From positions 1 to 64,000 of the forward strand of contig NZ_MTAW01000132.1 in NCBI RefSeq assembly GCF_002154725.1: a DNA stretch of 64,000 nucleotides, read 5' to 3'. Positions 1-64,000 of this stretch are shown in pieces (positions within the stretch are counted from its first letter, which is position 1; every line of letters starts with the position of its first letter). This stretch comes from Nostoc sp. 106C. GTDB lineage: Bacteria; Cyanobacteriota; Cyanobacteriia; Cyanobacteriales; Nostocaceae. The notes under the pieces are model-generated. The model was not told the origin of the DNA and ran no database searches. It saw only the letters and a program-made list of their open reading frames with translations. Both the position numbers and the translations under genes were made by a program.

Positions 1-1
1 T

Positions 2-1279
2 CAGGATGAGTCTTCTCGCACTTATGCTCTTATAGCATTAGCCGAAAAATTACCAGAGATATTGTCAGAAGCACTCACCACCGCTAGGGCAATTCAGGAT
101 GAGTCTTCTCGCACTTATGCTCTTATAGCATTAGCCGAAAAATTACCAGAGATATTGTCAGAAGCACTCACCACCGCTAGGGCAATTCAGGATGAGTCTT
201 CTCGCATCTATGCTCTTACACTATTAGCTGAGAAACTACCAGAGGTATTGTCAGAAGCCCTCACCGCCGCTAGGGCAATTCAGGATGAGTCTTCTCGCAT
301 CTATGCTCTTACACTATTAGCTGAGAAACTACCACCAGAGTTGTCGCTAGAAGCCCTCGCCGCCGCTAGGGCGATTCAGGATGAGTCTTTACGTGCCTAT
401 GCTCTCACAGCATTAGGTGCGAAACTACCAAAGATATTGCCAGAAGCACTCGCCGCCACTATGGCGCTTCAGTCTGAGCGTTATCGCGTTGATGCCCTCA
501 AAGCATTGGCCGCGAAACTACCACCAGATTTGTTGCCAAAAGCACTTGCCGCCGCTATAGCGCTTCAGTCTGAGCGTTATCGTGTCGATGCCCTCAAAGC
601 ATTAGCTGCGAAACTACCACCAGAGTTGTTGCCAGAAGCACTCACCGCCGCCAGGGCGATTCAGGATGAGTTTTATCGTGCTGAGGCTCTCAGTACATTA
701 GCCGACAAACTGCCACCACAGTTGTTGCCAGAAGCACTCACCGCTGCCAGGGCGATTCAGGATGAGGAATATCGCGCCGATGCCCTCAGTGCCTTAGCCG
801 ACAAACTGCCACCACAGTTGTTGCTAGAAGCACTCAGTGCCGCCAGGGCGATTCAGGATGAGACATATCGCGCCGATGCCCTCAGTGCCTTAGCCGACAA
901 ACTGCCAGAGGTATTGCCAGAAGCACTCACCGCCGCCAGGGCGATTCAGGATGAGACATATCGCGCCGATGCCCTCAGTGCCTTAGCCGACAAACTGCCA
1001 GAGGTATTGCTAGAAGCACTCACCGCCGCCAGGGCTATTCAGTATGAGGAATATCGCACCTCTGACCTCAGTGCCTTAGCTTCTGGTCTGTCAAAAATGC
1101 CAAATGCTAAACTTTTCCCCCTGTGGCAAGATACACTTGATGAGTTATCTGTTCGCACTCGTCCTCATTTGCTGTCAGGTATCAAAGCATTATTTCCAGT
1201 TATATTTGCATTAGGTAATGAAGCTGCAACGGCAGAAGTTGCCCGTGCGATTATTGATGTAGGGCGATGGTGGCGGTGA
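2..1279 (+). CDS. Partial protein of 31-33 residue helical repeats (5' end outside window)
   Basis: The frame is open from the first complete codon at base 2, so the start lies to the left of the window. About 12 copies of a 31-33 residue unit are visible, each with a core like RAIQDExYRxxALxALAxKLP, alternating with variants reading ALQSERYRVDAL. The units look like paired helices, so a HEAT- or TPR-like solenoid is likely. A non-repeat C-terminal tail of about 75 residues follows and ends in DVGRWWR. The DNA period is 93 bp at the left edge, and the first two visible units are identical, so the array has expanded recently. Such repeats can form the sensor part of larger ATPase or conflict proteins, but the N-terminal domain is not visible and no function is assigned. 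Confidence 0.75.
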   Translation, partial: QDESSRTYALIALAEKLPEILSEALTTARAIQDESSRTYALIALAEKLPEILSEALTTARAIQDESSRIYALTLLAEKLPEVLSEALTAARAIQDESSRIYALTLLAEKLPPELSLEALAAARAIQDESLRAYALTALGAKLPKILPEALAATMALQSERYRVDALKALAAKLPPDLLPKALAAAIALQSERYRVDALKALAAKLPPELLPEALTAARAIQDEFYRAEALSTLADKLPPQLLPEALTAARAIQDEEYRADALSALADKLPPQLLLEALSAARAIQDETYRADALSALADKLPEVLPEALTAARAIQDETYRADALSALADKLPEVLLEALTAARAIQYEEYRTSDLSALASGLSKMPNAKLFPLWQDTLDELSVRTRPHLLSGIKALFPVIFALGNEAATAEVARAIIDVGRWWR

Positions 1280-1336
1280 ACAGATGCGGGGACGCAGTGT
1301 TTTATAGTTTTAGGCAAAGTGCTAGCCTATTGACAG

Positions 1337-1738
1337 CTAATCAACCCAGTTCTCTAATAACAGCGTAGGAATGCGAGAAAATTCTCGTACATTATTAGTA
1401 ACAAGGATAACTCCTAAACTTAGAGCGTGAGCAGCAATGAGCATATCCATTGCACCAATGATAATTCCTCTACTTTCGAGATCGCTTCTAATACTGCCGT
1501 AAATTGTCGCCGCTGCTGGTTTGAAATCAACTATTTCTAGGGGTAGCAAAAATTGTAGCAGGGCGGTGCGGTTTTTCTCTTGCTGTTGACTTTTGGCTAC
1601 TCCATATTCCAGTTCAGCAACAGTTATGGAAGAGATACCCACATCACAAATGCTCAGGGTTTGAAATTTATCCAGCACTTTTTGAGGTTTTTGCTTGATG
1701 ATGTAAATGCAGATATTGGTATCAAGCAGGTATCGCAT
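1337..1738 (-). CDS. vapC: VapC-type PIN-domain ribonuclease toxin
   Basis: This 133-residue protein is a full-length PIN domain. It begins MRYLLDTN with the first acidic residue at D6, then has AELEYG around residues 41-46, the AMDMLIAAHA block with D98, and VTNNVREF near residues 113-120. PIN toxins of type II toxin-antitoxin systems cleave RNA using Mg2+ held by these acidic residues. Its ATG follows the TAA stop of the upstream antitoxin with no spacer (TAAATG), which indicates translational coupling. The target RNA cannot be read from the sequence. Confidence 0.85.
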   Translation of the reverse strand: MRYLLDTNICIYIIKQKPQKVLDKFQTLSICDVGISSITVAELEYGVAKSQQQEKNRTALLQFLLPLEIVDFKPAAATIYGSIRSDLESRGIIIGAMDMLIAAHALSLGVILVTNNVREFSRIPTLLLENWVD

Positions 1739-1966
1739 TTAAAAACTCTCTCTGGTGTTGATTAGTGGCTGATCTCTATTAGTCATGAAATCATCGGAGA
1801 AATTGTCTAAACTGTCGATCAGAGATTGCCAGGGGTTATCTTTAGCAATCAGAATAATTGCATTACCAATTTTTTTAATATAAACTTCCGTGCCAGTGAG
1901 TTGAAAATCTTCTGGCAAAATAACAACTTGGTGAGTGCCATCAGTGCTGAGTTTGGCAGTGTTCAT
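1739..1966 (-). CDS. vapB: VapB-type antitoxin
   Basis: This 75-residue protein lies directly upstream of the PIN toxin. Its N-terminal half (TAKLSTDGTHQVVILPEDFQ, then a GTEVYIKKIGNAIIL stretch) has the pattern of an AbrB/SpoVT swapped-hairpin DNA-binding domain. Its C-terminal half (NPWQSLIDSLDNFSDDF) has the acidic amphipathic pattern expected to wrap the toxin. Antitoxins of this type neutralise the toxin and usually repress their own operon. The two genes form a complete bicistronic module on the minus strand. Confidence 0.8.
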   Translation of the reverse strand: MNTAKLSTDGTHQVVILPEDFQLTGTEVYIKKIGNAIILIAKDNPWQSLIDSLDNFSDDFMTNRDQPLINTRESF

Positions 1967-2137
1967 AAAAATTTATATAGGAATTTGGTTGCGTAGACTT
2001 TTGCTTTCAGTTTAGCGTGGGCAATCTCAAATATATCTGGGTTTTGGTGGGCAATGCCTACTACTAGAGATAATGTGATTTTTCCACAAAAGCGATCGCC
2101 GATCCAGGTAAGTAGTTAAACAAGATTAATTACACAA

Positions 2138-2341
2138 TGTCATTGCGCTAAGCGAAGCCATGCCCGAAGGGCTTTATGGAGCGGAGCGGAATGTAGACAC
2201 GTAGACGCGAAGCGGCTTCTCGTTCGACGAAGTCGTTCCCGAAGGGTAGAGTAGTGGCTTCCCACAGGGTACCAATTGCAGAGTTCTTGTGATTGCTACT
2301 CTGCGAGAACGCCTTCGGCGAACGTTCCACTCGCAATGACA
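2138..2341. mobile_element. MITE-like element, TGTCATTGCG terminal inverted repeats
   Basis: The element is bounded by a perfect 10-bp inverted repeat (TGTCATTGCG at 2138-2147, CGCAATGACA at 2332-2341). It is about 204 bp long with an interior rich in small palindromes such as GAACGCCTTCGGCGAACGTT. It encodes no protein. A second element of the same design lies at 56092-56284. These properties fit a non-autonomous miniature element that amplified in the genome; the transposase that moved it is not in the window. Confidence 0.65.
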
Positions 2342-2460
2342 TATCGCAACTAATTTAGCGGACATGATATGACCAGCAAATCACTCAGTATTCTGTTCAA
2401 ACTATATGGTAATGGCGATCGCACTCTGTCTGTTCACAACTGCGATGTCTACGACAAGCC

Positions 2461-2712
2461 GATGCAGCGTCTACGCAAAATCACCTCATCCATAGAGAAG
2501 GCGATCGCATTCACAACCAACGAGATCGGGTTGTTTATCAATGAGTACTCATCCATAGAGAAGCTCAACTCATTTGTGACCAACTAGATCGGGTTGTTTA
2601 TCAACGAGTACTCATCCATAGAGAAGCTCAACCCATTTGTGACCAACTAGATCGGGTTGTTTATCAATGAGTACTCATCCATAAAGAACATCATCTCATT
2701 TGTAACCAACGA
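2461..2712. repeat. 63-bp direct tandem repeat, about 3.7 copies
   Basis: Units start at 2524, 2587 and 2650, each exactly 63 bp, with a diverged copy before them (2461-2523). Each begins GATCGGGTTGTTTATCAA and contains GAGTACTCATCCATA. Because 63 is a multiple of three, the frame is kept: units 1 and 2 end in TAG where the flanking units have GAG. This suggests one base change that was then duplicated, either in a decayed gene or in neutral sequence. An open frame over 2369-2587 is probably not a gene. Confidence 0.85.
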
Positions 2713-2985
2713 GTTAATTTTCTGCGTCAAGAGGTTGCACTAGGTGATAAGAAATTGCGCTGCTACAACTTAGAGAACTCCAAGGGGCAATGGCTACAAA
2801 TTACGCATAATTACAGAATTATATCCCTAAAATATTGTTAAAAAAAGCCAAATATTTGTGATTTTCCCTGAGCCGGAATACTGCTGTTTTAAGACAAGCT
2901 AACAGTAGTACCGCGAAGCGAAATCCAAAATAAAGTTAATTTTTTTACGCCGTGCTGTACGAGAAAAATTTATGAGGAATAATTT

Positions 2986-3381
2986 ATGACTCTAGCCAAA
3001 CGTTCATCTCGCATTCTCGAAAAAGCTCAACAGAGAGTTTCTGGAATGCAAACCATCGATCAGAATCTTGATTTTGGCCATTCTAACAACTTGCAAAATA
3101 TGCAACAACAAATTGAGCAATTACGCGCCAAGCTGAACACTCATAATAATGCTCTGGCTGTAATTGATGCTTCTAGAACTGATATTGAACAGCTAGAAAA
3201 AAGCTTGAGTGTGTTGTGTGAAAATATGCTGATGTCAGTTGCAGGCAGATACGGCAAAGACAGCGCCGAATATGTCAAGGCTGGTGGTGTGCGTAAGAGC
3301 GAGCGCATTCGCAAAAGCACTAACACTCGGATAAAAACTGGTGCAGAGCAAGCGGCTGTTAAGTCTGATGAAACTACCTAG
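2986..3381 (+). CDS. Small charged coiled-coil protein of unknown function
   Basis: This 131-residue protein is preceded by a GAGGA ribosome-binding site at a good distance from its ATG. Residues 25-75 have a heptad-like pattern (NNLQNMQQQIEQLRAKL and following) typical of a coiled coil. The C-terminal third is basic and contains GRYGKDSAEYVKAGGVRKSER. No known domain is recognised. It stands alone between a repeat region and a gene fragment, on the same strand as the latter. It is a plausible expressed gene, but its role cannot be inferred. Confidence 0.65.
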   Translation: MTLAKRSSRILEKAQQRVSGMQTIDQNLDFGHSNNLQNMQQQIEQLRAKLNTHNNALAVIDASRTDIEQLEKSLSVLCENMLMSVAGRYGKDSAEYVKAGGVRKSERIRKSTNTRIKTGAEQAAVKSDETT

Positions 3382-3434
3382 TATTATTCCCTAAAATTCA
3401 TACTTGATGTTTGAAATATTACGTAATGGTTTCG

Positions 3435-3455
3435 GTGGGCGATGCCCACCCTACT
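3435..3455. repeat. Short palindromic repeat GGTGGGC..GCCCACC
   Basis: The sequence GGTGGGCGATGCCCACC followed by CTAC is one copy of a small interspersed palindrome. A second, GTAGGGTGGGCATTGCCCAC, lies at 5107-5126. Such hairpins are scattered through many filamentous cyanobacterial genomes. This copy sits at the break point of the comM fragment. Confidence 0.6.
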
Positions 3456-3782
3456 CAACAACCTACAGGAGAAACATCAATATGCGTAGCCAAACGAGTG
3501 CAGCAAGCACGCGATCGCGCCGTTACCCGCTTTCAAGCAGAACCAAACTTGCGTTGCAATGCGCAAATGCAGAGTCGTCATCTCCCCAAATGGTGCAGGC
3601 TAGATGATGCTAGTCGTAATTTATTAGAAGCAGCAATTAAAAAATTAGGCTTATCGGCTAGGGCAAGCGATCGCATTCTCAAAGTAGCACGGACAATTGC
3701 AGATTTAGCGGCAGAGGATAAACTGCAAGCCAATCATGTAGCCGAAGCCATTCAGTATCGCACAATCGATAGAATGCAGTAA
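3456..3782 (+). pseudogene. comM: C-terminal fragment of a ComM/YifB-type Mg-chelatase-like ATPase
   Basis: The frame from about 3456 to the stop at 3782 matches the C-terminal lid of ComM/YifB AAA+ proteins. It starts with QPTGETS, has RVQQARDRAVTRFQ, then LSARASDRILKVARTIADL and ends AEAIQYRTIDR. The full family is about 500 residues, so the AAA+ core with its Walker motifs is missing. Immediately upstream is an interspersed palindrome (3435-3455), where the homology stops. Several residues in the first half look degenerate. It is best read as a relic, and a start codon at 3411 would only be fortuitous. Confidence 0.75.
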
Positions 3783-4097
3783 GGATTTCCTAGAAACTCA
3801 AGAAGATAGTAGCGCGATCACATCTTGAGCTAACTCAAGGTTATTGATTTACATTAAAAAAATTACACATTGATATTGCGATTATATAGATGAATATAGT
3901 CGCAATGTTTCCATTAAATTGACACAAAAGCTACACATCTTTACTATAAGCTCTTTTACATAAAGTCCATTCGGTTAACTACTAAAATCATAGCTAAAGT
4001 AATTTACTAGCAATTTACTTTAGCTATGCATTTTTATTTCTCCTCAATCAGCTACTCTATTGAGTAATAAAAATGCATATTCATAACTTATACTTAA
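3783..4097. promoter_or_regulatory. Leader region with two consecutive hairpins upstream of the esterase genes
   Basis: The first hairpin pairs CATAGCTAAAGTAA (3989-4002) with TTACTTTAGCTATG (4015-4028), 14 bp without mismatch. The second pairs ATGCATTTTTATT (4026-4038) with AATAAAAATGCAT (4066-4078) and has a nested stem CTCAAT/ATTGAG. The arms overlap by three bases, so the two stems may compete. The ATG of the esterase gene follows 19 bases after the second stem. There is no clear T-tract, so a simple terminator is less likely than a leader structure or palindromic repeats. Confidence 0.45.
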
Positions 4098-5069
4098 ATG
4101 AACTATAAATCATCTAAAATTCTACTACTAGTTTCCCTACTTACGCTGATAAGCTGTCGTTACTCTCAAGATGTAGCAGCACAGCCAGCCCAAAAATTAC
4201 AGCCAACTATTTCAATCCTACCGCCACAGCCCAATACTAATGAATTAGCTAAACCACTCACTTACAAATTAGAGACTTACGATAGCAAAGTGATGGGAGG
4301 AAAGCGCACTTATGGAATTTCTTTACCTCCTGGCTATGAGCAAAATACTCAACAACGCTATCCCGTAATTTTTCTGCTTCACGGTGGACACGGCGATCCT
4401 AATTCCTGGTTCGATCAAAACAAAGGACAGGCTCTCAAGACATTAGAAAAACTTTATGCCACTAACAAGTTACCACCTAGTATTATTATTACCCCCGATG
4501 GTAACGACAAACGCGGCACTAGCCCCTATTGGGACCCTCAATATATCGATGGGCCTCAAGGTAATGTGTCTACAGCCGTTGGCGATGAACTAGTAAAAGT
4601 GGTCAAAACCCGCTACCGAACACTACCAAATCCCGATTTTTGGGCTATGGGTGGACTATCATCTGGTGGTTGGGGGGCAATCAATGTAGGATTGCATAAC
4701 TTACCTCGTTTCTCAATTCTATTTAGTCATAGTGGTTATTTTAAAGATAAGAGTGGCCCGCAAAATAGTCCGATAATTTATATCAAAAATATTTCTCCAC
4801 AGGCTAAAAAAAGGTTGAAGATTTATTTAGATTCGGGTATATCAGATACGGAAGAACTCGATGAAGGCAAGCGGTTTGTTAAAGTGCTCAATCAATTGAA
4901 GATTTATAATATATTTCATCAATTTCCAGGCAGTCATACTTGGGAATACTGGCGCGAACACCTAGTAGATTCTTTAACCTTTGTAGGTGAACAATTCCGC
5001 GTATCGCAAATAGCTCATGCTGCTGATAATTTAGGCTTTGATCGGGCTAAAAATCCTCCGAATAATTAG
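4098..5069 (+). CDS. Exported lipoprotein esterase, esterase D / PF00756-like
   Basis: The 323-residue product starts with a lipoprotein signal (hydrophobic helix then LISC, lipidated Cys20), so it should be anchored in the cell envelope. From about residue 50 it follows the alpha/beta-hydrolase fold of the putative esterase family: FLLHGGHGD near 92-100, TPDGNDKRGTSPYW near 132-145, and the nucleophile motif GLSSG with Ser188. The catalytic His is probably in PGSHTWEYW near residue 280. The next gene is a close paralogue, and an aminoacyl-phosphatidylglycerol synthase follows. The substrate is unknown; an esterase acting on aminoacylated lipids is an inference from position only. Confidence 0.8.
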   Translation: MNYKSSKILLLVSLLTLISCRYSQDVAAQPAQKLQPTISILPPQPNTNELAKPLTYKLETYDSKVMGGKRTYGISLPPGYEQNTQQRYPVIFLLHGGHGDPNSWFDQNKGQALKTLEKLYATNKLPPSIIITPDGNDKRGTSPYWDPQYIDGPQGNVSTAVGDELVKVVKTRYRTLPNPDFWAMGGLSSGGWGAINVGLHNLPRFSILFSHSGYFKDKSGPQNSPIIYIKNISPQAKKRLKIYLDSGISDTEELDEGKRFVKVLNQLKIYNIFHQFPGSHTWEYWREHLVDSLTFVGEQFRVSQIAHAADNLGFDRAKNPPNN

Positions 5070-5106
5070 CATAGTTCAGAATTATAATTATTGAAGTTAA
5101 ACTTTT

Positions 5107-5131
5107 GTAGGGTGGGCATTGCCCACTCTAC
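5107..5131. repeat. Short palindromic repeat GTAGGGTGGGC..GCCCAC
   Basis: The palindrome GTAGGGTGGGCATTGCCCAC followed by TCTAC lies in the 143-bp gap between the paralogous esterase genes. It resembles the copy at 3435-3455. It can form a stem-loop and may reduce readthrough between the two genes. Confidence 0.55.
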
Positions 5132-5212
5132 AACTACTACATATTGCTTATTTAATAAATATTAATTATAGTTAAATATTGTGATATGTTGTTGATCAAG
5201 CTCTAAATAAAT

Positions 5213-6121
5213 ATGAGAATTTCTAAAGTTGTAATTAGTTTGGCAGGAGCGATCGCTCTCTTAACTGCTGCTGGTTACTACTACGTCTTTATTTTAGGTG
5301 CGCCACAATTAGATCGACCCCAAGAGCAAGCCAATACAGGACTGAGTTTTCAGTTAGAAAGTTTTAATTCTCAAGCAATGGGAAAAGTCCGTAACTATGG
5401 AGTAATTTTACCTCCTGGCTATAATAAAAATCTCCAAAAGCGTTATCCAGTAATATTTTTATTGCACGGTGGTCATGATGATGCTCGTGCTTATGCTGAT
5501 AAATATGCACTATTGAATGTACTGCATGAACTTTATCAAAGTGGACAATTGCCTCCATCAATTTTGATTACACCAGATGGCAATGATAATCGAGGTTCTA
5601 GTCCTTTGTACGATCCAGATTATTTTGATGGGCCTAATGGTAAAGTAGGAACTTGGATAGGTTCAGAATTAGTCAAAGTAGTGAAGTCGCAATACCGCAC
5701 CTTGGATGACCCACATTTTTGGGCGATAGGAGGTGTATCCTCTGGAGGATGGGGAGCATTTAATATCGGCTTACGCTATCTAAACAACTTCAATATTTTC
5801 TTTAGTCATAGCGGTTATTTTACAGATAAAAGCGGCCCGCAAAATAGCCCTCAACAGATTGTGCAACAGTTATCAATTCAAGACAGAAAGCGATTGCGAG
5901 TGTATCTTGATGCAGGACTTAGCGATACTAATTTACTGTCTTCTACTAAAGCCTTTCACGAAACTTTAAATAAATTAGGTATTGCTAATGTCTTCTCTGC
6001 ATTTCCCGGAGGTCATGGTTTGTCTGGTGCTGATGTGGGGTGGAACTACTTTCATAAACATCTCAAAGATTCACTTTCCTATGTAGGAAAACAGTTTAAT
6101 AATTCAAAATTAAAAAAATAA
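5213..6121 (+). CDS. Membrane-anchored or exported esterase, paralogue of preceding gene
   Basis: This 302-residue protein shares blocks with the upstream esterase: LPPGYNKN, FLLHGGHDD, LITPDGNDNRGSSPLYDP, GGVSSGGWGA and HSGYFTDKSGPQNSP. It therefore arose by tandem duplication. Its N-terminus has one hydrophobic helix (about residues 5-28) without a lipobox cysteine, so it is likely a signal anchor rather than a lipoprotein. The nucleophile is the Ser in GVSSG, and a His lies in PGGHGLSG. The mprF-like gene starts 52 bp downstream on the same strand, which suggests co-transcription. Confidence 0.8.
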   Translation: MRISKVVISLAGAIALLTAAGYYYVFILGAPQLDRPQEQANTGLSFQLESFNSQAMGKVRNYGVILPPGYNKNLQKRYPVIFLLHGGHDDARAYADKYALLNVLHELYQSGQLPPSILITPDGNDNRGSSPLYDPDYFDGPNGKVGTWIGSELVKVVKSQYRTLDDPHFWAIGGVSSGGWGAFNIGLRYLNNFNIFFSHSGYFTDKSGPQNSPQQIVQQLSIQDRKRLRVYLDAGLSDTNLLSSTKAFHETLNKLGIANVFSAFPGGHGLSGADVGWNYFHKHLKDSLSYVGKQFNNSKLKK

Positions 6122-6172
6122 TTAAATACTATTAATAATTTTTTGTAACTAAATACCAATAATTAATGACCG

Positions 6173-7843
6173 ATGAATCATAAAATAAAAACTCAGATTG
6201 GACTTCAAAGTGCCGCTTTTCTGACAGCGTTGGTGGGAGTGGTGAATTTAATCTCAGCAGTAACTCCTACTTTACCTGAACGCAATCATTGGCTTAAGCA
6301 TTTTTTGCCCTTTGAAATTCGCGCCAGTGGTCATATCTTTGCAGCTTTGGCTGGGTTTGCTTTACTAGCACTGGCAACTAATTTATTGCGGCGAAAACGA
6401 GTTGCTTGGGTGCTGACAGTCGGTTTATTAGTAATTTCTATTATTAGCCACTTACTGAAGGGTTTGGACTATGAAGAAAGTCTACTATCAGGTGTCTTAT
6501 TAGTGCAACTAATTTGGATGCGCCAGGTTTTTACAGCGCAGTCAGACCGCCCTTCAATTGCGCGGGGAGTGAGAGTATTATTTGGTGCTTTATTGTTTAC
6601 CTTGGCTTATGGAACAATTGGTTTTTACTTGCTAGATGGCAAGTTTTCGGTAAATTTTGATTGGGGTGAAGCTATAGTTCAAACTTTAGCAATGTTCTTT
6701 ACAGAAGATAATGCTGGACTGCAACCGAAAACTAGGTTTGGCGACTTTTTTGCTGATTCTATTTATGTAATTGCAGCTTGTACCTTTACATATGCCTTTG
6801 TCATGCTGTTGCAGCCAGTTTTTTTACGTAATTCAGCTACCCCAAATGAACGAAAGAAAGCAAAAGAAATTGTCGAAAAGTATGGTAAGTCTTCTTTAGC
6901 AGCTTATACGCTATTAAATGATAAAAGTTACTATTTTAGTCCTTCTGGTCGTAGTACGATCGCCTATGTTCCTAAAGGACGAGGTGCGATCGCTTTAGGA
7001 GATCCCATTGGGCCCATAGAAGACCGCAAAGAGGCGATCGTTGCTTTTGGGCAGTTTTGCCAACGTAACGATTGGTATCCGGCTTTTTACCAAACTTTGC
7101 CAGATGATCTAGACATCTACATTTCTCTGGGTTTTAGGGTACTGAAGATTGGGGAAGAAGCGATCGTTGACCTCAAAACTTTTACTTTACAAGGCAAAGC
7201 TGGTAAAAACTTCCGACCTGCTATCAATAAATTGGCGAAACTAGGATATGAAGTCCAGTTTTACCAACCACCAATTACTGATGAATTGCTACGTCAGCTG
7301 AAACCTGTGAGTGATGAATGGTTGAGAATGGTGCAAGGTTCAGAAAAAAAGTTTTCTCTGGGTTGGTTTGACGAAGCTTACCTGCGAGACTGTGTAATTG
7401 CTGCGGTTTACGATCCTGAAGGAAAAATTAGGGCTTTTGCCAATATTGTGCCAGGGTATCAACTTAATGAAGTAACTCTCGATATGATGCGGCATCGTCC
7501 ATCAATGGAGAATGGGACAATGGATGTTTTATTTACTTCCATGCTCCAGCATTTTAAGGAGAAAGACTACGATAGCTTTAATTTTGCGCTTTCTGCGCTG
7601 GCGGGAGTTGGTGAAACCCCAGAATCACGCCGTTTAGAGAGAGTATTAGGCTATCTTTACGAACATTTAAATCGCTTCTACAACTTCAAAGGCTTACACG
7701 CCTATAAAGAAAAGTTTCGTCCCCATTGGGAACCACGCTACCTGGTTTACCCTAGCTTGACAGCTTTACCTGATGTAGTTGTGGCATTAATTCGAGCAGA
7801 TTCCGGCGATCGCCTCCTCGATTATTTCAAACCTGGAGCCTAA
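6173..7843 (+). CDS. mprF: MprF/LpiA-type aminoacyl-phosphatidylglycerol synthase (DUF2156)
   Basis: The 556-residue protein has an N-terminal membrane part (about residues 10-220) with some six helices and a C-terminal cytosolic DUF2156 domain of two GNAT folds. Visible signatures are YFSPSGRSTIAYVPKGRGAI, LGDPIGP, GFRVLKIGEEAIVDL and a late GLHAYKEKFRPHWEPRYLVY. MprF enzymes move lysine or alanine from aminoacyl-tRNA to phosphatidylglycerol, which lowers membrane negative charge. The membrane part is shorter than in MprF proteins with a full flippase, so flipping ability is uncertain. It follows two exported esterases on the same strand. Confidence 0.85.
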   Translation: MNHKIKTQIGLQSAAFLTALVGVVNLISAVTPTLPERNHWLKHFLPFEIRASGHIFAALAGFALLALATNLLRRKRVAWVLTVGLLVISIISHLLKGLDYEESLLSGVLLVQLIWMRQVFTAQSDRPSIARGVRVLFGALLFTLAYGTIGFYLLDGKFSVNFDWGEAIVQTLAMFFTEDNAGLQPKTRFGDFFADSIYVIAACTFTYAFVMLLQPVFLRNSATPNERKKAKEIVEKYGKSSLAAYTLLNDKSYYFSPSGRSTIAYVPKGRGAIALGDPIGPIEDRKEAIVAFGQFCQRNDWYPAFYQTLPDDLDIYISLGFRVLKIGEEAIVDLKTFTLQGKAGKNFRPAINKLAKLGYEVQFYQPPITDELLRQLKPVSDEWLRMVQGSEKKFSLGWFDEAYLRDCVIAAVYDPEGKIRAFANIVPGYQLNEVTLDMMRHRPSMENGTMDVLFTSMLQHFKEKDYDSFNFALSALAGVGETPESRRLERVLGYLYEHLNRFYNFKGLHAYKEKFRPHWEPRYLVYPSLTALPDVVVALIRADSGDRLLDYFKPGA

Positions 7844-8034
7844 ATTTTTTCCACTCTTGGGATGTCCGTCCTATATCTTCAGTAAATTTGTGCAAAAAAT
7901 GCAATCTACCGCAGAGATGATTTTAGAATCACCATTTTAAGGCAGTCTAATAAAGTAGACTCTATACATAGGGGCATGTAAGAAGCAGTAATACTGCTAG
8001 TTTATTTGCCAGGCTTATCACCAGAGGATGAGAG

Positions 8035-11000
8035 ATGACACGCTCTCCGAATTCTAATCGGCGTTTATGGCTGCTGTTATTAAGTCGTACCAGCATTGCT
8101 TTAGGAGTGCTTTTAATCGCTGGGATTGTGGGGGGCATTTGGTGGGCTAATATTTTTATTCATCAAAAGTTAGCACCGTTAATTGAAAGCAATCTTTTAG
8201 AGTTGCTAGGACGACCTGTAAACTTAGGCGCAGTTCAAGGTTTTTCGCCGAATAGTTTGCGTTTTGGTAAAACATCAGTCCCTGCAACTACAACAGATCC
8301 AGATACAGTGGTAGCACAAGCGGTAGATGTAGGATTCGATCCCTGGCAATTAGTTTTCAACCGGACATTAAAGCTAAATGTTACATTAATTCAGCCTGCT
8401 GTTTATATCGAACAGGATCAACAAGGGCGCTGGGTTTCAACTAGACTCAATACTGCATCTCAAGAACGCAAAGGTTTTATTCAAACTCAACTAGAGTCAC
8501 TGCGGTTGCAAAATGGCGGTTTAATCTTAGCCCCATATATTCCCCAAGGTAAGCCGAGAGTAACAGTTGGGTTCAATCAACTTAACGGTATTGCCAATTT
8601 TTTAGAGCAAAATCAACGCATTAATTTTGATGTTAGCACTCAAGCTCTTACTGGGGGAAGTGTACAGATTGCTGGAGAGACGCTTCCGAAAACATCTCAA
8701 ACAACCCTGAAAGTTCGTACAGCTAGTTTACTCGCAACTAATCTGACGCAATTGGTGCAGACACCAGTTAGCTTGCAAGCTGGAAGTATAGATAGTGATT
8801 TGACAGTTAAGTTACAACGAAATCAGCCGAAAACTAGTATTTTTGGCACAGTTGGCGTTAATCAAGTAGTAGCACAACTTAATAATTTTCCGACAAAAAT
8901 AACTAACACTACAGGTAAATTACAATTCCAGGGTGAGCAGGTTGCACTGGAAAATTTTACTGCAAGCTTGGGTAACATTCCCGCGCAAATCAACGGCTCT
9001 ATAAATACTCAAACGGGTTATAACCTGACAGCTGATGTGAAAGCTGTTAGCACTCAAAACCTCTTACAAACCTTTAACGTTAAACTACCGATCGCAACTG
9101 CTGGCGACTTCACTGCAAATATCAAGTTGCAAGGTGCAATTAAACAGCCAGTGTTAGTAGGTGCGGTAAGTACCATTAAACCTGCTGTTATTGACCGTGT
9201 TAGCTTTGAGAAAATTACCACTCAGTTTCGCGGCACACCTCAGGAAATTGTTATTTCCCAAATTCAAGCTACCCCAACTTTAGGCGGACAAATTACTGGT
9301 AAAGGTCGAGTTGGCTTAGGAAAACAGAGCAAAGTTGCGATAAACTTGCAGGCGGCGAATGTACCGGGGGATGCGATCGCGCAAACTTACAACGCAAATT
9401 TAAATAATATTCGCATTGGTACAGTCTCTGCAAATACCCAAGTTTCGGGAACTCTCGCTAATTTACAAACCCTGGTGCAAATCCAAGCACCTCTAGCTAC
9501 TTATCCGGGTAAAGTCGAATTAGCGGTTAACAAGGGAAATATCCAAATCCAAAATACAGCTTTTCAAGTAGCAGGGGGTACAGTTGCAGCACGAGGACAA
9601 CTTATAGGCGATCGCTGGCAAGCTTTTGTTGATGCTTCTCGAGTTCCTCTCAATAGTTTAGCCCAAGCGACGCGCACTCAAGAAAACCCCAACGCAACTT
9701 TACCACCCCAGTTTCAAGGCACTTTAAACGGTGAATTCAATTTAGCGGGAACTACAAAATCATTTCAACTACCTAACATTCAAGCTTCTGGACAGGCGAA
9801 TTTGAATGTCGCTGGAGGTAGGGTTAACCTCAATAATATCCGCTTGAATAATGGTTTATGGCAAGCTGTAGCGAATGCGTCCGGAGTACAACTCAATCAA
9901 TTTGCCAAAAATGTCAAAGGACAGATTGTAAATAGTAATGTCCAGATTACAGGCAATACTAACTCCTTTGCCTTAAATAACATTCAAGCCGCTGGCGAGG
10001 CGCGGCTGAATTTGGCTCAAGGGAATGTTAATGTCCGAAATATCAGCTTGAGTGGTGGTAACTGGCAAGCTTTAGCCAATATTTCCCAAGTTCAACTGAA
10101 TAATTTATCACAAAATTTGCGTGGGCGGTTAAATGGTGATGTGCGTGTAGCGGGAACTACCGCTTCCTTTCAACCACAAAACATTCAAGCCGCAGGTACA
10201 GTGAGATTTTCTCAAGGTTTAGCGGCACTCACACAACCACTAACTGCTCAATTTCAATGGAATGGTAGTGGCTTGCAAATTGTCCAAGCAACTGCACCAG
10301 GTTTAAGGGCGGCTGGTAATATTGCTGTGGCGTTGCAACCAACTCCCCAAATTACCGGGTTAAACTTAAATGTTCAGGCACAAAATTATAATCTGCAAAG
10401 TCTGCCAGTGAAGCTTCCTGGTAATATTGCTTTGGCAGGGAGGGTAGATTTTAACGGACAAGTAGCGGGTACGCCTACTACCCCTATTGCTAATGGCAAT
10501 ATTCGTTTAGAAAATTTGGCTGTCAACGGTTTAGCATTTGACCCGGTGTTAACTGGTAGTGTCCGTTATCAGCAAGGACAGGGAACCCAATTTCAAGTTG
10601 CTGGTAGACAAGACCTAATTGCTGTTTCTTTAGGTGCAAATAATCGTCCAACTACATTTAATATTAGACGAGATAAAACTATCGCGACTGGTAACACAGT
10701 TGGAGATACTTTAACAGTTAACGTTCAAGACTTTCCCATATCTATAGCTAAAAGTTTCATTCCTGCTAACGCAAACTTAGGTACAATTAACGGACAATTA
10801 TCAGGAAATTTAGCAGTTAATTTAAATGATTATAGTTTAGTTGGCAATGTAGCAGTTGCTCAACCTAGAATTGGCAGAATTCAAGCAGATGAGTTTCGCG
10901 GCAATATTAGTTATGGCAATGGTAATTTCAGTTTAACTAATGGGCAATTGCTGCAAGGTGCAACTCGTTATGCACTCAGTGGAAATTTACCAACCACAGG

Positions 11001-13293
11001 TAATAAACCCTTGCAATTTGACGTTAGCTTTGACCAAGCTAGAATTGAAAATTTACTGCAAACGCTCAATATTTACAATTTTAAAGATGTACGTACTGGC
11101 TTGCAACCTCCAAAATTAGCTGGTGCGGAAGTATTACAAACTCAGCCTGTAAGTTTGCCCGATACTAATTTATTAGGGCAAATAGCTTATGTATCCAAAA
11201 TACAAAACCAAGTTGCCCAAGAAAGAACGCAGGAACAAGCTTCTCGCCGTATACCAACTTTAGAAGAATTGCAAGGCATTATCAGTGGTAGGTTAGGAGT
11301 CACAGGCAGTTTGCGATCGGGCTTGAATATTGGTTTTAATTTTACAGGTAATAATTGGGTATGGGGTAACTATAATATTAACCAAATTGTAGCGAGTGGT
11401 AATTATGAGAATGGTAATTTAACCCTACAACCTCTGCAAGTTAATTTCAATAACTCTCTCATAGCTTTTAATGGACAATTGAGCCAACAAGCATTATCTG
11501 GTCAAGCTCAAGTCCAAAATTTAGCGCTAACAGATATTAAACCTTTCTTCCCTCAATTACCTGTAGATGTTACAGGTAATGTAAATGCTAATGCTACCCT
11601 CAGCGGAAATTTAAATAATCCTCAAGCTGTCGGGGAATTAGCTTTGGTAAATGGCAACTTAAATAATCAATCTATACAGTCAGCCCAAGTTGCTTTTAAC
11701 TATAATAATGCAGAGTTAAATTTTGACAGCAACATTTTAGTTAGTGGCACACAACCAATTCAAATTAATGGCAGTGTTCCGGCTAAATTACCCTTTGCTT
11801 CCGCACAGCCAGATAGCAATCAAATTAGCATCCAGGCGAACGTTCAAAATGAAGGTTTGGCAGTATTAAATGTACTTAATAATCAAGTAAAGTGGGTAGA
11901 TGGTCAAGGACAAGTAAACGTACAAGTGCAGGGAACATTAGCTCGACCAGAGACTACTGGTACTGCCACAATTAATAATGCCACAATCAATGTGCAAAGC
12001 CTTTCGGAACCGTTAACCAACGTTACAGGGACAGCGCGGTTTGCAGGCGATCGCTTAATTGTTGATAATCTTCAAGGGCAATATAGTCGCGGACAATTAA
12101 CGGCGACGGGAATTCTACCGATTTTTGCTAGTCAAAATGCTCAACAACAAGCAGCTGCTAATCCCCTCACGGTAGCTTTAGAGAACTTGAGGGTGAATCT
12201 TCAAGGATTATATCAAGGCGGAGTTAGCGGTAATGCTGTCATTACTGGCACAGCCTTTAGTCCCAAACTCGGCGGTAGAATTGAGCTAAATAATGGTGAA
12301 GTATCATTAGGACAAGCCACCTCTAAGACATCTGGAACAACCCCTACCACTGAAAGTACATCAACTTCCCCAGAAATTACAGTCACAACACCAGAATCAG
12401 CTACTGCTACTAATTCGGCGACAACACCCACAGCCAGCAATACAGCGAGAATACCTATAGAGTTTGCGAATTTACAACTAGCTTTAGCTAACAATGTTCG
12501 CGTGACGCGTCAACCGCTATTTAGCTTTGTCGCTCAAGGTGATATCACTCTCAATGGAACCTTGGCTAAACCTCGTCCCCAAGGACAGGTTCGACTGCGA
12601 CGAGGTCAAATAAATTTATTTACCAGTCAATTTACCTTAGCTCGTGGTTACAACCAAACCGCAGTATTTACTCCCAATCAGGGATTTGACCCAACTTTAG
12701 ATGTCCGCCTAGTAACAATTGTCCCAGAGGCAACTCGCACTTTATCGCGAACCTCACGCATATCTAGTGAGGTTCAAGATGTTTCTGCAATAAACTTTGG
12801 CACTTTAAACACTGTGCGCATTCAAGCTATAGCAAAAGGGCCAGCCAGTCAATTATCTAGAAATCTTGTGCTAACTAGCGAACCTCGCCGTAGTAGAGGA
12901 GAAATCGTAGCTTTACTAGGTGGCTCATTTCTTAACACTTTGCAGCAAGGTGATACAGGTTTAGGACTGATTAACATAGCTGGTTCGGCAATTTTTTCCA
13001 ACTTGCAAGGTACTATTAGTCAAATTGGTGAAACTATTGGCTTAAGTGAATTGCGGTTATTTCCAACTCTAGTGACTAATAGAAATACTAATGTTTCTGT
13101 ACTCGGTTTAGCAGCCGAGGGTGTATTTGATGTATCAAGGAATTTTTCTGTTTCTTTGTCGCGGGTTTTTGCTACTGATGAACCCTTACTTTACAACGTA
13201 ATTTATCGTTTAAATGACGACATTCGTGTACGTGGTGGTACTAATTTCGGAGATGAAGGTCGCGCTGTTGTTGAGTATGAAACAAGGTTTTAA
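8035..13293 (+). CDS. tamB: TamB-like translocation and assembly module protein (DUF490)
   Basis: This 1752-residue protein has an N-terminal membrane anchor (about residues 11-35) followed by a long region of beta-strand repeats rich in N, Q and G (motifs like NLNVAGGRVNLNNI and LSGNLNNPQAVGEL). Its C-terminal part has the DUF490 features PRPQGQVRLRRGQINLF and SRGEIVALLGGSF. TamB in proteobacteria and TIC236 in plastids form an inner-to-outer-membrane bridge for lipid transport or protein assembly, and cyanobacteria encode the ancestral form. A GAGGATGAG ribosome-binding region precedes the ATG. A low-complexity T/S/P stretch near residues 1420-1465 looks like a linker. Confidence 0.9.
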   Translation: MTRSPNSNRRLWLLLLSRTSIALGVLLIAGIVGGIWWANIFIHQKLAPLIESNLLELLGRPVNLGAVQGFSPNSLRFGKTSVPATTTDPDTVVAQAVDVGFDPWQLVFNRTLKLNVTLIQPAVYIEQDQQGRWVSTRLNTASQERKGFIQTQLESLRLQNGGLILAPYIPQGKPRVTVGFNQLNGIANFLEQNQRINFDVSTQALTGGSVQIAGETLPKTSQTTLKVRTASLLATNLTQLVQTPVSLQAGSIDSDLTVKLQRNQPKTSIFGTVGVNQVVAQLNNFPTKITNTTGKLQFQGEQVALENFTASLGNIPAQINGSINTQTGYNLTADVKAVSTQNLLQTFNVKLPIATAGDFTANIKLQGAIKQPVLVGAVSTIKPAVIDRVSFEKITTQFRGTPQEIVISQIQATPTLGGQITGKGRVGLGKQSKVAINLQAANVPGDAIAQTYNANLNNIRIGTVSANTQVSGTLANLQTLVQIQAPLATYPGKVELAVNKGNIQIQNTAFQVAGGTVAARGQLIGDRWQAFVDASRVPLNSLAQATRTQENPNATLPPQFQGTLNGEFNLAGTTKSFQLPNIQASGQANLNVAGGRVNLNNIRLNNGLWQAVANASGVQLNQFAKNVKGQIVNSNVQITGNTNSFALNNIQAAGEARLNLAQGNVNVRNISLSGGNWQALANISQVQLNNLSQNLRGRLNGDVRVAGTTASFQPQNIQAAGTVRFSQGLAALTQPLTAQFQWNGSGLQIVQATAPGLRAAGNIAVALQPTPQITGLNLNVQAQNYNLQSLPVKLPGNIALAGRVDFNGQVAGTPTTPIANGNIRLENLAVNGLAFDPVLTGSVRYQQGQGTQFQVAGRQDLIAVSLGANNRPTTFNIRRDKTIATGNTVGDTLTVNVQDFPISIAKSFIPANANLGTINGQLSGNLAVNLNDYSLVGNVAVAQPRIGRIQADEFRGNISYGNGNFSLTNGQLLQGATRYALSGNLPTTGNKPLQFDVSFDQARIENLLQTLNIYNFKDVRTGLQPPKLAGAEVLQTQPVSLPDTNLLGQIAYVSKIQNQVAQERTQEQASRRIPTLEELQGIISGRLGVTGSLRSGLNIGFNFTGNNWVWGNYNINQIVASGNYENGNLTLQPLQVNFNNSLIAFNGQLSQQALSGQAQVQNLALTDIKPFFPQLPVDVTGNVNANATLSGNLNNPQAVGELALVNGNLNNQSIQSAQVAFNYNNAELNFDSNILVSGTQPIQINGSVPAKLPFASAQPDSNQISIQANVQNEGLAVLNVLNNQVKWVDGQGQVNVQVQGTLARPETTGTATINNATINVQSLSEPLTNVTGTARFAGDRLIVDNLQGQYSRGQLTATGILPIFASQNAQQQAAANPLTVALENLRVNLQGLYQGGVSGNAVITGTAFSPKLGGRIELNNGEVSLGQATSKTSGTTPTTESTSTSPEITVTTPESATATNSATTPTASNTARIPIEFANLQLALANNVRVTRQPLFSFVAQGDITLNGTLAKPRPQGQVRLRRGQINLFTSQFTLARGYNQTAVFTPNQGFDPTLDVRLVTIVPEATRTLSRTSRISSEVQDVSAINFGTLNTVRIQAIAKGPASQLSRNLVLTSEPRRSRGEIVALLGGSFLNTLQQGDTGLGLINIAGSAIFSNLQGTISQIGETIGLSELRLFPTLVTNRNTNVSVLGLAAEGVFDVSRNFSVSLSRVFATDEPLLYNVIYRLNDDIRVRGGTNFGDEGRAVVEYETRF

Positions 13294-13648
13294 TTATATT
13301 GCTTTCATTTTATCAAGAACTGCAGAGAGCAGAAGGGATAAATCCCTCCTATTTTCTTCAAACTTAGACTTCTTGCAAAAATACGAATCAGCAAAAAAGG
13401 AACCACAGATAAACACCGATAAATATCGGTGTTTATCTGTGTTTATCTGTGGTTTGATATTCAAAACTTTGACTTATGCAAGAGACTCCATGATCTGCGC
13501 GCACAAGGAATAATGAAAATGATCTTGGAACGATTTTGCGTTGTTTCAGCCTCTATTTTCAAGGCAGGTCTATTCTTTCATTAACGTAGGTTCGACGAAT
13601 CTCACCCCACCCCTGTTGACTTGTGTGCATCTGTTGTTGTAATTTTAT
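13294..13648. other. Convergent intergenic region with a long palindrome, no gene
   Basis: This 355-bp gap separates tamB from the convergent sfsA. It contains an 18-bp perfect inverted repeat (13404-13441) and otherwise AT-rich DNA. The tamB-side open frame that runs into it is a shadow of the tamB end. Confidence 0.6.
13404..13441. repeat. Perfect 18-bp inverted repeat of the CACAGATAAACAC family
   Basis: CACAGATAAACACCGATA (13404-13421) is the reverse complement of 13424-13441, with only AA between the arms. The neighbouring bases repeat GTTTATCTGTGGTTT. Related CACAGAT..AACACAGAT strings occur at 17890-17928 and 60064-60090, so this is a dispersed repeat. Between convergent genes it could act as a bidirectional terminator, although neither side has a strong T-run. 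Confidence 0.6.
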
Positions 13649-14371
13649 TCAGATTTTTAATTTTGCTAAACCTAAATAACGAATACCTTCTGGTGAAACG
13701 TCAAAACGGCAGGGTAACACTTCTAAACCGAGAGCGATCGCATCGCGCAATAACTTACCATATATAGGGTCTTTACTATCACCAGGGGCAAACTCTGTAC
13801 AATCACCTCGATTGATAAAGTACAGCATGACTGCGCGACTGAAGGGTAGCAGCGCCATGAGTTCCCGCAAGTGCTTTTGCCCTCTTGTCGTTTCTGTGTC
13901 GGGAAAGAGTGCTAAATTATCTTGGGTCCAGGTTGTATTTTTCACTTCTAAATAAATTGGGCGATCTTCATCATTTCCTGTCAAGAAAAAATCTACTCGA
14001 CTTTTTTTGTCTTGCCCATAAACCACTTCGCCCTTGATATGACTATATTCACCCAATTCTGGAAATAAATATCTTGCTAAAGCTAGCTTTACTATCTGAT
14101 TTGGCAAAGCAGTATTTACGCCTACCCAAGTCGGCTCATGATCATGCACCTGAATCAGTTCTAAAGTGTAAGCTAGTTTACGGTTAGGATTGGCACTTTT
14201 AGATAGCTGTACCGCACTACCAGGAGTAGATACTCCAGTCATCGGCCCTGTATTGGGACAGTGTGCTGTTACTATTTCGCCAGAAGTCAGTTGTACATCA
14301 GCAAAAAAGCGCTTGTAGCGCTTGAGTAGAATCCCAGGATATAAAGTTGGGTAGCGATAAAGCCAATCCAT
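13649..14371 (-). CDS. sfsA: SfsA-family nuclease (sugar fermentation stimulation protein)
   Basis: The 240-residue product carries the SfsA signature: LLKRYKRFFADVQL at the start, AHCPNTGPMTG near residue 45, then SRVDFFL and IYLEVKNTTW, followed by FPDTETTRGQKHL. The D..ExK pattern belongs to the PD-(D/E)XK-like nuclease fold, and SfsA homologues have been reported to act on nucleic acids. The start was set at the ATG at 14371 rather than a TTG eight codons earlier, because GGAGAGGG lies about nine bases upstream and the length then matches the family. Confidence 0.9.
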   Translation of the reverse strand: MDWLYRYPTLYPGILLKRYKRFFADVQLTSGEIVTAHCPNTGPMTGVSTPGSAVQLSKSANPNRKLAYTLELIQVHDHEPTWVGVNTALPNQIVKLALARYLFPELGEYSHIKGEVVYGQDKKSRVDFFLTGNDEDRPIYLEVKNTTWTQDNLALFPDTETTRGQKHLRELMALLPFSRAVMLYFINRGDCTEFAPGDSKDPIYGKLLRDAIALGLEVLPCRFDVSPEGIRYLGLAKLKI

Positions 14372-14697
14372 AATTTTGACCCTCTCCTCTATCAAGGCAA
14401 GGAGATTATTAAGAGCTAAACAAGTTTAACTCTAAAGGATTACCATTTTTACTGTGCTTGGTGTGTCACTTTTCTATTTAATTACAAAGTTTTATATTCT
14501 CTTATCCTCTGTGACAAATTAACTGCACATGGTATTAGCCAGTGGTTATACCAATTTGAAAAAAGAATGCGACAGATTGTAGGGGCACGGCACTGCCGTG
14601 ACCTCTAGAATATATTGATGTGTCGCAAACATTATTTGAATTGGTATTACTTGCGCGCGAATAAAACGACCCAGGCAAACTTTTTATGAGTTTAATT
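14372..14697. other. Intergenic region with a MITE-like palindromic element
   Basis: The 326-bp gap between sfsA and the acyltransferase gene, both on the minus strand, contains the 100-bp palindromic element at 14548-14647. The rest is AT-rich and must include the sfsA promoter; no clear consensus was identified. Confidence 0.5.
14548..14647. mobile_element. 100-bp MITE-like element, ATACCAATT termini
   Basis: The element is bounded by ATACCAATT (14548-14556) and AATTGGTAT (14639-14647). Within the arms are GCGACA and TGTCGC, and the centre holds GGCACGGCACTGCCGTG. The whole sequence can fold into one long imperfect hairpin. It encodes nothing. Compact palindromes of this kind are common in filamentous cyanobacteria and are probably mobilised in trans. 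Confidence 0.6.
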
Positions 14698-15408
14698 CTA
14701 AGATGAGACAGATAATTCTGTAGACTTAGCAACTTCTTTATTGCTACGGCTTTTGATTACTCGTGCAGGTACACCCACAGCTACCGAAAATGGGGGAATA
14801 TCTTTAGTAACAACAGCCCCAGCACCGATAACACATCCTCTACCAATTGTCACGCCATCTAATACTTTCACCCCATGTCCTAGCCAGCAATCATCCTCAA
14901 TCACGATTCCCTGAGAACTAATACCTTGGTATTTGATTAGCTCCATCGGATCTGCAAAGTTGTGATTATTGGCATATATTCCAGTGTGGGCTGCAATTAA
15001 ACAGTGCTTGCCAATTTTGATCTCTCCAGGGCCAGCAATACAAACGCTAGGGCCAATAAAAGTATCTTGACCGATGTGAATATAGGTGTTATTGAGTGCC
15101 CCTATTAAAACATTACGCTCAAGGACAACTCCATTTTCTAAATGGATTTTATTATTTTCGTGTCCTTTTCCATCTATACGAACACCTTTGAAAATATACA
15201 CTCCATTTCCAACTTCAATAGAATTAGTACTAATAAATTCAACACCATCTTGGATATAAACTGAGCTACCTAGCCGGGCAAAAATTGTGCGATATATCAT
15301 ATTACGTAACTTTACGCCTCCAAAAATTGTTGGGATATCGCCTAAAAAAGTGGTTAACAGAAGTTGTTGAAGCCGCTTCAATTTTGAAAAATATTTCAAG
15401 TCATTCAT
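14698..15408 (-). CDS. Left-handed beta-helix (hexapeptide) acyltransferase
   Basis: The 236-residue protein contains hexapeptide repeats over about residues 55-215 (IEVGNGVYI, IHIGQDTFIGP, IKIGKHCLIAAH, IVIEDDCWLGHGVKVLDGVTIGRGCVIGAGAVVTKDI separated over the coil). It closes with PPFSVAVGVPARVI, the usual end of WcaF/maltose-acetyltransferase-type enzymes. The HxF motif (NNHNF) near residue 150 holds the likely catalytic His. Such enzymes acetylate sugars in exopolysaccharide or lipid glycan synthesis. No glycan genes are adjacent, so the acceptor is unknown. Confidence 0.85.
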   Translation of the reverse strand: MNDLKYFSKLKRLQQLLLTTFLGDIPTIFGGVKLRNMIYRTIFARLGSSVYIQDGVEFISTNSIEVGNGVYIFKGVRIDGKGHENNKIHLENGVVLERNVLIGALNNTYIHIGQDTFIGPSVCIAGPGEIKIGKHCLIAAHTGIYANNHNFADPMELIKYQGISSQGIVIEDDCWLGHGVKVLDGVTIGRGCVIGAGAVVTKDIPPFSVAVGVPARVIKSRSNKEVAKSTELSVSS

Positions 15409-15540
15409 GGCTCTATTATTTTTATCTAGATTTTGCTTTTAGAGATTTGTGGAATTGGGAAATGCCTAAGTAATAGTCTTCTATACTTGAGTATTGCTAT
15501 ATAGCATCTAGATTTCTATATCTGCATTATTAGCAGATTA

Positions 15541-15729
15541 ATGAAAAAACAGATGGCTAAGATAAAGTTTTTCAAACGTTTGCAAAACCCAAGCCAAGCT
15601 TTAATGTTAGAAGCTATTAAATATAGGGCTTATTTAATTTTTAGAAATGGCTATACAACAAATATTGTATTTATCAAAGAAGAATTTAGGAGTCACTCAC
15701 TAGAATACCAGAAGGGGATTTTTGTGTGA
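15541..15729 (+). CDS. Doubtful small basic ORF
   Basis: This frame encodes 62 residues, begins MKKQMAKIKFFKRLQ and has no recognised domain. No clear ribosome-binding site precedes it. It overlaps a minus-strand small frame. It could be a relic or a chance ORF and is listed because it is the longest plus-strand frame in this gap. Confidence 0.2.
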   Translation: MKKQMAKIKFFKRLQNPSQALMLEAIKYRAYLIFRNGYTTNIVFIKEEFRSHSLEYQKGIFV

Positions 15730-15840
15730 TTGGTGAGCCTGCACAGCAAGAAGATTTCTTCTGTAAATGACTACGAGCGTCATCTGTACTGCCAAAGCCA
15801 AAGCATAACCCGCAATGCGGATGAATAACAGCGTTTTCAC
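15700..15840 (-). CDS. Doubtful small single-helix membrane peptide
   Basis: From a GTG at 15840 the minus strand encodes 46 residues. A hydrophobic segment (FIRIAGYALALAVQMTLVVI) is followed by a basic stop-transfer-like stretch (YRRNLL). The composition suits a one-pass membrane peptide, but the ribosome-binding site is weak and the frame overlaps another small ORF. It is offered only as a candidate. Confidence 0.2.
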   Translation of the reverse strand: MKTLLFIRIAGYALALAVQMTLVVIYRRNLLAVQAHQSHKNPLLVF

Positions 15841-16139
15841 ACATCCATGAAAACTTTGAATTGGTAACCTTCAATTATTAGTGAGTCTTTTTCTGAATTC
15901 TTTTTCAATTACAAGCCAATTCTGTGATTATTATTTGTTAAGTGTACTTGTTGGAAACCCAATAAAGTAATCTTTATATTTAAAACTGATTAATACTGAA
16001 TATTACTACTTTTGTACAACATCAAATACCTAACTCTCGATGTGTATTACTGAGCAATTTCATAAGCTAATAAAATTCAGCTATCAGTTATTCAATATCA
16101 AAGTAGTTATTGCAATTACATCTTTGTATGCTTTTCCAA

Positions 16140-16162
16140 AGCGAGAAGAAAATTTTCTCGCT
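16140..16162 (-). terminator. Small hairpin downstream of the 43-residue ORF
   Basis: AGCGAGAA (16140-16147) pairs with TTCTCGCT (16155-16162) around a 7-base AT-rich loop. It lies about 60 bp after the stop of the minus-strand ORF at 16224-16355. No perfect T-run follows, so terminator function is only plausible. Confidence 0.3.
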
Positions 16163-16223
16163 ACCCTCAAGATGTAATTTTTGAATTACTCTACAATTTC
16201 CAAGCAAGTACAAGCACGTTAAA

Positions 16224-16355
16224 TTAGGGGGGAGTGTCTCCAACTTCAGCCATCACATTGAAGTTAATCATCGGAGCAAACAAATAAATACTTCCCCGAT
16301 TACTATAACGGCTTTCTTGCAGCCAGTTTTGATAGTCTGCTGCTGTTGTCATCAT
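16224..16355 (-). CDS. Candidate small protein, 43 residues
   Basis: The minus strand reads MMTTAADYQNWLQESRYSNR at the start and ends NVMAEVGDTPP before a TAA. The second ATG at 16352 is an equally good start. The composition (W, Y, F, M present, balanced charges) and ordinary codon use look like a real small protein rather than random AT-rich translation. It is isolated in a 1.8-kb gap, with a hairpin 60 bp downstream. No family is recognised; a secreted peptide precursor is one possibility among several. Confidence 0.35.
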   Translation of the reverse strand: MMTTAADYQNWLQESRYSNRGSIYLFAPMINFNVMAEVGDTPP

Positions 16356-16719
16356 CACTTACACAGAGAATTTACATATTCACTAAAGCGCCTTTATAGT
16401 GACACAAGTAGTGTGCTTTCACCATCCTAAAAGAGACTTACGAAAGTATTGTAAAGAAAGAGTAAAGTTTAAACAAAAAATATAAATATTCTACAAAAGC
16501 TATGATTTTATCATTGGTTAAATTCTAATTTTAAGACATAAATTATACTAGCAAGCATCAGCTATTAATTAAATAAATAACTACAAGAAATCAGAGGAAA
16601 TACAGATAGAAAAAGCCACCAGTATTCTTTATTTGGTGCTTCATTAGATAGTTAATTTTATTGTTAATTTCTGATATTAAGTATTTTTAGTAAACTTTTT
16701 AGTTGTGTTCGACAAAAAC

Positions 16720-16826
16720 CTACCTAAACAGCAAGACAGGAATATGGCTGCTGCGTAGTATTTGGGCTGTAGTAGTGCCAATAATTAGTGCCGAATATGG
16801 CTGTGTCCGTAGGCTCCAATAATCAG
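16720..16826 (-). pseudogene. 3' remnant of a universal stress protein gene, frameshifted
   Basis: The minus strand reads LIIGAYGHSHIRH, then after a one-base frame change LIIGTTTAQILRSSHIPVLL followed by FR and a stop. This is the C-terminal ATP-binding signature of UspA proteins (G..GHS..R..L.GS.....L..S..PVL). The N-terminal two thirds cannot be found upstream in any frame. The gene is therefore both truncated and frameshifted. Confidence 0.7.
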
Positions 16827-17201
16827 TAAATTCTACGTGGGAGGCTATAACCTTTTCTGATTTGCCATGCATGATTAAACAGTGCAATATCTATACCTAT
16901 AACTATGTCTGGGGTATAACGAACCTGCGCTGCCCACAGTAGATTTATCACAGCAGTGAGCGATCGCTAAACTCTCTCACTAATAAATGTTGCATTCGAT
17001 GGGACAGCAAGCGTGCGATCGCACTACTACTCTAAATAATATTGCTCATACTTTAGTAAGACAATACCTCTATACCATAGTTTGGTAATTTCTGTAGTTA
17101 TTATCACGACAGTTTAATAAAAAGTAGCATACAATAGATCTTATCAGCCTCCTAAAAGAAAAAAAGTTAGGAGGGTTGCAATCTGCAAGTAGGTAAATCC
17201 T

Positions 17202-17870
17202 ATGCAAACAGTCCGAGGAGTAACGGAATTAGAATATGCCTTTCTGTTTACTCTAAGAAAGGTAAATTCCATCAAATTAGAAGGTTTCAAACCATTTTTT
17301 AACGCTTTGCCTGTTGATCCTTACATAAAAGGCAACTATCGCTCTCGAAGATTATCTCGATTTACTGTTGTTGGGGATAGGTTAATTAAACTACCTCACG
17401 GTTATTTCTACCAAAGCAAAGATTACAATCCATTATTGGGAGATATTAAAAGAGAGTTTGCAGAATTAGATGATGCAATGCTAGATCTGGATATATTTAA
17501 AAGCCTTGTTTTAGCATTTACTGATTCTTGCAAACTTCATCCAGAAGCCGAAATAGGAGTTCATCAGATTAGAATTAGCTGTTCTCCTGATAATTTGGGT
17601 AATCCAGCGCCTGAAGGTATCCATAGAGATGGTACAGATTTTATCGGTATCTTCTCTGTTGATAGAGACAATATTGTCGGTGGAGAAACACATTTATATA
17701 CTGCTAATAAGGAAAAGCCCATTTTCAATAAAGTTCTCAATCCTGGCGAACTTTTATTAGTCAACGATCATGAATTTTTACACTTTACTACTCCTATTAA
17801 ACCAGAGATTGAGGCTCAAGGAACAAGGGATGTTTTTGTGCTGACTTCTCCAAGTTTGCTTTCTGATTAA
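17202..17870 (+). CDS. 2OG-Fe(II) dioxygenase family protein (PF10014-like)
   Basis: This 222-residue protein resembles the family that includes the free-amino-acid hydroxylase of L-isoleucine. It has the iron-binding HxD in EGIHRDGTDF (about residues 138-148) and the distal His in NDHEFLHFTTP (about residue 193), with GGETHLY between them. Such enzymes hydroxylate free amino acids using 2-oxoglutarate and O2. The gene is intact, but a thiamine-diphosphate decarboxylase remnant and a copy of its own 3' end lie just downstream, so it is the survivor of a decayed cluster. The substrate is unknown. Confidence 0.8.
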   Translation: MQTVRGVTELEYAFLFTLRKVNSIKLEGFKPFFNALPVDPYIKGNYRSRRLSRFTVVGDRLIKLPHGYFYQSKDYNPLLGDIKREFAELDDAMLDLDIFKSLVLAFTDSCKLHPEAEIGVHQIRISCSPDNLGNPAPEGIHRDGTDFIGIFSVDRDNIVGGETHLYTANKEKPIFNKVLNPGELLLVNDHEFLHFTTPIKPEIEAQGTRDVFVLTSPSLLSD

Positions 17871-18052
17871 TACTATTTAGAAATACAACCACAGATAAAT
17901 AGAGATAATCCATTGGTGCTTATCTGTGTTTGTACATAATTCAATCAACTTGAAATATTTGACAATCAAGTAAGATATGGGGAATTGAATGTAGTCATTT
18001 CCCCAGCTTTTTTATTTGGAATGGGAAATAATCTTGCCGATCTTCATATTAT

Positions 18053-18232
18053 GCATTTGCCGTTCCCGCTTGCTTGGGTGCTCAGTTTGTGAATCCTAAC
18101 GTCCATCCATTAATTTTGGTTGGCGATGGCGCATTCCAAATGACGGGAATGGAATTGTCTACAATCGCTCGCTATGGATTGAATCCGATTTTCATCGTAC
18201 TCAACAATCGTGGATATGGTACAGAGCGTCAG
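18053..18232 (+). pseudogene. Fragment of an indolepyruvate/pyruvate decarboxylase-type ThDP enzyme
   Basis: The frame reads [16 protein letters not shown], then [19 protein letters not shown] and [11 protein letters not shown]. This is the thiamine-diphosphate-binding block (GDGAFQMTG...N.GYG) near the C-terminus of indolepyruvate and pyruvate decarboxylases, which are normally about 550 residues. Only about 60 residues remain. Just upstream, in another frame, CLFGA/DLH-like residues can be made out, so indels have accumulated. The homology ends where the palindrome element begins. Confidence 0.75.
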
Positions 18233-18329
18233 GCTAATAGTCCAAGTCTACTGAAGTAGACTCAAGATTTTGAGGATATTTAGTCATCTTTAGATGACTT
18301 TTGCTATTAGCAAGGAACTTCAGTTCCTT
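18233..18329. repeat. Three consecutive 18-bp palindromes in a GCTAATAG-bounded element
   Basis: Each palindrome has 8-bp arms and a 2-base centre: AGTCTACTGAAGTAGACT (18245-18262), AGTCATCTTTAGATGACT (18282-18299) and AAGGAACTTCAGTTCCTT (18312-18329). The first two lie between GCTAATAG (18233-18240) and CTATTAGC (18304-18311). Partial relatives occur at 56023-56052 and 56330-56365. The element ends the decarboxylase homology, as expected for an insertion. Confidence 0.65.
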
Positions 18330-18440
18330 GCGGTAACAGGGTTTCGCGTTAAGTTGACACCAATGAGCATTGCTAAACCCTGAAGCGCGTATTTGTATCA
18401 TTATTAAGGTGAAATGGTATCAAAGCTTGACTCTCTTCTA

Positions 18441-18486
18441 ACCAGAGATTGAGGCTCAGGGATGTTTTTGTGCTGACTTCTCCAAG
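18441..18486 (+). pseudogene. Duplicate of the 3' end of the 2OG oxygenase gene
   Basis: This 46-bp stretch repeats bases 17801-17854 of the oxygenase gene (ACCAGAGATTGAGGCTCA ... CTGACTTCTCCAAG) almost exactly, but lacks 8 bases and so is out of frame. It shows that a second copy of the gene, or of its 3' end, once lay here. Confidence 0.8.
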
Positions 18487-18624
18487 AAGGAGAGAAATAA
18501 AAATGATCTCGCAAATGTGCAACGCCTGACGCTTATGAACTGTGTCATTAACATAGGAAATAAGCTAGAGTCACGGTGAATACTTACTATAGCCATAACT
18601 GACTGAGTTAAGTGAATAAAAGCT

Positions 18625-19893
18625 ATGTATGACGAATTCTATAATCGAGGATTGGAGAAAGCTAAGCAAAAAGACTACGCTGGAGCCATTGAGGAATTTA
18701 ATCGTGCTTTGCAGGCGACACCTTACTTTCCCGAAGCTTACTTGCAAAGGGGTTTGGCATATTATGACTCAGGGGAAATTCTCCAGGCTGTTTCTGATTA
18801 CACCGAAGCCCTAAAAATGAACCCCGAAAGTTTAGAAGCATATTATTCTCGGGCCTTAGCAAGGGTGGCGTTGAAAAATCTGCCGGGTGCGTTGGAAGAT
18901 GTGGAACGTGCTATTCGCCTTAATTCTAATTATGCCGCAGCTTATAGCCTGCGGGGGATGATACGGCGCAAACAGGGGTATATTCACGATGCGATCGCTA
19001 ATTTTAAAAAAGCGGCAGAATTATATCTAGCGCAAAAGGATAAAGAAAATTGTCGTCTGTGTTTGGAAAGAATTAAACAGCTACAACCACCAGAAAAACC
19101 GACTGTTCAGCCAGCAGTTTCTCCCAGCGTCACCATCAAATCCGAGAAGGACTATTTTACGCAACTATTAGACAAGGCAGAAAAGGGAGACACCCGCCAG
19201 GCGATTGAAGATTTAAACTGGGTGTTGCAAGCCGATCCGCAAGATGCCCAAGCTTATTGCTGTCGTGGAGTTGTGCGTTGCAAAATGGGTAACTATCAAG
19301 GTGCGATCGCCGATTTTAATCAAGCACTTAAATTAAATTTTCAAGACGCTATTGTCTATCGCAACCGAGGTAAAGCACGTTCCTTGTTAGGTGATTACCA
19401 AGGTGCGATCGCAGATTTTAATTCTGCACTGCAAATTCAACCCCAGGATGCCTTAGTGTATGTTGCCAGAGGTAACGCTTATCGCGCAATCAGCAATTAT
19501 ATTGGTGCAATTCAAGATTATTCCCAAGCACTACAAATTAATCCTGAAGATGCCCAAGCTTACTATAATCGCGGTATTGCCCATACTCTTCTAGAAGAAA
19601 TGCAACAAGCGATTGAAAATTATCAAAAAGCAGCAAGTATTTTTCTCGAAAAAGAAGATTGGGACAACTATCAACAAGTTTTAAATAGTCTTAACAAAAT
19701 TCAGAAGTCTCTTCCTGAAACCAAAAACCACAAATATAATCTTCTTCGTCAGCGATTGTTGCGTCTGGTTGGGGGACAGTGGGAAATTGCCCAAAGATTA
19801 ATTCAGCAAAAGAAAGATTACTATCCGCAGATGCCAGAAGAGTGGTATTTGCAAAAAGTAATTACAGAATTAGAACGCGATCGCGGTAATTAA
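18625..19893 (+). CDS. TPR repeat protein
   Basis: This 422-residue protein consists of two TPR blocks, about residues 3-150 and 180-350, separated by a P/K-rich linker. Repeats follow the usual pattern, for example AYLQRGLAYYDSGEILQAV and AYYNRGIAHTLLEEMQQAI. There is no signal peptide or membrane helix, so it should be cytosolic. The C-terminal 60 residues (RLLRLVGGQWEIAQRLIQQ) are typical of many cyanobacterial TPR proteins. TPR proteins scaffold complexes; no partner can be named. Confidence 0.85.
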   Translation: MYDEFYNRGLEKAKQKDYAGAIEEFNRALQATPYFPEAYLQRGLAYYDSGEILQAVSDYTEALKMNPESLEAYYSRALARVALKNLPGALEDVERAIRLNSNYAAAYSLRGMIRRKQGYIHDAIANFKKAAELYLAQKDKENCRLCLERIKQLQPPEKPTVQPAVSPSVTIKSEKDYFTQLLDKAEKGDTRQAIEDLNWVLQADPQDAQAYCCRGVVRCKMGNYQGAIADFNQALKLNFQDAIVYRNRGKARSLLGDYQGAIADFNSALQIQPQDALVYVARGNAYRAISNYIGAIQDYSQALQINPEDAQAYYNRGIAHTLLEEMQQAIENYQKAASIFLEKEDWDNYQQVLNSLNKIQKSLPETKNHKYNLLRQRLLRLVGGQWEIAQRLIQQKKDYYPQMPEEWYLQKVITELERDRGN

Positions 19894-19951
19894 GAGAATT
19901 TATCTATTGCTTCTTTTAAGTCTACATTCACAATTTATTTGCCATTTCCTG

Positions 19952-20386
19952 CTATTTATTTTTTCTATCCAGGTATATCTTGAAGCCTAATCCACTGCCA
20001 AATCCACCACCAAATATTATCAGGATTCTAAGAATATCCTGATAAACTGCTACATCCTTATTTACTAAAAAAACAGTTAAAAATACAAAAACAGCTAGAA
20101 AAATAAAAATAGAAATTAAATTATATTTTCTGGCTTGTTGTGCGTCTATAAAAGCTCTTTCGCTATCTTTATCTACGCTCTCAAGTATTTTTGTGATGTG
20201 TTGTTGATTAATTTTATCTAGAATTGGTGAACTAGAAGAAGTAGATAATCTACTCATTGAGAGAAATGTTTTTATTTCCCTCTTGATTTCTGGTGGAAGA
20301 CTTTCTAATTCTTCAGGAAGTTTCTCTATATATCCACTTTCAAGAGCCTGATTATCTTTATTTAGTTCATTTTCTTGTTCAGACAT
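19952..20386 (-). CDS. DUF2335-like small membrane protein
   Basis: The 144-residue protein has an acidic soluble N-terminal half and two hydrophobic helices at about residues 90-110 and 118-135, joined by a short loop. The segment ITKILESVDKDSERAF with the following QQARKYNLI resembles DUF2335 membrane proteins, in which a conserved Q..HR-like helix precedes the membrane hairpin. The next gene upstream on the same strand ends 49 bp away, so the two probably form a pair. The function of DUF2335 proteins is unknown. Confidence 0.6.
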   Translation of the reverse strand: MSEQENELNKDNQALESGYIEKLPEELESLPPEIKREIKTFLSMSRLSTSSSSPILDKINQQHITKILESVDKDSERAFIDAQQARKYNLISIFIFLAVFVFLTVFLVNKDVAVYQDILRILIIFGGGFGSGLGFKIYLDRKNK

Positions 20387-20435
20387 ATCAATTTAACTTA
20401 AAAACTTTATAGTTAGCTTCCTCTTAAAATTAATT

Positions 20436-20744
20436 TTACTTATTAGTAAGATACTTTTCTATCGCAAAAGACAACTTTGATTCCCAAAAATCAATTATTT
20501 TCTGTTCAACCACAGTTTGAACTCTTGCTTCTACTTCATTTTCAATAAAAATAGAGCAAGCATAATGAACTAAAGCTTCAAATGCCCGATCGCTAATTTC
20601 TCCATTTTTATTTAAATAGGAAAAATAAGACACAATACTCTTGAGCCTTAAAAGTCTTGCTTCTGGAGAAGATCTACGAGAAAGTTCTAAGTCTTTTCTA
20701 GATGCAAAATTTGATATTGCATTATTTTTCTCACTTAAAAACAC
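20436..20744 (-). CDS. Small helical protein, partner of the DUF2335-like gene
   Basis: This 102-residue protein starts at a GTG and is predicted to be all-helical and soluble. It contains ARLLRLKSIVSYFSYL and the block GEISDRAFEALVHYACSIF. No known domain is recognised. Its position upstream of the two-helix membrane protein on the same strand suggests a two-gene operon. The AT-rich codon use is shared by both genes and differs from the neighbouring TPR and peptidase genes, which hints at recent acquisition. Confidence 0.5.
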   Translation of the reverse strand: MFLSEKNNAISNFASRKDLELSRRSSPEARLLRLKSIVSYFSYLNKNGEISDRAFEALVHYACSIFIENEVEARVQTVVEQKIIDFWESKLSFAIEKYLTNK

Positions 20745-21039
20745 AGGATTTTTTTCAACCTCATCTTTTATTAAGATTAGCAGAAGTTGTTTAACTATAT
20801 ATTAAATCTAGCAGCCTAAAAGCAAATATATTTTAACTTTATTTCATAAGTATATTCAAATTTTTAATAAAATGCATTATGTATTTGTTCGTTACAAACC
20901 CAAAAGAATATAGTTAGAACTAACCAGCATCTAGAATAATAAACCGTATTATTGTCACGTTAATAAGCTGCAACATTTATAATAACCTGGTATATCGAAC
21001 TTTATTTCTGTTATTGCAAAAATTTGCGATAATCAGCAA

Positions 21040-22992
21040 ATGCGATTTTTTTCCAAGTTTTTTACTACCTTCATTGCAGTATTACTACTGCCCATTCTCA
21101 TGGTTTCTGCCCAAAATCCTACGATTAATCCAGGAGAAAACCTTGTAACTGAAGGTATCCTACCGATACCTACATCACTGACAGAAACTGTAGACCGCTA
21201 CACTCAGTTTCGCTCAGCTGGTCTTGCTAGTTGGCATCCTAGCCGCCGCGAAATGTTGATTGCGACGCGTTTTGGTGATGTACCCCAAGTACATTTGGTG
21301 AAATTTCCTCTGGGAAGTCGCAAGCAGTTGACGTTCTTCCCAGAACGAGTTAACGGCGGAACTTTTCAACCCACTGAAGGCAAGTATTTTGTTTTTAGTA
21401 AAGATACTGGTGGTAATGAGTTTAACCAAAATTACCGTTATGAATTAGCGACAGGGGAGATTGCACTCCTAACTGATGGTAAGTCAAAAAATAGTCGCGG
21501 TGTGTGGTCGAATCGCGGAGATAGAATGATTTACACCTCCACCCGCCGCACAGGGAAAGATTATGATTTTTACATTATCGACCCAAAAAATCCGCAAAGC
21601 GATCGCTTGTTAGCGCAGGTAGAAGGCGGCGGTTGGGGTACTTTGGATTGGTCACCAGACGACCGTCAATTGTTAGCGCAGGAATACATTTCCGCTAATG
21701 AAAGCTATCTTTGGTTGATTGATACTCAGTCGGGTGAGAAGAAATTAGTCACACCCAAGGGAGGTAAGGAAAAAGTCGCCTATTATAGTGGCGCATTTAG
21801 TAAAGATGGTAAGGGTTTGTATGCCATCACTGACCGCGACTTTGAATTTTCCCGATTGGCATACATTGACTTAGCAACATTACAGCACACCTATCTCACC
21901 AGTAACATTCCTTGGAATGTAGAAGACTTCGACCTTTCTTATGATGGTAAACACATTGCCTTTGTCACCAATGAAGACGGGGCTGGTGTGCTGCATCTTT
22001 TGGAGACAGCCACAGGTAAAGAAAAGCCACTGCCAAAGTTACCTATAGGAGATATATATGGTGTTAATTGGCATCGCAATAACCAAGATTTAGGCTTTAC
22101 CTTAGTTTCGGCGCGAACAACTGCCGATGTTTACTCCTTAAATATCCTCAGCAACAAAATTGAACGCTGGACAGAAAGTGAGACAGGCGGCTTAAATACA
22201 GAGAATTTCCCCGAAGCTCAACTAGTACGCTGGAAGAGTTTCGATAATAAAACCATCTCCGGCTTTTTGTATCGTCCCCCCGCTAAATTTAAAGGTAAGC
22301 GCCCAGTAATTATTGATATTCATGGGGGGCCGGAAAGCCAGTTTCGTCCATCATTTTTAGGGCGAATTAATTACTACCTCAACGAATTGGGTGTGGCGAT
22401 CCTGTTTCCCAACGTCAGAGGTTCGAGTGGTTACGGCAAAAACTTCTTAAAGTTAGACAACGGCTATCAACGGGAAGACTCAGTTAAGGATATCGGCGCA
22501 TTACTAGACTGGATTGCGACTCAACCAGACTTAGATAAAGACCGGATTTTAGTCACAGGGGGAAGCTATGGTGGCTATATGTCCTTGGCAGTTGCGACTA
22601 AATATGGTGACAGAATTCGTGCTTCTATAGATATAGTGGGCATTTCTAACTTCGTCACCTTCTTAGAAAAAACCGAAAGTTATCGCCGTGATTTACGACG
22701 AGTAGAATACGGCGACGAACGCGACCCCAAAATGCGAGAATTCTTGTTGAAGATTTCACCTTTGAATAATGCCACTAGCATTAAGAAACCGCTATTCGTG
22801 ATTCACGGCAAGAATGACCCCCGCGTTCCCCTTAATGAAGCTGAACAAATTGTGGCAACAGTGAAAAATAATCAAGTGCCAGTTTGGTATTTGATGGCGA
22901 AGGATGAAGGACACGGGTTTAGTAAGAAGAAAAATATTGACTACCAATTCTATGCAACGGTGATGTTTGTCAAAGAATTTTTATTGAAGTAG
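21040..22992 (+). CDS. S9-family serine peptidase (prolyl oligopeptidase/acylaminoacyl-peptidase type), exported
   Basis: The 650-residue protein begins with a signal peptide (hydrophobic helix, VSAQ near residue 25). Residues 50-370 form a beta-propeller of WD/PD40-like blades (YFVFSKDTGGNEFNQNY, LDWSPDDRQLL). The C-terminal third is an alpha/beta hydrolase with nucleophile motif GGSYGGYM near residue 509, acid in NDPRVP, and His in DEGHGFSKKKN. These are the S9 triad residues. Such enzymes cleave short peptides; export suggests a periplasmic role in peptide turnover or nutrition. Confidence 0.9.
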   Translation: MRFFSKFFTTFIAVLLLPILMVSAQNPTINPGENLVTEGILPIPTSLTETVDRYTQFRSAGLASWHPSRREMLIATRFGDVPQVHLVKFPLGSRKQLTFFPERVNGGTFQPTEGKYFVFSKDTGGNEFNQNYRYELATGEIALLTDGKSKNSRGVWSNRGDRMIYTSTRRTGKDYDFYIIDPKNPQSDRLLAQVEGGGWGTLDWSPDDRQLLAQEYISANESYLWLIDTQSGEKKLVTPKGGKEKVAYYSGAFSKDGKGLYAITDRDFEFSRLAYIDLATLQHTYLTSNIPWNVEDFDLSYDGKHIAFVTNEDGAGVLHLLETATGKEKPLPKLPIGDIYGVNWHRNNQDLGFTLVSARTTADVYSLNILSNKIERWTESETGGLNTENFPEAQLVRWKSFDNKTISGFLYRPPAKFKGKRPVIIDIHGGPESQFRPSFLGRINYYLNELGVAILFPNVRGSSGYGKNFLKLDNGYQREDSVKDIGALLDWIATQPDLDKDRILVTGGSYGGYMSLAVATKYGDRIRASIDIVGISNFVTFLEKTESYRRDLRRVEYGDERDPKMREFLLKISPLNNATSIKKPLFVIHGKNDPRVPLNEAEQIVATVKNNQVPVWYLMAKDEGHGFSKKKNIDYQFYATVMFVKEFLLK

Positions 22993-23961
22993 TCAATATA
23001 AGTAGTTGCACAAATTTAAATTCAATGGTGGAGAGAGGGAACAGGAAACGGGGAATAGTGAAAAAAGTTGTGTAATTAATTGTGTGTGACTACTTAAACA
23101 GTTTTCTCATAGACCCAACAATAGCCCACAGGCTGGAAGCTTGGGGCTATTAATGAAGAGTATGAAGGCAAAAATATCGCGATCGCGAGTGCAAGAATTA
23201 CTGATATGAGTTAGCAAACAAGTAAATTGAGAATGTATTTTGCCTTTTGCTTGCGGAAAACACTAAAATGAGTGCGTGATTTACCGAAATGAGTAAGCGT
23301 TAAGGCATTTTGAGTAGACGTTAAGGCATTTTAACTGCGGAAAACACTAAAATGAGTGCGTGATTTACTAAAATGAGTAGGCGTTAAGGCATTTTGAGTA
23401 GACGTTAAGGCATTTTACTTGCGGAAAACACCAAAATGAGAAGGTGTTAAGGCATTTGATGAACTCGTTAAAGTATTTCACTTACTTGAAATGCCATTTC
23501 AAGAACTTAATTAAGCAAAATATTAAAGTAATAGACCATTTTTGCTGACTTAAATAAAATTTAGGTATTTTTCGATATAGTGAGCAGTTATAGCGATCGC
23601 CATAATCTCAAATTTAAACTGGTTGCGATCGCTGTTTGGTTAGGGGATGCCTCTGTCTTATACCATTTTAGATTTTAGATTTTGGATTTTGGATTCAGAA
23701 TCGCTGTCTGTGGCTATGTTCTGTCAATCTATCTATATCAATCATTTTGTGAATTGGTCTTAATACTTTTGCTGCCATTTGGTCGAACTATAATGTGACA
23801 GTTATGGTTCAGGCTTTAAAGCAGAGTCCTGTGATATTCTTGCTAAAACAAAAAACAATCTATTTGCTGTATTAGAACTAGTTAGGCAGTTAAGGCGGAC
23901 TGCCATCCTATTTCGCTTTTTATATTGTCTATAATTACAAAAGTCTAAATAGTAACACGCC
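22993..23961. other. Intergenic 1 kb with an 84-bp tandem repeat
   Basis: No gene is seen. An imperfect inverted repeat AATAGCCC/GGGCTATT lies near 23120-23153. The 84-bp tandem repeat occupies 23252-23455. A short AT-rich series (ATTTTAGATTTTAGATTTTGGATTTTGG) near 23665-23692 is a microsatellite-like stretch. Confidence 0.6.
23252..23455. repeat. 84-bp tandem repeat, about 2.4 copies, with internal 22-bp repeats
   Basis: Units begin TGCGGAAAACAC at 23252, 23336 and 23420, exactly 84 bp apart. Inside each unit the string GTTAAGGCATTTT occurs twice after GAGTA, so the unit itself arose from a shorter repeat. The spaced GTTAAGGCATTT boxes resemble iterons in spacing, but no replication gene is nearby. 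The copies differ at a few positions only. Confidence 0.85.
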
Positions 23962-24201
23962 GTGACCTTCGATTTGACTATTCCTCGTTCTGCTGGCGAA
24001 CCACTCAACCTTACTGTCAGCGTGGGAGAAAACCTATTCATTCTTGGTGCTAACGGTACTGGCAAGTCCAGTTTAATGCAACGGTTATATACTCCTCATC
24101 ACGCTAATGCGCGATGGATATCGGCCCATCGCCAAAACTGGTTTTCTTCCAATGCAATGGATTTGATCTTGCAACAACGCACCCTTCTACTAGCAATTTG
24201 A
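23962..24201 (+). pseudogene. N-terminal fragment of an AAA/ABC-type ATPase
   Basis: A GTG-started frame of 79 residues contains the Walker A motif ILGANGTGKSSLMQRLY near residues 30-46, after a beta-strand lead (LNLTVSVGENLF). The frame stops soon after WISAHRQNWFSSN. No Walker B, signature or sensor motif follows in any frame, and the next 230 bp are non-coding. It is therefore the broken start of a longer ATPase of the kind found in conflict or repair systems. Confidence 0.65.
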
Positions 24202-24378
24202 TACTATTAACAAAGTGGATGTCGCCTACAATCCAACTTAAGCGATCGCAAAACTATCAGATTATAAAACCTGTGCAAGCCAAGCGCGATCGCTAACCTG
24301 CAAATATTTTTACAGAAAGCGATACCTACGGTAAGCTACGCTAACGCATTCTATCTTTATTGCCCACATGAAAAGATC

Positions 24379-24408
24379 TTGAGTCAATAACTGACGAAAA
24401 AGTTATAT
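24379..24408 (+). promoter_or_regulatory. Candidate promoter of the phd/vapC operon
   Basis: TTGAGT (24379-24384) and TTATAT (24403-24408) are separated by 18 bases. Between them is GTCAATAACTGAC, a small inverted repeat (GTCA/TGAC) that could be an operator for antitoxin autoregulation. The antitoxin start lies 31 bases downstream. This is consensus matching by eye only. Confidence 0.3.
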
Positions 24409-24439
24409 TCAAAACATCGGGTTTTGGTAAAGACTATCA

Positions 24440-24667
24440 ATGCACCAAGTTAATTTGCAAGAAGCTGAGACTCACCTAGCAGAACTAATTGAAGAGGCGG
24501 CTGCTGGAGAAGAAGTCATCATCACGCGCAATGATGGGACATCTTTCAAAATTGTGCCGCTTGGTGGAATAGAAGCACGCCCCAAGTTTGGTAGTGCTAG
24601 AGGTTTAGTGAAAATGTCAGATGATTTTGATGAGCCGTTGGCAGATTTTGAGGAATACGCTCCATGA
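24440..24667 (+). CDS. Phd/YefM-family antitoxin
   Basis: The 75-residue protein begins MHQVNLQEAETHLAELIEEA and has GEEVIITRNDGTSFKIVPL, the standard Phd/YefM DNA-binding fold (insert a helix, then a beta hairpin). The C-terminal part (KMSDDFDEPLADFEEY) is acidic and matches the toxin-binding tail seen with PIN toxins in cyanobacteria. Its last codons overlap the start of the toxin gene (ATGA), so translation is coupled. Confidence 0.9.
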   Translation: MHQVNLQEAETHLAELIEEAAAGEEVIITRNDGTSFKIVPLGGIEARPKFGSARGLVKMSDDFDEPLADFEEYAP

Positions 24668-25050
24668 GGCTCCTGCTCGACACTCATACGTTTTTATGGT
24701 TCATTGAAGGCAATTTCAATCTCAGTAATACTGCAAAAAACCTGATTGAGGATCGAGGAAATCAAAGATTTTTGAGCATTGCGAGTCTTTGGGAAATTTC
24801 TATCAAGGTCAGTATTGACAAGCTAAAACTAGAAATAACTTTTACTGAGTTGGTCAAGCAACAAGTTTATGGTAACGCTATTGAATTGCTTGAAATACGA
24901 CCTGAACATTTAGATGAGTTATCAAAGCTGCCTTTTTACCATAAAGATCCATTTGATCGGCTCATAATTTCTCAAAGTTTGGTAGAGAGCATACCTATAA
25001 TTACTAGAGACAGTGTGTTTGAAAGTTATCCTGTGCAGATATTATGGTGA
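24664..25050 (+). CDS. vapC: PIN-domain toxin of a Phd/VapC pair
   Basis: The 128-residue PIN domain has D6 in LLLDTHTFLW, E44 in SLWEISIK, D98 in HKDPFDRLIISQ and D116 in IITRDSVFE. All four acidic positions of the metal site are present, so the enzyme should be active as a ribonuclease. The start overlaps the antitoxin stop by four bases. The pair is unrelated in sequence to the vapBC pair at 1.3-2.0 kb. Confidence 0.9.
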   Translation: MRLLLDTHTFLWFIEGNFNLSNTAKNLIEDRGNQRFLSIASLWEISIKVSIDKLKLEITFTELVKQQVYGNAIELLEIRPEHLDELSKLPFYHKDPFDRLIISQSLVESIPIITRDSVFESYPVQILW

Positions 25051-25233
25051 ATTGTACTGCGTTTCTATGGAATAAAAGTTATTGGTAAAAGTCGAAGTCG
25101 CAAAGCGATCGCCAAATTACCGCAACTCTCATTTTGAAGCTAGCGATCGCTTAAATATAACTCTAAATCCTCAAGAGGAGTTAGGGCTTCAGCATATACT
25201 AGAAAAGTAAGACTAGAGGAATCTTGCTCTCAA

Positions 25234-25566
25234 ATGCTACTTGTCCCAACTACTGACCCGATTCCGCTTGTCACTGATGCTAATGGCGTTGTCCGTATTA
25301 GTAAAACTCGCGTAACTTTAGATACAGTTATTACAGCTTTTCTGGAAGGGGCTAAAGCAGAAGAAATCAAGGAGCAGTATCCATCGCTTCAACTGTCCGA
25401 TATTTATTCTGTGATTGGCTATTACTTACGACATCAAGCCGAAGTAGATGAATATCTTCTAGAACGTCAGCGTCTTGCTAGTAATGTTCATCAAGAAGCT
25501 GAGAGACGTTTTAACGCTGTTGGGATACGCGATCGCTTATTGGCGAGACGCAACCGCAACGCATAG
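25234..25566 (+). CDS. DUF433 protein (antitoxin-like)
   Basis: This 110-residue protein contains the DUF433 core: ISKTRVTLDTVITAFLEGAKAEEIKEQYPSL is present in pieces, with LSDIYSVIGYYLRHQAEVDEYL. DUF433 is a winged-helix-like domain usually encoded just upstream of a DUF5615 PIN-like protein, with which it forms a presumed toxin-antitoxin pair. Here no DUF5615 gene follows, because a convergent Uma2 gene comes next. It is either an orphan antitoxin or the toxin has been lost. Confidence 0.85.
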   Translation: MLLVPTTDPIPLVTDANGVVRISKTRVTLDTVITAFLEGAKAEEIKEQYPSLQLSDIYSVIGYYLRHQAEVDEYLLERQRLASNVHQEAERRFNAVGIRDRLLARRNRNA

Positions 25567-25644
25567 GAATCAACTAAATACAAGCAGACCAGCAGAATGG
25601 TGTTTGCAGAACTTGGGCGATCGCATCTTTTAACCAAAGCTATT

Positions 25645-26214
25645 TTACTCAAAAGCAACACCGCGATAAATTTCCGCCATTGGCAATTCAATCCCAACTG
25701 ACTCTAGGGAAATAGATCGCTCTAAACCGCTACAATCGCTGAGTAACCAACCTTGAGTTTGCTTGCTATAGCGTTCAACAAAAGGTTCATCTTGCTCGAC
25801 TAATAAATATTCACTAAAACTAGGAATTGAGCGATATATGCGAAATTTATTTTGGCGATCGTAATCTGCGGTGGAAGGAGATAAAACTTCAACAATCACC
25901 AAAGGATTTAAGACTTCATCTAAACGCTCATTATTCAGTTGTGGTTCACCATCAAAAACCATCACGTCTGGATATACTCCGCGTCGATATTCGGGAATCC
26001 ATAGCCGCAAATCGCTATTAATTGGCTCGAATTGAGTATCACGCAGCGCATAGGTAAAATAAACCAAAATGTTCCCACTAATGCGGCTGTGTTTAAGCGT
26101 TCTTCCGAGTACAGGTACAATTTCTCCATCTCGATATTCGCTGCGTCCTTCTGCTTTTTCTTCGATGGCGCGGTATTCATCCAAAGTGTAGCGGCGCTTG
26201 ATGGTAGAAATCAT
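25645..26214 (-). CDS. Uma2-family PD-(D/E)XK protein (DUF820)
   Basis: The 189-residue protein has the Uma2 pattern: YTLDEYRAIEEKAEGRSEY at the start, DGEIVPVLGRTLKHSRI, then YPDVMVFDG and LVIVEVLSPSTADYDRQNKF. The D and ExE/V residues lie at the positions of the restriction-endonuclease-like active site. Uma2 proteins are strongly expanded in cyanobacteria and are suspected endonucleases. It is convergent with the DUF433 gene and one of three Uma2 genes in the window. Confidence 0.88.
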   Translation of the reverse strand: MISTIKRRYTLDEYRAIEEKAEGRSEYRDGEIVPVLGRTLKHSRISGNILVYFTYALRDTQFEPINSDLRLWIPEYRRGVYPDVMVFDGEPQLNNERLDEVLNPLVIVEVLSPSTADYDRQNKFRIYRSIPSFSEYLLVEQDEPFVERYSKQTQGWLLSDCSGLERSISLESVGIELPMAEIYRGVAFE

Positions 26215-26371
26215 AAGTCGTCAGCGATCGCATTGCCTGTAGGACAACAAGATTATTTTCTCACAGATTGATTTGTGAGGTGATGTCATATTATATCTGG
26301 TGTTCACACAGGCGTTTACTTTTTCAGCAAAAAGAGTACGATCGTGAGTGTATAAATATTTAATTTTATCT

Positions 26372-26788
26372 GTGTCAGCAAAGGACATCTTTCACGAAGC
26401 AGTCAAGCAAGCTCTGCAAAAAGAGCAATGGGTAATTACAGATGATCCACTTAAATTTAAATTTGGTAACGTCAATTTTCAGATTGATTTGGGCGCAGAA
26501 AGATTGGTTGCAGCCGAGAGAGCAGGTGAGAAAATAGCAGTTGAGATTAAGAGCTTTCTGAATGCTTCTGCAATTACAGATTTCTATGCGGCTTTAGGTC
26601 AATTTCTTAGTTATCGCTTAGCTTTGGAAGGAACTGAGCCAGAGCGAGTATTATATTTAGCAGTTCCAGTAGATGCCTATCGAACTTTCTTTCAACTTGA
26701 GTTCACGCAGACAGCAGTACAAAAATATCAAGTTTTGTTAGTTGTCTACGACCCAGTGAATGAGGTAATTGTACAATGGATAAAATAG
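26372..26788 (+). CDS. xisH: XisH-family protein
   Basis: The 138-residue product (SAKDIFHEAVKQALQKEQW, then DLGAERLVAAERAGEKIAVEIKSF) belongs to XisH, first described as a factor controlling excision of the fdxN element in heterocysts. The D...ExK arrangement suggests a PD-(D/E)XK nuclease fold. The GTG at 26372 was chosen over one eight codons earlier, since family members start at this (S/A)AKD(I/V) segment. Its end overlaps the xisI start by 13 bases. No excisable element or recombinase is nearby. Confidence 0.9.
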   Translation: MSAKDIFHEAVKQALQKEQWVITDDPLKFKFGNVNFQIDLGAERLVAAERAGEKIAVEIKSFLNASAITDFYAALGQFLSYRLALEGTEPERVLYLAVPVDAYRTFFQLEFTQTAVQKYQVLLVVYDPVNEVIVQWIK

Positions 26789-27111
26789 CAAAGTATCGAG
26801 AGTATATTCAAACCTTGCTAACTCATTATGCCAATGATGATGTTTCAGATAATGAAGTAGAAACTCAACTCATCTTTGATACAAAGCGAGATCATTATCA
26901 GTGGATGAATGTGGGTTGGCAACAATTTGATCGTATTTATCGATGTGTTATGCATTTTGATATTAAAAATGGAAAAATATGGCTTCAGCAGAACTTAACA
27001 GATCAGAATCCTGCTGAGGAGTTAGTTAAAATGGGTGTTGCCAAAGACGATATTGTTTTGGGATTGCAACCTCCGTATAAAAGGCAGTACACAGATTACG
27101 GCGTTGCTTAG
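26776..27111 (+). CDS. xisI: XisI-family protein
   Basis: This 111-residue protein reads MDKIAKYREYIQTLLTHYA, then ETQLIFDTKRDHYQWMNVGW and ends in the family signature DIVLGLQPPYKRQYTDYGVA. XisI is always paired with XisH, as here with overlapping genes. XisH/XisI pairs are present in many copies in cyanobacterial genomes, also without fdxN elements. This makes a general toxin-antitoxin-like or regulatory role plausible. Confidence 0.92.
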   Translation: MDKIAKYREYIQTLLTHYANDDVSDNEVETQLIFDTKRDHYQWMNVGWQQFDRIYRCVMHFDIKNGKIWLQQNLTDQNPAEELVKMGVAKDDIVLGLQPPYKRQYTDYGVA

Positions 27112-27242
27112 ATAGTTAGCCATATATGTAGTAGGAAACGTGGTGCGTTGCTTGGCTCAATGTCTCTCCTTTGCGAGAGTTGTACAAAAAAGATGTCCTT
27201 TTTCGCTATCTTAGAACAGTAAATCATTCACCGATCGCGCCG

Positions 27243-27824
27243 ATGGTTGCTTTACCCGATCCCATTTTGATGAGAGCAGAAGAATATCTGGTTTGGGAAC
27301 CCACCCAAGAACAACGCTACGAGTATTGGGATGGCGAAGTTGTGGCGATGAGTGGTGGTACACGCAACCATAATCGGGTATGTCTCAATTTCTTTAAGCT
27401 TCTAGATGATGCTTTAGGCGATCGCTCCTGTGAAGTATACATTGTAGATGTGAAGGTGCAGGTGGAACCTGGGCAAAAGTATTTTTATCCTGATGTGGTA
27501 GTGACTTGCGACGATCGCGAAAACGATCCGCAATTAGTGCAATTTCCCTGCTTAATTGTCGAAGTGCTATCACCTTCAACGGAAGCCGCAGATCGAGGTA
27601 AGAAGTTTGCCAAATACCGCCAATCTCCAACCTTGCAAGAATATGTCTTAGTACAAGTAGCGCAACCGGGGGTAGAAGTGTTTCGGCGCAACGAACAGGG
27701 AAAATGGGTGCTGTCGGAGTATAGTTTGGAAGATAGATTGACACTTGAATCGGTAAATGTAGAAATAGCAATCGCTGATTTGTACCGACAAGTGCAGTTT
27801 GAATCTGAAGAAGCTGAAAGTTGA
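27243..27824 (+). CDS. Uma2-family PD-(D/E)XK protein (DUF820)
   Basis: The start is placed at the ATG at 27243 (MVALPDPILMRAEEYLVWE), because Uma2 proteins begin there and an earlier in-frame start would add an atypical extension. The product of 193 residues has YWDGEVVAMSGGTRNHNRV, FYPDVVVTCD and CLIVEVLSPSTEAADRGKKF, the three Uma2 blocks with the putative active-site D and E residues. It is a second, diverged Uma2 gene within 1.5 kb of the first. Confidence 0.88.
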   Translation: MVALPDPILMRAEEYLVWEPTQEQRYEYWDGEVVAMSGGTRNHNRVCLNFFKLLDDALGDRSCEVYIVDVKVQVEPGQKYFYPDVVVTCDDRENDPQLVQFPCLIVEVLSPSTEAADRGKKFAKYRQSPTLQEYVLVQVAQPGVEVFRRNEQGKWVLSEYSLEDRLTLESVNVEIAIADLYRQVQFESEEAES

Positions 27825-27854
27825 ATAGATGCGCAATATAGGATGCAATCGCCC

Positions 27855-30218
27855 TTAATTGGAAATCTTTGCCACTTGCTTGGGTGCTTCTATTTCAGTA
27901 AATAGCTGCATTGCTAGATAAAAATTCATCTGACTTTCATCAAGCTTTGCCATCTCTTGATAAGTTAAACCCAATTGAAAATAAGCTTCAGCTAAATCAC
28001 ACTTAGCACCAATTTGATCCAAAAGTTCAATTGCTTCTGTATGATTAGCCAGAGCTAAATCAAATTCTGCTTGTCGGCGATGAATTTCTGCTAAACCATT
28101 CAGTGTTTTTGCTTTCACTTGCATATAGTGACTTTCTTCTGCAACAGTTAAAGCTTGTTGAAATATTTGATTTGCCCGATCAAATTCTCCTAAATTGACG
28201 TATGTTTGCCCCAAAATTTGCATGAAATAGACAAATCTTCCAGTCTGTTCCACCAGTTTTTCGGTTGTCATATTTCGATAAGCTACTTCTGCTAAGGCAT
28301 AGGAAGCATCACGCAAACCTAAATAAGAATATACTAAAGCTAAACACACAGAAGCTTTCTCTGCCCAGCGATGATGTTCGGTATTTTGAGCGAGGTAAAT
28401 TACTTGTTGAAATAACTTGGCAGCCGCTTCTAGTTCCCACAAATCTATTTTGTACAGACCAATACTTAATAAAGAATCTACCTCTAGCATCCGCAGATAG
28501 TAAACTGTATGTTTATTTTCTGGCTGAGGTACAAGTGATTTGAGTGCTTGGGTTGCTAGAGCGATAGTCTTTTCTTGACAGGCGATCGCCTGATTAATTT
28601 TGCCTGTTATCCAGTATAAATCGCCCAATATATTGTAAAGTTCGCTGAGATTTTGGTCATGCTCAAGATTGTTTACAATTTGATTAATAGCAGTAAGTAC
28701 AGGTTGAATTAAACCCATACGATACAGCGTACTACCAAGAGGTAGAAACTGCTGCCATTGATTATTTCGGCTTTTAAGAATGACTTTACCTGCTAACTCA
28801 AATTGGCTAATTTCTATGTAATGATAATATGCTTCCAGAGCTTGCAAAGCATCTTTAAAAGTTTCGATTTGTTGAACGCTAGCTGTCCAAAATTCTGCGG
28901 CTTTATAATTAGTCAATTCCCATTCATCGCTGGGGCGTAAACGCGCGATCGCCTCTGCACGAATCACCGGATGCAGCCAGTATTCACCGTTATGGTATTC
29001 CACCAAAGACCGATTTCTCAGGGAGGCGATGATTTGCCGATGTTGTTCAGGTGCCACATCCCACAGTAAGCAAAACAATCCTTGTGATGGGATAGTGGGG
29101 ATATCTTGGTAACGATAACATCCCAAACGGCAAAGCAGGCGATAAGCTTGGGAATCGAGGATTTGCAGACGATTAATTTGACTAACCGCTAAATTTTTTA
29201 AGTCGGTTGTTGCTAGCGGATCGGCATGATTTTCTTGCCAATAAAGTGCCATGTCACCGTCAAAATCTTCCTGAATCGAACCGCAGAGAATTCCCATTGC
29301 TTTCGCATTTCCAGCATAGGTGCGATGCATCATTTGCAGAGTTGACGAGTTGATGGTTAACCCACGATGGCGAAAAAACTCTTCCCATGCGCCTCGATCC
29401 AAGCCAGGAAGCCGATAGCGATCAACATTTAGCCCAGGTTCACAAAGGCGATCGCGACTGGTAATTAAAGTCACAGACTGCACCCTTGCATCAGCCAAAA
29501 CCCGCAATAGTTCTACATAGTTACGGTGTTCAGCAATCAACCGTCCTTGTTGATCTAATGCTGGTTCCAAATTGTCAATTAATACCCCAATCCGCCGATT
29601 GTGGAGTTGGCGCTTCAATCGTCCCAAAGTTACCCCAAATTCTACCCCAGGTTCTTCATGAAAGTCTTGTTTCAGCCATTCCTCTACCACCCGTTCCGCC
29701 GGAGTGATATTCTGCGTTTCCTTCGCCATCAGCAGTTCTAACACCAAGTCAAAATCTTGGTGGAGATATTGCTGCGCCAGAGTAGTTTTGCCTAAACCGC
29801 CCTCACCTTGGATGACAATTACCTTCGACCCTTGATTTACCAAAGTATTCAGGTGAGCGATCGCATCTTGTCGTCCAATAAAATTAGTATCCTCTGGTTT
29901 TGGGATGGGTTGCCGAGGCGATCGCGTATAATCAATGAGACTGGATATCGCCGTACTTTTTCTCAGAACACGCTCCAAAGTAGCACGACAATTACTTTTA
30001 GTAATCTTCTCTCGCAATACCTGAGAAAGCAACCGCCATAACTGTGAGCCAGCATCCTTAGCGTGTCCTTCCGTACAACCGTAAGAATGCGCGATATCCA
30101 AGTACTTTCTATCCAACCAAACCTGCTGAAGAATAACTTTTTGCAAATCGCTCAACCGTTCCCCGGTCTGAGCAGGAATTATGGTGTCTAACCATGCTAA
30201 TGCTGCTTCAGCGTCCAT
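27855..30218 (-). CDS. STAND NTPase (NB-ARC type) with N-terminal helical domain and C-terminal TPRs
   Basis: The 787-residue protein has three parts. Residues 1-90 form a helical N-terminal domain (LSDLQKVILQQVWLDRKYLD, resembling an HTH/effector-associated domain seen in many cyanobacterial STAND proteins). Residues 110-450 form an NB-ARC/AP-ATPase core with Walker A GEGGLGKTT at 138-146, Walker B-like VLIDNLEP and LITSRDR. Residues 450-780 are TPR repeats (AYFQLGLTYQEMAKLDESQ). STAND proteins act as switches that oligomerise on ligand binding, in regulation, death or antiviral defence. It sits next to a toxin/nuclease island. No catalytic effector is fused, so the output is probably by protein contact or DNA binding. 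Confidence 0.85.
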   Translation of the reverse strand: MDAEAALAWLDTIIPAQTGERLSDLQKVILQQVWLDRKYLDIAHSYGCTEGHAKDAGSQLWRLLSQVLREKITKSNCRATLERVLRKSTAISSLIDYTRSPRQPIPKPEDTNFIGRQDAIAHLNTLVNQGSKVIVIQGEGGLGKTTLAQQYLHQDFDLVLELLMAKETQNITPAERVVEEWLKQDFHEEPGVEFGVTLGRLKRQLHNRRIGVLIDNLEPALDQQGRLIAEHRNYVELLRVLADARVQSVTLITSRDRLCEPGLNVDRYRLPGLDRGAWEEFFRHRGLTINSSTLQMMHRTYAGNAKAMGILCGSIQEDFDGDMALYWQENHADPLATTDLKNLAVSQINRLQILDSQAYRLLCRLGCYRYQDIPTIPSQGLFCLLWDVAPEQHRQIIASLRNRSLVEYHNGEYWLHPVIRAEAIARLRPSDEWELTNYKAAEFWTASVQQIETFKDALQALEAYYHYIEISQFELAGKVILKSRNNQWQQFLPLGSTLYRMGLIQPVLTAINQIVNNLEHDQNLSELYNILGDLYWITGKINQAIACQEKTIALATQALKSLVPQPENKHTVYYLRMLEVDSLLSIGLYKIDLWELEAAAKLFQQVIYLAQNTEHHRWAEKASVCLALVYSYLGLRDASYALAEVAYRNMTTEKLVEQTGRFVYFMQILGQTYVNLGEFDRANQIFQQALTVAEESHYMQVKAKTLNGLAEIHRRQAEFDLALANHTEAIELLDQIGAKCDLAEAYFQLGLTYQEMAKLDESQMNFYLAMQLFTEIEAPKQVAKISN

Positions 30219-30934
30219 TGTGTAACGACTAGGGTAGTTCAGACTTTAGTAATCACTATAAATTACTCTACAGTTATGCTTCTCAAATTTTCGGATAAGA
30301 TTTTGTAAATCCGACTTTTTTCCCGACTTTATTCATCGGTAGTCACAATTATTATTCGGCGATCGTATTTGCTATTTTCAGTAGATTGAAATCGAAAGTT
30401 AACGGAAGAATCAGGGTTTCAGACAATGTTATTGGGGCTGGTAATCACGGTCACAAGCTATTACGCGGATCGCAGTGCCGTAAAGACCTGTAATACCTGC
30501 TGTGCTTACCACGTAGCGTCTCCGACTGGAGTTTACAATCGCTTTTAGGTTCATCCGTATTACATACAGTAGTTATCAATATTTAAGGTGATATTCCCTA
30601 AATGCTTCGGTGTTTACAAAAATCTGGAACCATTAAGACAGCAAGATCCAAATCTTTCCAATAAAAGAAATACTTGTTAATAAAAGTAACAAAGTAACAT
30701 AAGCTACACGTTTCCAATGTTAAAAACTACTAATGTAGTAAAATATTTATCCAATAACTAATTTTTACGTATAAATACTGAGAATTTCCTCGAAAATCTA
30801 TATATCTAATTATGGCACTATCTGTCAGTTCAAAAACGCAACTTATTATCAAAGATCTCAATTTTTAGAGATGAGAGATCGCTCAAAACTAATTGTCTAA
30901 CTGATGAGTTCACCTCAAATTAAGGGTATCACCT
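30219..30934. other. Divergent intergenic region of 716 bp
   Basis: The gap separates the divergently transcribed STAND gene and PFE-CTERM gene and must hold both promoters. A repeat-like piece CGTAGCGTCTCCGACTGGAG lies near 30512-30531. An NtcA-like motif is noted separately. No ORF of note was found. Confidence 0.5.
30694..30736 (+). promoter_or_regulatory. NtcA-like motif GTA-N8-TAC with a -10-like hexamer
   Basis: GTAACATAAGCTAC (30694-30707) fits the NtcA site GTAN8TAC, and TAATGT follows 23 bases later, the spacing of NtcA-activated promoters. The gene start is about 200 bp downstream. With only six fixed bases the motif is expected by chance several times in a window this size, so the call is weak. 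Confidence 0.2.
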
Positions 30935-31735
30935 GTGAGTATCAAAAAACTAATTGTCACCTTATTGGGAGTGGGAAGCAGTGTTTTCCTGGCTTTATCC
31001 GATGCTCAAGCATTAACTTTATCTTTTTCTGGGAATGGCAATTCCGGTTTTGGTGGAGTTTTGGGAACTGGTAGTCTTCAGATTTCAGACAATGGATCAA
31101 CTATTCAAGCAACTTTCAACAAGGGGACAGGTGGATTTAATGATGCAGTAGTTATCTATATAGATTCAGTGGCTGGAGGATTTGCTAATACTAGTGGATT
31201 TAACGATCAAAATGATGGTTTAAGACAAGCCATTTCAGGAGCTTCTAGTAGTGTAAGAAGTACAGTGTTCTTCCCTAGCGGATTTAATGCTGACTTTGCT
31301 GTTGCTCTGGGAGTTAATCCTAACTTCAACTTCGGAGGTCTTTGGCAACTTGCCAATGGTGGTAATAACAGCCTAATCTATATTGACTCAGTAAACTTAG
31401 CGCCGCTAGGCAATACAACCTCAACCAACTACACTTCTGACTTCGATGTCAGTCAAATTGGTCTGACTTCTAACTCAGGAGCATCATTCAAATTTGTCGC
31501 AACATACTTGAATCCACTTAACAGCTTTCGCTCTGACGAAGCTATTGGCAATGGAATAGGCCCAGGTAACCCGGGACAAAATCCAGTTACTTTTACTAGC
31601 TTTGAAACGTATACAACTGCTGTTCCCGTTCCCTTTGAATTTTCCTCAACACCAGGGTTACTGACCTTAGCAGCAATATGGTGGGGACGGAATTACCTGA
31701 AACGAATCAAACGCCTATTCTTAAGCAGAATGTGA
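30935..31735 (+). CDS. Exported PFE-CTERM-type surface protein
   Basis: A GTG-started 266-residue protein has a signal peptide (KKLIVTLLGVGSSVFLALS, cleavage near AQA at residues 24-26). A glycine- and asparagine-rich beta-strand domain follows. The C-terminus has the sorting signal PVPFEFSSTPG, a short hydrophobic helix (LLTLAAIWW) and a basic tail (RNYLKRIKR). This is the PFE-CTERM version of PEP-CTERM signals, processed by an exosortase-like enzyme. The mature protein should be exported or surface-attached. Its binding partner is unknown. Confidence 0.75.
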   Translation: MSIKKLIVTLLGVGSSVFLALSDAQALTLSFSGNGNSGFGGVLGTGSLQISDNGSTIQATFNKGTGGFNDAVVIYIDSVAGGFANTSGFNDQNDGLRQAISGASSSVRSTVFFPSGFNADFAVALGVNPNFNFGGLWQLANGGNNSLIYIDSVNLAPLGNTTSTNYTSDFDVSQIGLTSNSGASFKFVATYLNPLNSFRSDEAIGNGIGPGNPGQNPVTFTSFETYTTAVPVPFEFSSTPGLLTLAAIWWGRNYLKRIKRLFLSRM

Positions 31736-31864
31736 GAATCCCATCCAACTTTTCCTCCGATTTCTTTAACTACATCAGATAAAACTGCCGACTTCAGCCG
31801 ACTGACAAGAGAAAGTGCGATCGCTTAGGCTAGGGCATAGAAATAAAAAAGAAAGTATAAAAAT

Positions 31865-32821
31865 ATGCTTAACACCCTCAGCCCAGTTGCAAAAGATTTG
31901 GCAGGACAAAGCTATACATCTCCTCACTACTTACAAACACAGCGCCGTATTCGTTCTCTCATCGACAAATACCTCGGAGTCGAAAAACTACGCGATCGCT
32001 TGCAGGATTTACCGATACAATTTACCAATCCCCAACCGCGTCCCTGGAAACTCATTGATTGGCAAGCAATTAACTCCAATCAAATTATCGGCATAGATTC
32101 ACAAGTATTTCTATCTATCTTGATAGGTGCAATGGATACAGAAGCCCCGATTCGCGGTTATACCCAAACAAGTAGAAAGTATTTGGCAAAATTGCATCCT
32201 GAGATGGCGCGGTTTGTTGGTGGAAGTGTCGGTGAAGATGGCGAACTACTAGAACCTGGCTTATGGGAAAAAGAAGAACGTCAGCATACACCTGCATTAA
32301 TTAAGGTTTACACCCAACTAACAGGCGAAAAAATTACCCCCAAACTTCGGATAGTTCGCGGCTATCTCCCAACAGATGACCCTTACGAAGACCTATATCG
32401 CCACGGCTTACACCGCGTAGCCACAGAATACGGTGCAACCTGTCTTTATCTTTGGCTGATGGCTTACACCACAGGCCCACTCCAGGATGTTCTAGAGGAA
32501 TTAGCACAAGACGAAATCAACCACATGACCAAATTCTGGGGGTTTGGCGTCTGGGCTTTTCCCGATACTGGACTGATGCGCATTGGGCGTACCTTAATCA
32601 AAACACGCTCTCAGAACTATCAGCGCAACAACCTTATGCGTACCCTACGCCGCATGATGGGTACACTAAACTGGAAAGCTTGGTCTTTGAGCAACAAAGG
32701 CACTCTCCTCTTTACCTTCGCCTACACAATGCATCACCTGTGGAGTTGGAACAATAGCCTGACACCAGAGTACTTGCAAGATTTATTTGGAATTACTCCT
32801 GTTGAGCCAAAGAATACCTAA
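31865..32821 (+). CDS. Ferritin-like/acyl-ACP-desaturase-like di-iron protein
   Basis: This 318-residue soluble helical protein carries two E..H iron motifs: EKEERQHTPAL near residue 140 and AQDEINHMTKFW near residue 220, with further acidic residues in SILIGAMDTEAPI and RVATEYGAT. The spacing matches four-helix-bundle di-iron carboxylate proteins of the ferritin/acyl-ACP desaturase class. A possible role is oxidation or desaturation of a lipid-linked substrate, but no redox partner is adjacent. The uppS gene follows 135 bp later on the same strand. Confidence 0.75.
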   Translation: MLNTLSPVAKDLAGQSYTSPHYLQTQRRIRSLIDKYLGVEKLRDRLQDLPIQFTNPQPRPWKLIDWQAINSNQIIGIDSQVFLSILIGAMDTEAPIRGYTQTSRKYLAKLHPEMARFVGGSVGEDGELLEPGLWEKEERQHTPALIKVYTQLTGEKITPKLRIVRGYLPTDDPYEDLYRHGLHRVATEYGATCLYLWLMAYTTGPLQDVLEELAQDEINHMTKFWGFGVWAFPDTGLMRIGRTLIKTRSQNYQRNNLMRTLRRMMGTLNWKAWSLSNKGTLLFTFAYTMHHLWSWNNSLTPEYLQDLFGITPVEPKNT

Positions 32822-32956
32822 TTTAACGAACCGCAAAGTACGCAAAGTACACAAAGGAAGAACCAAAAGAAGTTAGATATTACTCTTTTTGCCCTCTTCT
32901 TTGCGCCTTTGCGCCTCTGCGTGAGCCTTTTATACATTTATCAACACCAAAAATTT

Positions 32957-33703
32957 ATGACTTTATTACCTCCAGATTTAAACCCGCAACACTTACCCCA
33001 ACACATTGCCGTCATCATGGATGGTAACGGAAGATGGGCAACAAGCCGAGGATTACCCCGCATAGCCGGACATCGCCAAGGCGCAAAAACCCTAAAAGAA
33101 TTATTGCGTTGCTGTAAAGATTGGGGAATCAAAGCACTGACAGCCTACGCTTTCTCTACAGAAAATTGGCGACGTCCGGTTGAAGAAGTAGATTTTCTCA
33201 TGCTTTTATTTGAAAGACTTCTGAGGCGCGAGTTAGCCCAAATGCATCAAGAAGGCGTGCGAATCTCCTTCATTGGCGATTTATCGGCTTTACCCCAGTC
33301 TCTACAAACCCAAATGCAACGTTCAATGGCAGAGACATTGCACAATCAAGCAATACACTTTACTGTTGCAGTTAACTACGGTAGTCGCAACGAAATTACC
33401 AAAGTTTGTCGTCAAGTAGCGGAACTAGTGGAACGGGGGGAACTCAGTTCAGAAGAGGTAAATGAAAGTTTTGTAACACAACACCTCTACACAGCCGACA
33501 CTCCCGAACCAGATTTGCTGATTCGTACTAGCGGTGAGATGCGCTTGAGTAATTTCCTTTTGTGGCAAATGGCATATACAGAGATGTATTTCACCGATAT
33601 TCTTTGGCCAGATTTTGACCGAGAAGCATTTCATCAGGCTTTGTTGAGTTACCAAAAACGCGATCGCCGTTTCGGTCAAGTTAAAACTTCACTATCAGCT
33701 TAG
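32957..33703 (+). CDS. uppS: Isoprenyl transferase (undecaprenyl diphosphate synthase)
   Basis: The product of 248 residues has all cis-prenyltransferase motifs: IMDGNGRWA with the catalytic Asp, [19 protein letters not shown], and [18 protein letters not shown] near the C-terminus. It condenses farnesyl diphosphate with isopentenyl diphosphate to make the long polyprenyl carrier lipid for cell-envelope glycans. The ATG at 32957 is used because the frame upstream of it is not typical of the family. Downstream genes encode enzymes that may use the carrier. Confidence 0.95.
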
Positions 33704-33824
33704 AATACCTCGTCTCAGCCAGAGCATGAAAAAGCTAATCTCTAGCCTATGGTTTGGGAATACTGAAATACAAGCCTAACTTTTGGCTAGTAAAGCTGCT
33801 TTTGATGAGGACTATATCAAGCTG

Positions 33825-35396
33825 ATGGATACTAAAAAAATTCTAAGTTGGTTCCAGCCATTCGATTGGTTAAAATTTCTCCTAATAATTTTGATAGTAC
33901 TGGGCGTATTTTTTCGCTTTATTAACATTGATAAAAAAATCTACTGGCGCGATGAGGCTCTAACTTCTCTGCAAATTTCTGGTTACACCCAAACAGAGAT
34001 ATTACAAGAAGCCTTTAATGGCTCAATAATTACTGTTGCAGATTTACAAAAGTATCAGCAGATTAAGCCTAACAGCAGTGTCATCGATACAGTTAAATCT
34101 TTAGCCATAGAAACTCCTGAACATCCACCACTGTATTACATGATGTCGCGTTTATGGGTGCAGTGTTTTGGCAGTTCAATAGCAGCGACAAGAAGTTTAT
34201 CTGTGCTACTTAGCTTATTCGTTTTTCCGGCGATTTATTGGCTGTGCCTGGAATTATTTGAGTCGCCTTTAGTAGGATGGATAGCTATGGCGATTGTCGC
34301 TGTGTCGCCGTTTCATGTTTTGTACGCCCAAGAAGCACGAGAGTACAGCTTTTGGACAGTGACAATTTTGCTATCAAGTGCCGCATTATTGCGAGCTATG
34401 CGTTTGAAAACAAAACAAAGTTGGGGAGTTTACGCGCTTAATCTAGCCTTGGGTTTCTACTCTTATTTATTTTTTGCATTTGTTGCAGTTAGTCATGGCA
34501 TATATACCATTATCACCGAACGCTTTAAATTAACTAAGACTCTTGTTGCTTATTTAATTGCCGCCGCTTCTGGATTTCTCTTGTTTGCACCTTGGGCTGT
34601 AGTTGTAATTACCAACTTAGAGCAACTCAAAAAATCAATGTCTTGGATTAGTTATAGATTTACCTTTATCGAACTAGCAACTCGCTGGATATTTAATATT
34701 AATCGCATTTTTGTCGATTGGAATTATGGATTAAGTTTTAATAGCCCTATTCCTTATTTAGTAATCATTGCAATTCTGATTTTAGCCGTATATTCTCTTT
34801 ATTTTGTCTGGCGTAACACTAGTGAACGGCAGTGGCTTTTTATCTTCACCTTAATTGGCATTACTGCTTTAGCCTTAGTTCTACCAGATTTGATTTCCGG
34901 AGGGCAACGCTCTAGAGTACTTCGCTATATAATTCCTTGTTACTTAGGTGTGCAATTAGCTGTTGCTTACTTGTTTGCTACTCAAATTACCTCCATTTCT
35001 CTGAAAAAATGGCAACATAAGTCTTGGCAAGTAATTATGGTAATACTTCTGACTAGCGGCGTTGCATCATGCGTCATTAGTTCAAAAGCAGCAGTTTGGT
35101 GGAACAAATTAGGGATAGATAATACTCAGTTAACAATGATAGTAAACAAAGCTTCCAATCCACTAGTAATTAGTGATACTAGCTTACCAAGCGATATTCT
35201 GTCTTTTAGTTATGGGCTAAATAAAGATGTTCATATTCAGTTAGTAACTCAGCCGGATTTATTGAAAATTGCCGATAGCTCTGACGATATATTTTTGTAT
35301 AATCCTTCTAAAGCCTTAAAAACTCAAGTTGAAAAAGAGAATAAATACAAAGTCAAGCGGTTACAACCACCGCTATTTAAAGTAGAGAAATTTTAA
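33825..35396 (+). CDS. GT39/ArnT-like polytopic glycosyltransferase
   Basis: The 523-residue membrane protein has about 10-12 hydrophobic helices. After the first comes the acidic catalytic loop YWRDEALTSL, and a later loop reads TPEHPPLYYMMSRLW, both typical of GT-C enzymes of the PMT_2 (GT39/ArnT) type. Such enzymes take a sugar from a polyprenyl-phosphate donor outside the membrane and place it on protein, lipid or glycan. The start was placed at the ATG at 33825; a TTG 42 bases earlier would add 14 residues. It lies 121 bp after uppS. Confidence 0.85.
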   Translation: MDTKKILSWFQPFDWLKFLLIILIVLGVFFRFINIDKKIYWRDEALTSLQISGYTQTEILQEAFNGSIITVADLQKYQQIKPNSSVIDTVKSLAIETPEHPPLYYMMSRLWVQCFGSSIAATRSLSVLLSLFVFPAIYWLCLELFESPLVGWIAMAIVAVSPFHVLYAQEAREYSFWTVTILLSSAALLRAMRLKTKQSWGVYALNLALGFYSYLFFAFVAVSHGIYTIITERFKLTKTLVAYLIAAASGFLLFAPWAVVVITNLEQLKKSMSWISYRFTFIELATRWIFNINRIFVDWNYGLSFNSPIPYLVIIAILILAVYSLYFVWRNTSERQWLFIFTLIGITALALVLPDLISGGQRSRVLRYIIPCYLGVQLAVAYLFATQITSISLKKWQHKSWQVIMVILLTSGVASCVISSKAAVWWNKLGIDNTQLTMIVNKASNPLVISDTSLPSDILSFSYGLNKDVHIQLVTQPDLLKIADSSDDIFLYNPSKALKTQVEKENKYKVKRLQPPLFKVEKF

Positions 35397-35404
35397 GTAA
35401 TTTT

Positions 35405-35437
35405 AAATCCCCGACTTCTTTAAGAAGTCGGGGATTT
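35405..35437. terminator. Bidirectional terminator between convergent genes
   Basis: AAATCCCCGACTTCTT (35405-35420) is the exact reverse complement of 35422-35437, giving a 16-bp stem. AT-rich ends lie on both sides. It sits just after the glycosyltransferase stop and before the stop of the convergent SMR-like gene, which suits a two-way terminator. The same hairpin sequence is a common repeat in related genomes. Confidence 0.7.
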
Positions 35438-35449
35438 AACTAGCTAATT

Positions 35450-35788
35450 TTAAACATTTTTTGCGAAAGCGATCGCCCCGATACCACTCAACATTAATCC
35501 TACACCTAACCATTGGGAGATTAATACTTTCTCTTGCAAAATAACCGAACCAGATATTGTGGTAGCTATTATAGTTAATCCTATGACTAATGGATAGGCG
35601 ACAGATAAATTTAATTTACCTAAAACTAATATATAAAAAATAGTACTCAACCCGTAACTAGCAATTCCTCCTATTAAATAAATATTTAGGGGATTTTGAC
35701 CTGCTCCTAGTTTTAATAAAGTTTGGGCAAGTGTATTTAATCCCACGGTAATTAAAATCACTAAAATAAAAACCAACTGGTTACTCAT
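35450..35788 (-). CDS. Four-helix SMR/EamA-type transporter, ArnE-like
   Basis: This 112-residue protein is almost wholly four membrane helices. It has the size and helix pattern of the small multidrug resistance family (ITVGLNTLAQTLLKLGAG, ILQEKVLISQWLGVGLML). The membrane-embedded glutamate of the first helix of true EmrE pumps is absent, so drug export is unlikely. It resembles ArnE/ArnF, which flip undecaprenyl-phosphate-sugars. It is the last gene of a three-gene minus-strand operon with the HAD and UbiA genes, gaps of 30 and 37 bp. Confidence 0.75.
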   Translation of the reverse strand: MSNQLVFILVILITVGLNTLAQTLLKLGAGQNPLNIYLIGGIASYGLSTIFYILVLGKLNLSVAYPLVIGLTIIATTISGSVILQEKVLISQWLGVGLMLSGIGAIAFAKNV

Positions 35789-35818
35789 GATGTTTGATTT
35801 TTTTATAAAAAGACCAAT

Positions 35819-36409
35819 TTAGAAAAAATCATCATAGCCGACAGTAGGATCAAATTCCCAAAGTTCTCCATGATCTGGATATGGTATTTGTATCCATTTA
35901 CCCGCAAGTTTCTCCCACCATCGAGGCGGATGAGGTAAGCTGGCAACTTGGATGCAATGACATCCACAAAGCCAAGCTCCGACAACATCAGTATGTAAAC
36001 TATCTCCAATTACGACCACGTGTTTAGATGGTAGTTGCATGTAAGCCATCGCCTGACGGAATGCAGGCGGAAAAGGTTTTTTAGCAGGGTTAAGAGCGCG
36101 AATATTCAGACGATGGGACCAAAATTTAACTCGATAGCTACGTTTCCCATTCGATAAGATAAAAAATTGAATTTCTGCTAATTTTGCTTGTGTAATCCAA
36201 TCTTCTGCCCCAGGAGATAAGTAGCGATCGTCTTCAGAAACAATTGTGTTATCTAAATCGAGAATAATTCCTTTAATTCCAGATGCTCTTAGCTGCTGAA
36301 TCTGGATTTTAGCTAGTGTGTCAGCTTGTTTTGGTAATTTTGGAAATTTTCTTTTAGAACCTGCTTGCTGTAGCTTGCTCAACAAAGTCTTAAAATTCTT
36401 CATCTGCAA
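35819..36409 (-). CDS. YqeG-family HAD phosphatase
   Basis: The 196-residue protein has the HAD motifs IILDLDNTIVSED (nucleophile Asp and general acid), FILSNGKR, KPFPPAF and IGDSLHTDVVGAW. It belongs to the YqeG/GEP4 branch (PF09419-like). In yeast mitochondria and plant plastids members of this branch dephosphorylate phosphatidylglycerophosphate, so a role in phosphatidylglycerol synthesis is one option. The other, from its position between a UbiA phosphoribosyltransferase and a flippase-like gene, is removal of the 5-phosphate from a polyprenyl-phosphate-pentose. The sequence alone does not decide. Confidence 0.85.
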   Translation of the reverse strand: MQMKNFKTLLSKLQQAGSKRKFPKLPKQADTLAKIQIQQLRASGIKGIILDLDNTIVSEDDRYLSPGAEDWITQAKLAEIQFFILSNGKRSYRVKFWSHRLNIRALNPAKKPFPPAFRQAMAYMQLPSKHVVVIGDSLHTDVVGAWLCGCHCIQVASLPHPPRWWEKLAGKWIQIPYPDHGELWEFDPTVGYDDFF

Positions 36410-36446
36410 ATTCCCGAAGATTTTGCTGTTAAATTATTCAATAAAT

Positions 36447-37406
36447 TTATTGAATTAACCCTTGATTTTTTAGCCAGAGAATTGTGAAGCAGGTGACTAC
36501 CCAACCGACAACGGTGCCTAAGATTGGTAAGTCTTTCAATAAAATTTCCTCAGGTCGTTCGCTGCTTCCGCCTTGCTCTAAATCGTCTTTGCTGTGATTG
36601 GCAATTTCTTGAGGATCGCTCAGTAGTTGATAGCGAAAAACGCCATACAAAACAAATGGTAAGGTGAGTAACATCCAGGAGGTAGGCGCTCCATGTAGGT
36701 AGGGGCCAGCACTCCAAAGCGCATAGGTGACAACCGTCCCCGTAGTAACGACATTTTCCATGCGGCCTAACAGCGCGGGAGAGTAGCGTTTGAGTACAGA
36801 ACGGAGCTTGCTACCTTTAATTTGTGCTAGCCGCAGTTCTGCTTTGCGCTTTTCAATTCCCAAAAATAGCGCCAGCATGGCTGTACATAGTAAAAACCAA
36901 CTTGATAAAACAATGCCAGTAGCAGCCGCACCTGCGAAAGCTCGGAGAACAAATCCAGTTGCGATCGCACCAATGTCCAAAATCACTGTCTTTTTTAATC
37001 GCAGATTGTAGGCAACTTGCAATAGAGCATATGCAGTGATAGCAATACCCAACTGAGGCGATCGCAACCATGAAATAGTTAGCGCGCTACCTAACAGCGC
37101 TACTGCCATTGCCAACGCTACTGGAATTCTCACTGCGCCAGATGCGATTGGTCGCCGACATTTTACTGGATGTTGACGGTCAGATTCTACATCTGCAATG
37201 TCATTAATTAAATAAAAACCACTAGATGCACAACAAAAAAGTGTAAATGCTAGTAAGCTACCTAATAGTGATGGCAAATTAACACTAAAGGCAAATAACG
37301 GTGCTGCAAATACAACTAAGTTTTTTGTCCATTGTCGTGGTCGCAAAGCCAATATATGGTAAGCGATCGCAGATTTTTTCAACCTTGCAGCAATTCGAGA
37401 GTCCAT
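36447..37406 (-). CDS. UbiA-family prenyltransferase, decaprenyl-phosphate phosphoribosyltransferase-like
   Basis: The 319-residue integral membrane protein has 8-9 helices and the two Asp-rich loops. The first reads NDIADVESDRQHPVKCRRP, close to the DPPR synthase type, and the second LRLKKTVILDIGAIATGFVLR. DPPR synthases (Rv3806c in mycobacteria) transfer 5-phosphoribose from PRPP to a polyprenyl phosphate, the first step to the arabinose donor of cell-wall arabinans. It is the first gene of a three-gene operon with the HAD phosphatase and the ArnE-like protein. Confidence 0.85.
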   Translation of the reverse strand: MDSRIAARLKKSAIAYHILALRPRQWTKNLVVFAAPLFAFSVNLPSLLGSLLAFTLFCCASSGFYLINDIADVESDRQHPVKCRRPIASGAVRIPVALAMAVALLGSALTISWLRSPQLGIAITAYALLQVAYNLRLKKTVILDIGAIATGFVLRAFAGAAATGIVLSSWFLLCTAMLALFLGIEKRKAELRLAQIKGSKLRSVLKRYSPALLGRMENVVTTGTVVTYALWSAGPYLHGAPTSWMLLTLPFVLYGVFRYQLLSDPQEIANHSKDDLEQGGSSERPEEILLKDLPILGTVVGWVVTCFTILWLKNQGLIQ

Positions 37407-38012
37407 AATTTTCCTGTCTCTCTTGGTTTAGAGTAATGAGATTTAAAAAGTTGCCAATTTGAGAATTATGTTCAGCAAAAACTCATTAAAACTAATGTTT
37501 TATAAGATAATAAAATTTCTATTTACGCAGTCAATAATCGAGCAATACAACAATTTATAAGCTCCTTACCTTCAGACTAAAGATTACTCAAATGCTTGCA
37601 ACAAATCTACAAGCTTAATTTAAGTATTCCCAAGCTAAAGAGCGATCTAACTTTTTAGTCAGATCGGGCAATTATTTAATGTCGGTGTCGCCAAAAATAA
37701 GTTGATATGGATTGAAAAATAGCAAATTAAACGGGTGTAGAGTACTTGCTCCTCACCCTGATAATCCAATACGGTTCAGTTACTGTCGAACAAAAACCAA
37801 GATTTGGGGGAGAATCCCCAAAACCCCCGATTGGGGGACGCAACCGTCCCCCAAGCCCCCTCCAAAATAATTGTTCGGTTTTTTGTTTAGTAATTATTTG
37901 TGAACTTTGTTGTCAATGAATTTTCTTAACTGAACTGTATTGCCTGATAATCTCAGCTTTCGATAGTTTATTTAACCCAGAAGCGGAATTGAAGATTAAT
38001 TCCTCACCTCTC
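37407..38012. other. Intergenic 606 bp with a G/C-rich palindromic repeat
   Basis: No gene is present. Around 37800-37865 lies a repeat of the type GATTTGGGGGAGAATCCCC and GGGGGACGCAACCGTCCCCC, two small hairpins common in Nostocales. The AT-rich sequence on the left should hold the promoter of the UbiA operon. Confidence 0.55.
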
Positions 38013-40604
38013 CTAAAGACCTTCTCGTAAACCGATCGCAATTTTACTGTGTTGTTCAATCTGTCCCATGACTTGTTTGGCTCGTTGAATTACCACAGAT
38101 GGTAAACCTGCTAACCGTCCCGCTTCAATACCGTAGGATTTATCAGCGCCTCCCGGTTGAACTTGGTGTAAAAAGATAATTTGGTCGGGTAACTCTTTCA
38201 CTGTTACCTGATAATTAGCGACATTGGGTAACATCCCTGCCAGTTCATTCAACTCGTGGTAATGCGTAGCAAAGATTGTGCGAGAGCGAATATCTGTTGC
38301 AAGATATTCAGCCACTGCCCAAGCTATAGACAGTCCATCAAACGTTGCCGTTCCCCGGCCAATTTCATCTAATAACACCAGAGATCGCGACGTGGCATGA
38401 TTGAGAATATTCGCCGTTTCATTCATCTCCACCATAAAGGTAGATTGACCAGTGGCTAAATCATCCACTGCACCCACACGAGTAAAAATGCGATCGCATA
38501 TTCCCAACTTAGCAAACCTCGCTGGCACAAAACTTCCCGTCTGCGCCATTAACTGAATCAACCCTACCTGACGCAAATAACAACTCTTACCACTGGCATT
38601 TGGCCCGGTGAGGATAATTAAGTCAGGGTGGTCATTTGTCATTTGTCCCTTGTCATTTGTTAATGACTCTTGACCCAACTGCGTGGAATTCGGTACAAAA
38701 AACCCCGCAGGTAAAGACTGTTCCACTACCGGATGTCGCCCATCGACAATTGCTATTTCCCGTCCTGGCAGTATTTCCGGACGACAATAACCTTGCTGCG
38801 CCGCCAACTCCGCCAAACCACACAATACATCTGCCGCCGCCACTGCGCGAGAAAGATTGCGAATTACCTCGGCCTGTTCTCCGACTTCTTCGCGTAAGGC
38901 GACAAAAACCTCATATTCCAACTGATTTAAATCATCACGTGCTGAGAGAATCCGGGCTTCTCGTTCTTTCAACTCTGGTGTAATGTAACGTTCTTCATTC
39001 GTCAGCGTTTGTTTGCGGATGTAATTGGTGGGTACTTGGTCGGATTTGGCACGGGAAATGCTGATGTAGTAACCAAAAGTTTTATTAAATCCTACCTTCA
39101 AGGTTGGGATTCCTGTCCTTGCTCTCTCATCAACTTCCAAATTAGCAATCCACTGCTGATCCGCTTCTACGGTTGCCTTTCTTTCATCCAACAGGGTATT
39201 CACGCCAGGGCGAATCAAACCGCCTTCTTTAATATGTATGGGTGGCGACTCTACAATATGGGCATGTAATTTTTGTGCCAACTCTTCTAATACAGGTGAC
39301 ACCTTCTGCAAAGCCTTGAGGAAGGGAGAATGAGCCTCAGCCACTAACTCGGATAATTCTGGTAAGCGTGAGAGAGAATCTGCCAAAGCCACTAAATCTT
39401 TAGCATTAGCAGTACCAGAACCAGCCCTCCCTGTTAACCTTTCCAGGTCATAAATTTGACGTAGTAACTGCCGCAAGTCTTGACGCAACGCCGTATTTTC
39501 TACCAATTCTTGAATGGTATCTTGCCTTGCGCGAATGCCTTTAATATCGATTAGCGGTTGCAGTAACCACCGCCGTAAAGCACGCCCACCCATTGCTGTG
39601 CTAGTTCTATCTAATGCCCAAAGCAGGGAACCGTGAAAAGTGCCATCACGAACAGTTTGGGTAATTTCTAAGTTACGGCGGGTTTGATGGTCAACAATTA
39701 GATAGTCAGTAACGGTATAGGTGCGTAACAACTGGAGAGGAACAGAATTTTCCTTTTGAGTATCTTCCAGGTATTCTAAAAGACCGCCGGCAGCGCGGAC
39801 GGCGAGGGGGAGATGTTGACAACCCAGACCTTCGAGCGATCGCACCTTAAATTTCTGCAATAATCTACTTCTGGCTTCCCCTTGAGAAAACGGCACTTGC
39901 GATCGCAAACTATAACAAAACGCTGGCGGCAAACATTGTGGTAGATGCGGTGAAGTTTCTCCTGGACGCAGTATACTACCAAAATCCGGAGCATTGGTAG
40001 GAAACAGCACCTCCGAAGGCTGCAAGCGCATTAGTTCTTGGGTAAGGTGTTCTAAATCACTTCCCTGAGTCGTAAGAAATTCCCCCGTCGAGATATCTGC
40101 ATAAGCTAGCCCCCAATGATTAGCCGCAATTACCACAGCAGCTAAGTAATTATTGCGACTTGCTTTTAGCATTCCCTCTTCAAGCAAAGTTCCTGGTGTG
40201 AGGATGCGTGTTACCTCGCGCCGTACTAAACCCACAGCTTCGGAAGCATCTTCCACTTGGTCGCAAATCACCACAGCGTAGCCTTTTTCTACCAGTTGAG
40301 TAGTGTAGCGTTCCCAAGCATGGTGTGGTACACCTGTCATCGCCACACGACCAACTTCGCCGCCATGTTTGCTAGTCAGAACCAGTTCTAGTTCCCGAGA
40401 TACAGTGACAGCATCTTGGAAAAAAGTTTCAAAGAAATCTCCCACCCGATACAGCAGTAGCGCATGAGGATACTTATCCTTCATTTCTACATAATGCTGA
40501 TACATCTTACTCAGCCTGCTGCGGTCTACCAGTCGCGTGTCAGCATGAGGCGCAGTCGGATGATTGGGTTCCGTTGGCTGAATTTCAAAGTCAGAAGCGG
40601 TCAT
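38013..40604 (-). CDS. mutS: DNA mismatch repair protein MutS with an STRR-derived insert
   Basis: This 863-residue protein has all MutS domains: mismatch-binding [14 protein letters not shown] near residue 52-65, the core, and the ATPase with [15 protein letters not shown] near 664, DELGRGT-like [16 protein letters not shown] and ATHYHEL. It recognises base mismatches in newly replicated DNA. Just before the Walker A region (about residues 638-656) is the odd stretch [11 protein letters not shown]. It is encoded by heptamer repeats GTCATTT on the opposite strand (38631-38667) that look like an STRR invading the gene. The insert must be tolerated since the frame is intact. Confidence 0.95.
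38631..38667. repeat. Heptanucleotide (STRR) repeat inside mutS
   Basis: GTCATTT occurs at 38631, 38638 and 38652, with variant GTCCCTT at 38645, all in phase with a 7-bp period. Heptamer repeats of this kind otherwise lie between genes here (43581-43615, 44545-44579, 47517-47551). This copy is read through in mutS. Confidence 0.75.
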
Positions 40605-40959
40605 AAATGCTAGGAGTTACGCACGGAAAAGCCACAGGATCTGATGATAACTTGATTGATAGTTGAATTGCGATCGCTCAAGGTTTTTTCATCCTTTGCC
40701 ATCTTTGCCTGGGTGTGGCTGGTATCACGGTTGATTTTTACTGAAAGCTGAAAGTTGGTGCTATTTGCCGTCAATAATCATTTACCCTAGTTAACACCAG
40801 CATAGGAGATTCTATTCTCAATGATTTTCCACTTTTCCTGTGATTTTGGCTAGTAATCAGGGAATTCTAAATTTGTAACTTTTGATTAACTTTGCAATTA
40901 CTGCAATCGTTATTTGGATTGTTACTAGAAATCTTACTTCAACAGTAAAGGATGAGAGT
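40605..40959. other. Divergent intergenic region, mutS and histidine kinase
   Basis: The 355-bp region separates divergent genes. It contains a short frame upstream of the kinase start (MINFAITAIVIWIVT from a TTG at 40882) that is hydrophobic but lacks a ribosome-binding site. No operator or terminator was recognised. Confidence 0.4.
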
Positions 40960-42345
40960 ATGCAGGCTATGCATAGCATGACAAGTGCTAATGAGTTGAA
41001 CTTGCAATTAGAGTCAACTTTGCAAGAATTGCCACTTTGGTCAGTTTACGTTGAGGTAAAGAGTCTAGTTAACGATCTAACTACACTTTTTAAGCAAGAG
41101 CCTTTACTACCAGGAATTATCCTGACGAAAAATCATCAATATCAAGGAATGATTTCGCGGCAAAGATTTTTTGAGCATATGAGCCGCCCCTATAGTTTGT
41201 CACTATTTGCTACACGTCCTATCGAAAATCTAATTAACTTTCTCCAGCCAGAGGTATGCATAGTTTCTGAGCAAATGCGGATTGTAGATGCAATCCAAAT
41301 AGCATTACAGCGAGTACCACAACTTGTTTATGAGCCGATTCTTGTCAAAACTAACTCGTGTAATTATCAGCTAGTCGATTTCCATCAGTTACTTTTAGCC
41401 TATTCTCAGATTAATGTCTTAACGCTAGCTCAACTAGAGCAAGTAGAAGAACAATCTAAAATTACCAAAGCAGGTTTTCGTACCCTCAAGCATAACTATA
41501 CAAGATTGGTTCAGAATGAAAAAATGGCTGCTTTAGAACAACTTGTTGCTGGTATTGCTCACGAAATCAACAACCCTGTCAGCTTTATTGCAGGTAACCT
41601 GGTCTATGCAATCGACTATAGCCAGGATTTACTCAATTTAATTAGCCTATACCAAAAGTATTATCCTGAACCAGCAACAGAAATTCAAACTGCGATCGCT
41701 GATATTGAACTAGAATTTTTAACGGCTGATTTTCTGCATCTACTGAATTCTATGAAGGTGGGTACCGAACGTATCCACGAGATAGTTCTTGCTTTACGGA
41801 ATTTCTCTCGCCTTGATGAATCTGAGAAAAAAAGAGTTGATATTCATGAAGGAATTGATAGTACTCTACTACTATTACAAAGCCGTTTTAAAAATCAGCA
41901 AACAGGTCAAATAATTACCGTTGTTAAAGAGTATGAAAAACTTCCTTTAGTGGAATGCTACCCTGGTCTACTTAATCAGGCGTTTATGAATATTCTGGTA
42001 AATGCTATTGATGCTATATTTAATAATTTTCAAAATTCAGACTTGAGTTGTATATTATCTTCACCTCAAAAATATCCTCTAATTCGGATTCGTACTGAAC
42101 TTATAGATGATGACGATGTAATTATTCGCATTGCCGATAATGGTTTGGGAATACCCAAGGATATACAAAAACGCTTATTTGACCCTTTCTTCACTACTAA
42201 AAGCGTCGGTAAAGGCACAGGGTTAGGGTTGTCTATCAGCTATCAAATTATTGTAGATAAACATGGCGGTCAGCTACAATGCATATCTGCGCTAGGAGAA
42301 GGCACTGAGTTTATTATTAAAATTCCTGTTCAACTTGATTCGTGA
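40960..42345 (+). CDS. Sensor histidine kinase, soluble
   Basis: The kinase has an N-terminal region (PLLPGIILTKNHQYQGMISRQ, then FEHMSRPYSLSLFATRPI) shared with several cyanobacterial kinases and cyclases. A short coiled coil leads into the dimerisation helix with phosphorylatable His in AGIAHEINNPVSF. The ATPase has NILVNAIDAI, IADNGLGIPKDIQKR and GKGTGLGLSISY. The ATG at 40960 is chosen because AGGATGAG precedes it; a TTG 26 codons earlier adds a hydrophobic stretch. No response regulator is adjacent, so its partner lies elsewhere. Confidence 0.88.
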   Translation: MQAMHSMTSANELNLQLESTLQELPLWSVYVEVKSLVNDLTTLFKQEPLLPGIILTKNHQYQGMISRQRFFEHMSRPYSLSLFATRPIENLINFLQPEVCIVSEQMRIVDAIQIALQRVPQLVYEPILVKTNSCNYQLVDFHQLLLAYSQINVLTLAQLEQVEEQSKITKAGFRTLKHNYTRLVQNEKMAALEQLVAGIAHEINNPVSFIAGNLVYAIDYSQDLLNLISLYQKYYPEPATEIQTAIADIELEFLTADFLHLLNSMKVGTERIHEIVLALRNFSRLDESEKKRVDIHEGIDSTLLLLQSRFKNQQTGQIITVVKEYEKLPLVECYPGLLNQAFMNILVNAIDAIFNNFQNSDLSCILSSPQKYPLIRIRTELIDDDDVIIRIADNGLGIPKDIQKRLFDPFFTTKSVGKGTGLGLSISYQIIVDKHGGQLQCISALGEGTEFIIKIPVQLDS

Positions 42346-42369
42346 CTAACCGATCGCATTTTGAATTGC

Positions 42370-43464
42370 TTAGTCACCCACCTCAACAGGAGAAGGATGT
42401 TTGATATTGTCATTAGATACAATTACGTGGCTAAATGCTCCATCACGCCAGCTATCTACTATGTCTTTGATAAAGCTGGCTATAGGTATAGCAATTAATA
42501 AACCTAACACTCCTCCTAATTTAGCTCCTATTAATAAGGAAATTACTACCCATACAGGATTTAAGCCAGTCAAATTTCCCAAAATCCGAGGCGCGATAAA
42601 ATTAGCATTCACTTGGTCAATCGCTACAGCTGTACCTAATACTTCTACTCCTAACCAAATGTTTTGCAAAGCTACCAAAAAACTCACTATGGCGATGCCT
42701 ATCCCCGTACCAAAAGGAAAGAGTGAGAAAAAGCCAATACCAATCCCAAAAAGTAGCGCTAAGGGAACTTGTAGCGTCAAAAATGCCAATGTAATCGCTG
42801 AACCTAACACAGCACCTAATGTCGCTTGACCAATAAAATAATTATGAAAATCCTCTCGCAGTAATTCCCGTACTTTTGGGCCAATGTGAGGAGGTAACCA
42901 CTGAAAAACTCCATCCCACAGGCGATCACCGTTTAATACCATATAGACAGTCAGCACCACTGTCAACAACACGTTTACAACCACACCTATAGTATCAAAG
43001 GCAACACTGAGAATTCTGCCAGTGAAAGATTGAAGTTGGTTAGACAATCTCTCTAATATTTGGGTAGCTAAACCAGTTAAATTTACAGGAAGTTGCTGTG
43101 TCGCCGCCCAATTTTGGAAAACTTGGATTTGTTGACTGGCAGAATCAATCCAATAGGGAAGAATGTTAGCTAATTCATTCAACTGCTGTATAATCAGCGG
43201 AACTAAGGTAATACCTAAAGCCACTAAAATCACCACAGTCAAAAGTAAAACTACCACAATAGCTAGATTGCGTTGTACTCCACGTTCTTGAAGAAACTGA
43301 ATTGGATAGTTCAATACAAAAGCCAGTAAGATCGCGGCGGCAAAAATACTGACTAGTGGTTGAAAATACTGCACAACCTGGAGTAATAGCCAACCGTTGA
43401 GAATGGCAATGGGAAATGCCAATCCTATACTTAACCATCGCGGCAGTTTGTTTACTGATTGCAT
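42370..43464 (-). CDS. AI-2E/PerM-family membrane permease
   Basis: The product of 364 residues has 7-8 membrane helices with the family pattern: paired N-terminal helices, a soluble loop of about 80 residues, then FGTGIGIAIVSFLVALQNIW and NFIAPRILGNLTGLNPVWV near the end. Members export or import small molecules, including autoinducer-2 and possibly Na+ in antiport; the cyanobacterial substrate is unknown. The ATG at 43464 has GGAG just upstream and is preferred over a GTG five codons earlier. Confidence 0.88.
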   Translation of the reverse strand: MQSVNKLPRWLSIGLAFPIAILNGWLLLQVVQYFQPLVSIFAAAILLAFVLNYPIQFLQERGVQRNLAIVVVLLLTVVILVALGITLVPLIIQQLNELANILPYWIDSASQQIQVFQNWAATQQLPVNLTGLATQILERLSNQLQSFTGRILSVAFDTIGVVVNVLLTVVLTVYMVLNGDRLWDGVFQWLPPHIGPKVRELLREDFHNYFIGQATLGAVLGSAITLAFLTLQVPLALLFGIGIGFFSLFPFGTGIGIAIVSFLVALQNIWLGVEVLGTAVAIDQVNANFIAPRILGNLTGLNPVWVVISLLIGAKLGGVLGLLIAIPIASFIKDIVDSWRDGAFSHVIVSNDNIKHPSPVEVGD

Positions 43465-43580
43465 GAGTGGTAACTCCACAAAAGGCTCTAAATTTATTTT
43501 TGCTTCTGGGGATTGGGGGATTGGGTAGGAGTAAGGGGGACAAGGAGGACAAGGAAGCAGGAAGCAAGGGCGAAGAAATA

Positions 43581-43615
43581 CTTGACTCTTGACTCTTGAC
43601 TCTTGACAAATGACT
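43581..43615. repeat. Heptanucleotide STRR (CTTGACT)n
   Basis: CTTGACT is repeated in perfect 7-bp phase at 43581, 43588 and 43595, then CTTGACA and AATGACT. This is a typical STRR between the permease and NUDIX genes. G-rich 7-8 bp repeats of the type GGGGATTG precede it at 43507-43560. Confidence 0.85.
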
Positions 43616-43641
43616 AATCCCCCATGCTCAATAACAATTAA

Positions 43642-44073
43642 CTATTGATTGCTGTCCAGAAAATCCAGCATAATTCGCTGATGCATAGGCCCTAAAGGCC
43701 TAACTTCACCAGCATTTTGCGAATAACAGTTACCTTGGCGAATATCTTCTGGTGTTAAGAAACCCATGTCCCAGCCTTCATTTAAAACCAGTTGATCTAA
43801 ACTTACCAACAGTGGTGCATGAAAGACATGACGGATAACTGTGTCATCCCAATAACAGCAAAATTCAGAAAATGTAGGAAAATCGTAGCCGATTTCTTCT
43901 AGAATTTCTCGCTTGACAGCAATATCTGGGCTTTCTCCCGACTCAAGATGTCCGCCAAACAGCGCCCAGTAACCGGGGTAGATAATACTAGGGATATTAT
44001 CCCGCAGTTGCATGAGAAACTTGTTTTCTTGGTAGAGAATTGCGATCGCAACCTGTACCTGATGATTTTTCAT
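43642..44073 (-). CDS. NUDIX hydrolase
   Basis: The 143-residue protein carries the complete Nudix box: G in GHLESGE, then after seven residues REILEEIG, matching GX5EX7REUXEEXGU. The N-terminus (VQVAIAILYQENKFLMQLRD) is the normal first strand. Nudix enzymes hydrolyse nucleoside diphosphates linked to another moiety; the specific substrate is not visible. It lies 30 bp upstream of a lipoprotein gene's stop, same strand. Confidence 0.92.
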   Translation of the reverse strand: MKNHQVQVAIAILYQENKFLMQLRDNIPSIIYPGYWALFGGHLESGESPDIAVKREILEEIGYDFPTFSEFCCYWDDTVIRHVFHAPLLVSLDQLVLNEGWDMGFLTPEDIRQGNCYSQNAGEVRPLGPMHQRIMLDFLDSNQ

Positions 44074-44103
44074 AAATTTTTGTCTAGCTATTTAACATAA
44101 TTA

Positions 44104-44502
44104 TTAAGAATCTTCTTCTACATATACTTCTCCCAACTCTTTACCCGCCAAGGGTATGCTTTGATAGCGAACTTTGCCTTTAATTACAACTTGCTCTCCT
44201 TTTGCCAACTTATTTTGATGAGTAACAACCCAGATTTTGCCTGTGGAGTCATCGATTTGATACGCCCACCGTTTTACAAGGGGCACTTGCCTTTCTACTT
44301 TACCTTGGATGTAAACTGTAGCCTGTTTGTTTGGTTCTGGCTTAATTTCCCGGATTGGTGTGACATTACTACCAATACGGAAATTACCGACGTTTAAGCC
44401 AGACTGTGTTAAGTTACCACAACTACAAAGTCCCAGTACAAGCAGAAAGAACAATCCCAAGCGATGGGAAAAAATGCTGTGAGTTTGAGAAAATTTTTGC
44501 AT
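44104..44502 (-). CDS. Small lipoprotein with an OB-fold-like domain
   Basis: The 132-residue protein has a signal sequence ending in the lipobox LCSC near residue 26. Its C-terminal domain is a string of beta strands (ATVYIQGKVERQVPL, GKIWVVTHQNKLAKGEQVVIKGKVRYQ) that resembles the OB-fold/BOF type found in envelope proteins. It should be attached to a membrane facing the periplasm. The nudix gene lies 30 bp downstream on the same strand. No specific role is known. Confidence 0.7.
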   Translation of the reverse strand: MQKFSQTHSIFSHRLGLFFLLVLGLCSCGNLTQSGLNVGNFRIGSNVTPIREIKPEPNKQATVYIQGKVERQVPLVKRWAYQIDDSTGKIWVVTHQNKLAKGEQVVIKGKVRYQSIPLAGKELGEVYVEEDS

Positions 44503-44544
44503 TAGTGTTTGTTTGTCATTTGTCGTTGGGCATTGGTCAAGAGT

Positions 44545-44579
44545 CCAGAGTCAAAGAGTCAAGGGTCAAGCATTTCTTT
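44545..44579. repeat. Heptamer-type repeat GTCAAGA/GTCAAAG
   Basis: GTCAAGAGTCCAGAGTCAAAG and the following AGTCAAGGGTCAAG keep a 7-bp period with variation. It lies in the 281-bp gap between the lipoprotein gene and folD, next to GTCATTTGTC near 44515-44524. Confidence 0.65.
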
Positions 44580-44783
44580 CCCCCTGCTTCCCTACTTTTT
44601 CTCTCTCATCCCCCACATCCGTATTTGAGATGATGCAGTTGATCTGAGAAGATAAGACAGGATGATTTTGCTGTTTGAGCGAAGCTACGGCATAAAATAG
44701 CAAGACAATCATAGTCAATAGCCAAGCTACAAATGGCTAGATGTGGAACTTTGGACTCAAGGCGAATATAGCTGGAAATTCTT

Positions 44784-45674
44784 ATGGAAACAAAAACTGC
44801 CAAACTTCTTGATGGTAAAGCTTTAGCTGAAAAAATTCACCAAGAAATTCTAGAGCGCATTACAAAGTTACAACCACAAATTGGGCGTCCCCCTGGTTTA
44901 GCAGTATTGATGGTTGGCGACAATCCAGCATCGGCTGCTTATGTACGTAATAAAGAGCGAGCCTGCGCTAAGGTGGGTATTGCTTCTTTTGGCAAACATT
45001 TTCCCACTGAAACTACCCAAGCAGAACTAGAAGATGTAATTGCTGCGCTCAATCAAGATGAACAGGTAGATGGCATTCTTGTGCAGTTACCTCTACCCAA
45101 ACACTTAGACGCTGTTAGGTTGCTCAATCAAATTGATCCCGATAAAGACGCTGATGGACTGCACCCAGTCAATTTAGGGCGGCTGGTGCGCCAAGAAGCA
45201 GGTTTACGCAGTTGTACTCCAGCGGGTGTGATGCGGCTGTTGGAAGAATATAAAATTCCCTTGTCAGGAAAACAAGCAGTGGTAGTGGGACGTAGTATTT
45301 TAGTGGGTAAACCAATGGCATTGATGCTTCTGGAAGCTGATGCGACTGTAACCATTGCCCACTCGCGATCGCACGACTTAAAAGCCATCACCCAAAATGC
45401 CGATATTCTGATTGCAGCTGTAGGTCTTCCAGGATTGATTACCTCAGAAATGGTGAAACAGGACGCTGTTGTGGTAGATGTGGGGATGAATCGCGTTACC
45501 GATGCCAGTGGTAAAAGTCGTTTAGTCGGCGATGTCCACTGGGAATCAACAGCTGGCGTGGCGGAGTTTCTCACCCCAGTTCCTGGCGGTGTTGGTCCTA
45601 TGACTGTCGCTATGTTGTTGCAAAATACATTTGCCAGCTATTTAAGACGGTATGGAGTTAAGAGTGATAGATAA
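44784..45674 (+). CDS. folD: Bifunctional methylene-THF dehydrogenase/cyclohydrolase FolD
   Basis: The 296-residue protein has the catalytic Lys in [16 protein letters not shown], the substrate-binding block [10 protein letters not shown], the NADP-binding [14 protein letters not shown] and the C-terminal [15 protein letters not shown]. It interconverts 5,10-methylene- and 10-formyl-tetrahydrofolate. It heads a plus-strand set with crtE and a DUF212 gene, an arrangement conserved in many cyanobacteria. No other folate gene is present. Confidence 0.95.
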
Positions 45675-45831
45675 TAATTTGCGATCGCATTTCGTTCTGT
45701 TTTTGTGCTTATTGAATAGCGATCGCGCACGATATTATTAATCCTCTGGGCATAGTGATTCTTTCAGCTCCAAAGCCCCTTAAAATTGTGACGTATATGA
45801 CAAAAATACCAAAATTTCAGGAATTTTAAGA

Positions 45832-46761
45832 ATGGTAGCAACTGATAAGTTTCAAAAGACGCCAGAGACAACCAAGTTTAACCTATCAGCTTATCTCAAA
45901 GAGCGCCAACAGCTTTGTGAAACAGCTTTGGATCGGGCGATCCCCATCGTTTATCCAGAAAAAATTTATGAAGCAATGCGCTACTCTCTGTTAGCTGGTG
46001 GTAAGCGTGTACGTCCCATCCTGTGCCTTGCCACCTGTGAAATGACTGGAGGCACAATCGAGATGGCTATGCCAACAGCTTGTGCTGTGGAGATGATCCA
46101 CACGATGTCCTTGATTCATGATGACCTGCCAGCGATGGATAATGACGATTACCGTCGAGGTAAGTTGACAAATCACAAGGTTTATGGTGAAGATATAGCG
46201 ATTTTAGCTGGGGATGGCTTATTAGCTTATGCTTTTGAGTTTGTTGCCACCGAGACTCCGCAAAATGTTCCTAGAGATAGAGTATTGCATGTAGTAGCCC
46301 GTCTCGGCAGGGCATTAGGCGCAGCTGGGTTAGTTGGTGGTCAAGTGGTCGATCTCGAATCGGAAGGTAAATCAGATACTTCCCTAGAAACGTTGAATTT
46401 CATTCATAACCATAAAACAGCTGCACTTTTAGAGGCTTGTGTTGTTTGTGGTGGAATTTTAACTGGAGTATCTCCTGAAGATTTGCAAAGACTAACTCGG
46501 TATGCTCAGAATATTGGTCTGGCATTCCAAATTGTGGACGATATCTTAGATATCACTGCTACTCAAGAACAATTAGGCAAAACTGCTGGCAAGGATCTCA
46601 AAGCGCAGAAAGTAACTTATCCCAGCTTGTGGGGAATTGAAGAATCGCGCTCCAAAGCTCAACAGCTAATTGAGGCAGCTTGTGCGGAATTAGATACATT
46701 TGGAGAACAAGCACAACCCCTAAAAGCGATCGCTCATTTTATTATCAGTCGCAATCACTAA
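45832..46761 (+). CDS. crtE: Geranylgeranyl diphosphate synthase
   Basis: The 309-residue protein has both Asp-rich motifs: [14 protein letters not shown] (first) and [20 protein letters not shown] (second). The residue pattern before the first motif ([11 protein letters not shown], with small residues at the chain-length positions) is consistent with the C20 product of cyanobacterial CrtE, used for carotenoids, chlorophyll phytyl and quinones. The gap to folD is 157 bp and to the DUF212 gene 204 bp. Confidence 0.92.
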
Positions 46762-46965
46762 GTCAATCCCTACGGGGAATTCATACCAATTTTGGATTCT
46801 GCCCACATACTCGCCCGTAGGGTAGCTTTAAACATCAGAATTAAGGTGATTTTGACTGGGAGCCTAGCGACGGTCAATTGGGGATTTTGGATTTTGTTGG
46901 GTCGCATCTAAAGGTTTCCAAAAAAAACAACTGCTGCTAATATTTACTAACTTCGCCAAAATACC

Positions 46966-47433
46966 ATGCAGGACATAGGCAACATCTTAGACAACCGGGT
47001 GCTGCTGGTTGCTCTGGTAGCTTGTTTAATTGCTCAATCTCTAAAGCTCGTCATCGAGCTAATCAAAAATCGCAAACTAAATGTACGTGTTTTAGTGACC
47101 ACTGGAGGTATGCCCAGTGCCCATTCGGCTCTAGTTACATCTCTAGCCACAGGTGTAGGGCAAACTCTCGGCTGGGCATCTCCTGATTTTGCCCTGGCTA
47201 CGGTTTTTGCCATCATTGTCATGTATGATGCCGCTGGAGTGCGCCAAGCCGCTGGAAAGCAAGCTCGAATTCTTAATCAAATGATTGATGAATTATTTGA
47301 TGAAAAGCATGACTTTAGCCAAGACCGCCTCAAAGAATTGCTGGGACACACACCAGTTCAAGTCATCGCTGGGTCGGCTTTAGGTATAACCATCTCTTTG
47401 TTAGCGAGGTCTTTTTTAGCCACTAGCTTATAG
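46966..47433 (+). CDS. Divergent PAP2 family protein (DUF212)
   Basis: The 155-residue membrane protein has three or four helices and the phosphatase-like signature GGMPSAHSALVTSLATGVG, then MYDAAGVRQAAGKQARILNQM. The SAHS His corresponds to part of the PAP2 active site. Members may dephosphorylate prenyl or lipid phosphates. Adjacent crtE makes a prenyl diphosphate, so a prenyl-phosphate substrate is a reasonable guess. Confidence 0.88.
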   Translation: MQDIGNILDNRVLLVALVACLIAQSLKLVIELIKNRKLNVRVLVTTGGMPSAHSALVTSLATGVGQTLGWASPDFALATVFAIIVMYDAAGVRQAAGKQARILNQMIDELFDEKHDFSQDRLKELLGHTPVQVIAGSALGITISLLARSFLATSL

Positions 47434-47516
47434 TGCAGCAAGGTAGTTCTGATGAAAAAGTAGGGGAATAGGGAAAGGAGGGCATAAAGGACAAGGAGGA
47501 ATTAAAACCTTGCCTT

Positions 47517-47551
47517 TTGACTGTTGACTATTGACCCTTAACTTTTGAGTA
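47517..47551. repeat. Heptamer-type repeat TTGACTG/TTGACTA/TTGACCC
   Basis: A 7-bp period is visible over TTGACTGTTGACTATTGACC and the following TTAACTTTTGAGTA. It is the third STRR-like array in the 38-48 kb interval and lies just beyond the stop of the next minus-strand gene. Confidence 0.65.
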
Positions 47552-47552
47552 A

Positions 47553-48221
47553 CTACTGTGAACGCACATTTGACCGCAATAGCATCACCTTACGACTATC
47601 TACTAGATAGGCAACAAAGCCGCGTTCGTTGAGCTTTTGCAATGTGCTGTATGCTTCTTTTTGGTTAGTAGTGTAAACCGCCAGCAAGTAAGGGCGTTGT
47701 CCGTAGGAAGCAAAACCTACATCACCTCCTACCGCTTGTTCTACATTAGAGACAAGTTCTGGGCGGTTAAAATAATCTACTAATACAGCATAGCCTACTC
47801 CCAAGGCTTGAGGATTATAGGTCACTGCTTGAGGTTGTTGCACATCTGCCGGTCTAGTGGTAATGATCCCAGACAACCCAACAATATTGTTGATGTATCT
47901 CGCCCAACGATTGGCATCGTCAATTTTATTAAACCCCCCTATCCGCGTTACTGTCTCTGTTAAGTATTGACAGGTTGTACTTTTGAGTTCAGGAGGTAAG
48001 GCATTGCGCAGTTGCTTCTGATTATCTGCTGTGGGGCTAACTATCAATAAAAGATACTCACCAGCACTAGGAGGCTGACAAACAGGAAGAGCTTGTTGAG
48101 CGGTAACAGAACTCATACCACCCATCAAACCTGCGATCGCTAATACTACAGCATGTGGTAAATTCGGAAATCTCTGCACAACAGTCTCAGACATAAATAG
48201 GATTTTTTTAAAAGATTTCAT
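47553..48221 (-). CDS. Exported protein of unknown function
   Basis: From the ATG at 48221 the product is 222 residues. A hydrophobic N-terminal stretch (LPHAVVLAIAGLMGGMSSV) ends in AQQA and looks like a signal peptide. The rest is soluble, with GEYLLLIVSPTADNQKQL and repeated tyrosine-containing strands (GYAVLVDYFNRPEL, RPYLLAVYTTNQKEAY) reminiscent of two SPOR-like halves. The upstream in-frame extension comes from a G-rich repeat (48230-48345) and is excluded. A start at 48194 is also possible. Confidence 0.65.
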   Translation of the reverse strand: MKSFKKILFMSETVVQRFPNLPHAVVLAIAGLMGGMSSVTAQQALPVCQPPSAGEYLLLIVSPTADNQKQLRNALPPELKSTTCQYLTETVTRIGGFNKIDDANRWARYINNIVGLSGIITTRPADVQQPQAVTYNPQALGVGYAVLVDYFNRPELVSNVEQAVGGDVGFASYGQRPYLLAVYTTNQKEAYSTLQKLNERGFVAYLVDSRKVMLLRSNVRSQ

Positions 48222-48229
48222 CAAAATAT

Positions 48230-48345
48230 ATTTTGTTCCCCCAAATGGGAACCAAGGGAGCAGGGGAAGGGAGAGAGGGAGGAAAGGGAGGACAAGGGAG
48301 ACGAGGAAGTGCGGGGAGTGTGGGAGTTTTCTTCCCCATCTCCTC
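48230..48345. repeat. G/A-rich 7-8 bp repeat stretch
   Basis: The plus strand reads GGGAGCAGGGGAAGGGAGAG, GGAGGAAAGGGAGGACAAGG and similar. It is related to the G-rich heptads at 43507-43575. It produces spurious ORFs on both strands. Confidence 0.6.
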
Positions 48346-48447
48346 ATCTTCCCTCTCTTCCCCATCTCTCCTACATGCCCAATGCCCAATCCTCATAAGT
48401 GATATTTATGTCTATCCACCTAATGAACACACCTAATGAACAGTATA

Positions 48448-48777
48448 TTAGGATACGGTAGCTAGAGATGCTATAGGATCGGAAATTGTCTCAGAAGGAG
48501 CTTGGAATTCTCCTGTGATGACATACTCTAATCGCAGTTTTAGCCAAGTAATAAATTGCTGATTGGTAGAAATAATTGCAGCTGATGGTTGAGGACACTT
48601 GGCTTTGATCTTTGCCATTTCTGGTGCTTCTAAAAAAGCTGGCTGTTTAACCAACCAAAAATCAATTTCTTTTTCTTGTTCGTGATAGTGACGAGTACGT
48701 TCCTTGAGAACCTCTTCTATAGGTTCTTCCTGTAATAAAAATCTTTGACTTGTCAATACGTAATAGTATGTTTGCAT
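48448..48777 (-). CDS. ycf54: Ycf54 (Mg-protoporphyrin monomethyl ester cyclase subunit)
   Basis: The 109-residue product starts MQTYYYVLTSQRFLL and contains KEIDFWLVKQPAFLEAPEMA and FITWLKLRLEYVITGEF, the conserved core of Ycf54 (DUF2488). Ycf54 is needed for activity and stability of the aerobic oxidative cyclase that closes the fifth ring of chlorophyll. The second ATG is used because AGGA precedes it at good spacing. The AcsF subunit is not in the window. Confidence 0.92.
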   Translation of the reverse strand: MQTYYYVLTSQRFLLQEEPIEEVLKERTRHYHEQEKEIDFWLVKQPAFLEAPEMAKIKAKCPQPSAAIISTNQQFITWLKLRLEYVITGEFQAPSETISDPIASLATVS

Positions 48778-48840
48778 TTTCATCCTGTGGTTGTTAATGA
48801 TTAATCCCAGGGTACAGTGTATACGCTGTACCCTTAAAAG

Positions 48841-49560
48841 TTAACTTTTCTTGACTTTTTTAAACCAAGAACTGAAGGGACAAGCACTTCCTTTGTTGTC
48901 ACTCATTGGCAGCTTGCCGCCAGCTGTTAGTTTTTCTAAAAACAGCGTATTGTCAAAGTAGTGTTCTAAGGAAATTATTTGCAAGTCATCGGTAACTTTA
49001 GCAATGCTCATGCCAATAATTTCTACTGTCTCTCCAGTTGGTGCAAACTCTTTATATGCACCATTAAAATGTCCCCAGTGTCGCCACTTGAATGTCACAT
49101 TTGGTGGACCTGAGAACACTTCCAGAACTTCCCAAGGAAATCCTTGGGGAAATGTTGTATGGAAGATTTCACTTGATGATTCAAAGCTTTCAGCAGATGC
49201 TTTGTAATGCTCTGAATCAGCCATAAATAAATTGTAAGTACCTTGGGCTGATAAATCTTTAACTGTGTATTCTGGACCTCCATTAGTACTTACACGAAAC
49301 TTGTCATTAACAACAGACAACCACTGCTGTGGGTTAGTTTTGAAAGACACTTCCATCTCGAAAGTTCTTACCAAGTTTTGCACGATCACTTCTAGAGTAC
49401 CCTCTATGTGATGGCGTGTACTTTCTTGGGCTAAATTCTCTTTAGACCGAGAATAATCAGGAGGTGTCTGATAGCGCCATTGGGTATCAGTACTTCCTTC
49501 AATAACTTTATCTCGATCCTGTACCCAAAGCGGCAGGCTGTTAGATTGTGTTGCGCTCAT
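48841..49560 (-). CDS. SnoaL-like / pathogen-related-type protein
   Basis: This 239-residue protein has the cone-shaped SnoaL-like fold pattern: LVRTFEMEVSFKTNPQQW near residue 65, TYNLFMADSEHYK, FKWRHWGHFNGAYKEFAPTGE and the closing EHYFDNTLFLEKL. Related plant proteins are called pathogen-related and cyanobacterial members are hypothetical. SnoaL-like domains bind small hydrophobic molecules or act as cyclases. It lies between pdxJ and ycf54, all on the minus strand. Confidence 0.75.
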   Translation of the reverse strand: MSATQSNSLPLWVQDRDKVIEGSTDTQWRYQTPPDYSRSKENLAQESTRHHIEGTLEVIVQNLVRTFEMEVSFKTNPQQWLSVVNDKFRVSTNGGPEYTVKDLSAQGTYNLFMADSEHYKASAESFESSSEIFHTTFPQGFPWEVLEVFSGPPNVTFKWRHWGHFNGAYKEFAPTGETVEIIGMSIAKVTDDLQIISLEHYFDNTLFLEKLTAGGKLPMSDNKGSACPFSSWFKKVKKS

Positions 49561-49649
49561 AGAAGTCTTTGCTTAAAATTGTGTCCCCAATTTCTGGATT
49601 TCGCAGTTATGACCCCTCTAAGCTTTCAAACAGTTATTTAGTTAACTGT

Positions 49650-50372
49650 TTACAATTCTCCTCGGATAGCTTGTTTCATCTCACGAACAGCTCTTTCTAT
49701 ACCTACTAAAGCTGCGCGACTGATGATAGTATGACCAATATTTAGTTCTTCCATCCCTGGAAAACTAGCCACAGGATAAACGTTCCAGTAGGTAAGTCCA
49801 TGACCAGCATTGACTCGCAACCCAGCTTGAATCGCTTGCTCGCACCCTTTAGCTAACACGGCTAACTCTTGCTTGCGACTTGTTTCATCGACAGCCTCAG
49901 CGTATTGCCCAGTGTGCAGTTCGATGAACTTGGCCTGCACTTTGGCAGATGCTGCAATTTGTGACGGTTCGGCATCGATAAATAGACTAACTGGAATGTC
50001 GGCACTTTGCAATTTATCAACTATCTCACCTATTTTAGCAATTTGCCCAACAATATCTAAACCGCCTTCTGTTGTAACTTCTTCACGTTTTTCTGGTACT
50101 AAAGTTACATAATCAGGTTTGATATCGAGGGCAATCCCTAACATTTCCTCTGTAGCGGCCATTTCTAAATTTAAGTGCGTTCTCACCGTTTGCCGTAAGA
50201 GTCGCACATCCCTGTCTTGAATATGCCGTCTATCTTCTCGCAGATGCACCGTAATCCCATCTGCACCGCCTAATTCTGCCAGCACCGCCGCCGCTACGGG
50301 GTCAGGTTCCACCGTTCGCCGTGCTTGCCGAATCGTCGCAATATGGTCAATGTTTACGCCGAGTGTAGACAC
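49650..50372 (-). CDS. pdxJ: Pyridoxine 5'-phosphate synthase
   Basis: The product is 240 residues from the GTG at 50372. It starts [18 protein letters not shown], has [12 protein letters not shown] and [12 protein letters not shown], and ends near [12 protein letters not shown]. These include the active-site His and Glu/Arg residues of PdxJ, which condenses 1-deoxyxylulose 5-phosphate with aminoacetone 3-phosphate to PNP. The GTG is preferred over a TTG 20 codons earlier because CGGGAG lies upstream and length and N-terminus match the family. Confidence 0.95.
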
Positions 50373-50508
50373 CCCTAGTTTCTCCCGATCCACAGTCTTT
50401 AGGATCTTGATTTTACCGGAAATGCTGGTCAAGAGGTAAGCGTGAGTGCGATCGCGTTCCCTACTCTACAGATTTAGAATAATATCTACACCCACTTTTT
50501 AAGGCGAT

Positions 50509-51147
50509 ATGCTTTTAGAACTAAAACAAATTATCGTCAAACCAGGTCAACAAATGTTGCTCAAAGATGTTAGTTGGCAGCAGTTAGAAAATATTTTAGA
50601 AGAAATGGGAGAACACCGTGCCGCCCGCATTTCCTATAGTCATGGCTGGTTAGAAATTATGGTGCCGCTACCCGAACATGAAAAAGATAAAGAATTGATT
50701 GGTGATTTAGTCAAAATTTTATTAGATAAACTCCAAATAGATTTTGAACCTTTTGGTTCCACAACACTGAAAAATGAGCGAATGCAGCAAGCCGTAGAAC
50801 CAGATACTTGTTTTTATATTCAAAATCAAGCTGCTGTAATTGGCAAAAATCGGATAGATTTAAATGTAGATCCGCCACCAGACTTAGCCATTGAAATTGA
50901 TATTACATCCCGTACTCGATTTGAAAATTATGAGCTTTTGGGAATTCCAGAATTTTGGCGATATACACAACAAGGGTTAGAAATTAATTTGCTTCGAGAA
51001 GGGAAATATATCAAATCACAATCTAGCCCTAATTTTCCTGGTATCCCAATTATTGAATTAGTCAATGAATATGTTCAGCAGTGTTTAACGATTGGCAGAA
51101 GTCAAGCTATGCGTAATTTTAAAAGTTGGGTGAAGAATAATTTGTAG
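50509..51147 (+). CDS. Uma2-family PD-(D/E)XK protein, shorter-motif variant
   Basis: The 212-residue protein starts MLLELKQIIVKPGQQMLLKD and has YSHGWLEIMVPLPEHEKDKE, VEPDTCFYIQNQ and PPDLAIEIDITSRTRFENYEL. The PDT...EID residues correspond to the putative nuclease site; the family is the same as the other two Uma2 proteins here, but this member belongs to a different branch. It is divergent from pdxJ and is followed by the convergent metacaspase gene. Confidence 0.85.
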   Translation: MLLELKQIIVKPGQQMLLKDVSWQQLENILEEMGEHRAARISYSHGWLEIMVPLPEHEKDKELIGDLVKILLDKLQIDFEPFGSTTLKNERMQQAVEPDTCFYIQNQAAVIGKNRIDLNVDPPPDLAIEIDITSRTRFENYELLGIPEFWRYTQQGLEINLLREGKYIKSQSSPNFPGIPIIELVNEYVQQCLTIGRSQAMRNFKSWVKNNL

Positions 51148-51202
51148 TTATTTAAATTGAGTTGCGATCGCATCTTTGACTTCATTATAAAACTAACGCT
51201 AA

Positions 51203-53737
51203 CTAAATTTGAATCGGCACAAATTTATATTCATTATCAAGTATTTGTTGAACTTGGACTGGAAAAAGGCGGTTATTGGTGCGATCACGCGACGAATCAA
51301 ATTGAATCTTTCCCGTTGCAGCATCTACTGAAAAATTTGGATTAGACAGTGTCTTTTGTAACTCTTCACGTGTATTACTTTTTTGCAATCCTGCAATAAT
51401 TGCCTTAGTTGCATCATAAGATGTTGCTGTTCGCCAGTTCACCGGAGCTTTCGACCACAATACATCAGCATTTTTCACAAAAGGATTATTAGGAAACGCT
51501 GCCGGATGCCAAGGTACAGGTATGATGATTCCATTGATGTATTTACCCTGCTGTAAGCTTTCTTCGGTGAGCAATGCAGGCGTACCAAATAAAGCTAATT
51601 GCCCTTGATTAGCTTGTATTAGGGCTAGACCTTGCCTTTCGGTATCCCTACTTTTGTCTATGTATGTAGTTAATACTAAAGCATTAGCGCCACTATTCTT
51701 AGCTTGAGAAATAGCTACACTAGGGTCAAATTTAGAAGCAGAAATATTGCAATCTGTAGTATTGATAATACCACCAGCCGCTTTTATTGCTTTGACCAAA
51801 CTATCCTTAACCGAAAGATTATCTGAATGTTGATCGACACAGATAAGAAAGTTAGTTTTTTTCATGTTATTGATAGCGTAACGAGAGATGCTATCTGCGA
51901 CTAAGCTAACACTAGGAGCTGTACGAAAGATATAAGTGCCAATACTAGTAATATTTTGGGCATAACTAGTAGGAGACATCATAACTAAGCCACCGTTTTG
52001 ATACACTGGGGCTGCGGAGATGGAAGCACTACTAGCATTATGTCCCACTACAGCAAAAATACTAGCATCTTTGACAAACTGAGTAGCAAGCTGTACAGCT
52101 TCGCTAGGAGCATTATCATCATTAGCGATCGCTACCTCCAAAAGCTTCCCATTAATACCGCCATTTCGATTCACTTCATCTTGAGCCTGAGCCACACCGC
52201 GTAGCATCTCTTCTGCTATATTCTTTTGAGTGCCAATGGGTACGCTAACGGCAATTTTGAGTTGTTCTCCTTTTTGACGAGCTATCGCATTGTTCAAGTA
52301 AATTAATGTTTCTGGGTCTCTTGAATTAGTTTTCCGGTAGGAATCAAACTTATTAATAGCAGTATTACAATCACTGTTAGCAAATGCTTTAACTCCAGCT
52401 TCTTTATCAGCATTTGTATATTGTTTTAATAAAATTTCTTCACCTAAGCTAATTCTATCGCCCAAATTATACTCTTTTTTGACACAGGAATATCCTTGAG
52501 CCTGAACTGGAGTTTGAGGTTGATCTGGAGACTTTAAAAAGTAGACTATAGTACCACCAATAATTACTCCTATTACTCCAATGATGCACGCTCCTATGTA
52601 ATATGAAAAATTGCTATTTTGGGGAGGTGGAGGATTAATAACTACCGGAGGTGCAGTAAGTTGCTGTTCGGTAATTAAAGAAGCTTCAATTAGGGCTATA
52701 TCTTCATCTCTGAGTCCTAAAACTTGCTGAACACGTTTCAAACGAGCGCGAGTTCTATCACTCGCAGGAAACCCATCTTTAATCTCGTCGCGGAAAGCTA
52801 GCTCATATTGCTGCAATTTTTTCTTTTTGTCTTCTATAGGTGCTAAAACCTGAGTTTCAATTGCAGCAGCCTGTTCAGGTGTTAGTTTCAGTGTCTCTTG
52901 TAAACCTACCAATGCAGCGCGACCAGCAACAGAAATTTCACCGTTACCTCCCTCTACCCAATACTCAACTTCTCGACGATATGTGAGCATGGGATCATTA
53001 CTTGGTGCTTTAGCAAGCTTAATTTTATAACCTTCTTTGATAGCGTATATCTCCGGTTTCATAGCCGGAGTGCTTTCTTGCACTTTCTTGGTAGCATACT
53101 CATGCAATTCATCAACAGAGATAAAAGCATCTTCATCACGATCTGCCGCACCAGTTTCTAGCCCCTCCACTATGTAGCGGGTGTAAGTTGAGTTATCTGT
53201 TCCTTGCTGTTCAAAAGAATATTGGGTTGAAGTCGAAGATGTGAGAACAGCCCGTCCTTCGCCACCCAATTGGTTTTTGACATCCACAAAACCATCATCT
53301 CTTGCCAACATCCCCTCAGCAAACGCACCACTAAAGCAACAATCGAGAATTACTACCTCGCGTTTGGAGCGACTATTGCTCATGACTTCATGCACAAAGC
53401 TAGCTAGTACTGTTGTTGCCTTAATCGGTACTCCTTTATCTGTTTTGCGAGTATTGCGAGTAGCAAAGTAAAGTTTGCCGCTTTCATCTTTGATTCCGTG
53501 ACCAGAGAAAAATAGCAGAACCAGGTCATCTCTTTGACGATCAGCAAACAAGATTTCAATAGCTTCCGCCATCTCATTTTGTTGAGGATTCAGCAGTACT
53601 TTTACATCATCAAAACCGCCAATCTCTGGATTCTCTAAAACTTGCTGCATTTTCTCAACATCTTTAGTTGCCGCAGGCAATGGGGTAATACCAGTCTCAT
53701 ACTCACTGACTCCTATTAGCAGTGCTACTTTCGCCAT
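51203..53737 (-). CDS. Metacaspase fused to a membrane helix and a periplasmic type 1 binding-protein receptor
   Basis: The 844-residue protein has four parts. Residues 1-230 are a C14 caspase domain with His80 (LLFFSGHGI) and Cys134 (LDCCFSGAF), the complete dyad. Residues 245-360 are helical (YRREVEYWVEGGNGEISVAG, then LGLRDEDIALIEASL), a segment often fused to cyanobacterial conflict proteins. Residues 380-410 form a single membrane helix (IGACIIGVIGVIIGG). Residues 420-844 resemble the Leu/Ile/Val-binding-protein receptor family (LKIAVSVPIGTQKN, GGINGKLLEVAIANDDN, FAVVGHNASSASISAAPVYQ). The caspase should face the cytosol and the receptor the periplasm. An EACC1-like gene lies 30 bp upstream in the same operon. 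Confidence 0.85.
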   Translation of the reverse strand: MAKVALLIGVSEYETGITPLPAATKDVEKMQQVLENPEIGGFDDVKVLLNPQQNEMAEAIEILFADRQRDDLVLLFFSGHGIKDESGKLYFATRNTRKTDKGVPIKATTVLASFVHEVMSNSRSKREVVILDCCFSGAFAEGMLARDDGFVDVKNQLGGEGRAVLTSSTSTQYSFEQQGTDNSTYTRYIVEGLETGAADRDEDAFISVDELHEYATKKVQESTPAMKPEIYAIKEGYKIKLAKAPSNDPMLTYRREVEYWVEGGNGEISVAGRAALVGLQETLKLTPEQAAAIETQVLAPIEDKKKKLQQYELAFRDEIKDGFPASDRTRARLKRVQQVLGLRDEDIALIEASLITEQQLTAPPVVINPPPPQNSNFSYYIGACIIGVIGVIIGGTIVYFLKSPDQPQTPVQAQGYSCVKKEYNLGDRISLGEEILLKQYTNADKEAGVKAFANSDCNTAINKFDSYRKTNSRDPETLIYLNNAIARQKGEQLKIAVSVPIGTQKNIAEEMLRGVAQAQDEVNRNGGINGKLLEVAIANDDNAPSEAVQLATQFVKDASIFAVVGHNASSASISAAPVYQNGGLVMMSPTSYAQNITSIGTYIFRTAPSVSLVADSISRYAINNMKKTNFLICVDQHSDNLSVKDSLVKAIKAAGGIINTTDCNISASKFDPSVAISQAKNSGANALVLTTYIDKSRDTERQGLALIQANQGQLALFGTPALLTEESLQQGKYINGIIIPVPWHPAAFPNNPFVKNADVLWSKAPVNWRTATSYDATKAIIAGLQKSNTREELQKTLSNPNFSVDAATGKIQFDSSRDRTNNRLFPVQVQQILDNEYKFVPIQI

Positions 53738-53767
53738 CTCATTATTCTTCCTTGTTAATGGAATTTC

Positions 53768-54145
53768 CTATTTACCTGCGACGAACTTTTGAGCTTGTTC
53801 AATGATTGCGGTTAACTCTTGCTGGCTATTGGCTTTTACTTTTAGCTTTTTCCCGTTAGCTTCTACTTCCAATTCAATTGGTTTATTACCCAAGCGATCG
53901 CGCAAAAACTCCAACATTTTCTTAAAATTGGCAAGGCTTACCTCTGTTCGCAGCACTCCTACCAGAAAACCTCCAACAGACTTTGCTCCTTCGGGTGTGT
54001 CTGTCACTGCTACGAGTTCTGCACTTTCTACATCTAAGTCTTTTATCTCTCTCAGGAAATTTCGCGTTTCTCGCTCCTGCTCTTCTGCATCTAAGTCGGG
54101 ATTGGAAAGAGCGATCGTCAGTTTGACGTTAGATTCAGAACTCAT
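53768..54145 (-). CDS. EACC1-like effector-associated protein
   Basis: The 125-residue protein has VKLTIALSNPDLDAEEQERE at the start, a middle GAKSVGGFLVGVLRTEVSL and the end IELEVEANGKKLKVKANSQQ. This pattern resembles the effector-associated constant component EACC1 that accompanies caspase- and trypsin-type effectors in predicted bacterial conflict systems. A good AGGA site precedes the ATG. The metacaspase gene starts 30 bp downstream on the same strand. The EACC1 name rests on pattern memory, not on an alignment. Confidence 0.7.
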   Translation of the reverse strand: MSSESNVKLTIALSNPDLDAEEQERETRNFLREIKDLDVESAELVAVTDTPEGAKSVGGFLVGVLRTEVSLANFKKMLEFLRDRLGNKPIELEVEANGKKLKVKANSQQELTAIIEQAQKFVAGK

Positions 54146-54314
54146 TTTGTATCCTTTCAGGTTTTAAGCAGTTGACTGTCAACAGTGATTTCCGCAATAT
54201 TTATATTGAAATCACATCTGCTATGTAAATTTCCTGAAGATTTTCTAATATTTTGACAAATGTTTTTTATTTTTAGACAAAAATTGCCAGAAATAGCAGC
54301 TATTCGCCTCAGTC

Positions 54315-55097
54315 TTAACTCGAAGCACTAGTATAAAAACGCAACGCAAACCGCCAAAACCAGGTGGAGACAAAAAATAGCCCTAATGCCAACACTACGG
54401 CACCTATTAACCAGGTAATTTGTCCTCGGCCTAACATAGCTTCTGCTGGGACTGTAGTTAAAAAAACTACTGGTACTACGAATGTAAAGAAAAAGCGGTA
54501 AGCAGCGGGATAAGCTGCAATTGGATATCTTCCAGCTTCTAATAACCCCCGTAACACTTCGGTAACGTTGTATATTTTCACAAACCAGATGCTAGTGGCT
54601 CCCAGTATAAACCACAGGCTATAAAGAATTACCAAGCCCAACAATAAGGGCACTGCACTGACTAAATAGTTGTTGAGAGTTAAGCCGAGGCGCATACCTG
54701 CATAGGCAATAATCGCACTACCAAAAACTAAATCTGGCAAACCCCAAGGGGAAAGGGTGTGAGTAGAAAGCCAAAACTGACTGCGGATAGGTTTGAGGAG
54801 GACAAAATCTAAAGTACCTTCCTGCACATGGCGGACAATGCTATTCAAGTTAGGAGCTAGAAAGGTAGAGGAAAAACCTTGTAACAGAGTAAAAATCCCT
54901 AGCACTACTAAAGCGGCGTTCCATGACCAGCCAGCAAAAGTGTAGCCAGTACGGTAAAACAAGAATAGCCCAAACAGGCTACCAACGAGATTACCCAAGC
55001 TGGTGATGGTAGCGACGATAAAGTTAACGCGATACTCCATCTCAGCTGCGATCGCAGTACTCCAAAATAGTTTCAGGACTTTCAAATATCTCTGCAT
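54315..55097 (-). CDS. ABC-2 family transporter permease
   Basis: This 260-residue protein has six membrane helices and the pattern of the ABC-2/DUF990 permeases (AAEMEYRVNFIVATITSLG at the start, then LVLLKPIRSQFWLS-like HVQEGTLDFVLLKPIRSQ, and late FFVSTWFWRFALRFYTS). Members form exporters with a separate ATPase subunit. No ATPase gene is adjacent here, so the partner must be elsewhere. The substrate is unknown. Confidence 0.85.
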   Translation of the reverse strand: MQRYLKVLKLFWSTAIAAEMEYRVNFIVATITSLGNLVGSLFGLFLFYRTGYTFAGWSWNAALVVLGIFTLLQGFSSTFLAPNLNSIVRHVQEGTLDFVLLKPIRSQFWLSTHTLSPWGLPDLVFGSAIIAYAGMRLGLTLNNYLVSAVPLLLGLVILYSLWFILGATSIWFVKIYNVTEVLRGLLEAGRYPIAAYPAAYRFFFTFVVPVVFLTTVPAEAMLGRGQITWLIGAVVLALGLFFVSTWFWRFALRFYTSASS

Positions 55098-55246
55098 CTT
55101 GCCCCATTAACCCAAAATCTAGCGTTTGTCATTAATATTTTGTAGATAAAACAATATATTTACGGAAAATTAATATTATTTTGCGTTCCAAAAAATTACC
55201 AAACGTTAAGATGTTGTATGTTTATGCTTAAAAGGTAAAATATTCT

Positions 55247-55858
55247 ATGCATTTCGATTTACAAGAAATAGTTAAATCACTCGGCTATTTTGGTGTATGG
55301 GGAATTATATTTGCTGAGTCTGGCTTGCTAATTGGATTTTTCTTGCCAGGGGATAGTTTACTGTTTACTGCTGGATTTTTAGCATCTTTGCCCCAATCAG
55401 GTCTTAATATTTGGGTGCTGATTTTTGGTTCTTTTGTTTGTGCAGTTCTTGGTGATAATGTTGGCTATGCTACTGGATACAGATTTGGTAGAAAATTATT
55501 TAGTAAAGAAGATTCATGGTTATTTCATAAAAAACATATCATTAAAACCCAAGATTTTTATGAGAAACATGGTAAGAAAACAATTGTTTTAGCGCGTTTT
55601 GTACCGATTGTGCGAACTTTTGCCCCAATTGTTGCAGGCATTGGTGCTATGCAGTATCGGACGTTTATGTCATATAACTTAATCGGTGGCTTTGTGTGGA
55701 CATTTGGTATTACCTTTCTAGGATTTTTCTTAGGAAAATCTTTGCCACCGGAACAAGTAGATAAATATTTATTACCAATTGTTGGATTGATTATAGTTGT
55801 TTCTTTAATACCATCGATTATTCATATAATTCAGGAAAATAGAGGTAATAAAGAATAA
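55247..55858 (+). CDS. DedA family membrane protein
   Basis: The 203-residue membrane protein has the DedA pattern: GIIFAESGLLIGFFLPGDSLL with acidic and GDS residues in a re-entrant loop, DNVGYATGYRFGRKLF and RFVPIVRTFAPIVAGIGAM, followed by two closing helices. DedA proteins are proposed lipid scramblases or flippases for polyprenyl phosphates and phospholipids. It is transcribed away from the ABC-2 permease gene. Confidence 0.92.
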   Translation: MHFDLQEIVKSLGYFGVWGIIFAESGLLIGFFLPGDSLLFTAGFLASLPQSGLNIWVLIFGSFVCAVLGDNVGYATGYRFGRKLFSKEDSWLFHKKHIIKTQDFYEKHGKKTIVLARFVPIVRTFAPIVAGIGAMQYRTFMSYNLIGGFVWTFGITFLGFFLGKSLPPEQVDKYLLPIVGLIIVVSLIPSIIHIIQENRGNKE

Positions 55859-56965
55859 AATTACTTTTGCTGTTCACCTGACCTCAGCATAAACTCAAGA
55901 ATATACTTGTAGGAATTACAAGCATAGTCGATTAACGCTTGTTAGCCCTAAAAGGCTTGTTATTACCCACATGTGATAAATCTCCACTTCGTTGCTAAAG
56001 GACTTCGGAATGGCATTCTTAGGCTAATAGTTGCAGTCTACTGAAATAGACTAAGCAAAGATTGCAGTGGGAGCATCTCACTTTTTTACAACGTCATTGC
56101 GTTGGCGGAACGCCTTCCCGCAGGGTACGAAACGAAGTGCAGTGAAGCAATCGCAAAATCTCGCATGACGAACAAATCTATGCGATTGCTACCCTACCCT
56201 TCGGGAACGACTACTCTGCGAGAACGCCTCCGGCGAACGTCGAACGGGAAGGCTCCGCCTACGTCGTACCTCCTCGCAATGACGATTATATTATCGTTGC
56301 AAAATAAAAACTAGGATGCACCCGATTGCAGTCCACTTGAGTAGACTTGCGCTATTATCACGGAACTTCAGATCTGGGAAGAATAACACGAGAGCGTCAT
56401 ACTTTGACTGTTAGAAAAATTTGAGTAACGACAAGACTTGTAGATCCTCATCAGTCTAGCTTCCCGCAGATTAGTAAGTGGTGAGTCCAGTCCTGTTCGG
56501 CGTTCGCCGGAGGCGTTCTCGCAGAGTAGCCGTTCCCGTTCCCTCAAAGAGGGTTCCCGCAGGGTAGGGTAGGCGGGTTTCCCGCCGTAGGAAACTGGCG
56601 AACCCAGAGGGCGTCGGAAGCCAATAACAGAGAACGGCTTTGATGAGTCAATATGCACTGTCAGATAACTCGCATATTTTTTGAGCAAATTGGAATTTTA
56701 AACCATCCTCTAATGCTTCTAGTAGAAGAGATAGTTAATCAGAAATGCATATACTGCAATTACCAAGCAATAGTTTGACAAGCTTCTAGTAAAAGACCTG
56801 CTAGAAGCTTTTTCTTAACTTCAAGGTGGTATCTATCGAAAGATATATTAGCAAGTTATGTATTCCTCAAGGTATTCAATAATTAGTTCTGTTGATAGAT
56901 TGGTTGCTCATGATACGACTGTTACTATTTTTTTCAGTAAAAAACCTTTAATAAATAGTGAACTT
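55859..56965. other. 1.1-kb gap filled by palindromic repeats
   Basis: No gene is credible here. In order, the region contains a GCTAATAG/AGTCTACT palindrome (56023-56052), the second MITE-like element (56092-56284), a half-related palindrome (56330-56347) and another G/C-rich repeat (56486-56640, with GGCGTTCGCCGGAGGCGTTC). The minus-strand frame over 56368-56688 lies inside the last. Confidence 0.65.
56092..56284. mobile_element. MITE-like element, CGTCATTGCG terminal inverted repeats
   Basis: The element is 193 bp, with CGTCATTGCG (56092-56101) and CGCAATGACG (56275-56284) as perfect termini. Internal pieces (GAACGCC..GGCGAACG, CCCTTCGGGAACGACTACTC) match those of the element at 2138-2341, although the order and orientation of pieces differ. 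It has no coding capacity. Confidence 0.65.
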
Positions 56966-57238
56966 ATGAACATTATTGCTTGGATTGTTTTAGGTCTAAT
57001 TGCTGGCGCTATTGCTAAAGCTATCTATCCCGGACGCCAAGGCGGTGGCATTCTGGCAACAATCATCTTAGGCATCATCGGTGCTTTTATTGGCGGTAGC
57101 CTGGGTGTATTCTTCACTACAGGAAGATTAGCTTTAGCAGCTCCTACTCTGAGCATTCCTGGTATCTTAGTGGCAGTTCTTGGTGCAATTATTGCTGTCT
57201 TTTTGTGGAACTTACTAAACCGCCACAGCGCTGTGTAA
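56966..57238 (+). CDS. GlsB/YeaQ/YmgE-type stress membrane protein
   Basis: The 90-residue protein has three hydrophobic helices with glycine-rich turns: IIAWIVLGLIAGAIAKAIYPG, ILATIILGIIGAFIGGSLGV and GILVAVLGAIIAVFLWNLL. This is the transglycosylase-associated/GlsB pattern. The ATG at 56966 fits the family; an upstream in-frame ATG adds an unrelated segment. Members are induced by general stress, and their mechanism is unknown. Confidence 0.88.
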   Translation: MNIIAWIVLGLIAGAIAKAIYPGRQGGGILATIILGIIGAFIGGSLGVFFTTGRLALAAPTLSIPGILVAVLGAIIAVFLWNLLNRHSAV

Positions 57239-57321
57239 ACAAATAAAGTCATGGACTATTAATCGTAGACATCGGGGAATCAGTTTAACGATTTTTTAGT
57301 TTTGAATCCAACTAAGAAGTT

Positions 57322-57361
57322 AGCGCTTACCTAGTAGTTAGGGAAGCGCTATTATTTTTTT
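57322..57361 (+). terminator. Rho-independent terminator of the GlsB-type gene
   Basis: AGCGCTTACCTA and TAGGGAAGCGCT form an imperfect stem with a short loop, directly followed by ATTA and a run of Ts. It lies about 85 bp after the stop codon of the plus-strand membrane protein gene. Confidence 0.75.
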
Positions 57362-58114
57362 GATATAAAAATGTTTGTAAGCCTGATTTCATAAATGCTT
57401 TGATAATTAGAAATCTTGGTTATACAGATTTAAAGATTTACAGCGAATTTCATTTGAGTGAGGTACACCTGTAGCGGGCTTTCCGTTCCGCACCACAAGA
57501 AGTATATGATTAATTTTTGTACCTTATATACCTACTATCTGCTGTAATTTTAATTAACATCTATCAATATTTATTGAGAATCTTCACGCAAGAATCAGGG
57601 TTATGAAATTAAATTGCGGAAAATATTTTTTGGCTTAAGTATGCGAGTAGTTGATGCAAGTTATAAAGTAGCTATTGATGCTGGAAGAGATAGCGATCGC
57701 ATTTTTTGGCTAAATCTCCTTTTAAGATGGTGTATGCGAAGTCTGAGGTAAAATTTGTTATCTATACCTCAGTATTTCTTTAGGCTACGGTTATGCTGCG
57801 ATCGTTGCCACTTTTATTGGTCAATTAAATTAACTTGATGCAATCTTATCTAGTTTAGTCATGGCAGTTTATCGGTAGACAGCGAATTGCAGATTAAACT
57901 GGGGCTACCCTTAGCCTTTGGCTGGAATATTTTGGTAGATTTTATTCTTTTTTCTTTTGGTAACGGATATATTAATTTACAATCGATTGCAAATTAGGCA
58001 AGCGGGAACAAAAATTTAAGGTACTATTCAACAGGCCAGGATTACAAAAGGGGGAAGTTGGGCTTGAGTAAGACAACAAGTGTAATTCATGACTGAAGTG
58101 TAAGGAGTGTTAAG
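57362..58114. other. AT-rich intergenic region, no gene recognised
   Basis: The 753 bp between the terminator and the deacetylase gene contain only small AT-rich frames, the best of which (57641-57751, 36 residues) has no supporting feature. The region should hold the deacetylase promoter. Confidence 0.5.
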
Positions 58115-59029
58115 GTGGCTACCCAGAGGATATCGCAAGTTTTACAAGTAGGAATAGTTATAGTAGTGATTGCTACTGGTGCTTTAAGTCTGAGTCTGCT
58201 CAATGGTGGGCTGCACCAAAAATTTGCAATCAAAAAGCCAACGGATAAGAGTGTAAAAGGTGGGTCTAACAGCGCAACGTCCCAAAATGTTACACCCGCC
58301 AAAAACTTAATTGTAGAAGTGCCAAAACCATTTCAGAGACAAACCATTTATCAAGCGAAGCTGAAAGCAACTGAGAAAGTGATTGCCTTAACTTTTGATG
58401 ATGGCCCAGGCCCGAAAAACACCGTACAGGTATTAGAGATTTTAAAGAAAAATCACATTAAAGCTACATTTTTTGTGCTTGGGGAAATGGTGCAAGCTTA
58501 TCCTCAAATTGCCAAACAAGTAGTGGCTGATGGTCATGATCTTGGTAACCATACTTGGCACCATTGGTATCGTCAGATGGATACAGCTACGGCGGCCAGT
58601 GAAATTGATCGCACAGCAGATATTATTTATAAAACTACAGGGGTAAAAACCGCTTTGTTCCGTCCACCTGGAGGCTATCTGCATAATGGATTAGCTGACT
58701 ATGCCAAAAATCAGAATTACGCTGTCATGATGTGGTCAAGTCTTTCAGGGGATGCTGACCGTCATTCCCCACAGGTGGCAGGAATGATTAAAAATGTAGT
58801 TAATGCTGCAAAACCAGGCTCAATTGTGCTGATGCACGATGGTGGTGGAAATCATTCTCGGACTGTAAAAGCTTTACCAGGTATTATTGCTGGTCTTAAG
58901 GCCAAGGGTTATAAATGTGTGACAGTATCGGAACTGCTGGAAATGCAAGCTAAAGAAGAAGCTACAGCAATGAAAGCCTTACCTGCGGTTACAAAGAATG
59001 AACCTGCAAACAATCAGCCTCATCAATAG
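58115..59029 (+). CDS. Polysaccharide deacetylase (NodB), membrane-anchored
   Basis: The 304-residue protein starts at a GTG after AAGGAG. Residues 8-30 are a signal anchor. The NodB domain has TFDDGPGPKN (metal Asp and catalytic Asp), HTWHHW (the two metal His), FRPPGG and IVLMHDGGG, so it should be an active metal-dependent deacetylase facing the periplasm. Targets of such enzymes are peptidoglycan or exopolysaccharide N-acetyl groups. The tail after residue 275 is K/A/N-rich and variable. Confidence 0.92.
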   Translation: MATQRISQVLQVGIVIVVIATGALSLSLLNGGLHQKFAIKKPTDKSVKGGSNSATSQNVTPAKNLIVEVPKPFQRQTIYQAKLKATEKVIALTFDDGPGPKNTVQVLEILKKNHIKATFFVLGEMVQAYPQIAKQVVADGHDLGNHTWHHWYRQMDTATAASEIDRTADIIYKTTGVKTALFRPPGGYLHNGLADYAKNQNYAVMMWSSLSGDADRHSPQVAGMIKNVVNAAKPGSIVLMHDGGGNHSRTVKALPGIIAGLKAKGYKCVTVSELLEMQAKEEATAMKALPAVTKNEPANNQPHQ

Positions 59030-59213
59030 TGATATTCTCAGGGCAGAAAGCTCATTCAACAAGAATGCCTGCTTCTATTTGGAAAATATTTCTGTGCTAC
59101 CTATTGATGAATGGAATAAGTTTAGTGTACAAAAACTTGAATCACTAAAGCACTAAGAAAAAAAGGGTTTTTATCTGTCCTACTTTACGCAGTTCAGAAA
59201 TTTTTAATTTTGA

Positions 59214-60092
59214 ATGTTGCAACCTCCATCTTTTCAACCAATTACTCAACGCACAGCGTTAAAATTACCTAATAATGCCAGAGTTGCTGTTTGGGTAGTA
59301 ATGAATGTCGAACACTTCACCTTTGGCAAACTGGGAACAGCAATTCAACCCCATTTAAATAGTTACCCAGAAATAGCTAATTATGGTTGGCGAGACTACG
59401 GTAATCGTATAGGCATTTGGCGGTTATTTGAACTATTTGCTGAGTTAGAAATTCCCGTAACAGCAGCAGTGAATGGCGAAATTTGCCCGCTTTATCCGGA
59501 GATTATGACAGCCATGCAGCAATATGGTTGGGAAATAATGGCGCATGGGATTAATAATTCTACTGGACACAGTGGCATGAATCTGCAAGTAGAAACCGAG
59601 ATAATTAATCAAACTTTAGATTTACTGCGTCAAGCTACTGCTAAAACTCCTAAAGGCTGGTTAACACCTGGATTTTCGATTACAGAATCAACTTTTGAAC
59701 TATTACATAATGCCGGAATTGTTTACTCTGCTGACTGGGTAAATGATGACCAGCCCTATTGGTATTCTTTACCTAATGGTCGTTTGTTGGCTATTCCTTA
59801 TACTATAGAAGCAAATGATATCAGTTTGTGTTTAAGTAATCGGTTTTCGGGTGGAGAATTTGCTCAAGCTATTCAAGACCAATTTGACCAACTGTGGCAG
59901 GAAGGAGAAAATCAAGCAAGGGTAATGGCGATTGGACTACATCCATTTATTGTGGGTCAACCGCTACGGCTAAAGTATTTAAAGCAATGTTTATTACATA
60001 TTAAAAATAAATCTGATACCTGGTTAACTACAGGTGAAGGTATTTATGAATGGATTAATAAACCACAGATGAACACAGATAAATACAGATAA
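59214..60092 (+). CDS. PuuE-type allantoinase / polysaccharide deacetylase family
   Basis: The 292-residue cytosolic protein follows the PuuE branch of the deacetylase family: VWVVMNVEHFTFGKLG, YGWRDYGNRIGIWRLFELF, EIMAHGINNSTGHSGM and GWLTPGFS. PuuE enzymes hydrolyse allantoin to allantoate without a zinc site of the classical amidohydrolase type. The allA gene follows 69 bp later, supporting purine catabolism. The last residues (KPQMNTDKYR) are encoded by a copy of the CACAGATGAACACAGAT repeat, so the original stop has been replaced. Confidence 0.8.
   Translation: MLQPPSFQPITQRTALKLPNNARVAVWVVMNVEHFTFGKLGTAIQPHLNSYPEIANYGWRDYGNRIGIWRLFELFAELEIPVTAAVNGEICPLYPEIMTAMQQYGWEIMAHGINNSTGHSGMNLQVETEIINQTLDLLRQATAKTPKGWLTPGFSITESTFELLHNAGIVYSADWVNDDQPYWYSLPNGRLLAIPYTIEANDISLCLSNRFSGGEFAQAIQDQFDQLWQEGENQARVMAIGLHPFIVGQPLRLKYLKQCLLHIKNKSDTWLTTGEGIYEWINKPQMNTDKYR
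60064..60090. repeat. CACAGAT..AACACAGATAAAT repeat overlapping a gene end
   Basis: CACAGATGAACACAGATAAA and the following TACAGAT lie at the 3' end of the PuuE-like gene and supply its last codons and stop. Related copies are at 13404-13441 and 17890-17928. Confidence 0.65.
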
Positions 60093-60161
60093 TTATTCAA
60101 ATTATTGGTTTTGATCGGCGGTTAAAAATCTTTATTTATCTAAACTTCTACAACCAGAATT

Positions 60162-60749
60162 ATGAATATTTCTCCTACTAATGTTTTAAAAATCCCTGTA
60201 ATTGATGCCAATATAGAAAACACCAAACCCTATGGTCATCTATTAGGCGATGATGTCAGTAAGCCTGGCTTAGGAATTCCCTTTTATCAAGAACGAGTAT
60301 TAGAAGGCGAAAATATTGACTTTACCTATCGGGGAACAGCTACTTTTAGAACAGCAAAAATTCTGCCAGGATATCCGCCGATTATTTGGTTAGAACGTCA
60401 TATGCACATGACCCAAATGTTTATTGGTTTGGGACAAGCACCATTTATTATGGTGATGGCACCACCTAATCATGAAAATGACGAAAACTTGCCTAATTTA
60501 AATCAAGTACAAGCACTGCGGTTTCCTGCTGGTTACGGACTTTTGCTGCATATTGGCACCTGGCATGATTTTCCCATAGCGTGCGATCGCCCTGTGGTTG
60601 TTCTCACTGCCAATTCTGATGAAGTTGTTACTGCTTTGAGTCAAATGCAGACACCAGGTGAAATGAATCAAGGCGATGTGTATAAAATATCGCTGCTCAA
60701 AAGATTAAATTGTGAAGTTCACTTGGAAGTTGAGTCCTCCCGTGTATAA
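60162..60749 (+). CDS. allA: Ureidoglycolate lyase (AllA) family protein
   Basis: The 195-residue cupin-like protein has YGHLLGDDVSKP near residue 23, LERHMHMTQMFIGLGQAPF (His-rich metal or substrate site) and LLLHIGTWHDFPI near residue 130. This is the AllA/ureidoglycolate lyase pattern, an enzyme that splits ureidoglycolate to glyoxylate and urea. It lies directly downstream of the PuuE-like gene, so both should serve allantoin use as a nitrogen source. Confidence 0.82.
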   Translation: MNISPTNVLKIPVIDANIENTKPYGHLLGDDVSKPGLGIPFYQERVLEGENIDFTYRGTATFRTAKILPGYPPIIWLERHMHMTQMFIGLGQAPFIMVMAPPNHENDENLPNLNQVQALRFPAGYGLLLHIGTWHDFPIACDRPVVVLTANSDEVVTALSQMQTPGEMNQGDVYKISLLKRLNCEVHLEVESSRV

Positions 60750-60941
60750 GTTTTTGGCGTTGATGAATATCGCTAAAAAAAGCGAGGAAACCCCACGCCT
60801 ACAAATGCATCTGTCGCCTTATTTTTTGAATTGGTAATAACGGGAGTTCGATGTATTCAAAGAACCCCACTTCCATTCCTCTCCCCGTTGCGGGGAGAGG
60901 CTTAAAAAGCTGATGTTTCCGTTGTGATAAGTAACCACGCA

Positions 60942-61083
60942 AAATTAATTAACCTGAGTTCGGGATAAGCTGAAACCCTCATTACGCTGTTACTTAATTC
61001 TAGGATCTGTCAACGTGCTTGTGCTGTTTCAGCCATTTAACGTTGAATAAACCTCCTTAACCCGAACTGACGTTAATTAATTA
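60942..61083. mobile_element. MITE-like element, AATTAATTAAC..GTTCGGG termini
   Basis: The left arm AATTAATTAACCTGAGTTCGGG and the right arm, which in reverse reads AATTAATTAACGTCAGTTCGGG (each quoted in part), form an imperfect 25-27 bp inverted repeat around 142 bp. It has no coding capacity. It resembles a miniature derivative of an insertion sequence. Confidence 0.55.
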
Positions 61084-61721
61084 TGTTTTACTACTTAAAT
61101 TTAATTTTCTCCCCAAAATAAGAAATTGTATGCCCCTCTCGGCATCGGAGAGCGGTTGGGGAGAGGTTCATCGAACTCACATTGCTATTATTCTCGATTA
61201 CGCTTAATAACGCTAATTTCAGCCTAAAAACCGAAAATTTCAACTCAAAAAACTTTTTTATTTCTGAGTTTTACCTTATTGTTCGGCGAAGTTTAAAAAT
61301 ACTGACTGCTCATTAAGTCAGTTATTTTAACAATCTGTAATATTTTGCCAATTACCAGCTAAATAAGCAATTTCAGCAATTACAGCCACCATAGGAATGC
61401 ACTTTTTAGTTTACAAAACTAAATAATCTAGGGGGTAATTAGTAATTACGAATTATGTTGAAGTTGATCCCCATTTATTTTTAGTTCTATGTCCAACGAC
61501 TGTAATTAGCATAGGTTTTTACCTTTTTTTAGCGATTTTATTTGCTTAAATTAGAGGATTTTGGCATGAAGAACACATATATTCCCTGGCGACTAGTACC
61601 GCTTCTCTACGAGACGCTGCGCGAAGGCAAAATTCATCAATCACAAATCATAAGTAATTTGCAGAGTCTGATTTTCTACTAGCTTGGGCAGAAAAGAGTT
61701 GTTTTTATCGCCCCTGCCTTC

Positions 61722-61748
61722 ATTTCCGTCCCCATGAGGAGATGAAAC
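61722..61748 (+). promoter_or_regulatory. Solitary CRISPR-repeat-like hairpin in the cas6 leader
   Basis: The 27 bases hold a small stem TCCCC-ATGA-GGAGA (one mismatch) followed by the 8 bases GATGAAAC. Cyanobacterial CRISPR repeats typically end this way, and Cas6 cuts at the base of the hairpin to leave an 8-base 5' handle. There is one copy only, 39 bp before the cas6 start, with no spacer array. It may be an array relic or a Cas6 binding site that controls its own mRNA. Confidence 0.45.
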
Positions 61749-61787
61749 AAGGTAAAATATTTAACGTTATTTGTATAGCAAGCAGCG

Positions 61788-62939
61788 ATGGCAAGAGCAG
61801 CTACATCTACCAGTCGCAAAGCCAAGTCCAAGTCTGTGCCAGCTTCCTCTCTTCCCACTTGGACAGCTGACACTGAATTGGTAGGATTGGTGTTTGACCT
61901 TGAGGCAACTAATTCTAGTGCCCTCTATTCTCAGTACACAATTGGACTCCATGCCTGGTTTCTGGATCAAGTACGGCAATTCAATCCGGAACTTTCGGCT
62001 TACCTTCATGATGGCGAGTCAGAAAAGCCCTTCAATATTTCGGCGCTGGAAGGTCAACTTGTTCCTAGTGGGAAACAACTGCAACTAGAAGCAAAGCAAA
62101 TTTATCGTTGGCACGTCAACGCCCTTTCTCAAAGGGTGGCGCAGTTTATCAGTCAATGGTTAACTCAACTGCCGCAAACCTTAGCTTTAAGAGATGCACC
62201 TTTACAAATTAAACAGGTAAGTATTGCCCATCCACCAACCACCTACGCGCAATTGTTGCAGTCATCTATAGAGAAAAAAACTAACGTCAGTCTCAGCTTT
62301 GTCTCACCCACCAGCTTTCGCCGCAAAGGTCATCATTTCCCTCTCCCTGTGCCTGTAAATCTCTTTCATAGCTACCTGCGTCGCTGGAATGACTTTTCGG
62401 GAATGATTGTAGAACCAGAATCTTTTCTCGAATGGATAGACGAAGGGGTAATCATCCACCAACATCGCTTGGAGTCAGTAAAAGTGGCAGCTGGTAAACG
62501 CGGTTCGGTGACTGGGTTCACAGGAGCAATTTCCTGTGGTTTAAGTAAAGCCGCTTTAGCTAATGCTGAATTTACCCAGTTGTTTTATGCCTTAGTCAGA
62601 CTTGCGCCTTACTGCGGTACAGGACACAAAACCACCTTTGGGCTGGGGCAAACGCGTTTAGAGTGGCTAGAACGAGAACCAACTACACCCACAGAGTTGC
62701 TGACAAATATATTGGGTGAACGTATTGCCGAACTGACAGCGCTATTTACTGCTCAACGAAAACGCACAGGAGGCGATCGCACTGATAAAATTGCTTCTAC
62801 ATGGGCAACGATTTTGGCTCGGCGGGAAATGGGGGAATCATTGCAAGTAATAGCTCAAGATTTGGAGATGCCCTATACTACTGTGAAAACTTACGTAAAA
62901 TTAGCGCGCCGGGCGCTGAAGCAAGAAAATCTGGAATGA
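61788..62939 (+). CDS. cas6: Cas6-family CRISPR endoribonuclease with C-terminal HTH
   Basis: The 383-residue protein contains the Cas6 RAMP pattern, with LPVPVNLFHSYLRRWNDF in the middle and the glycine-rich end FTGAISCGLSKAALANAEF then GTGHKTTFGLGQTRL (about residues 243-288). Cas6 cuts CRISPR precursor RNA in the repeat. The C-terminal 90 residues form a separate helical part ending in a sigma-region-4-like HTH (ARREMGESLQVIAQDLEMPY, TTVKTYVKLARRAL). No other cas gene or array is in the window. A CRISPR-repeat-like hairpin lies in its leader. Confidence 0.85.
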   Translation: MARAATSTSRKAKSKSVPASSLPTWTADTELVGLVFDLEATNSSALYSQYTIGLHAWFLDQVRQFNPELSAYLHDGESEKPFNISALEGQLVPSGKQLQLEAKQIYRWHVNALSQRVAQFISQWLTQLPQTLALRDAPLQIKQVSIAHPPTTYAQLLQSSIEKKTNVSLSFVSPTSFRRKGHHFPLPVPVNLFHSYLRRWNDFSGMIVEPESFLEWIDEGVIIHQHRLESVKVAAGKRGSVTGFTGAISCGLSKAALANAEFTQLFYALVRLAPYCGTGHKTTFGLGQTRLEWLEREPTTPTELLTNILGERIAELTALFTAQRKRTGGDRTDKIASTWATILARREMGESLQVIAQDLEMPYTTVKTYVKLARRALKQENLE

Positions 62940-63000
62940 CGCAAGAAGGCTATGTTTACCTTAGGTCATTCCAAAAACCGATGGTAGTCCTCGTCAAGCA

Positions 63001-64000
63001 TCAATTTAAAAAAGCCAGCAATTCTCGATAATATTGCTCTGGTGTACTGGGTAAATGGGTCGTTACTTGCAAAGTTTGCTGGCTTAACTTGAAACCTTGA
63101 GTAATGTTGATACGGCTGAGGAAATCTAGATCGTGGGAAATTACCCAAAGCGCACCCTGGTACTCATTAATACCTGCAACCATCTGCGCAACGGTTTCAA
63201 TATCCAAGTTATTAGTCGGCTCATCAAGAATTAACAAGTCAATTTCAGAGATGCTGATGATTGCGATCGCTAATCTTGCCAATTCACCGCCACTCAACAC
63301 TGATACTGGTTTGTGAACGTCATCGTATTTAAACAAAAAATGTCCCAGTTGCTGACGTAGCAGCTGATAGCTGAGGTTGGGATTGGCGGCTTGCATATTT
63401 TCTAGAATCGTCTGCTGACGGTTTACCAGTTCATAGGTTTGGTCGAGATATACGGCTTTCATCGTTGGCGAAAGCAAAACTTCACCCGAATCTAAAATCG
63501 CTTGCTCTTCCATTCTTAAGATTGCTTTGGCGAGAGTCGATTTACCTGAACCATTCGCACCAACAATTGCCAGGCGATCGCCTGAGGTAATATGCAGCTG
63601 AATGTTTTTAATCAGCAAACGTTCTGACACCCAAAGATTTGCACCCTGAATATCAATCAGATTTCTGTGTTTTTGACCCCTTTCTGCTAACTGGATACTT
63701 GTCGCTTTAGTTGTTTTCACTTTGGTGTCTGCAACCTTTTGAGTAGCTTTCGCTACTGCAAGTTCATGTTTCTTTTTGGCATTTCCGGCTGAAGCCTCGG
63801 CTTTGGTTTTAATCAGTCCGGCTGAGGCGCGGTCAATGCTGCCATTGAGAAACTGGCTACGCCCTTGGCGCTGAGATTGCGCTGCGCGTTGCTGTTCTTG
63901 CATAGCTGTAGCTTGGGTACGTTTGAGTTCTTTTCTGGCGACTTCATGCGATCGCCATGCTGCTTCTAACTCTATTTCTTTCTGTTTTCGATAGTAAGAG
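63001..64000 (-). CDS. ABC-F family ATPase, 3' part (5' end outside window)
   Basis: The frame is open to the right edge, so the N-terminal ATPase domain is outside the window. Visible are the end of the inter-domain linker, a charged helical stretch (ELAVAKATQKVADTKVKTTK), and the second ABC domain with Walker A IVGANGSGKSTLAKA, signature SVLSGGELARLA, Walker B LLILDEPTNNLD and switch VISHDLDFL. ABC-F proteins act on the ribosome in translation or antibiotic resistance. The linker before the ABC domain is unusually K/A-rich. It is convergent with cas6. Confidence 0.88.
   Translation of the reverse strand, partial: SYYRKQKEIELEAAWRSHEVARKELKRTQATAMQEQQRAAQSQRQGRSQFLNGSIDRASAGLIKTKAEASAGNAKKKHELAVAKATQKVADTKVKTTKATSIQLAERGQKHRNLIDIQGANLWVSERLLIKNIQLHITSGDRLAIVGANGSGKSTLAKAILRMEEQAILDSGEVLLSPTMKAVYLDQTYELVNRQQTILENMQAANPNLSYQLLRQQLGHFLFKYDDVHKPVSVLSGGELARLAIAIISISEIDLLILDEPTNNLDIETVAQMVAGINEYQGALWVISHDLDFLSRINITQGFKLSQQTLQVTTHLPSTPEQYYRELLAFLN

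Follow-up and report, generated by a model that had tools for sequence, protein, structure and literature searches.

Passages on domain architecture in several papers describe caspases joined to an ANF-receptor, PBP or Peripla_BP_6 domain (Jiang 2010, Asplund-Samuelsson 2012, Kaur 2020, Bhattacharjee 2020/2021). One of these is the ANF-receptor metacaspase of Nostoc punctiforme PCC 73102 (Jiang et al. 2010, PMC2853523), which, like the protein described here, combines a caspase with an extracellular ligand-binding domain, annotated there as a branched-chain amino acid periplasmic component; the two are likened by description rather than by sequence alignment, and, as far as the part of that paper dealing with this protein goes, the EACC1 partner and the apparent receptor exchange are described only here. 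Among cyanobacterial orthocaspases, eight carry Peripla_BP_6, all of the true HC type, and one carries PBP-like_2 (Bhattacharjee et al. 2021, PMC8283722), so that both the present domain pair and the PBP-like_2 case have precedents; the sections of that paper covering them treat the receptors as accessory domains, with no between-species comparison at one site and no EACC1.

The two-gene conflict system of Kaur et al. 2020 (PMC7159879) comprises an EACC1 gene followed by a caspase gene with a variable C-terminus, TM plus PBP included, and the same order and parts are found at our locus. As presented in the text on EACC1 systems, however, that system is prevalent in actinobacteria whereas our host is a cyanobacterium, its EACC1 has a conserved membrane helix whereas our EACC1-like protein looks soluble, and its variable part is taken as an effector, which we read as a sensor. 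A ligand-triggered protease has also been proposed for the outer domain: in the membrane orthocaspase model of Bhattacharjee and Mishra 2020 (PMC7475262, Fig. 6), binding of a ligand to an ANF or CHASE2 domain sets off autocatalysis. That model is a proposal that its authors say calls for experimental work, and its description includes neither receptor exchange nor CHAT or kinase counterparts. The receptor fusion of our locus was at first thought striking, but with reports in print from 2010 to 2021 neither the architecture nor the death-receptor idea is new. In the open-licence literature, no description of CHAT-PBP fusions or of receptor exchange in these caspases was found among the matches listed.

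The EACC1-caspase pair of Nostoc sp. 106C

The window, a stretch of 64,000 nucleotides from Nostoc sp. 106C, contains both genes of the original prediction (Table 1), the EACC1-like gene lying upstream and separated from the caspase gene by 30 nt. The larger protein is ordered as caspase, five-helix segment, one membrane helix, TPR-like helices and Leu/Ile/Val-type binding domain; its full-length model has a pTM of 0.53, with the membrane region modelled without confidence. Profile searches and hhalign bore out the expected tethering of a caspase to a binding-protein domain with an EACC1 homologue as partner, and an EACC1-type pair whose caspase bears a predicted class I solute-binding domain, via a helical segment and one membrane helix, is established at the level of sequence. 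The genome holds five EACC1-caspase pairs, whose tails are PBP, TM-only, FGE and, in two cases, GUN4, and shows the variable C-terminal domain expected of this two-gene system.

Table 1. Features of the gene pair, with positions in the window
Feature	Residues	Position	Strand	Evidence and remarks
EACC1-like gene		53768..54145	(-)	125 aa; first of pair; predicted alpha+beta; without membrane helix
Caspase-helical-TM-TPR-PBP protein		51203..53737	(-)	844 aa; ORF, profile searches, structure model
Peptidase_C14 caspase domain	3-230	53048..53731	(-)	E 8.9e-23; NF047832 180.7 bits
Catalytic His80 codon	80	53498..53500	(-)	His in 47/47 caspases compared, window's included
Catalytic Cys134 codon	134	53336..53338	(-)	Cys in 47/47 caspases compared, window's included
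EF-hand-like loop (D-x-D-x-D-x-x-I-x-x-x-E)	199-210	53108..53143	(-)	residue conservation; model
Helical segment, five predicted helices	249-359	52661..52993	(-)	structure model
Membrane helix	383-401	52535..52591	(-)	mean Kyte-Doolittle 2.47
TPR-like helices between membrane and receptor	443-489	52271..52411	(-)	model; three relatives have weak TPR matches below threshold
Peripla_BP_6 receptor domain	494-830	51248..52258	(-)	E 1e-31
Receptor core with greatest divergence from Nostoc sp. T09	541-720	51578..52117	(-)	sliding identity; dS 1.01

The Pfam matches to Peptidase_C14 and Peripla_BP_6 both exceed their cut-offs by a wide margin. For the NCBIfam family 'caspase, EACC1-associated type' (NF047832), the caspase scores 180.7 against a cut-off of 140, which assigns its N-terminal part to that type. 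The intact His/Cys dyad anticipated for it is present as H80/C134, the dyad of a true (HC) orthocaspase, and is kept throughout the distinct caspases compared. Within the EF-hand-like loop, which forms a helix-loop-helix in the predicted structure, D199 and E210 are conserved in 47/47 caspases, D203 in 46/47 and D201 in 42/47. Matches below 200 bits or 215 aa and identical copies were dropped ahead of counting; PBP-bearing caspases are over-represented because sampling followed similarity to the window's sequence.

Homology of the small protein to EACC1 depends on the method. A direct profile search of the Nostoc sp. 106C genome with PF19953 (Pfam EACC1) gave no match at E<=10, the window protein included, and the same profile matched cyanobacterial EACC1-like proteins weakly, in 5 of 20 (best E 0.0079). 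Profile-profile comparison (hhalign) with five actinobacterial EACC1 proteins, in contrast, gave 98.2% and E 5.6e-14, against 0.4% for a single Trypco1 sequence as control; all five comparison proteins match PF19953 at E <=0.0075, two of them above its cut-off. That EACC1 homology fails is thus true of the direct Pfam search only. The window's protein lacks the conserved single membrane helix described for EACC1: its maximum mean 19-residue hydropathy is 1.08, with slightly overlapping ranges of 0.56-1.58 in 20 cyanobacterial versus 1.39-2.16 in the five actinobacterial proteins, and in the profile alignment it is six residues shorter than actinobacterial EACC1 at the membrane-helix region. 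The model, of moderate confidence (mean pLDDT 76.4), has a strand at residues 60-70 and a helix at 71-85. A fold search with this model returned no match at E <= 0.001; TRADD-N gave E 0.08 and TM-scores <0.3 and was not used. An EACC1-like gene, detected with a profile built from 20 of the same small proteins, lies directly upstream of 39 of the 46 caspase genes with room, and three of the 7 caspases without one are PBP-bearing.

The outer half and its distribution

The helical segment, which had been suspected of linking the protein to a wider network, does recur, behind a Ser/Thr kinase on contig C9 of Nostoc sp. 106C and in six matched units at locus L085. The membrane helix is the single hydrophobic stretch between the protein halves; of the 15 residues on either side, none before it and one after it is Lys or Arg, charges that alone do not fix the topology.

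The receptor domain has a LIVBP-type fold and matches the family profile. Foldseek gave 1z15 as best match (E 1.5e-21), and the Leu-bound structure 4q6b aligned with a TM-score of 0.85 on target. The amino-acid pocket of LIVBP is formed by Ser79, Thr102, Tyr202 and Glu226, the last of which binds the amine. As judged by alignment rather than from a ligand-bound structure, the Ser79 and Tyr202 positions are kept as S569 and Y692, and Thr102 and Glu226 are replaced by Y592 and A721. The claimed resemblance to amino-acid-binding receptors accordingly holds for the Leu/Ile/Val-binding fold and lacks support at the amine-binding acid, as just 7 of 126 related modules have an acidic residue in this column (PBP stretches <330 aa and identical copies being left out of these counts). 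With this acid missing, the pocket may take a different ligand or none at all. In the pocket loop, S569 is conserved in 122 of the 126 modules, and P589 and S591 in 123 each. Two of 20 caspase-borne receptors, L040 and L153 on another branch, have an acid at or beside the Glu226 position and the other 18 have none, as if exchange had altered the pocket.

Within the order, at least 17 of 388 genomes encode caspase-TM-PBP frames; Nostoc sp. 106C is among them, and three cases (G344, G368, G257) are partial. The count is a lower bound, as two candidates were scored per genome and it covers the matches listed. The fusion is therefore not unique, and its recurrence rules out an assembly error. A TM-PBP profile matched 469 loci, of which 80 were examined in a set that overlaps that of the 17 genomes. 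The module is joined in one frame to a caspase at 13 of these loci (L110 and L123 incomplete; frames split in 2 more), to CHAT at 18 (split in 1 more), to a Ser/Thr kinase at one (L068/L150) and to an AAA_35 protein at one; at 44 it stands alone. At 6/80 loci, a Ser/Thr kinase gene of the same orientation terminates within 1.6 kb upstream, and in 5 of the 6 the row also includes a PstS-type gene; Pfam confirmed the PstS-type assignment in all five cases and the kinase assignment in three of the six. The cyanobacterial CHAT-TM-PBP proteins (L062-L065, L067, L069 and others) share the TM-TPR-PBP half, with CHAT in place of Peptidase_C14 and often two tandem PBP units. That one TM-TPR-binding-protein module is shared by CHAT proteases, a Ser/Thr kinase and an AAA protein, and also occurs by itself, sometimes in rows with kinase genes, is new as far as our literature searches show.

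Apparent exchange of the receptor

Nostoc sp. T09 is the nearest relative among those compared, and the comparison concerns the same genomic site. Identity between the two is 96% for EACC1, 94% for the helical segment, 83% for the caspase and 58% for the receptor, with dS values of 0.17, 0.09, 0.55 and 0.82, respectively, and a receptor dN of 0.299. In 60-residue sliding segments, identity is 45-52% for starts at aa 541-691 versus 83-97% for starts at aa 241-331. The two caspases are sisters (96/93), whereas a sister relation of the receptors is rejected (p-AU 0.0027); the window's receptor groups instead with that of L036 (99/98), a pairing at odds with the caspase data, which reject it (p 2e-48, in a test made with the trees already known). 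These trees comprise 30 of the 47 caspases and 33 of the 126 PBP modules, L056 being omitted from the latter as a long branch; a distant caspase-PBP clade (L054, L056, L078-L082) has one row only in the PBP tree because the PBP was matched in two pieces in the remaining rows. Simple rapid divergence of the receptor is disfavoured by the conflicting trees and the high dS; dS is raised in the caspase half too, and the mosaic extends beyond the receptor.

The caspases of L042 and L043 are 75% identical to the window's over the N-terminal 350-380 residues and nest within the PBP-bearing caspase clade, with a tail of TM plus PBP_like_2 (PstS-type); one origin of this tail is weakly rejected (p-AU 0.033). 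The receptor thus appears to have been exchanged between related species while the protease was kept, an observation that is new as far as searched. Because the module is shared with other proteins, a PstS-type tail sits on 75%-identical caspases, and the divergence from Nostoc sp. T09 comes with conflicting trees, we favour an exchangeable sensor, and the pattern suggests one that can be re-aimed. The outer half likewise behaves as a sensor module would, given that CHAT proteases, a kinase and an AAA protein carry it too and that it appears to be exchanged on a constant protease base.

Proposed mechanism and competing readings

Our best explanation, which we hold to be somewhat better than an even bet, is a membrane-anchored receptor-protease of an EACC1-type pair, gated by ligand through an exchangeable binding domain, with both the gating and the death step as proposals. 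The binding domain would sit in the periplasm and close on a small molecule, which might alter chain packing through the TPR-like part and the membrane helix; caspase domains could then be brought together, or freed from the EACC1-like partner, and proteolysis would start in the cytosol, perhaps on the four other EACC1-caspase pairs of Nostoc sp. 106C. The outcome, at a guess, is cell death or a milder proteolytic response. With the caspase base kept and the receptor exchanged by recombination, specificity could change without rebuilding the protease. Lysis of Microcystis by sugar alcohols was considered as support for ligand-triggered caspase death and set aside, as the pertinent part of that paper reports no caspase induction (PMC9039742).

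Another possibility, rather unlikely in our view, is regulation by nutrient status without killing, in which the receptor would sense a solute and the caspase would cut a small number of regulatory substrates, making the protein the protease equivalent of a receptor kinase. The kinase fusion, the kinase genes beside the module and its frequent union with CHAT fit such a role, as do the PstS-type domains, which suggest phosphate or oxyanion sensing. However, plain nutrient sensing has no need of the exchange that the receptor region seems to have undergone, and EACC1-caspase pairs are predicted conflict systems in the passages devoted to them (PMC7159879). This conflict-system setting would suit an outer domain that, instead of sensing a small molecule, served phages, toxins or rivals as an antigen or bait, its exchange reflecting an arms race. 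The focusing of divergence on the receptor core at a single site, loss of the canonical amine site and the proposal that hypervariable domains act as antigen sensors in other conflict systems (PMC10907252) agree with it, but receptor dN lies well below dS and the pocket loop is conserved as ligand binding would predict, and we regard a bait as improbable. Kaur's reading, that the C-terminal domain is an effector freed by caspase self-cleavage, can draw on the constant caspase and variable C-terminus published for EACC1 systems, TM-PBP cases included (PMC7159879, in its account of these systems), and on the assorted tails in the Nostoc sp. 106C genome. Yet a domain beyond the membrane cannot serve as a cytosolic effector, and the window's linker (aa 353-382) contains neither Lys nor Arg and so offers no site for cleavage behind a basic residue, although 1 to 8 such residues are present in the 14 relatives compared; we give this reading very little weight.

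Extending the ligand-gated receptor-protease beyond this locus, we tentatively propose, as a possibility that falls short of an even chance, a class of modular receptor-proteases in cyanobacteria, in which LIV-type and PstS-type periplasmic receptors of unrelated folds are swapped by recombination on a constant cytosolic EACC1-caspase (or CHAT) base, a bacterial counterpart of animal death receptors with a re-aimable input. Constant proteases with exchanged receptors would be natural chimeras, so that ligand and output should be separable in simple experiments. The parallel fusions to CHAT, kinase and AAA proteins suggest that cyanobacteria draw on a common pool of membrane receptors, which may drive proteolysis or phosphorylation.

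Architecture and proposed working of the caspase-receptor protein

The original prediction had placed an EACC1-like gene and a caspase-receptor gene here; both were found as minus-strand open reading frames 30 nt apart. The domains of the 844-aa protein, their order and their conservation are documented by sequence comparison. It scores 180.7 bits against the NCBIfam model of the EACC1-associated caspase type (cut-off 140), and the catalytic dyad is intact, with His80 and Cys134 kept in 47/47 distinct caspases, the window's counted. A structure model of the full protein had a mean pLDDT of 77.7 and a pTM of 0.53. The caspase domain includes an EF-hand-like loop (D199 and E210 in 47/47 caspases, D203 in 46/47), with sub-threshold EF-hand matches in one actinobacterial relative and at locus L043; its presence suggests that calcium may control the caspase.

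Features of the gene pair and of the 844-aa protein
Feature	Nucleotides	Strand	Residues	Basis
EACC1-like gene, 125 aa	53768-54145	-		ORF
Caspase-receptor gene, 844 aa	51203-53737	-		ORF
Peptidase_C14 domain			3-230	E 8.9e-23
EF-hand-like loop	53108-53143	-	199-210	
Five helices after caspase			249-359	predicted model
Low-confidence stretch, containing the single hydrophobic segment			360-426	predicted model
Hydrophobic segment			383-401	hydropathy
TPR-like helices			443-489	predicted model
Binding-protein fold, confident for most part			492-841	predicted model
Peripla_BP_6 domain			494-830	E 1e-31

The claim of an amino-acid-receptor-like domain held for family and fold and, by alignment, for part of the pocket. 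Foldseek analysis of the predicted receptor identified Leu/Ile/Val-binding proteins as the nearest folds (best E 1.5e-21; TM-score of 0.85 on Leu-bound 4q6b), with metabotropic glutamate receptors as more distant matches. The pocket residues of LIVBP are Ser79, Thr102, Tyr202 and Glu226. In the alignment the Ser79 and Tyr202 positions are retained, the Thr102 position is Tyr592 and the Glu226 position is Ala721. Across 126 distinct modules, 122 have Ser at the Ser79 position and 7 have an acid at the Glu226 position, or 12 if a neighboring acid is allowed; among the 20 caspase-borne receptors, only those of loci L040 and L153, from another branch, have such an acid. The receptor domain is likely to bind a ligand, an ordinary amino acid being only a candidate, and receptor branches may differ in ligand.

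We infer the topology, gating and outcome of the receptor-protease as follows: a ligand arriving from outside would close the receptor, closure would rearrange the tethered caspases, and these would carry out proteolysis in the cytosol, with the EACC1-like protein as the putative partner. In the window's protein, where residues 353-382 contain no Lys or Arg, self-release by a cut in the linker seems improbable, but the 14 relatives compared have 1 to 8 such residues.

The central idea of a ligand-gated bacterial death receptor had already been published, since the domain pair, the tails and ligand-triggered autocatalysis were all printed between 2010 and 2021. The caspase and receptor pair was reported for N. 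punctiforme in 2010 (PMC2853523), for a single sequence, from Cyanothece sp. PCC 7424 going by sentence order, in 2012 (PMC3501461), and for eight true orthocaspases in 2021 (PMC8283722); EACC1 systems with TM-PBP tails appeared in 2020 (PMC7159879), as did a drawing of membrane orthocaspases with autocatalysis triggered by ligand, for which the authors say experimental evidence is still required (PMC7475262). Our literature search, covering sources available in part, returned no published account of receptor exchange on a constant caspase, of a receptor stock common to caspases, CHAT and kinases, or of an EACC1 variant without a membrane helix.

The EACC1-like protein

Direct profile search with PF19953 (EACC1) gave no match for the window's 125-aa protein and weak matches in 5/20 cyanobacterial proteins of this kind (best E 0.0079). 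The reference set comprised five actinobacterial proteins, each directly upstream of a caspase or fused to one, all with PF19953 matches at E ≤ 0.0075, two of them passing the cut-off. Profile-profile comparison of the window's protein with these five gave 98.2% (E 5.6e-14, 108 columns) versus 0.4% for a single Trypco1 control sequence, and on this evidence the homology to EACC1, as originally claimed, stands. Hydropathy, alignment and the model of the window's protein did not show the membrane helix that is conserved in EACC1 proteins as published. Hydropathy maxima spanned 0.56-1.58 in the 20 cyanobacterial proteins (window, 1.08), slightly overlapping the 1.39-2.16 of the five actinobacterial ones; at the place of the helix the cyanobacterial side is six residues shorter, and the window's model puts a strand and a helix here. 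The predicted membrane-crossing partner in the window is the caspase chain. In Nonomuraea a single 789-aa protein is EACC1 fused to a caspase (L103:2102-4471).

An EACC1-like gene lies directly upstream in 39/46 caspase genes with room; the others are at loci L006, L046, L047, L053, L105, L107 and L109, and at L105 and L107 it lies ∼350 nt downstream instead.

Probable exchange of receptors

Nostoc sp. T09 shares the locus and neighbor genes. Measured in steps of 200 bases, identity is 87-100% in the flanking DNA and drops to 61-77% over 51201-52200. Protein identity is 96% for EACC1, 94% for the helical segment, 83% for the caspase and 58% for the receptor; the corresponding dS values are 0.17, 0.09, 0.55 and 0.82 (receptor dN 0.299), against 0.07-0.28 in three flanking genes. 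The two caspases are sisters (96/93), a relationship rejected for the receptors (p-AU 0.0027): the window's receptor pairs with that of L036 (99/98), a pairing rejected by the caspase data (p 2e-48, in a test made after the trees were seen). The receptors of L153 and L040, the latter a long branch, fall in a different branch of the PBP tree, although their caspases are on the same side of the caspase tree as the window's. Loci L042 and L043 encode caspases 75% identical to the window's with a membrane helix and PBP_like_2 as tail; they occupy two places within the PBP-bearing clade, and a common origin was weakly rejected (p-AU 0.033). Mapped on the trees, the PBP tail requires at least six changes among 47 caspases (five forced by well-supported branches) and the caspase partner five among 126 modules (four forced). 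The simplest account of these sequences is that the receptor was swapped by recombination. What counts against this account is that dS is raised in the caspase half too, making the gene a wider mosaic.

The receptor module in relatives and in the same genome

The proposed caspase-TM-PBP architecture recurs in at least 17/388 genomes of the order (own genome counted, three partial), a lower bound as two candidates were scored per genome among the matches listed. A census of the TM-PBP module (membrane helix, TPR-like helices and LIV-type domain) kept 80 of 469 loci found by profile, partly overlapping that survey (L115 and L033, both from Nostoc sp. T09, are the same protein). The loci were sorted by similarity, with one or two reference sequences per class. 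By these classes, 13 loci have the matched module fused to a caspase (L110 and L123 incomplete; split frames in two more) and 18 have it fused to CHAT (split in one more; at L168 part of CHAT is in the preceding frame); one fusion each is to a kinase and to AAA_35, and at 44 loci the module stands alone. At six of the 80 a same-strand kinase gene ends within 1.6 kb upstream, and at five of these the row also includes a PstS-type gene. Checks with Pfam covered ten proteins, namely eight fusions with at least one PBP_6 (seven non-caspase) and two PBP_like_2 caspases, and, among the row genes, five of PstS type and three coding for kinases.

Some CHAT proteins have a tandem pair of binding-protein domains that belong to different PBP-tree branches; they occur at L064, L065, L136, L140, L144, L145, L148, L152, L154, L157, L161, L171 and L177 (L136 and L161 are apparently identical with L064 and L065). 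One-strand rows at L138, L146, L156, L162 and L169 combine a Ser/Thr kinase gene with a PstS-type binding-protein gene and either one or two TM-PBP genes of LIV type. Plasmid pNLP1 of the Nostoc sp. Lobaria cyanobiont (L100), typed conjugative, carries a 9174-base "caspase family protein" gene with this binding-protein domain at its end. A Gloeothece verrucosa plasmid (L101) has a separate binding-protein gene that overlaps the caspase gene, with a Trypco1 gene just upstream on the opposite strand.

The genome of Nostoc sp. 106C has five EACC1-caspase pairs, with PBP, TM-only, FGE-sulfatase and two GUN4 tails; the EACC1 copy on contig C27 is interrupted by an inner stop. C103 encodes one more close caspase, the sixth; its tail is an EAL domain, and it gave no match to the helical segment or EACC1. 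On C9 a Ser/Thr kinase domain precedes a helical segment as in the window's caspase. C152 carries a kinase gene and, behind it as a gene of its own, a TM-PBP module with 41% identity to the window's. A TM-PBP remnant, a 111-aa open frame (C169:16713-17024, locus L008), lies between a shikimate kinase gene and an amino-acid-kinase-family gene, which we take to be argB-like; genes similar to those at L008 flank an intact stand-alone copy at L055.
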